From: an uncultured Eubacteriales bacterium
GTDB lineage: Bacteria; Bacillota; Clostridia; Peptostreptococcales; Anaerovoracaceae
Direction of reading: 5' to 3'
DNA length: 22,841 nucleotides
Assembly: GCA_902803185.1 (NCBI GenBank)
Contig: CADCOV010000033.1
Span: 1-22,841 of the forward strand
The notes under the pieces are model-generated. The model had not been told where the DNA came from. It saw nothing but the letters and a program-made list of their open reading frames with translations, and made no database searches. Positions 1-22,841 of the stretch are shown piece by piece. Numbering within the stretch: the first letter of the stretch is position 1; each line of letters starts with the position of its first letter. The position numbers and the translations under genes were made by a program.

Positions 1-316
1 AGACTTCCTTCGCGAGGCGGAACACCGCCCAGGCTTTCGGCCAGCCGACGTACATCGCCGCGTGCGTGACGATGGCGGCGATCTCTTGCTTCGTGACGCC
101 GTGAGCCTTCGCGTTCTGCAGATGGTAGGTCAGGGACGAATCGGTGATCCCCGACGCCATCAGGGCGACGACGGTCACGATGCATTTTGTTTTGACGTCG
201 ATGGCTTCTTCGTTCCAGACTTCTCCGAAGAGCACGTCGTCGTTGAGGTGCGCGAACATCGGGGCGAACTCACCTAGCTGGTTCCTGCCTGCGGTCTGTA
301 CGATCTTTTCTGCCAT
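1..316 (-). CDS. Carboxymuconolactone decarboxylase (CMD) family protein, 3' end beyond window
   Basis: Partial gene: 105 codons are visible from the ATG at 316 and the reading frame is still open at base 1. A strong AGGAGG lies 8 bases before the ATG. The translation begins MAEKIVQTAGRN and matches the small helical CMD/AhpD-like fold. The most telling part is the helix pair around residues 65-105, with HLQNAKAHGVTKQEI followed by YVGWPKAWAVF, which is typical of the short gamma-carboxymuconolactone decarboxylase-like proteins of anaerobes. The visible part lacks the CxxC of AhpD-type peroxidase partners, so thiol peroxidase activity is unlikely. It sits downstream of a TetR gene and two small gene remnants and is probably in the same transcript. 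In related anaerobes such proteins often occur beside flavodoxins and oxidoreductases. The substrate is unknown. Confidence 0.85.
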   Translation of the reverse strand, partial: MAEKIVQTAGRNQLGEFAPMFAHLNDDVLFGEVWNEEAIDVKTKCIVTVVALMASGITDSSLTYHLQNAKAHGVTKQEIAAIVTHAAMYVGWPKAWAVFRLAKEV

Positions 317-338
317 TTCATTTTCCTCCTGTCCTCAT

Positions 339-431
339 TTACCGGTCCCCTGCCAGCAGCCTCATCGCCTTCCGAAACGCGTCCGTGACAGGGCGGCTAT
401 GAAAATCGATGCACCTTTTGTCCTGCAGCAT
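339..431 (-). pseudogene. Probable amidohydrolase N-terminal remnant (30 codons)
   Basis: A 30-codon ORF starts at ATG 431 with a good GGAGG 6 bases upstream, and stops at TAA 339-341. Its translation contains CIDFHSRPVTDAFRKAM. This resembles the first metal-binding strand of amidohydrolase-2 family enzymes, normally IDFHxH-P-V-T followed by a helix, but the second metal-binding His position reads Arg (HSR instead of HSH). The ORF then ends abruptly. I read it as the head of a gene whose body was deleted, although a small expressed peptide is possible because the RBS is intact. The family assignment is inference from a short motif. Confidence 0.4.
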
Positions 432-444
432 GTCCGCCTCCGGC

Positions 445-534
445 CTACAGCACGCCGTCCAGCCAGCTCCTGATCTCCGCCTCGTTCGGACGGTTGATCT
501 GGCGGCCCTTCGCCCACTTCACGTCGCCGCTCAC
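445..534 (-). pseudogene. Probable flavodoxin C-terminal remnant fused in overlap to the TetR stop
   Basis: A 29-codon frame begins at a GTG (534-532) that overlaps the TetR stop codon (TCA at 531-533 on the plus strand) and ends at TAG 445-447. It reads VKWAKGRQINRPNEAEIRS and then a short WLDGVL tail. This looks like the last strand and helix of a short-chain flavodoxin (K-G-R-x-I/L-N, then an amphipathic helix). No flavodoxin phosphate-binding loop or FMN loops are present. It is best explained as the leftover end of a flavodoxin gene after a deletion that joined it to the TetR gene. Family identity is inference. Confidence 0.4.
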
Positions 535-1154
535 GCCCCCAGCAGCCGGGTCAGGCAGCTGTAGGTGAGTTCATAGACGGTTTGATATACGTAGTCGATC
601 CCCGCCTCCCCCATGGCGGTCCTCTGTTTTTCCGTCACCGCCGTGTACGGGTAGATGCCGAACATGAACGGGAAGAAGACGTAGATGATGTCCTGGATCT
701 CCGCCACGCCCATATCCGGGCAGAACTTCCCCAGCAGGACGCGGATCAGGTGCAGGCTGCTGCCGTAGGACTGCTTGAACTCCGTCAAAAGCTCCTGCCT
801 GCTGTTGGCCTCCATGTCGAAGTTGTTCATGGCCAGGAGCTTGAGGAGCTGCTGCCGCTCCGCCAGGGACCGGGCGATGAGGTCCGCCAGCTCCGCCCTC
901 GTCAGCTTCTCGTTCTGCTCCAGGATAGCAGTCAGCTGCCCGTTCCACCGGTCGTACTCCCGCTTGAACAGGGCCAGGAAGATCTCCTCCTTGGTCTCGA
1001 AGTAATTGTAGATCGTCGGCCGGGAGAAGGACGTGATCGCGCCGATCTCCTTGATGGTGATCTCCCGGAAGCTCATCTTCTGATAGAGCTGCTCGCAGGC
1101 GTCGATGATCTCCTCCCTCTTCAGGGCGATCTGTTCCGGTGTGGTTTTTCTCAT
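531..1154 (-). CDS. TetR/AcrR family transcriptional regulator
   Basis: 207 residues, normal for the family. The N-terminal helix-turn-helix is clear: residues ~10-57 contain REEIIDACEQLYQKMSFREI, then TIKEIGAITSFSRPTIYNYF, with the FETKEEIFLALF helix that follows the recognition helix in TetR proteins. The C-terminal ~140 residues form the variable ligand-binding and dimer domain, and the ligand cannot be read from sequence. The ATG at 1154 has GAGG 8 bases upstream. The gene is preceded by a near-consensus promoter in which two 13-bp palindromes overlap the -35 region and the start of the transcript, so autorepression is very likely. Genes downstream on the same strand (two remnants and the CMD protein) are probably co-regulated. 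Confidence 0.93.
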   Translation of the reverse strand: MRKTTPEQIALKREEIIDACEQLYQKMSFREITIKEIGAITSFSRPTIYNYFETKEEIFLALFKREYDRWNGQLTAILEQNEKLTRAELADLIARSLAERQQLLKLLAMNNFDMEANSRQELLTEFKQSYGSSLHLIRVLLGKFCPDMGVAEIQDIIYVFFPFMFGIYPYTAVTEKQRTAMGEAGIDYVYQTVYELTYSCLTRLLGA

Positions 1155-1180
1155 CTCGGTTTCCTCATGCTTTCATATTC

Positions 1181-1193
1181 TGACACCGTGTCA
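1181..1193. promoter_or_regulatory. TetR operator copy 1
   Basis: TGACACCGTGTCA is a perfect palindrome around a central base. It lies just downstream of the -10 box of the TetR promoter, over or next to the expected transcript start. Operator function is inferred from symmetry, the repeated copy and position. Confidence 0.75.
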
Positions 1194-1201
1194 GTAACTT
1201 T

Positions 1202-1230
1202 AGTATATGTCGATTCTGACACCATGTCAA
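1202..1230 (-). promoter_or_regulatory. Promoter of the TetR operon
   Basis: On the minus strand a perfect TTGACA (1225-1230) is separated by exactly 17 bases from TATACT (1202-1207). It is embedded between the two palindromic operators. Confidence 0.85.
1217..1229. promoter_or_regulatory. TetR operator copy 2
   Basis: TGACACCATGTCA differs by one base from the copy at 1181-1193, and its centre is 36 bp away. It overlaps the -35 hexamer of the TetR promoter, so a bound repressor would block RNA polymerase. Confidence 0.75.
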
Positions 1231-1249
1231 CATGTTTTTCCCGGGAACG

Positions 1250-1275
1250 AAAAAAGACAGCCTCGCAAGGCTGTC
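1250..1275 (-). terminator. Rho-independent terminator after tRNA-Val
   Basis: An 8-bp stem (GACAGCCT pairing with AGGCTGTC, 1256-1275) has a 4-base loop and six T on the minus strand. It begins seven bases past the tRNA CCA end. Confidence 0.85.
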
Positions 1276-1281
1276 CTTCGT

Positions 1282-1357
1282 TGGTGTTCCGTGACGGGCT
1301 CGAACCGCCGACCTACTGGTTGTGACCCAGTCGCTCTCCCAGCTGAGCTAACGGAAC
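1282..1357 (-). tRNA. tRNA-Val (anticodon CAC)
   Basis: A 76-base cloverleaf on the minus strand with acceptor GTTCCGT/ACGGAAC, D-arm GCTC..GAGC, anticodon stem ACTGG/CCAGT and a TTCGAGC T-loop. The anticodon loop is GTCACAA. With U33 before it the anticodon is CAC, which reads GUG valine. The CCA tail is encoded. It is a single transcription unit with an extended -10 promoter upstream and a hairpin terminator just downstream. Confidence 0.93.
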
Positions 1358-1376
1358 ATAGGATTCGTACTGGATT

Positions 1377-1385
1377 AGTATATCA
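1377..1385 (-). promoter_or_regulatory. Extended -10 promoter of tRNA-Val
   Basis: The minus strand reads TGATATACT (TGN plus TATACT) about 20 bases before the mature tRNA 5' end. The -35 region is weak, as is common with extended -10 elements. Confidence 0.55.
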
Positions 1386-1416
1386 CATCTCAGTCAAAAG
1401 ATACACACCTTTTTTT

Positions 1417-1456
1417 AAAAAATAATTGCCCCTGCCGGCGCGGTGCCGGCGGGGGC
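1417..1456 (-). terminator. Terminator of the GAF-ABC/permease operon
   Basis: A long GC-rich hairpin (GCCCC(C/T)GCCGGC arms, 1428-1456) is followed on the minus strand by AATTATTTTTT. It lies 30 bases after the permease stop codon. Confidence 0.85.
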
Positions 1457-1486
1457 ATTCTGATGGTTTCTGTGTCGTTTTCGAAC

Positions 1487-4400
1487 TCAGGCCACGTCGG
1501 TGAGTTTGAGGTCTTTGATCTTCCTCAGGGCCAGCGCGTAGATCGCGACGGCGAAGACTGCGGCGATGACGGCGCCAAGCAGCCAGGCCAGCGGCTGGAC
1601 GGTCAGCACGACGTGGAGGGCGACGCTCTCCACCAGGGTGAGGACCCGGTAACCCAGGAGCGCGCCCGCAGCGATGCCGAGGACGATCCCCGCGATGGTG
1701 GTGAAGACCGCTTCTCTGACCACGTAGCCATTCACTTCCCTGACGGTGAAGCCGTTGACCCGCATGATCGTGAGCTCCCGCTTCTTCTGGTGGATCTGCA
1801 TGTTCACCAGGTTCAGCAGGATGAAGTAGGCCATCATGGCCGCGATCACCGTGAGGACGCCGGCGATGAGGTCGAGGACGGAGGCCAGTTTGACGTAGTC
1901 GCGCTTGACCTCTTCCCTGAGGTCGACCTTGGCGACGGTCCTGTCGGCTTCCAGGCTCTGCTTCAGAGCAGCGGCATCCCCGCCCTCCAGCCGCGCCAGG
2001 AAGACGTTGGCCTTCGGGGCCTTGCCGAAGATCATCTCATAGCTCCGGGTGGACATCACCATCTCCCGGCAGACGTAGTCCTCGAAGACGCCCGCCACCA
2101 CGACGATGTGCGGCACCATGTCCTCATCGTAGAGGGCGATGCGGTCGCCGGTCCTGACGCCGTTCACCTCCGACAGCATGCGGTGGATGTAGACGCCGTG
2201 GACGCTTCTGTCCAAAGGCTTCCTGGTATAGGCGTCCCGCAGGGCGAAGAAGTCGTCCATGTCGTCCAGGTCGCCGACGATGAATTCGCTGGCGCTCATG
2301 CGCTCACCGATCTTGAAGCTCAGGTTGGTATCCCGCACCGGGACGAAGGAAGCGCCGGCTTCCTCCAGGGACGCCCGCACCTGCTCCTCCGCGTCGGCCT
2401 CTCCCTGGTCCAGGAAGACCTTGAGGTCGTATTTCAGGATGTCCGCGAACTGGCGGTCCACCCCCTTGGCGATGGAGTTGCGGATGGTGAAGCCCGCCAC
2501 CAACAGTGCGCAGCATCCCGCCACGCTGGCGATGGTGACCAGCACCCTCCTCCTGTCCGTGCGTATGTTGCGGAGGATCAGGCGGTTGTAGAGGGAGCCG
2601 CTGCGCTTCCCTTCCCCGCCCTTCGGCGCCGCAGACGGCGCCTTGCCCTGCATCAGGGTGGTCGCCGTGGTCTTCATCAGCTGGGTGCAGGCGCTCCACA
2701 CCGCCAGGGTGGACAGCAGGATGCCAAGGACCGCCACGATGGCCGCGAGGCCGGCCTGGAACTCCAGGCCCGTGCAGTCGAACATGTAGAAGCGGGAGTA
2801 GGCGTTCAGCGCGATCCTTTGGATGATCGAGTAGGCGCCGGCGAATCCCAGCAGGATGCCGAAGGCCGTACCGGAAACGCCGAACAGCATATACTTGGCC
2901 AGGATCTCCCGGTTCAGCAGGCCCAGGGCTTTGGTCGTCCCGACCAGCTGCCGCTGCTCCTCCACGATCCGGCCCACCGTGGCGTAGATCACCATGGCGC
3001 CGACCAGGATGAAGAGCAGCGCGAAGGCCACGCTGATGTTCTTGACGTTGCGGGTGCCGTTCCGGAGGAAGAAGCTGCCCATGTTGCCCTCCTGGTCCAG
3101 GACGAACCAGCGGCAATCGTTCAGGGCCTTGAGATCGGCCTTCGCCTCCTCCAGCTCCGCCTGCCCCTCCTCATACTTCCTGAGGCCGTCGGCGTATTCC
3201 TCCTCGCCCTTCTCCAGGTCCTTCTTCGCCTGCCCGAGGTCTTTGACCCCGTCGTCGTAGGCGGTCTGGTTCGCCTCAAGCTCCGCCCAGCCGTAGTCCA
3301 GCTGCGCCCGGGCGTTCTGATAGGCCGCGAGGCCGGCATTGTAGTCGTTCAGGCCCGCGATGTACTGATCGTGGCCTTCATCCCATTTCTTCGCTCCGTC
3401 CGCCAGCGCGTCGTAGCTGTCCTTGGCGGCGAGGAGGCCGTCCAGAAGGGCGTCGGTCTCCTCCGGCGTGAGGCTCTCCGCCTGCTGCTCCGCCTCGTCC
3501 TTCGCGGCATCCATGTCCACGCCGAGGGCGCCCAGGATCGCTTCCGCGTTCTGGTCCATGGACAGGTTCAGGTCTATGACCACGCCGTTCGCCACCGGGA
3601 ACAAAGTCTCCCTCGTCGCCGGGTCGTCCACCGGCCCCGCATCGACGCTGCTCCAGACGATATCGGAGGCCGCGTCGCCGAGATAGAGCTCCGCGGCGGT
3701 CCGCAGCATATCCTGCACGGAGGCCTTGGAGGCTTCGATCTCCTGCTTGCCGTTCTCCAGCTCCGCCTTCGCGGCGGCGAGTTCCGTCTCCGCGGCGGCG
3801 AGCTTCTCGCCGGAGGCAGTGTACTCGGCCTCTCCGTCCTCCAGGGTCTTCCTGCCCTCTTCGAGCTTGGCAGCGGCATCCTTCAGCGCCGCCTCCCCTT
3901 CCTCGTATTCCTTGTGGCCGTCGTCCAACTCCTTGCGGGCGTCAGCCAGTTCCTTCTCCGCATCGGCCAGTTCCTTTTCTGCCTCGTCGATCCGCTCCTG
4001 GTACATGCTCCGGATCGCGTCGGACCGCAGCCTGGCCCGTTCCTCGGTCATGGCCTCCAGCCTGGCCGTCGTGGCCGCCGCAGCCTCGTCGTAGTCCTTC
4101 GTGCGAAGCTCAAGGCCGGCCGTATCGGCGTAGCGGATCTCCGCCCGCATGAAGCAGCCGTCCAAAGCCTCCCGGTCAAAGGCCTGAGGCGCCACCACCG
4201 CGTACCGGTCGCCCGGCACGGCGATCTCGCTGCAGGCGTGGTCCGGGTGCAGGATCACGCCAGTGATCTTGTAGGTCCCGCTCTTCAGGTAGCCGGTGCT
4301 GTCCGTGAAGGTGATGTCGTCGCCGACGGAGGCGCCGAGGGACTCCAGGAGTTGGGGTTCCAGCACGCACTCGTCCGCCTTCTCCGGCAGGCGGCCCTCC

Positions 4401-4768
4401 ACCACCATCGGGAGGTTCAGCCGCTCCGTCAGGGAGAGGACCACGGTATCCTTCTCGATGCCGCCGACCCGGGCGATGACGTTGGCCTGGTAGGCGCCCT
4501 CCACCTCCGCCACGCCCTCGGTCTCCCGGATCACGTCCATGTCCTCCTCCGTGAGGAGCAGGGTGGAGATGATCTCCGCATCCCGGAAATTGGTCGCGGC
4601 GTAGAACCGGTTGCCGTTCCGGGCGATGGCCCGGGAGGTGAAGCTGAGGCCCAGGTACGCCATGACGGCAAGCATGGCGATGACCACGATGGAGATCCAG
4701 GAGACCAGTTGCCTCCGGACGTTCCGTATTGCGTCTTTTCTCTGCGTCCGTTTCATGCCGATCACCAT
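1487..4768 (-). CDS. ABC transporter permease, FtsX/MacB type, with large coiled-coil extracytoplasmic domain
   Basis: 1093 residues, far longer than a typical 400-800 residue FtsX-type permease. Order of parts: membrane segment ~22-44; a MacB-like periplasmic core domain ~60-225; alanine/glutamate-rich coiled coil ~228-360 with EKELADA-like heptads; a small domain ~365-420; a second coiled coil ~425-550; first FtsX domain with membrane segments from ~578 to ~720, including EEQRQLVGTTKALG, the coupling-type motif; a second half starting near 755 with its own external domain and three more membrane segments, containing QKKRELTIMRVNGF. The start at 4768 overlaps the stop of the upstream ATPase. 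The ATG at 4756 has a better GGTGAT spacing and is an equally good start. The two genes form one operon, so the ATPase drives this permease. Substrate unknown: envelope stress, peptide or lipid handling, or mechanotransmission to a wall enzyme are all possible. Confidence 0.88.
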   Translation of the reverse strand: MVIGMKRTQRKDAIRNVRRQLVSWISIVVIAMLAVMAYLGLSFTSRAIARNGNRFYAATNFRDAEIISTLLLTEEDMDVIRETEGVAEVEGAYQANVIARVGGIEKDTVVLSLTERLNLPMVVEGRLPEKADECVLEPQLLESLGASVGDDITFTDSTGYLKSGTYKITGVILHPDHACSEIAVPGDRYAVVAPQAFDREALDGCFMRAEIRYADTAGLELRTKDYDEAAAATTARLEAMTEERARLRSDAIRSMYQERIDEAEKELADAEKELADARKELDDGHKEYEEGEAALKDAAAKLEEGRKTLEDGEAEYTASGEKLAAAETELAAAKAELENGKQEIEASKASVQDMLRTAAELYLGDAASDIVWSSVDAGPVDDPATRETLFPVANGVVIDLNLSMDQNAEAILGALGVDMDAAKDEAEQQAESLTPEETDALLDGLLAAKDSYDALADGAKKWDEGHDQYIAGLNDYNAGLAAYQNARAQLDYGWAELEANQTAYDDGVKDLGQAKKDLEKGEEEYADGLRKYEEGQAELEEAKADLKALNDCRWFVLDQEGNMGSFFLRNGTRNVKNISVAFALLFILVGAMVIYATVGRIVEEQRQLVGTTKALGLLNREILAKYMLFGVSGTAFGILLGFAGAYSIIQRIALNAYSRFYMFDCTGLEFQAGLAAIVAVLGILLSTLAVWSACTQLMKTTATTLMQGKAPSAAPKGGEGKRSGSLYNRLILRNIRTDRRRVLVTIASVAGCCALLVAGFTIRNSIAKGVDRQFADILKYDLKVFLDQGEADAEEQVRASLEEAGASFVPVRDTNLSFKIGERMSASEFIVGDLDDMDDFFALRDAYTRKPLDRSVHGVYIHRMLSEVNGVRTGDRIALYDEDMVPHIVVVAGVFEDYVCREMVMSTRSYEMIFGKAPKANVFLARLEGGDAAALKQSLEADRTVAKVDLREEVKRDYVKLASVLDLIAGVLTVIAAMMAYFILLNLVNMQIHQKKRELTIMRVNGFTVREVNGYVVREAVFTTIAGIVLGIAAGALLGYRVLTLVESVALHVVLTVQPLAWLLGAVIAAVFAVAIYALALRKIKDLKLTDVA

Positions 4769-5982
4769 ACCAGATCCGTCGCGTGAAGCGGATGCATGTT
4801 CTTCTTGATGTTGCCGATCCGGCCGGAGCGCACTTTGATCACCCGGTCCGCCATCTTGGCGATCTCCGCGTTATGGGTGACCATCATGACCGTGGCGCCC
4901 TGGTTTCTGACGATGTCCTCGACGACCGTCAAAACCTCCACGCTGGTCTGGTAGTCCAGGGCAGCCGTCGGCTCGTCCGCCAGGATGAGCTTCGGTTTCT
5001 TGACGATGGCCCGGGCGATGGAGACCCGCTGCTGCTGGCCACCGGAGAGCTGGCTCGGGTAATTGTCGGCCCGTTCCTCCAGCTTGACCCTGGCCAGGGC
5101 CTCCGCCGCCGGCATCGGGTCGTCCACCAGCTCCGCGATGAACTCCACGTTCTCCAGAGCCGTCAGGTTCGGCATCAGGTTATAGGACTGGAAGACGAAG
5201 CCCACATACTCCCTGCGGAACATGGTGAGCTCGTCGTCCGACGGATGGGAGAAGTCCTTTCCCTCGATGATGAGGGTGCCGTCGGTCAGGAAGTCCATGC
5301 CGCCCACGATGTTCATCATCGTGGATTTGCCGCAGCCGGACTCGCCCAGGACCACGACGAACTCGTTCTTGTAGATATCCAGGTTGATCCCCTTGAGGAC
5401 CCGGAGGACGCCGTCGCCGGACGGGAATTCTTTGATCACATTCCGCAGCGAAGCGAGGACTTCCTTCTCTTCTCCAAGGTCTACGATAAGACCCTTTTCG
5501 TCTATCGTAATGGCCGCCAAAGCCGCCATCCGTTCGCACAGCTGGAGTTCGTCCTCGTCGTAAAGTGAACCGTCAAGCTTGTTTACGACCTGCAGACAGC
5601 CGATGACGTCGTGCAGATTGTTCAGCGGGACGCAGATCATCGTCTTCGTGACGAGGCCGCTGTCGTCGAACACCGAGCCGTCGAAGCGGGGATCCGCCGC
5701 TGCGTCCGTCACCATGACGGACTTGCCGGTCTTGGTGACCAGGCCCTCGATGCCGGACCCGTTCTCGATGCTGATGTGTGAGATATCCGCCGGTCCGATG
5801 TGGTCGATCGGCGCCAGCCGGTTCGTCTTCGGGTCCAGGAGCCAGATCGCCCCTGCCTCGCTGTTCAGCGTCCTGACGACGATGTCAAGGCTCCCCGCCA
5901 GCGCCTGCTCCAGATCGTCGACCTCGAGCAGCTGCTCCATGATCTGCCAGGTGGCCCTTGTGAATCGTTTCTCCTCTGCCAT
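4762..5982 (-). CDS. GAF-domain/ABC ATPase fusion (MacB/LolD-type ATP-binding protein)
   Basis: 406 residues. Residues ~13-162 form a GAF domain ([59 protein letters not shown]). Residues ~175-395 are a complete ABC ATPase: Walker A GESGCGKS (213-220), Q-loop Q265, signature LSGGQ (312-316), Walker B LILADE (332-337), switch His370. The D-loop region reads DEPTAALD rather than the more usual DEPTGNLD. The frame stays open upstream to a TTG at 6009, but the ATG at 5982 has AGAGG 9 bases upstream and is preferred. The GAF domain precedes the ATPase in the same chain, so ATP hydrolysis may be gated by a small cytoplasmic ligand or redox state (inference). It shares an operon with the coiled-coil permease, overlapping it by seven bases. 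Confidence 0.92.
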
Positions 5983-6024
5983 GGTCAAAAACCTCTCTTC
6001 ATCTAACAAATACTCCGTATCTTC

Positions 6025-6033
6025 AATATACCA
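6025..6033 (-). promoter_or_regulatory. Extended -10 promoter of the GAF-ABC operon
   Basis: The minus strand reads TGGTATATT about 45 bases before the chosen ATG, with no good -35 hexamer. The surrounding 14-mer ATGGTATATTGAAG (6021-6034) is identical to that at the DUF1292 promoter (7932-7945). Confidence 0.55.
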
Positions 6034-6078
6034 TATCTTCCCCGCCGAAGAAACGCATAAGCTTGCGGATTATCCCAC

Positions 6079-6105
6079 AAAAAACCCTCCGGTCTCCCGG
6101 AGGGT
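6079..6105 (-). terminator. Terminator after the FAD oxidoreductase
   Basis: A 9-bp stem (ACCCTCCGG/CCGGAGGGT, 6084-6105) with a 4-base loop and six T on the minus strand, 15 bases past the stop codon. Confidence 0.88.
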
Positions 6106-6119
6106 CGAATGATTTCCGT

Positions 6120-7511
6120 TTATCTGCTGCCGTATTTGCCGGCCAGGATCCGGGCCACGTGCACGCCGCTGGCGCTGGCCTGGGACAGGGAGTGGGTCAC
6201 GCCGGAGCCGTCGCCCAGGGCGTAGAGCCCCTTGACCGCCGTCTCCAGGTTCTCGTCCACCTGGATCTTGGAGTTGTAGAACTTCACCTCGACGCCGTAG
6301 AGGAGGGTGTCCTCATTGGCGGTGCCCGGCGCGATGGCGTCCAGGGCGTAGATCATCTCGATGATGTCGTCCAGCTGCCGCTTCGGGATGACCAGAGACA
6401 GGTCGCCTGCCGTGGCTCCCAGGGTCGGACGGGTGAAGCACTTGCTCATCCTGCGCTCGCTGCTCCTGCGGCCCTTGACCAGGTCGCCGAACCTCTGCAG
6501 GAGGACGCCGCCGCCCAGCATGTTGGAGAGGCGGGCGATGGACTCGCCGTACTCGTTGCTGTCGCGGAACGGCTCCGTGAAGTGGTTGGAGACCAGCAGC
6601 GCGAAGTTCGTGTTCTCCGTGAGCAGGCTCTGGTCCGCATAGCTGTGGCCGTTCACGGTGACGATGCCGTTGGTGTTCTCGGAGACCACCTCGCCGTACG
6701 GGTTCATGCAGAAGGTGCGCACCAAGTCGCCGTACTGCTTGGTCTTGTAGACGATCTTGCTCTCGTAGACCTCGTCGGTGATGTGGCGGAAGACCTCCGC
6801 CGGGAGCTCCACCCTGACGCCGATGTCCACCCGGTTGCTCTTCTGCTCGATGCCGAAGGTGTTGCAGACCTTGCCGGCCCACTTGGAGCCGGAGCGGCCG
6901 GTGGCCAGCACCAGGTCGCGGCAGAGGAACTCCTCCGTCTGGGTCTTGACCAGGAAGCCCTCCTCCCCCGCCGGCGCCTTCGTGATCTCGAAGACCGGGG
7001 TGTAGAACTTCATCTCCACGTTCTTGGAGGAGTAGTCGAAGATCTGCTCCAGGATCCTCACGTTCCGGTCGGTGCCCAGGTGGCGGACCTTCGCCTCCAG
7101 CAGGTGCAGGTCGTGGCGCAGGCACTCGGTCTTCAGTTCGCTGCTGGCGGTGGAATAGAGCTTGGCTTCGCTGCCGCCGAAGGAACAGAGGACGCTGTCC
7201 ACGTACTCCATGAGCTCCATGGCCTTCTCCTCGCCCAGGTAGGCGTGCAGGTCGCCGCCGAACTGGGTGGTGATGTTGTATTTTCCGTCGGACAAAGTCC
7301 CCGCGCCGCCGTAGCCGTTCATGATGTGGCACGGGCTGCACTTGATGCAGGTCTTCGTCTTTCCCGCTTTGATCGGGCAGATCCGCTTCTCCAGCGGGGC
7401 GCCCTTGTCCAGCATCAGCACGCTGGCGTCCGCGTTCAGTTTGGTCAGCTCGTACGCCAGAAAGACGCCGGACGCGCCCGCACCTACGATGATGATGTCA
7501 TACCGTTTCAT
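6120..7511 (-). CDS. FAD-dependent oxidoreductase, COG2509-like uncharacterised dehydrogenase
   Basis: 463 residues from the ATG at 7511, which has AGGAG 8 bases upstream; the frame upstream of this ATG is non-coding. The N-terminus has the FAD dinucleotide fold: YDIIIVGAGASGVFLAYEL (residues 4-22) and a VLMLDKG strand end. The C-terminus has GLYALGDGSGVTHSLSQAS, the second FAD-contact motif. Between them ATGRSG (~200) is another FAD motif. A distinctive cysteine group follows the first fold: C45, then C55-x2-C58-x2-C61, leading into a GYGGAGTLSDGK motif. This pattern marks the COG2509 family, whose reaction is not established as far as I know. It sits behind a DUF1292 gene with a weak hairpin between them, so partial read-through from that promoter is possible. 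Confidence 0.88.
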   Translation of the reverse strand: MKRYDIIIVGAGASGVFLAYELTKLNADASVLMLDKGAPLEKRICPIKAGKTKTCIKCSPCHIMNGYGGAGTLSDGKYNITTQFGGDLHAYLGEEKAMELMEYVDSVLCSFGGSEAKLYSTASSELKTECLRHDLHLLEAKVRHLGTDRNVRILEQIFDYSSKNVEMKFYTPVFEITKAPAGEEGFLVKTQTEEFLCRDLVLATGRSGSKWAGKVCNTFGIEQKSNRVDIGVRVELPAEVFRHITDEVYESKIVYKTKQYGDLVRTFCMNPYGEVVSENTNGIVTVNGHSYADQSLLTENTNFALLVSNHFTEPFRDSNEYGESIARLSNMLGGGVLLQRFGDLVKGRRSSERRMSKCFTRPTLGATAGDLSLVIPKRQLDDIIEMIYALDAIAPGTANEDTLLYGVEVKFYNSKIQVDENLETAVKGLYALGDGSGVTHSLSQASASGVHVARILAGKYGSR

Positions 7512-7568
7512 ATACCTTGCTCCTTTACGCGGCCCGGGGGGCCGCTTCCGCTGTCTTACACATAACAA

Positions 7569-7590
7569 GACCCCATCTTGCGATGAGGTC
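7569..7590 (-). terminator. Weak terminator or attenuating hairpin after the DUF1292 gene
   Basis: A 9-bp stem (GACCTCATC with GATGGGGTC, including a G-T pair) with loop GCAA is followed on the minus strand by TTGTTATG. The T-tail is poor, so it may be leaky and let transcription reach the FAD gene, which has no obvious promoter of its own. A second short inverted repeat (GCGGCCC/GGGCCGC, 7529-7545) lies just before the FAD gene RBS. Confidence 0.5.
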
Positions 7591-7617
7591 CGCGAAGTCT
7601 CGTGATCGGTTCGGGGA

Positions 7618-7893
7618 TTATTCCGCATCCGCCATGATGGCATCGAACTCCGCTGCCACTCTCTCGAAGAGGGCGTCATCCTCGATGTCCAGGATCTCGA
7701 ACTCGTCGTTCTCTTTCTCCTCATACGCATAGATGTAGACGTCATCGCTGCCGTCGTCCGGGATCAGGGCGATGTAGTCCTTGCCGTCGACGTCGAAGAT
7801 GCCCATGATCTCACACTCGACCACGGTGCCGTCATCGTATTCCAGGGTGATGAATTCTGCCTCATCCGGCTGGTTATTCTTATTGTTAGCCAT
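7618..7893 (-). CDS. DUF1292 domain-containing protein
   Basis: 91 residues from the ATG at 7893, which has GGAGG 6 bases upstream; an in-frame GTG 30 bases further up has no better signal. The acidic beta-rich sequence EFITLEYDDGTVVECEIMGIF, then DGKDYIALIPD, then DDVYIYAYEE, is the standard DUF1292 pattern found as small cytoplasmic proteins across Firmicutes. In many clostridia such genes sit near ruvX/alaS or fur; here the neighbour is a FAD enzyme. Function is not known. It has its own promoter. Confidence 0.9.
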   Translation of the reverse strand: MANNKNNQPDEAEFITLEYDDGTVVECEIMGIFDVDGKDYIALIPDDGSDDVYIYAYEEKENDEFEILDIEDDALFERVAAEFDAIMADAE

Positions 7894-7935
7894 GTTGACC
7901 TCCACTATCAGTTCGGTGTTCACATATTACACTTC

Positions 7936-7964
7936 AATATACCATTAATGCGGGATTTCCGCAA
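7936..7964 (-). promoter_or_regulatory. Promoter of the DUF1292 gene
   Basis: Minus strand TTGCGG (7959-7964), 17 bases, TATATT (7936-7941), with TGG extending the -10. A perfect 5-bp inverted repeat TGCGG-N5-CCGCA (7949-7963) fills most of the spacer and overlaps the -35, so it could be an operator. Confidence 0.7.
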
Positions 7965-7973
7965 GGGGCTTTG

Positions 7974-9350
7974 TTAAAGATTTGTTTTTCCGGCCCCCAG
8001 GCTCCCCAGCACGCAGGTCAGGAGGCTGACTACAGTCCCCGCCAGCAGCGGTGCCCCCAGGACACCGGTCAGCTGCGCGGCGATCAAAGCCGCCGGCCCC
8101 GCGATCATGGCCGCCAGCACCGCCTTCGGGCGGAACCGCCCCGGGAAGAACAGCGCCAGGGTCATCGGGACCATGACGATGGTGGCCCTCAGGCCCATGG
8201 ACAGGAAGCCCAGGTCGTTCATCAGCGTCCCCGGCAGCGCCAGCGAAGCCAGGCACATGCCGGTCATGATCACCGCGATGGTGATGCGGCTGGCCCTGAG
8301 CCTCGCCCTCTCGTCCAGCTCCCGCTTCGTGAGCTTGCCCAGCACGTCCCGGACGAAGATGGTCGAGATTCCCAGCACCAGGCCGCCGCTGCCCGTCACC
8401 GTGGTGATCAGGAGGCCGCCCAGGCAGAGCCCGCCCAGCAGGGACGGCAGCCGGGTCATGATGAACATCGGGTAGGCTTTGCCCGCCTCCGTCGCCGCAA
8501 GCATGCCCTGGGACCCCATGAAGATGCCCACGAGGGTGCCGGCCAGGCCGATCGGGATGCAGAGCCCCGCCGCCAGCACCGTCGCCTTGCGGGCGGTGCG
8601 GTCGTCCTTCGCGGACCAGACGGACTGGACGTAGGTCTGGGTGCCGATGACGCCCGCCACGGTGGCGAGGCCGTTCACCGTCTCCTTGCCCACGCCTCTG
8701 GCGAAGAGCGTGCTAAGGTCGATCGGGAGCAGGGTCCCCTCGCCGATCCCGCCGGAAGCCCTGAGCACCGCCACGATGCTGATGAAGGACAGGAAGAAGA
8801 GCAGCACCAGCTTGAGCTTCCCCACGTTCCCCGCGCCGACCAGGCCGCCGGCCTCCACGTAGACGCAGGCGAAAAGGGAGGCCGCGATGCAGGAGGCGGA
8901 AAAGCTCCAGCCGAACAGGGACATCAAAAGCGCCGTGGTCCCCAGCACGCCGGAGACCGAGCTGATCAGCATGCCGATGGAGGACAGCACCGACCCCAGC
9001 ACCTCGGAAGCCGGCCCGTATTCCTCGGAGATCAGCTCCATGATGGTCGTGTGGTCGCTGCGCCTCAGCGGCACCACATAGAGGAAGCACATCACCAGGA
9101 AGCCGATGGCGCCTCCGAAGGTGTACCAGACGCCTGCCATCCCGTAGATGTAGCCCATCTGCGCCGTGCCCACGGTGGCCTGGGCCCCGATGAAGGTCCC
9201 CATCATCGCGCCCATCACGAGGGCGGCGCCTGCCTTTCCCCCGCTCTTCTCAAAGTCCTTCGCGGACTTCACTCTCTTCGTCGATATGATCTCCATCAGG
9301 CCCATCATGATGAAGACGATGATGATCCCGATGATATGTCCTGCCTGCAT
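7974..9350 (-). CDS. Sodium:solute symporter family (SSS) transporter
   Basis: 458 residues, almost entirely hydrophobic, with about 13 predicted membrane segments. SSS features are the early STKRVKSAKDFEKSGGKAG stretch after the first helix, then FIGAQATVGTAQMGYIYGMAGVWYTFG, and the conserved later ITTVTGSGGLVLGISTIFVRDV helix. SSS proteins import small solutes (amino acids, sugars, pantothenate, carboxylates) with Na+. The substrate cannot be told here. The ATG lies seven bases past the uvrC stop with a modest AAGG. No terminator lies between it and uvrC, so it is the last gene of the dac-like/uvrC unit. No clear terminator follows its stop codon. Confidence 0.88.
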   Translation of the reverse strand: MQAGHIIGIIIVFIMMGLMEIISTKRVKSAKDFEKSGGKAGAALVMGAMMGTFIGAQATVGTAQMGYIYGMAGVWYTFGGAIGFLVMCFLYVVPLRRSDHTTIMELISEEYGPASEVLGSVLSSIGMLISSVSGVLGTTALLMSLFGWSFSASCIAASLFACVYVEAGGLVGAGNVGKLKLVLLFFLSFISIVAVLRASGGIGEGTLLPIDLSTLFARGVGKETVNGLATVAGVIGTQTYVQSVWSAKDDRTARKATVLAAGLCIPIGLAGTLVGIFMGSQGMLAATEAGKAYPMFIMTRLPSLLGGLCLGGLLITTVTGSGGLVLGISTIFVRDVLGKLTKRELDERARLRASRITIAVIMTGMCLASLALPGTLMNDLGFLSMGLRATIVMVPMTLALFFPGRFRPKAVLAAMIAGPAALIAAQLTGVLGAPLLAGTVVSLLTCVLGSLGAGKTNL

Positions 9351-9356
9351 GCCCTT

Positions 9357-11231
9357 CTAGTCCTGTTCCTTATCTTCCTCTTCCCCGCTCTGCTTCGCGA
9401 AGAAGGCGATCACGCTGTCCGCCGCCGCCGCGCTCATCTCCGGCACCTCCATCAGCTCCTCCTCGGTGGCCGCTTTGATCGCGTCCACGGAGCCGAACCG
9501 GGCCAGCAAAGCGTTCCGCCTGACCGGTCCGATGCCCTCGATCTCATCCAGGATCGAGCGGATGGCCCGCTTGCCGTGGAGCCCCCTGTGGTACTCGATG
9601 GCGAAGCGGTGGACCTCCTCCTGGATGGTCCCGCAGTAGTGGAACAGCATCGGGTGATCCTTGAGATCGATCTCCCGGCCGTCCTCGAACACCAGTGCCC
9701 TGGTGCGGTGGCTGTCGTCCTTGGCCATGCCCACCACCGGTATGTCGAAGTGGGTCTGGTCCAGCACCCGCTTCGCCGCGGTGACCTGTCCCCGGCCGCC
9801 GTCCATGAAGATGGCATCCGGCAGCACCGCGAAGGCCGGGTCTCCCTTGTCCGCCCGGGCAAAACGCCGGGTGAGCATCTCCGACAGCGAGCCGTAGTCG
9901 TCCGGGCCCACGATGGTTTTGATCTTGAACCGGCGGTAATCCTTGCGGATGCGGCGGGTCCCGGAGAACACCACCATCGCGCCCACGGAATCCACACCGT
10001 TGGTGTTGGAGATGTCGTAGGACTCCACCCGGTACTCGTCCCCCGCCGGCGGCCTGTCGTAGCCCGCCTCCCGGAGCACGTCCCGGATCTCCTGCCGGAG
10101 GGCGTCCCGCTTCTCCCGGCCGGACTCCGCCTTGACGGTGAGGGTCTTGACCATCTCCATCCGGTCGTGCATGGCCAGCTTCAGCAAAGCCAGCTTCTCG
10201 CCCCGCTTCGGGACGAAGATGCGGACCTTGTGGCGGCCCTCCCCCAGGAAGGATTCGATGAGCCGGGCGTCCGGCGGTTCCTCCTCCACCAGGATCTCGT
10301 GGGGCACGTCCGCCCAGTTGCTGTAGTACTGCTTGAGGAATTCGCCGGTCATCTCCGCCCGGGTGTCGCCCTCGCCGATCTGGATCGGGAAGGTCTCCCG
10401 GCCGATGAGCTTGCCCTCCCGCACGTTGAAGAGCACCATGAAGGAGTGATCCCCGTCGCTGACCGGGAGCACCACGTCCATGTCGCCGGCGCCGATCATG
10501 GTGACCCGCTGGGTCTCCGCCAGCTCCTGTGCGGCCCGGATGAGGTCCCGGTAGCGGGCGGCGTCCTCGAAGCGCATCTCCGCGGCGGCGGCCTGCATCT
10601 CGGCGGTCAGGCTGTCCACCATCGGCTTCTCCTTGCCGGAGAGGAACTCCAGGATGCGGTCCACCGCCTCCCGGTACTCCCCCTGGTCCACGGCGCCGGT
10701 GCAGATCCCCCGGCACTCCTGGATGTGATAGTTGAGGCACGGCCGGTGCCCGTCCGGAAAGACCAGGGCATTGCAGCGCTTCAGGTGGTAGACCCGGTTC
10801 AGCAGGTCCACGATCATGTTGACCGCCCCAACGTCGCTGTACGGGCCGAAATAGCGGCTTCCGTCCTTTTCCAGGCGCCGGGTCTTGATGACCCGCGGGA
10901 AAGGCTCGTTCACCGTCACCGCGATGTACGGGTAGGTCTTGTCATCCCGGAGCAGGACGTTGTACTTCGGCTGGTACTTCTTGATCAGGTTGTTCTCCAG
11001 GATCAGGGCTTCCATCTCCGTGGCGCAGGTGATGTACTCGAACTCCGCGATGTTCTCCGTCAGCGCCCTGAGCTTCGGCGTGGATTTGCCGTAGGACTGG
11101 AAATACTGACGGACCCGGTTCTTCAGGGAGATCGCCTTTCCCACGTAGATGACCTGGCCGAGTTTGTCCTTATGCATATAAACTCCCGGAGTATCCGGGA
11201 GCTTTTTCAGGTTTTCCTTGATGTCGAACAT
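9357..11231 (-). CDS. uvrC: UvrABC excinuclease subunit C
   Basis: 624 residues, normal length. Nucleotide excision repair nuclease that cuts both sides of a lesion in the UvrB-DNA complex. The N-terminal GIY-YIG nuclease runs ~12-95 (GVYMHKD, VIYVGKAISLKNRV, EALILENNLIKKYQPKYN). Four cysteines C153, C165, C173 and C177 match the positions reported to hold an Fe-S cluster in UvrC. A UVR motif for UvrB binding lies ~205-240. The C-terminal RNase H-like nuclease contains ESYDISNTNG and FMDGGRGQ. Tandem helix-hairpin-helix motifs lie ~560-612 (IEGIGPVRRNALLARFGS). It starts at ATG 11231, 13 bases after the upstream gene's stop codon, with AAGG before it. Confidence 0.97.
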   Translation of the reverse strand: MFDIKENLKKLPDTPGVYMHKDKLGQVIYVGKAISLKNRVRQYFQSYGKSTPKLRALTENIAEFEYITCATEMEALILENNLIKKYQPKYNVLLRDDKTYPYIAVTVNEPFPRVIKTRRLEKDGSRYFGPYSDVGAVNMIVDLLNRVYHLKRCNALVFPDGHRPCLNYHIQECRGICTGAVDQGEYREAVDRILEFLSGKEKPMVDSLTAEMQAAAAEMRFEDAARYRDLIRAAQELAETQRVTMIGAGDMDVVLPVSDGDHSFMVLFNVREGKLIGRETFPIQIGEGDTRAEMTGEFLKQYYSNWADVPHEILVEEEPPDARLIESFLGEGRHKVRIFVPKRGEKLALLKLAMHDRMEMVKTLTVKAESGREKRDALRQEIRDVLREAGYDRPPAGDEYRVESYDISNTNGVDSVGAMVVFSGTRRIRKDYRRFKIKTIVGPDDYGSLSEMLTRRFARADKGDPAFAVLPDAIFMDGGRGQVTAAKRVLDQTHFDIPVVGMAKDDSHRTRALVFEDGREIDLKDHPMLFHYCGTIQEEVHRFAIEYHRGLHGKRAIRSILDEIEGIGPVRRNALLARFGSVDAIKAATEEELMEVPEMSAAAADSVIAFFAKQSGEEEDKEQD

Positions 11232-11244
11232 AACGGGCCTTTTT

Positions 11245-12939
11245 CTATCTCGTCGGCGGCTGCCAGTGCCGGATCTCGGTGCGGCGCCGCCTCTCTTCCA
11301 TTTCCTGCTGTTCCCGCAGGAGCTGTTCCCGGGCCATGGCCTCCGCCCTGAGCCTGCGGGCCTTCTTCCTGCGGTGGCGCATCCTGGCTTTGTTGACCGT
11401 GCGGACGATGAGGAGCAGCAGGACCAAAGCCAGCACCGCCCCGATGATGATCGCCGCCCGGTTGGAGATCCCCAAATAGGACGGGATCCAGCCCACGGCC
11501 ACGTCCGCCGCGGCCACCAGATCCACCTCGTTGGCCACCTCGCCGCCGATCAGGATCTGGTACTTGCCGACCACGTCCCCTTCCTTCACCGGTGCGGTGA
11601 GGTCCGGATCCATGACCGCCTGGGTCGTGATCAGGTCCTTGGAGCCCTCCTGCGGCAGATAGGCCAGGCCGTTCTCCGCGGCCACGGCGTCCACCCGGCT
11701 CTCCGCCCCGTGCTTGACCCGGGCCTTGCCGGCGACGTCGCCCTTCTTGAAGACGGTGATGCCCTCGATGTTGGCGGCGGCGTATTCCACCATGGCGTCG
11801 CTGCCCTTGTAGCGCGCCGAGGAGGAGGCGTCCAGCACGACGGTGATCAGGTCCAGTCCGTTGTCGTTGTAGTTCATGACCAGGCTGGTGGTGTTCGAGG
11901 TCCAGTAGCCGGTCTTGCCCGCCACGTAGCCGCTGCCGCCCTCCGCCAGGACCGGGATCGGGTTGTCGATGGTGCGGATGTCGCTGAGGTTCGTCGCCTT
12001 CATCTCGTAGTGGGCCGTTCCGGCGATCTTCCGGAGCAGGCTGTTGGCGAAGAAGACCTTGCAGATCTCCAGCATGTCGGCGGCGGTGGTGTACTGCTCC
12101 GACGTGTCGTTCCCGCTGCCCGCCGCATTGGCGAACTGCGTATTCTTGCAGCCGATGTTGGCCACCGTCTCGTTCATGAGCTCGACAAAGCTGTCCTCGT
12201 CTCCGGACACCGCCTCGGCCAGGGCCAGGCTGGCGCCGTTATCGGACAGCAAAAGGGCACCGTAGAGCAGCTGTTCCACGGTGAGGGTCTCCCCTTCCTT
12301 CAGGTCCATCTTGGAGCCGGAGGACGCCTCCGCCGCCGCAGCGGACACCGTCACCGTCTGGTCCGGATCGAGCCGCTGGACGGCCAGCAGTGCGGTCAGC
12401 ACCTTGGTGATGCCGTATGGTGCGAACTTCTTGTCCGGATTGGAGGACCAGATGACGGAACCGATGTTGCGGCAGTAGACGATGGCGCCCCCCGCCTTGA
12501 CGGACGGGCTGCCATCCGAAGCCGGTTCCTCCGGCTCCTCAGGTTCCTCCGCAGGCTCCTCGGCCGGTTCCTCCGCGTACGGGTCCTCCGCAGGCTCCTC
12601 GTAGACCGGCTCCTCCGCATACGGATCCTCGGCCGGTTCCTCGTAGACCGGCTCCTCCGTGTACGGATCCTCGACCGGTTCCTCGTAGGCCGGCTCCTCC
12701 GTGTACGGGTCCTCGGCAGGCTCTTCGTAGGAAGGGTCCTCGGCATACGGGTCTTCGGCTGGTTCCTCGTAGGTCGGGTCCTCCGCGTACGGGTCTTCCG
12801 CCGGTTCCTCGTAGACCGGGTCCTCGACTGGCAATTCTTCAGTTGTGTCGCCGTCCTCCGGTTCCGCAAAGACGGCCGCGCTCTGCAGCACCAGCATCAA
12901 AGCCAGCAGGATGCAGACCGGGATCATTCTTTTTCTCAT
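11245..12939 (-). CDS. D-Ala-D-Ala carboxypeptidase-like protein (S11 fold) lacking the catalytic serine
   Basis: 564 residues: signal peptide 1-25 (basic start, hydrophobic core, AVFAEP cleavage area); six 14-residue acidic repeats 41-124 of the form P-x-YEEPAEDPY-x-E-[DE], then a Glu/Pro tail to 140; an S11 penicillin-binding-protein-like domain ~150-395; a second beta domain ~396-480 like the PBP5 C-terminal domain; membrane helix ~494-513; basic cytoplasmic tail. The active-site SxxK reads G176-I-T-K179 (codon GGC at 12412-12414), while the SDN triad S232-D-N234 and the K342-T-G344 motif are intact. Loss of the nucleophile predicts no DD-carboxypeptidase activity unless another residue substitutes. 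The C-terminal helix plus a charged tail suits a membrane-anchored wall protein. It follows serC after a terminator and leads into uvrC without one. Confidence 0.88.
   Translation of the reverse strand: MRKRMIPVCILLALMLVLQSAAVFAEPEDGDTTEELPVEDPVYEEPAEDPYAEDPTYEEPAEDPYAEDPSYEEPAEDPYTEEPAYEEPVEDPYTEEPVYEEPAEDPYAEEPVYEEPAEDPYAEEPAEEPAEEPEEPEEPASDGSPSVKAGGAIVYCRNIGSVIWSSNPDKKFAPYGITKVLTALLAVQRLDPDQTVTVSAAAAEASSGSKMDLKEGETLTVEQLLYGALLLSDNGASLALAEAVSGDEDSFVELMNETVANIGCKNTQFANAAGSGNDTSEQYTTAADMLEICKVFFANSLLRKIAGTAHYEMKATNLSDIRTIDNPIPVLAEGGSGYVAGKTGYWTSNTTSLVMNYNDNGLDLITVVLDASSSARYKGSDAMVEYAAANIEGITVFKKGDVAGKARVKHGAESRVDAVAAENGLAYLPQEGSKDLITTQAVMDPDLTAPVKEGDVVGKYQILIGGEVANEVDLVAAADVAVGWIPSYLGISNRAAIIIGAVLALVLLLLIVRTVNKARMRHRRKKARRLRAEAMAREQLLREQQEMEERRRRTEIRHWQPPTR
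12568..12819 (-). repeat. Six in-frame 42-bp tandem repeats in the carboxypeptidase-like gene
   Basis: Six units of 42 bp encode P-x-YEEPAEDPY-x-E-[DE] (residues 41-124). DNA copies differ mainly at third positions and at the codons for the variable residues (V/T/S/A and A/T). The length may vary between strains. Confidence 0.85.
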
Positions 12940-12965
12940 CCAAATTGCCTCAAACGGGTCTCTTC

Positions 12966-12992
12966 AAAAACAGGCCGCTTGCCGCGGCCTGT
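12966..12992 (-). terminator. Terminator after serC
   Basis: A 9-bp stem (ACAGGCCGC/GCGGCCTGT, 12970-12992) with a 5-base loop and five T on the minus strand. It lies only 26 bases before the next gene's ATG, so that gene needs either read-through or a promoter inside serC. Confidence 0.85.
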
Positions 12993-13016
12993 CCGTTCTC
13001 TTCTGCGGCTTCGGGA

Positions 13017-14108
13017 CTAGCAGTTCTCCTTGCGGAACGCCTCCATGAAGTCGATCAGCGCTTCGACGCCTTCGATCGGCATCGCGTTGTAGATGCTGGC
13101 TCTCATGCCGCCGGCGACTCTGTGGCCCTTCAGGTTCAGAAGGCCCTTCGCCTTGGCCTCGGCGACGAACTTCTTCTCCAGCTCGGCGTCGCCGATGACG
13201 AAGGTGACGTTCATCAGGGAACGATCCTCCGGCGCCACCGGGTTGCGGTAGAAGCCGCTGCCGTCGATGTAGTCGTAGAGCATCTTCGCCTTCTTCACGT
13301 CCATCTCATGCATGGCCGCAACGCCGCCGATCTCCTTCAGGTACTTGAACACTTCGCCGGCCACGTAGATGGTGTAGCAAGGCGGGGTGTTGTACATGGA
13401 GCCCTTGTCGGCGTGGATCTTGTAGTTCAGGTAGATCGGGCAGTCCTTCGGGGCGAAGCCCAGCAGGTCTTCCCGGATGATGACGATGGTCATGCCCGCC
13501 GGCGCCACGTTCTTCTGGGCGCCCGCATAGATCAGGCCGAACCTGGTGACGTCGATCTCCTCGCTGAGGATGCAGCTGGACATGTCGGCGACCAGCGGCA
13601 CATCACCGGTGTCCGGGATGTAGTTGTAGTGGGAGCCGAAGATGGTGTTGTTGAAGCAGATGTGGACGTAGTCCGCGTCAGCTCTGAAGTCCTCTCTCTT
13701 CAGCTTCGGGATGTAGGTGAAGGTCGCCTCCTCGGAGGACGCCACGACCTTGACGTCGCCGAACTTGGCCGCCTCTTCCGCCGCCTTCTTGGCCCACTGG
13801 CCGGTGACGATGTAGTCAGCCTTGTGGCTGTTTCTCATCAGGTTCAGCGGGACCATGGAGAACTGCAGGGTGCCGCCGCCCTGGAGGAACAGGACCTTAT
13901 AGTTATCAGGGATGTTCATCAGGTCTCTCAGATTGGCCTCGGCATCGTCGATGATCTGCTGGTACTCTGCGGAGCGATGGCTCATCTCCATGACGGACTG
14001 GCCGCTGCCGTTGTAATTCAGCATCTCCGCTGCAGCCTTCTCCAACACCGGGACCGGCAGAACGGACGGGCCCGCCGAGAAATTGAAAACGCGTTCACTA
14101 AAAGACAT
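13017..14108 (-). CDS. serC: Phosphoserine aminotransferase
   Basis: 363 residues from the ATG at 14108, which has a strong AGGAGGAGG run upstream; the frame is open 11 codons further but without a better signal. It converts 3-phosphohydroxypyruvate and glutamate to phosphoserine, step two of serine synthesis, using PLP. The N-terminus has the family signature FNFSAGPSVLPVPVLEKA. EMSHRSAEY (41-49) and LQGGGTLQFSMVPLN line the cofactor pocket. The PLP-binding lysine is K199 in YAGAQKNVAPAG. Length and motifs are standard. The gene is divergent from serA, with overlapping promoters, so both are likely co-controlled. Confidence 0.97.
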   Translation of the reverse strand: MSFSERVFNFSAGPSVLPVPVLEKAAAEMLNYNGSGQSVMEMSHRSAEYQQIIDDAEANLRDLMNIPDNYKVLFLQGGGTLQFSMVPLNLMRNSHKADYIVTGQWAKKAAEEAAKFGDVKVVASSEEATFTYIPKLKREDFRADADYVHICFNNTIFGSHYNYIPDTGDVPLVADMSSCILSEEIDVTRFGLIYAGAQKNVAPAGMTIVIIREDLLGFAPKDCPIYLNYKIHADKGSMYNTPPCYTIYVAGEVFKYLKEIGGVAAMHEMDVKKAKMLYDYIDGSGFYRNPVAPEDRSLMNVTFVIGDAELEKKFVAEAKAKGLLNLKGHRVAGGMRASIYNAMPIEGVEALIDFMEAFRKENC

Positions 14109-14156
14109 TTCTTCCTCCTCCTGATATGATTTCTTTCGCAAACAAATACTCTATCG

Positions 14157-14185
14157 ATTGTATCACCATATCCGTTGAAAGTAAA
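14157..14185 (-). promoter_or_regulatory. serC promoter
   Basis: Minus strand TTTACT (14180-14185), 17 bases, TACAAT (14157-14162) with TGA before the -10. The -35 touches the serA -35 on the other strand. Confidence 0.75.
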
Positions 14186-14203
14186 GGAGCGCAGTGTTAT
14201 AAT
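14175..14203 (+). promoter_or_regulatory. serA promoter
   Basis: TTGAAA (14175-14180), 17 bases, TATAAT (14198-14203), with TGT extending the -10. It leaves a leader of about 65 bases before the serA ATG, in which I see no clear riboswitch. Confidence 0.85.
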
Positions 14204-14273
14204 TCCAGTTGTGAAACGTCGCTTTGGCCGCCTTTTTTGCAAGGATGGCCGCAGTATTTTCGGAGGAAGAAAC

Positions 14274-15431
14274 ATGTACAGGATTTCCACTTTGAACAAG
14301 ATCTCACCGGTCGGGCTCGCCCGCTTCGACGAACAGTACACCATCGCGGATGGCACGGAGTCCATCTCCGGATCCACCGGCGTCCTCGTCCGCAGCGCGG
14401 CCATGCACGATATGGCCTTTGATGATGAGCTCCTGGCCATCGCCAGGGCCGGCGCCGGTGTGAACAATATCCCGCTGGACCGCTGTGCCGACCAGGGCAT
14501 CGTGGTCTTCAACACCCCGGGTGCCAACGCCAACGCCGTCAAGGAACTGATCGTCGGCGCCCTCATCGTCGCCGCCCGCAACATGGACAGCGCCATGGCC
14601 TGGGTGAACGGCCTGCCGGGCACCGTCGAGGACATCAGCAAAGCCGTCGAGAAGGGCAAGAGCAAATTCGCCGGCACCGAGATCAAGGGCAAGTCCCTGG
14701 GCGGCGTGGGCCTCGGCGCCATCGGCGCGATGGTCGCGAACGCCGCGCTCGGCCTGGGCATGGACGTCTGCGGCTACGACCCGTACCTCAGCCCTGCCGC
14801 CGCTTCCCGCCTCGACCCGAAGGTCAAGGTCATCGAGAAGCTGGAGGACCTGCTGCCGCTCTGCGACTACGTGACCCTGCACCTGCCGGCGGTGGAGAGC
14901 ACCAAGGGCATGTTCAATGCGTCCCTCTTCTCCTGCTTCAAGGACGGCGCGATCCTGCTGAACTTCTCCAGAGACAAGCTGGTGAACGAGGCTGACCTCC
15001 TGGCCGCCCTGGAGTCCGGGAAGCTCGCCAAGTACGTCACCGACTTCGGCACCGAGGGCATCATCGGGAAGCCGCACGTCACCTGCACCCCGCACCTGGG
15101 CGCTTCCACCGAAGAGGCCGAGGACAACTGCGCGGTCATGGCGGCGGATGAGATCCGGGACTATATCGAGAACGGCAACATCCGCAACTCCGTGAACTTC
15201 CCTGCTGTCGATCTGGGTGCACCGGCCGCCGGCGAACACCGCGTCGCCTTCCTGACCAAGGGCGTGGACGATCCGGTCAAGCTCGCCATCGAGCTCATGG
15301 GCGGCGTTGCCATGACCTCCGTCAAGGGTGCAGTCCGCGGCGCCTACGGCTACGCGCTGGTCGCCACCTCTGCACCGGTCTCCGAGATCCCGGCCGCCGA
15401 GGGCGTGACCCGCGTCCGCGTGATCCGCTAG
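14274..15431 (+). CDS. serA: D-3-phosphoglycerate dehydrogenase
   Basis: 385 residues from the ATG at 14274, which has CGGAGG 7 bases upstream; the frame is open further up but runs through the promoter. It oxidises 3-phosphoglycerate with NAD+ in the first step of serine synthesis. The NAD fold has GLGAIG at 146-151 and Asp169 near the expected cofactor-selecting position (GYDPYLS). Catalytic residues are R233 (in NFSRDKLVNE), E261 and H274 (TPHLGAST). The tail from ~320 has a short degenerate ACT-like shape (HRVAFLTKGVDDPVKLAIEL) rather than a full regulatory domain. So classical serine feedback through an ACT domain is uncertain. Divergent partner of serC. Confidence 0.95.
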   Translation: MYRISTLNKISPVGLARFDEQYTIADGTESISGSTGVLVRSAAMHDMAFDDELLAIARAGAGVNNIPLDRCADQGIVVFNTPGANANAVKELIVGALIVAARNMDSAMAWVNGLPGTVEDISKAVEKGKSKFAGTEIKGKSLGGVGLGAIGAMVANAALGLGMDVCGYDPYLSPAAASRLDPKVKVIEKLEDLLPLCDYVTLHLPAVESTKGMFNASLFSCFKDGAILLNFSRDKLVNEADLLAALESGKLAKYVTDFGTEGIIGKPHVTCTPHLGASTEEAEDNCAVMAADEIRDYIENGNIRNSVNFPAVDLGAPAAGEHRVAFLTKGVDDPVKLAIELMGGVAMTSVKGAVRGAYGYALVATSAPVSEIPAAEGVTRVRVIR

Positions 15432-15454
15432 GATATCGATCCCCAGAATACGCC

Positions 15455-15485
15455 AAGAGGCGCCGGAAGATCCGGCGCCTCTTTT
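15455..15485 (+). terminator. serA terminator
   Basis: A perfect 13-bp stem (AAGAGGCGCCGGA with TCCGGCGCCTCTT), loop AGA, ending in TTTT, 23 bases after the serA stop codon. Confidence 0.9.
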
Positions 15486-15500
15486 GATTTCCCGCATAGC

Positions 15501-15527
15501 AAAACTCCCGGCCGAAGCCGGGAGTTT
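15501..15527 (-). terminator. Terminator of the LysM/G5/NlpC-P60 gene
   Basis: A stem AAACTCCCGGC/GCCGGGAGTTT (15502-15527) with a TTCG tetraloop and a T-run on the minus strand. It lies back to back with the serA terminator. Confidence 0.88.
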
Positions 15528-15539
15528 CTCGTTTCTCAT

Positions 15540-16751
15540 TTAGCCGATGTGGATGTAGCCGATGAAGCCTGCGGAGCAGTTTACCGGACCGACATCGGTG
15601 GTGCCGCCGTTCCAGCCGCCGTGTACCGCGGAGGATCCGCCGGCGTAGACCGCGACGTGGGTATCGTAGATGATGATGTCGCCAGGGACCGGGCTGCTGG
15701 TCCAGCTGCCGAGCGCAGCGTACTGCTGCGGCCAGCCGTGGAAGTAGATGCCCGCAGCCGCCAGGGAATTGGTGACCAGGCTGGTGCAATCCTGACCGAT
15801 GCCGATCTGGGAGTAAGCCGCGTTCAGAACGGTGCTCTGCAGGTTGCCGGAGTAGGTGGAAGCCGGAGCGCTGCTGGAGCTGGAGCTGGAACTGCTGCTG
15901 GAAGAGCTGCTGCTCTGGGTCGCCGCCGGTTCCTCATAATAGGACTCCGCGGCCGGCTCCTCATCGTATTCCTCGACTTCTTCTTCCTTCACCTTGGTGC
16001 CGACGAGGACGACCTTGTCGACCGGCTCCTTGATGATCTCGGAGTCGAGCTCTTCCTCTTCGACGATCTCGCCGTTCTCCCTGGTCACGAGGGCCGTGTA
16101 GCTGCGGACGCCGTTCTTGCCCTTGGTCTCGACTTCCTCTTCGCCTTCGTAAAGCTCATCGGTCTCTTCGTAGACGGTGTCGTACGGGACGGACTTCTCG
16201 CCGGTGACCTCCTGCTGCACGGTGATGCCGATGTACGGATCGATGTCGATGAACTCCAGCTCATCGCCCTCTCTCAGTTCATCCATATCTTCGACCGCCA
16301 GGATGTCCACCGGGTCCATGCCTCTGGACAGGGCGACGTCCCAATAGGTGTCGCCGGCCTTGACGGTGTAGGTCTCCTTGGTGACCTTGCCCATGGCGAT
16401 GGCCTTGCCGATCTCGACCATGTCGGTGTCGAATTCCGGCGCAGCGTCGGTGCCTACCTCGTAGGTGCACTTCTCGATCTCGATCTCCTTATCCATCTTG
16501 ATGGACTTCAGGGCGAAGTTGTGATCTACATAGTAGTTCTTGACGACCTCGATGATCTTCTGGGCGTCCTCCTCGCTCTCCACGGTGGCCCAGACTGTGT
16601 CGCCGATCTTGACCTTGTAGTAGTCCGCGGTCTCCACTTCCGCATAGGTCTTGGCGGAGGCGGAGGCGATGGTGGTCAGGACGATGACCGCGACGATCAA
16701 AGCGATCACCACGATAGCGCCCAGCAGATTCTTATTCTTAGAATTAACCAT
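15540..16751 (-). CDS. Membrane-anchored cell-wall hydrolase: LysM, G5, poly-Ser linker, NlpC/P60-like domain
   Basis: 403 residues. Membrane anchor/signal segment ~9-32; a DUF348-like region ~40-120; LysM ~125-170 (YTVKAGDTYWDVALSRGMDP); G5-type domain ~175-253 (ITVQQEVTGEKSVPYDTVYE, ending DKVVLVGTK); acidic linker ~255-278; 15 consecutive serines (280-294, mixed AGC/TCC/TCT/AGT codons); C-terminal NlpC/P60-like peptidase with C322 (QDCTSLV), H365 (THVAVYAG) and H377 as likely catalytic triad. Family knowledge: such enzymes cut D-Glu-mDAP type peptide links in peptidoglycan. The signature DCSGLV reads DCTSLV, a variant. The ATG at 16751 has AGGAG 7 bases upstream. The gene is monocistronic, with a strong promoter and its own terminator. 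Confidence 0.9.
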   Translation of the reverse strand: MVNSKNKNLLGAIVVIALIVAVIVLTTIASASAKTYAEVETADYYKVKIGDTVWATVESEEDAQKIIEVVKNYYVDHNFALKSIKMDKEIEIEKCTYEVGTDAAPEFDTDMVEIGKAIAMGKVTKETYTVKAGDTYWDVALSRGMDPVDILAVEDMDELREGDELEFIDIDPYIGITVQQEVTGEKSVPYDTVYEETDELYEGEEEVETKGKNGVRSYTALVTRENGEIVEEEELDSEIIKEPVDKVVLVGTKVKEEEVEEYDEEPAAESYYEEPAATQSSSSSSSSSSSSSSSAPASTYSGNLQSTVLNAAYSQIGIGQDCTSLVTNSLAAAGIYFHGWPQQYAALGSWTSSPVPGDIIIYDTHVAVYAGGSSAVHGGWNGGTTDVGPVNCSAGFIGYIHIG

Positions 16752-16808
16752 ATGACATCTCCTGCCCGATGGGCATAAAAGCTCAAACTATCTAATTGGA
16801 TATGGTAT

Positions 16809-16837
16809 ATTTTAGACCATATGCATTTATCCGTCAA
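16809..16837 (-). promoter_or_regulatory. Promoter of the LysM/G5/NlpC-P60 gene
   Basis: Minus strand TTGACG (16832-16837), 17 bases, TAAAAT (16809-16814), about 55 bases before the ATG. Confidence 0.8.
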
Positions 16838-16873
16838 CAGAAAAGCTTAAACTTCACAAAAACAACACAATCA

Positions 16874-16917
16874 AAAATCCTTGCATACGTTGAAATTTCA
16901 ACGTTTGTAAGGATTTT
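16874..16917. repeat. 44-bp inverted repeat, probable bidirectional terminator or operator
   Basis: 22-bp arms with two mismatched pairs and no loop bases. The inner 18 bp ACGTTGAAATTTCAACGT (16887-16904) are a perfect palindrome. On the minus strand it ends in a run of five T, so it can terminate transcripts from the YihY operon. It also sits ~37 bp upstream of the wall hydrolase -35 and could bind a regulator. Confidence 0.7.
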
Positions 16918-16921
16918 ACAT

Positions 16922-17078
16922 TTCTTAATTTCTCTTAAGTTTCGTCGCTTTTCAGCTGCATATTTATGCTTTTATTCGAATTCATCGGCTGTTTTTATGC
17001 GGTTTTCTTTCATTTTTCCGAGTTAGTCTGACTTTTCTTAACGCTTTTTAAGAAGGTATTTAAGAAACATCTTAAGAA
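16922..17078. promoter_or_regulatory. Cluster of TTAAGAA/TTCTTAA motifs in an AT-rich intergenic region
   Basis: Three direct TTAAGAA copies start at 17048, 17060 and 17072, exactly 12 bp apart. Inverted copies TTCTTAA lie at 17035 and 16922, with a near copy CTCTTAA at 16932. The 343-bp gap 16752-17094 holds no believable gene: one 76-codon plus-strand frame lacks an RBS. The motifs may be binding sites for a response regulator acting on the wall hydrolase promoter; this is inference. Confidence 0.45.
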
Positions 17079-17094
17079 TCTCTCCGCAGACCGC

Positions 17095-17907
17095 TTACTG
17101 CCTTGTGTCGTCCCAGACTTTGTTCACCAGGATGCCCAGGACCATGACCCAGGAGATGAAGTAGAACCAGAACATCAGCACGGCCAGGGAAGCCATGGAG
17201 CCGTAGAGCAGGTTATTGTTGACCGCGTGGGCGGTGTAGCCCGCGTAGCCCATGGTGACCACCAACATGCCGATGGCACAGAAGACGCTGCCCGGCATGA
17301 TCTTCCTCCAGCTGCGGCGGCCGGTCTGCAGCACGTAGTAGTTCAGGGAGACCACGAGGAAGTACAGGCCGCCGGCGATCGGGAACCGGAGGTAGGACCA
17401 GAACTGGTCCAGCACGCCGGAGAGCTGCAGCAGCTCCAGCAGGCGCCGGAAGACGATCTCCCCGTAGATCATGACGACGATGACGCCCACGACGGCGACG
17501 ATGGTGACAAGGACGGCACCCATGGAGCGGAAACGGTCCCGCCAGAACCTGCCCGGGTCCCTGCCCTCCGACATGGTGTAGGCGGTCACCCGCATGAGGG
17601 TGAACTGGATGCGGGAAGCCGCCCAGACCGCCATGATGAGGAGGATGATGCTGGTGGTCGCCTGCGGCCGCGCGTCGAAGACGTAGCTCAGCAGCGCGTT
17701 GGCGTCCGGCCCCAGGTCGGTGGCGAACCACTCCTGGATCCCATCGAAGGTCAGGCCGAAGAGGCCCAGCAGCTGGGTCAGCAGCATCAGCGTCGGGACG
17801 ATCGAGAGTATGAAAAAGAAAGCCACCTGGGCAGCGACGCCCTGGTAGTAAGGATCCAGAAACTGTTTGATCCCGAGGAAGATCATCCTCCGAATGCGGT
17901 CCTTCAA
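17095..17907 (-). CDS. YihY/BrkB family inner membrane protein
   Basis: 270 residues with six membrane segments. The typical start DPYYQGVAAQVAFFFILSIVPTLMLL matches the YihY/BrkB family (once called ribonuclease BN in error), as does the end LMFWFYFISWVMVLGILVNKVW. The function is not firmly known; proposed roles include transport or envelope integrity. Translation starts at TTG 17907, chosen because AAGGAG lies 5 bases upstream inside the end of rdgB. An ATG 7 codons on has no room for an RBS. It is the last gene of the oxidase-rdgB-yihY operon, one base after the rdgB stop codon, so it is translationally linked. Confidence 0.9.
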   Translation of the reverse strand: MKDRIRRMIFLGIKQFLDPYYQGVAAQVAFFFILSIVPTLMLLTQLLGLFGLTFDGIQEWFATDLGPDANALLSYVFDARPQATTSIILLIMAVWAASRIQFTLMRVTAYTMSEGRDPGRFWRDRFRSMGAVLVTIVAVVGVIVVMIYGEIVFRRLLELLQLSGVLDQFWSYLRFPIAGGLYFLVVSLNYYVLQTGRRSWRKIMPGSVFCAIGMLVVTMGYAGYTAHAVNNNLLYGSMASLAVLMFWFYFISWVMVLGILVNKVWDDTRQ

Positions 17908-17908
17908 G

Positions 17909-18508
17909 CTATCTCCTTCTCTCCTGCAGCTGCCGGTCCAGCTCCTCCAGGGCCCTGGCCCTGTGGCTGATCCCGTTCTTCTCCTCCGCGCCCATCTCGG
18001 CGAAGGTCCTGTCGTAGCCCACCGGCACGAACAGCGGGTCGTAGCCGAAGCCGTTCTCGCCCCGCGGCGCCGTCAGCAGGTGGCCCTTGACCTCGCCCCT
18101 GGCCACGATCGGCTCCCCTTCCGGGAAGAGCATCGTGATGACGGAGACGAAGGTGGCGGTCCTCTCCTCATAAGGGACGCCCTCCATCAAAGCCAGCAGC
18201 TTGGCGTTGTTCTTCGCGTCGTCCGCCTCCTCGCCGCCGAAGCGGGCGGAGTAGATCCCCGGCGCGCCGTCCAGATAGTCCACCATCAGGCCGGAGTCGT
18301 CGGCGATGGTCATCTTACCGGTCACCTCGAAGATGGCGGCCGCCTTCTTCAGGGAATTGGCCTCGAAGGTGTCCCCGTCCTCCTCCACTTCGAAGGGCGG
18401 CACCCCCGCTTCGTCCCGGGAGATGACCCTGAGGCCGTGCTTTGCCGTGATCGCCTCGATCTCGGCGATCTTGTGCGCGTTCTTGGACGCGGCGATGATC
18501 GTTTCCAT
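17909..18508 (-). CDS. rdgB: dITP/XTP pyrophosphatase (RdgB/HAM1 family)
   Basis: 199 residues. House-cleaning enzyme that hydrolyses dITP, ITP and XTP to the monophosphates, keeping deaminated purines out of DNA. Motifs: IIAASKNAHKIAEI at the start (substrate binding), TFEANSLKKA, IADDSGLMVDYL with the metal-binding acidic pair, NGFGYDPLF, and the C-terminal ISHRARAL signature. The length is normal. The ATG at 18508 lies ten bases after the oxidase stop codon, and its GAGGT RBS sits just past that stop. This is tight operon coupling to the FMN oxidase upstream and YihY downstream. Confidence 0.95.
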   Translation of the reverse strand: METIIAASKNAHKIAEIEAITAKHGLRVISRDEAGVPPFEVEEDGDTFEANSLKKAAAIFEVTGKMTIADDSGLMVDYLDGAPGIYSARFGGEEADDAKNNAKLLALMEGVPYEERTATFVSVITMLFPEGEPIVARGEVKGHLLTAPRGENGFGYDPLFVPVGYDRTFAEMGAEEKNGISHRARALEELDRQLQERRR

Positions 18509-18518
18509 ATCGATACCT

Positions 18519-19499
18519 CTAAATTCTCACCATATCGCGGGTGATCTCCGCCAGGCTGCGGGCCCCGCACATCACCATCGTATCCTTGAGCTCCGCGATC
18601 AGCCGGTCGATCAAAGCCTCCATCGCCGTCTCGCCCCCGTAGTAGGCGGCGGTGACGAACGGTCTGGCGATCAGCACGCCGTCGGCGCCCATCGCCAGGG
18701 CTTTGAAGATGTCGGTGCCGGTCCTCAGGCCGCCGTCCACCAGGATGGTCATGCTGCCGCCCACCGCATCCGCGATCTCCGGCAGCACCTCCGCCGTGGC
18801 CGGGCACTGGTCCAGGACCCTGCCGCCGTGGTTGCTCACCACGATGGCGGACGCCCCCGCTTCCTTCGCTTTCCTGGCTCCCGCCGGGGTCATGATCCCC
18901 TTGACGATGAAGGGCTTGCCCTTGAGGGCCGTCACGATCTCCCCGAGCTCCTCGACGGACTTGCTGCCCGCCGGCGGTTCGAAGTTCTTCAGGAACGGCA
19001 GGCCCGCCGCATCCACGTCCATGGCGACCGCAAAGCACCCGGAGCTCTCCGTCAGCGCCAGCTTCTCCGCCACCATCTGCCGGTTCCAGGGCTTCACCGT
19101 CGGCACGCCGCAGCCCTCCGCGGCCCGGATGACCTCGCAGGAGGACTCCATGACCCGGCTGTCCATGCCGTCCCCGGTGAAGGCGGCGATGCCCTTCCGG
19201 CGGCAGGTCTCGATCAGGAGGCGGCCGTAGGAAAGGTCGTCGTACATATCGTTATAGTGCATGGCCACCGCGCCCACCGGCCCCGCGAAGATCGGCGCCG
19301 CGAAGGTCCGGCCGAAGAGCGCCGCCTCGGTGGAGGCCGGTTCGTTCGGCACGATGGTGTCCATGTTCACCCGGATCTCTTTCCATTTATCGTAGTTGCG
19401 GATGGCGGTGTCCCCCACCCCTTTGGCACCCGGTCCCGGGATGCGGCTGCGGCAGCCTCTGCCGTCGCAGACCTTGCAGTTCAGGCAAAGATTATCCAT
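18519..19499 (-). CDS. FMN-dependent alpha-hydroxy-acid oxidising protein with Cys-rich N-terminus
   Basis: 326 residues, a bit shorter than lactate/glycolate oxidases (~350-380). TIM-barrel FMN features: PIFAGPVG (70-76), K200 in PFIVKGIMTP, the catalytic-base motif SNHGGRVLD with H224 and R227, and DGGLRTGTDIFKALAMGADGVLIARP for FMN phosphate. The family oxidises L-2-hydroxy acids such as lactate to keto acids. The first 16 residues carry C5-x2-C8-x2-C11-x4-C16, a pattern absent from classical oxidases that could hold an Fe-S cluster or zinc and pass electrons to a partner rather than to O2 (inference; an anaerobe has little use for an oxidase). First gene of an operon with rdgB and yihY. 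Confidence 0.88.
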   Translation of the reverse strand: MDNLCLNCKVCDGRGCRSRIPGPGAKGVGDTAIRNYDKWKEIRVNMDTIVPNEPASTEAALFGRTFAAPIFAGPVGAVAMHYNDMYDDLSYGRLLIETCRRKGIAAFTGDGMDSRVMESSCEVIRAAEGCGVPTVKPWNRQMVAEKLALTESSGCFAVAMDVDAAGLPFLKNFEPPAGSKSVEELGEIVTALKGKPFIVKGIMTPAGARKAKEAGASAIVVSNHGGRVLDQCPATAEVLPEIADAVGGSMTILVDGGLRTGTDIFKALAMGADGVLIARPFVTAAYYGGETAMEALIDRLIAELKDTMVMCGARSLAEITRDMVRI

Positions 19500-19539
19500 T
19501 ATATATCCTTTCTTTCCCCATATTCTTTTCCACTATGAC

Positions 19540-19568
19540 AATGTACCAAAAGTCACCCGCTCTGTCAA
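19540..19568 (-). promoter_or_regulatory. Promoter of the FMN oxidase-rdgB-yihY operon
   Basis: Minus strand perfect TTGACA (19563-19568), 17 bases, TACATT (19540-19545), with TGG extending the -10; ~40 bases before the ATG. Confidence 0.82.
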
Positions 19569-19574
19569 ATATTG

Positions 19575-19604
19575 TTGGTTCCCCGCAGCACTCTGTGATA
19601 TACT
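19575..19604 (+). promoter_or_regulatory. Promoter of the AEC transporter
   Basis: TTGGTT (19575-19580), 18 bases, TATACT (19599-19604) with TGA before it. It is divergent from the oxidase promoter, with only 6 bp between the two -35 boxes. Confidence 0.65.
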
Positions 19605-19638
19605 GGTGGGCGGACATTTTTTCAACAAGGAGTAACCT

Positions 19639-20583
19639 ATGATCGCAGTCCTCAGCAAGATCCTCGTCATCTTCGCGATGATCCTCCTCGGGTTCATCGT
19701 CTGCAAGGCCGGGATCCTGCCCTTCGAATCGAACAAATACCTGGTGAACCTGCTGCTGCTGATCACCACCCCCTGCATGATCATCTCTTCCATGGCGGGC
19801 GGAGACATCCACGGGGAAGCGCTGAAACAGACCCTGCAGGTGCTGGTGCTCTCGGCGGTGTGGTTCGTGGTGATGAGCCTCCTCGCCTTTCTCTTCGCCA
19901 AGTTCATGAAGCGGACGCCGAAGGAGGACCTGGGCGTCCTCATGGTCATCATGGTGGCCATGAACTCCGGGTTCATGGGCTTCCCTGTGACCCGGGCCAT
20001 CTTCGGCGACTACCTGTTCCTTTTGATGGTCATCCAGAACGTTTCCCTGAACGTCTACATCTACTTCATCGCCCCAATGCAGGCCAACTACGGCCACAGC
20101 AGCAGCCAGACCGTCAAGCACGTGCTGGTCTCCCTGGTCAACCCGGCCACCATCGCCGTGCTGGTGGGCATGGCGCTGATGTTCGGCGGCCTCACGCTGC
20201 CGGCGCCGGTCATGGAGTTCTTCACCACCGTCGGCGACGCCACGATCCCGCTGTCCATGATCATCGTCGGCATCCAGCTGGCCAACAGCGACTTCCGCGG
20301 CGTCTTCCGCAACAAAGACCTGCTGCTCACCTCCGGCATCAACATCATCGGGATGCCGCTCCTCACCTTCCTCCTGGTGAACTGGCTGCCCCTGGCCCCG
20401 GAGGTCAAGACGACCCTGATCTTCGCCGCCGCCTTCCCGTGTGCGGTGGCCTCGGTGGGCATCATCTCCAAGGAGGGCCGCAATGCCTCCCTGGCGGCGG
20501 AGGGCGTGGCGGTGACCACGGCTTTGTCCCTGATCACCCTGCCGATCATCGCGACCCTGCTCTCCTCCTATTACGGACTGTAA
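19639..20583 (+). CDS. AEC (auxin efflux carrier) family transporter
   Basis: 314 residues with about ten membrane segments. The family pattern is a first helix, then LVNLLLLITTPCMIISSM, a central MVAMNSGFMGFPVTRAIFG with the broken-helix NxGFxGFP motif, and a second half repeating the fold (TIPLSMIIVGIQLAN). Bacterial AEC proteins carry malate, malonate or other small anions; the substrate here is unknown. The ATG has AAGGAG 6 bases upstream. It is monocistronic, with its own divergent promoter and a strong terminator. Facing a hydroxyacid oxidase operon, it might carry a related hydroxy- or dicarboxylic acid (inference). Confidence 0.9.
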   Translation: MIAVLSKILVIFAMILLGFIVCKAGILPFESNKYLVNLLLLITTPCMIISSMAGGDIHGEALKQTLQVLVLSAVWFVVMSLLAFLFAKFMKRTPKEDLGVLMVIMVAMNSGFMGFPVTRAIFGDYLFLLMVIQNVSLNVYIYFIAPMQANYGHSSSQTVKHVLVSLVNPATIAVLVGMALMFGGLTLPAPVMEFFTTVGDATIPLSMIIVGIQLANSDFRGVFRNKDLLLTSGINIIGMPLLTFLLVNWLPLAPEVKTTLIFAAAFPCAVASVGIISKEGRNASLAAEGVAVTTALSLITLPIIATLLSSYYGL

Positions 20584-20597
20584 CAAAAAACAAAACA

Positions 20598-20626
20598 CCC
20601 GGAAGGCAGTGCCTTCCGGGATTTTT
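20598..20626. terminator. Bidirectional terminator between the AEC gene and mrp
   Basis: A 10-bp stem CCCGGAAGGC/GCCTTCCGGG (20598-20620), loop AGT, with ATTTTT on the plus side and a T-rich TGTTTTGTTTTTT on the minus side. It serves the two convergent genes. Confidence 0.9.
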
Positions 20627-20639
20627 GTTGCCGTAACGC

Positions 20640-21458
20640 TTACTCCAGCGCGGTCAGGATCGGGTCCAGGCCTTCGCAGTCGTAATCCTCCGCGGCGCCC
20701 TCGTCGCAGGCCTTCGCCAGCGCCGGGTCCAGCGGCAGCTTCGCGATGGCTTCGATGCCGTACTGGGCTGCGATCTCCTCGATGTGGCTGTCGCCGAAGA
20801 TCTTGTGCTCCTTGCCGCAGTCCGGGCAGCGGAAGTAAGCCATGTTCTCCACGATGCCCACGATCGGGATGTTCATCATGTTCGCCATCTTGACCGCCTT
20901 CTGGACGATCATGCCCACCAGCTGCTGCGGGGAGGTCACGATCACGATGCCGTCCACCGGCAGGGACTGATAGACCGTCAGGGCCACGTCGCCGGTTCCC
21001 GGCGGCATGTCGACGAACATCACGTCCACGTCGCCCCAGACCACGTCGCTCCAGAACTGGTTGATGACGCCGCCCAGGATCGGGCCTCTCCAGACCACCG
21101 GATCCGTCTCATCCTCCAGCAGGAGGTTGATGGACATGATCTTGATGCCGTCGTCGGTGAGGACCGGCAGCAGGGCCTCGTCGTTGCCCTGGGCCTTCTC
21201 ATGGACGCCGAAGGCCTTCGGGATGGAAGGGCCGGTGATGTCCGCGTCCATGATGGCGACCTTCTTGCCCCTGCGGGCCTCGGCCACCGCCAGCATGGAG
21301 GTGATGGAGGACTTGCCGACGCCGCCCTTGCCGCTGATGACGCCGATCACCTTCTTCACGTTGCTGTATTTGTTCATCGGGGCCTTCTGGATCCCCGGAG
21401 CTGTTCTATCGCCGCAGTCCTTGCCGCAGGAACCGCAGTCATGATTGCAATCTGCCAT
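20640..21458 (-). CDS. mrp: Mrp/NBP35-type P-loop ATPase, Fe-S cluster carrier
   Basis: 272 residues. Carrier ATPase that binds and hands over [4Fe-4S] clusters. Deviant Walker A is GKGGVGKSS (43-51), followed by MDADITGPSIPKAFG; VDMPPGTGD (149-157) is the Mrp signature. The cluster-bridging CPDC pair is C211 and C214. An extra N-terminal cysteine group (C4, C8, C11, C15) resembles NBP35-type proteins. The ATG at 21458 has AAGGAG 7 bases upstream, and the gene lies 16 bases after the ferredoxin-like gene. This fits a job in maturation of Fe-S proteins, perhaps the neighbouring one. Confidence 0.93.
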   Translation of the reverse strand: MADCNHDCGSCGKDCGDRTAPGIQKAPMNKYSNVKKVIGVISGKGGVGKSSITSMLAVAEARRGKKVAIMDADITGPSIPKAFGVHEKAQGNDEALLPVLTDDGIKIMSINLLLEDETDPVVWRGPILGGVINQFWSDVVWGDVDVMFVDMPPGTGDVALTVYQSLPVDGIVIVTSPQQLVGMIVQKAVKMANMMNIPIVGIVENMAYFRCPDCGKEHKIFGDSHIEEIAAQYGIEAIAKLPLDPALAKACDEGAAEDYDCEGLDPILTALE

Positions 21459-21474
21459 GTCTGATCTCCTTTCG

Positions 21475-21915
21475 TTACTTCTTCCAGAACGTACAGCCCG
21501 CGCACTCCGGCCTCTTCGGGTCCTCCGGGTCGCAGTACAGCGGCGCCACCTGCACGTTCGGCGGGAGCTTGTCGCCCATCAAAGACTTCAGCCCCGCGAT
21601 CTGGCAAAGTGTGCCCACGAACTGGATGTGATTGCCTGCCCTGGCGGCCCGGATCGTCTCCCGGTACACCTTCGGCATGTCTCTGTGATAATACTGTTCG
21701 TCGTACTCGTAATACGTCTCGAACAGCGGCAGTTCCACCGGCATGTAGAGCGGGCAGTACAGCACGCAGTTGTTGCACTTGCTGCAGCCGTTCTCGTCGA
21801 TCAGCGGCTGCTTATACCCGTTCTCGTCTTCCACCATGTGGATGCAGGAATACCTGCAGCCCACGATACATGCGGAACAGCCGTTGCAATTCCTGACTTT
21901 CTCTGTGATTTGCAT
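21475..21915 (-). CDS. Short two-[4Fe-4S] ferredoxin/FrhB-like protein
   Basis: 146 residues from the ATG at 21915 (AGGA nearby); an in-frame ATG eight codons up is possible. Two ferredoxin motifs, CNGCSACIVGC and CSKCNNCVLYCP, occupy residues ~9-55. The remainder holds FVGTLCQIAGLKSLMG, the motif seen near the N-terminus of coenzyme F420 hydrogenase/dehydrogenase beta subunits (usually GTPCQIAGLK), and ends with CDPEDPKRPECAGCTFW. FrhB proteins are ~300-400 residues, so this is either a truncated derivative or a separate small family with a third metal site. It shares an operon with mrp. It probably carries electrons or is a client of Mrp; the function is unknown. Confidence 0.8.
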   Translation of the reverse strand: MQITEKVRNCNGCSACIVGCRYSCIHMVEDENGYKQPLIDENGCSKCNNCVLYCPLYMPVELPLFETYYEYDEQYYHRDMPKVYRETIRAARAGNHIQFVGTLCQIAGLKSLMGDKLPPNVQVAPLYCDPEDPKRPECAGCTFWKK

Positions 21916-21963
21916 GACTATCCTACCTTTTTCCATTCTGCCGCGGCCAACGGCCGCCCATAT

Positions 21964-21972
21964 AGTATACCA
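21964..21972 (-). promoter_or_regulatory. Extended -10 promoter of the Fe-S protein/mrp operon
   Basis: Minus strand TGGTATACT, ~50 bases before the ATG, downstream of the structured RNA's terminator; the -35 is weak. Confidence 0.55.
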
Positions 21973-22009
21973 CTGAACCTCTTCGGAACAAACAGAAAAA
22001 CCCATCAAA

Positions 22010-22228
22010 AAACAAAAAAGAAAATGCCGACTGTCCTGCGATCTCACTCGTTGGCCTCACTTCCGGATGGCCCTCCCTGCAAACAGTCGGCATTCTATGA
22101 AGTTGGGTTCTGCAATTCCTTCGGTCTCACCCCTTTCCTGCATTCCGGGTCTCACTCCGGAACTTAGTCGGCAGGCGCGATCCTGCTTCTTCACATCTAT
22201 TTCACTGCTTCTGCACTCTCGCTTCCTT
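22010..22228 (-). ncRNA. Probable structured non-coding RNA (~210 nt), family not identified
   Basis: A stretch with its own promoter and strong terminator and no useful ORF fills most of the 402-bp gap 21916-22317. Visible helices on the minus strand: GCAGG/CCTGC (22171-22186), TTCCGG/CCGGAA around an 8-base loop (22143-22162), a GGCC/GGCC hairpin (22053-22072), and the 12-bp terminator stem. The sequence is purine-rich, with about nine GGA triplets, repeated GCAGGA and four GTGAG[AG][CT]C copies. The 8-mer TGCCGACT occurs twice, and both copies can pair with the terminator 3' arm, so alternative folds are possible. I see no T-box, SAM, lysine, glycine, cobalamin or 6S consensus. It could be an independent RNA or a leader controlling the Fe-S operon. 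Confidence 0.65.
22011..22094 (-). terminator. Terminator stem closing the non-coding RNA
   Basis: A perfect 12-bp stem AATGCCGACTGT/ACAGTCGGCATT (22023-22034 with 22083-22094) closes a 48-base structured loop and is followed on the minus strand by TTCTTTTTTG. Confidence 0.75.
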
Positions 22229-22234
22229 GACTAT

Positions 22235-22262
22235 ATTATAGCCGAATTCCACGAAAAGTAAA
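22235..22262 (-). promoter_or_regulatory. Promoter of the non-coding RNA
   Basis: Minus strand TTTACT (22257-22262), 16 bases, perfect TATAAT (22235-22240). The region between it and the aspartate kinase stop codon is AT-rich with no other feature I can name. Confidence 0.75.
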
Positions 22263-22317
22263 TAGGAATTTGAATTTTTTCGAAAATTATTTTGCTTTCT
22301 ATTTTTTACCACCTAGC

Positions 22318-22841
22318 TCAGGCGGTCACCTTGACCGCCCGGGCGAACTGCTCGTAGATGGCTTTGACCGCCTCCACGTAGTCCTCGTCGGACACGGCCA
22401 GGGTCATGTTCATCTTCTGGGCGCCGTGGTCGATGAACTTCACGCCGATCCGGCGGGTGTTCAGGGCGGTCAGCACCTTCACCGCGGCTTCCGGCGAGCT
22501 GCCCAGCTCCCGGCCGACGATGCCGATGACGGAAAGCCCCGGCTCCGCGCTGAAGCGGATCTGCGGGTAGTGCTCCGCCAGATCCTCCCGGATCTCCTCG
22601 ATGAGCTGCCAGCTCAGATCCTGCCCGTTCACCACCAGGGTGATGGAATCGATCCCCGCCAGGGTGCTGGCGATGCGGATGCCCCTCTCGCCGAAGGCCG
22701 CCGCCACCTCCGCCTGGGCCGCCAGGTTCTCCCCCAGCCCGGTGTCCTCGATGTTGACGCCCACGAAGCCCTGCCGGCCGGAGATGCCGGAGATCTCCAT
22801 CTTGTTGCCGTAGTAGCGGGCGTTTTTGACGATCAAAGTCC
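22318..22841 (-). CDS. lysC: Aspartate kinase, C-terminal part (5' end beyond window)
   Basis: 174 codons up to the stop codon at 22318; the gene continues past base 22841. The visible part starts in the linker TLIVKN after the kinase domain, then carries the two ACT domains of monofunctional aspartokinases. The first is ISGISGRQGFVGVNIEDTGL (~15-75), with GIDSITLVV, and the second is ~95-172 (GLSVIGIVGRELGSSPEAAV, GVKFIDHGAQKMNMTLAVSD). These domains bind the end-product amino acid (usually lysine, sometimes with threonine) and give feedback control. The kinase phosphorylates aspartate at the head of lysine, threonine and methionine synthesis. Which isoform it is cannot be judged from this part. 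Confidence 0.85.
   Translation of the reverse strand, partial: TLIVKNARYYGNKMEISGISGRQGFVGVNIEDTGLGENLAAQAEVAAAFGERGIRIASTLAGIDSITLVVNGQDLSWQLIEEIREDLAEHYPQIRFSAEPGLSVIGIVGRELGSSPEAAVKVLTALNTRRIGVKFIDHGAQKMNMTLAVSDEDYVEAVKAIYEQFARAVKVTA

Follow-up and report, generated by a model that had tools for sequence, protein, structure and literature searches.

The leader peptides of attenuation systems (trp, ilv and erm type) combine a Shine-Dalgarno sequence with a very short open reading frame (ORF) whose stop codon lies beside an intrinsic terminator. The RNA analyzed here shares these three features. Unlike attenuation leaders, it shows no conservation of the next gene at the loci checked, some of its neighbors are convergent, and no run of sensing codons was seen in its ORF. 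Lambda bar is a minigene, in which a tiny ORF precedes other sequence. The two-codon mini-ORF of axe-txe is described as acting in cis on its own mRNA (PMC8708949). The new RNA resembles these minigenes in its tiny ORF, but it is a free-standing structured gene with 5-10 codons and a stop at the foot of the terminator. Two known RNAs are likewise free-standing and structured: 6S RNA (RF00013), with which a comparison as a decoy is by analogy, ribosomes replacing RNA polymerase, and the clostridial raiA motif or ModT, which is described as about 200 nt long (RF03072; PMC11706538). Extended Shine-Dalgarno initiation in Staphylococcus aureus is reported to involve a long duplex with the anti-Shine-Dalgarno sequence, longer spacing and a small leader ORF (PMC13009471). 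The new RNA is predicted to have all three, whereas the S. aureus elements, as presented there, are mRNA 5' regions with a regulated downstream gene (PMC13009471).

The window locus and the identity of the RNA

The window is the whole stretch of DNA that was analyzed, 22,841 nucleotides in length. The RNA lies on its minus strand between an aspartate kinase gene, which ends at 22318 and extends beyond the window edge, and a 4Fe-4S/Mrp gene pair. The coordinates of all features are shown in Table 1. A tRNA-Val (CAC) gene is found elsewhere in the window, at 1285-1357 (-).

Table 1. Positions of the RNA, its parts and its neighbors in the window.
Feature	Position	Strand	Basis
Whole RNA	22010..22229	(-)	Promoter and terminator positions; model R1 match
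Promoter, TTTACT-16 nt-TATAAT	22235..22262	(-)	Consensus scan; coordinates checked
Hairpin 5' of core, UUCCGG / CCGGAA, loop AGUGAGAC	22143..22162	(-)	Helix 1 of alignment A4
Conserved core GGAAAGGGGUGAGACCGAAGGAA, near-complement of 16S rRNA 3' tail	22116..22138	(-)	Family-wide pattern searches
Micro-ORF UUG CAG AAC CCA ACU UCA UAG (MQNPTS)	22095..22115	(-)	Frame conserved in relatives
3' domain: 12-bp closing/terminator stem, 22094-22083 with 22034-22023	22023..22094	(-)	Inverted repeat
U-run of intrinsic terminator	22013..22024	(-)	Sequence
Neighbor outside RNA: aspartate kinase, C-terminal part (ACT domain)	22318..22836	(-)	Pfam ACT_9
Neighbor outside RNA: 4Fe-4S protein	21475..21915	(-)	Pfam (queried as 21475-21918); start codon read
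Mrp/NUBPL ATPase, next after 4Fe-4S gene	20640-21458		Pfam

A sigma-70-type promoter-like site precedes the RNA of about 215 nt, whose transcript would start near 22228 and end near 22013. Taken alone, the promoter match in the window is weak, as one such site was found in 2 kb versus 0.6 in shuffles. Across the family, a promoter-like site was found at most 300 nt upstream in 30 of 35 cluster representatives, compared to 10.8 in composition shuffles, and the genus relatives have a comparable TTTAC(T/A) ... TATA(A/C)T layout. The TATAAT promoter proposed in an earlier, sequence-only reading of this DNA was upheld. The scan detected no site in the other five representatives, among them both of those from Acetobacterium.

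Rfam 15 was searched at the gathering score. Nothing in the whole window matched on the RNA, the sole match being a distant tRNA, and 25 further loci gave only tRNA and the L21 leader, both off the RNA. When the search was relaxed to E values up to 10 for the window region and one relative, on either strand, only chance-level families were returned. The RNA thus keeps its earlier description as unassigned. In size and structuredness, the RNA superficially resembles raiA, 6S, riboswitches and CsrA sponges, but the explanation that it is a divergent relative within a known family, or such a sponge, is refuted at the sensitivity of Rfam 15; we give it hardly any credence. The raiA model did not match the RNA, and a full-scoring raiA RNA is located elsewhere in the genome, at G000:C223 (132.8 bits). 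The 6S model did not match it either, and the genome's own 6S is at G000:C257 (53.8 bits). The earlier suggestion of a GGA-rich sponge for a CsrA-like protein fails on the distribution of the protein, since the search for CsrA gave 0 positives among 13 genus genomes and 4 among 49 family genomes. The window's own genome is only 79% complete; in G009, at 96%, the RNA is present and CsrA gave no match.

No description of the RNA was found in the literature, as judged from titles and abstract openings, and the family appears to be undescribed. In a large survey of candidate structured RNAs from human microbiomes, the main text, in the portion available, makes no mention of Emergencia, Anaerovorax or Acetobacterium, but the survey's 16,482 RNA models could include the new family (PMC8040213).

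Homologues and covarying structure

When the whole RNA was used as a blastn query against 149 related genomes, most of the matches fell on U-runs. A shared block allowed copies in G002, G006 and G009 to be recognized in the output, and a copy in G060 was recognized later. A covariance model, R1, was built from G002, G006 and G009 alone, with the window excluded. R1 found the window RNA at 22175-22015 with a score of 49.7 bits (E 9.2e-11 in the window search and 6.9e-9 genome-wide) and found copies in 10 of the 13 genus genomes. The other three, G001, G004 and G008, had no convincing copy (best E 0.04, 3.8 and 4.4, respectively). G004 and G008 are near-complete genomes, suggesting that the RNA is dispensable there. 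Weak R1 matches in G099, G102, G128, G130 and G136 (E 2.4e-4 to 0.09), which were many per genome in some, were treated as chance; they look like 23S rRNA.

Pattern searches extended the family. The block AAAGRGGTGAGWCC matched 53 times in 346 family genomes, 47 of which had a match, and its reversed control gave 17; not all of the 53 matches are real. The judgment by eye covered 30 of them, nine of which were taken as chance, and some of the other 23. With a longer core pattern, 392 genomes of the order gave 39 matches, spread over 38 genomes, and a single match when the pattern was reversed, and a second model, R2, had matches at E 0.01 in 35 of 217 family genomes. Two RNA matches were seen in G233, on contigs C45 and C52. 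A named collection yielded 48 loci, judged by eye as 36 real, 9 chance and 3 uncertain. Five Acetobacterium genomes are among its hosts, as are Emergencia timonensis, Anaerovorax, Bacilliculturomica and Clostridium aminobutyricum. Of these, Emergencia and Anaerovorax belong to the Anaerovoracaceae, within the Peptostreptococcales. The A. bakii DSM 8239 locus is on contig_40, near 56.1-56.5 kb. Across the wider phylum, a 22-mer core with at most one mismatch was found in 0 of 398 genomes, a search that covered the RCC core variant and excluded the AAR variant of Acetobacterium and the window's genus. A 25-base pattern gave 0 matches in viral contigs. Judged from these comparisons, the RNA is a conserved free-standing RNA gene of the genus, other Anaerovoracaceae and Acetobacterium.

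The family layout begins with a variable 5' domain; the core and a short ORF come next, and a 3' stem-loop domain, which ends in the terminator, comes last. Estimated lengths from promoter to terminator were 95 to 357 nt in the 30 representatives with promoter-like sites, and about 33 nt separate the estimated start site from the start codon in L101. What the 3' stem encloses ranges from a small loop to over 200 nt (L113). In L113, L175 and L152, the stem encloses a long extra stretch of 150 to more than 200 nt.

In folding, the window RNA outscored 196 of 200 shuffles (z -2.2), and the RNA of a genus relative outscored all 200 (z -3.3). The 12-bp terminator stem noted in the sequence-only reading is a perfect inverted repeat followed by a U-run. 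The 3' domain also contains small hairpins, GGCC/GGCC and CGA-GUGAGA-UCG, and the hairpin 5' of the core is the counterpart of a GUCG...CGAC hairpin in the relatives. Covariation was examined in alignment A4, which consists of 11 sequences (10 from the genus and 1 from another genus) aligned to R1. Compensatory changes were found at 25 of 36 pairs, including 6 of 6 in helix 1, where 100% of cells were paired, and 8 of 12 in helix 3, the 3' closing/terminator stem. Conservation and covariation in relatives had been named beforehand as a check on the RNA, and its outcome was positive. A4 was fitted to R1, which favors the structure. In it, 97.8% of cells were paired; shuffled and slid controls gave 82.9% and 26-40%, respectively.

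The repeats described earlier (three copies each of GCAGGA and GTGAGA, nine GGA triplets and two copies of TGCCGACT) are all present. It had also been proposed that the two TGCCGACT copies compete for the terminator arm. An upstream repeat of the stem arm of at least 8 nt was seen in 1 of 35 representatives, namely the window, and the longest upstream match averaged 5.3 nt, versus 5.3 in shuffles. This repeat is private to the window sequence, and competition for the terminator was dismissed as a family trait.

A 16S-complementary core and a short reading frame

The family core, with the consensus GAAAGRGGUGAGWCC, was overlooked by the sequence-only reading. In the window, its duplex with UGGAUCACCUCCUUUCU has a predicted energy of -20.0 kcal/mol. 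It ranks second of 22,816 26-mers for pairing with the 16S tail; one unrelated site is slightly better, a result on which the GC-richness of the window bears. The 16S 3' tail TGGATCACCTCCTTTCT was present in 5 of 8 family genomes tested and unmatched in the other three, which include the fragmentary own genome and G009. The core pairs with almost the entire tail, with one or two bulges. Predicted energies were -17.0 to -22.3 kcal/mol, with a mean of -19.9, in 37 of 40 representatives. Shuffled cores had a mean of -8.9 kcal/mol. For 238 long ORFs, which are not curated genes, the sequences preceding the first ATG had a mean of -8.7 kcal/mol, and none attained the core mean.

The core is G-rich and partly unpaired, with a mean unpaired probability of 0.45-0.76 in the eight members computed. 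These properties would also suit an RNA sponge that baits small RNAs carrying C-rich, anti-Shine-Dalgarno-like seeds. However, a sponge leaves the conserved frame and stop described below unexplained, and we regard it as very unlikely. A strong ribosome-binding sequence together with a tiny ORF, as in a ribosome decoy or minigene, was found.

The region had been described as containing no gene, which missed a six-codon ORF (22115-22095; LQNPTS by the plain code) with its stop at the foot of the terminator stem and its frame kept in relatives. Family ORFs have 5-10 codons, begin at a fixed distance past the core and end in a stop that abuts the terminator stem. A start triplet occupies the fixed place in 35 of 40 clusters (AUG in 14, GUG in 20 and UUG in 1). 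The remaining five have GUA (3), GUU (1) or an AUG displaced by one base (1). In 35 of 40 clusters, the frame meets its first stop 15-30 nt further along, compared to 6 and 7 for the other frames; 2000 shuffles averaged 10.3 and reached at most 21. Five clusters have no stop at 15-30 nt. Stops at the stem foot were counted in 30, 3 and 6 of 37 representatives for frames 0, 1 and 2, respectively. In L124, L125, L140 and L141, the frame continues past the stem foot to a later stop.

Changes in the length of the spacer keep the stop in frame, as they come in threes (15, 18, 21, 24, 27 and 30 nt). In L101 and L102, from two species of one genus, the start is displaced by one base and the stop is displaced likewise. 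The predicted peptides are short and loosely similar, e.g. VQIEQTNR, MLTEQK, MQHEQ, MTPEIES and VFNEVR by the plain code. Glu occurs within residues 2-5 in 26 of 40 clusters, versus 1 and 14 in the other frames (14 in the +2 frame). Both synonymous codons are used for the recurring Glu (GAA 23, GAG 11) and Gln (CAG 22, CAA 12).

These counts depend on how loci were collected. The order-wide pattern held RTG, with 2 mismatches allowed, and so slightly favored the start counts for a few representatives. The family-wide and named-collection patterns stopped short of the start codon, and the stop was never selected for. Excluded from the ORF counts were 18 loci deemed chance by eye (9 of 30 and 9 of 48), members cut by contig ends and loci with no terminator-like stem in reach, among them L114, L142 and L150. 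Eight members missed by the filters were restored by hand (L056, L058, L059, L113, L115, L149, L198 and L204). Clusters were defined by 75% identity over 45 nt and are phylogenetically non-independent. The three stemless loci, L114 (Clostridiaceae), L142 (Bacillota) and L150 (Lachnoclostridium), have the exact 22-nt core without the usual start codon, terminator or 3' architecture, and a promoter-like sequence precedes the core in two of them.

The comparison establishes, at the level of sequence, a covarying structure, a 16S-complementary core, a frame of 5-10 codons at a fixed distance and a stop at the stem foot. One rival explanation is a purely structural noncoding RNA, whose frame is untranslated and whose core and stem are motifs for binding a protein or for pairing with other RNAs. 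The covarying helices would fit this, as would the recurrence of the stem arm in sequence (often ...ACCG...) and the replacement of the start by GUA or GUU in 4 of 40 clusters, triplets that should not initiate. On the other hand, maintenance of the stop frame across three-nucleotide steps and a one-base shift, and recurrence of Glu and Gln through both synonymous codons, argue against an untranslated frame, and a structural RNA seems unlikely to us.

The start lies about 14 nt past the core GG, a spacing that exceeds the usual. A possible alternative start is the GUG of GUGAGW, which is in frame with the first and would give M[SR]P[PK]E... and account for the GUA/GUU lineages. The shifted ORF of L101 and L102 and the absence of this GUG in L060 favor the later start.

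Genomic context and a possible mode of action

Ten downstream genes, from a total of 31 loci, were submitted to Pfam, and seven of the ten are on the same strand as the RNA. The nine that could be named belong to nine families (Mem_trans, NDK, Na_Ala_symp, AIRC, tRNA-synt_His, Xan_ur_permease, PseudoU_synth_1, PALP and DUF1294), and three of them are convergent. Nine upstream genes were similarly diverse. Within the genus, the RNA accompanies lysC and an AEC transporter gene, and in G002, G006 and G009 the next gene is the AEC transporter gene in convergent orientation (by Pfam for G009). The diversity of neighbors suggests that the RNA is free-standing rather than an operon leader, the Fe-S/Mrp pair being one neighbor among many. 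A riboswitch or leader for the Fe-S/Mrp operon, as offered by the sequence-only reading, is not supported, since these three genus relatives do not share the position. Its proposal of an independent RNA fits best of its three: the RNA has its own promoter and terminator and unrelated or convergent neighbors, but the raiA class suggested with it does not apply, as the genome's raiA is elsewhere.

In G002, the RNA is directed away from metA-lysC. At this locus (L006), the RNA is inverted relative to metA-lysC, compared to G006 and G009, between the same two flanking genes. L112 carries a metA-lysC fusion before the RNA, with homoserine O-succinyltransferase, amino acid kinase and ACT domains (2462-4759, +), and the start of a similar fusion protein is present in L006.

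The position of the stop at the terminator-stem foot in 30 of 37 representatives, along with a next gene on the RNA strand in 7 of 10 loci, could point to a leader-peptide attenuator. A ribosome on the micro-ORF would block the terminator, transcription would enter the next gene and the RNA would be a cis regulator. Against this, the nine named next genes form no coherent set, the three genus relatives have a convergent gene, and no run of codons for a single amino acid that could serve as a sensor was seen in the ORFs. We therefore consider an attenuator improbable.

The explanation we tentatively favor is an undescribed family of free-standing RNA genes of about 95-360 nt that resemble micro-mRNAs and act in trans, as regulators dependent on ribosome occupancy or as decoys. 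The core would capture 30S subunits via over-long Shine-Dalgarno pairing, and the micro-ORF would then be translated. A ribosome at the stop codon would cover the 5' arm of the closing/terminator stem, so that ribosome loading could be coupled to folding, end formation or stability of the RNA. The RNA would exert its effect in trans and not on a fixed downstream gene. We put this explanation at slightly under an even chance, the lack of promoter matches in the Acetobacterium representatives counting against it. Among its main weaknesses are the GUA/GUU lineages and the long spacing between core and start. A more specific and rather doubtful possibility, drawn by analogy, is a translational counterpart of 6S RNA. 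Such an autonomous one-ribosome micro-mRNA, its core paired with almost all of the 16S 3' tail, might use its frame of 5-10 codons to park or release the ribosome at the terminator stem, so that cells could set the level of free subunits or sense ribosome supply.

The family, with its sharp core and conserved frame of a few codons, occurs in cultured bacteria (Emergencia, Anaerovorax and the acetogen Acetobacterium). If the favored explanation is true, the ribosome itself would be the means by which this small RNA acts. This would be immediately testable in Acetobacterium, for which differential RNA-seq of A. bakii DSM 8239, with 69 intergenic start sites (PMC6239172), and ribosome profiling of A. 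woodii DSM 1030 (PMC8407422) are reported. Micro-ORFs this short evade annotation and, thus, similar RNAs elsewhere may have been missed.

Lastly, raiA and the new RNA were both found in eight genus genomes. In four of these (G009 C8, G007 C7, G003 C78 and G011 C3), raiA is encoded on the strand of the new RNA at a distance of about 7-11 kb; in the other four, the two occupy separate contigs. A shared neighborhood is possible for these RNAs.
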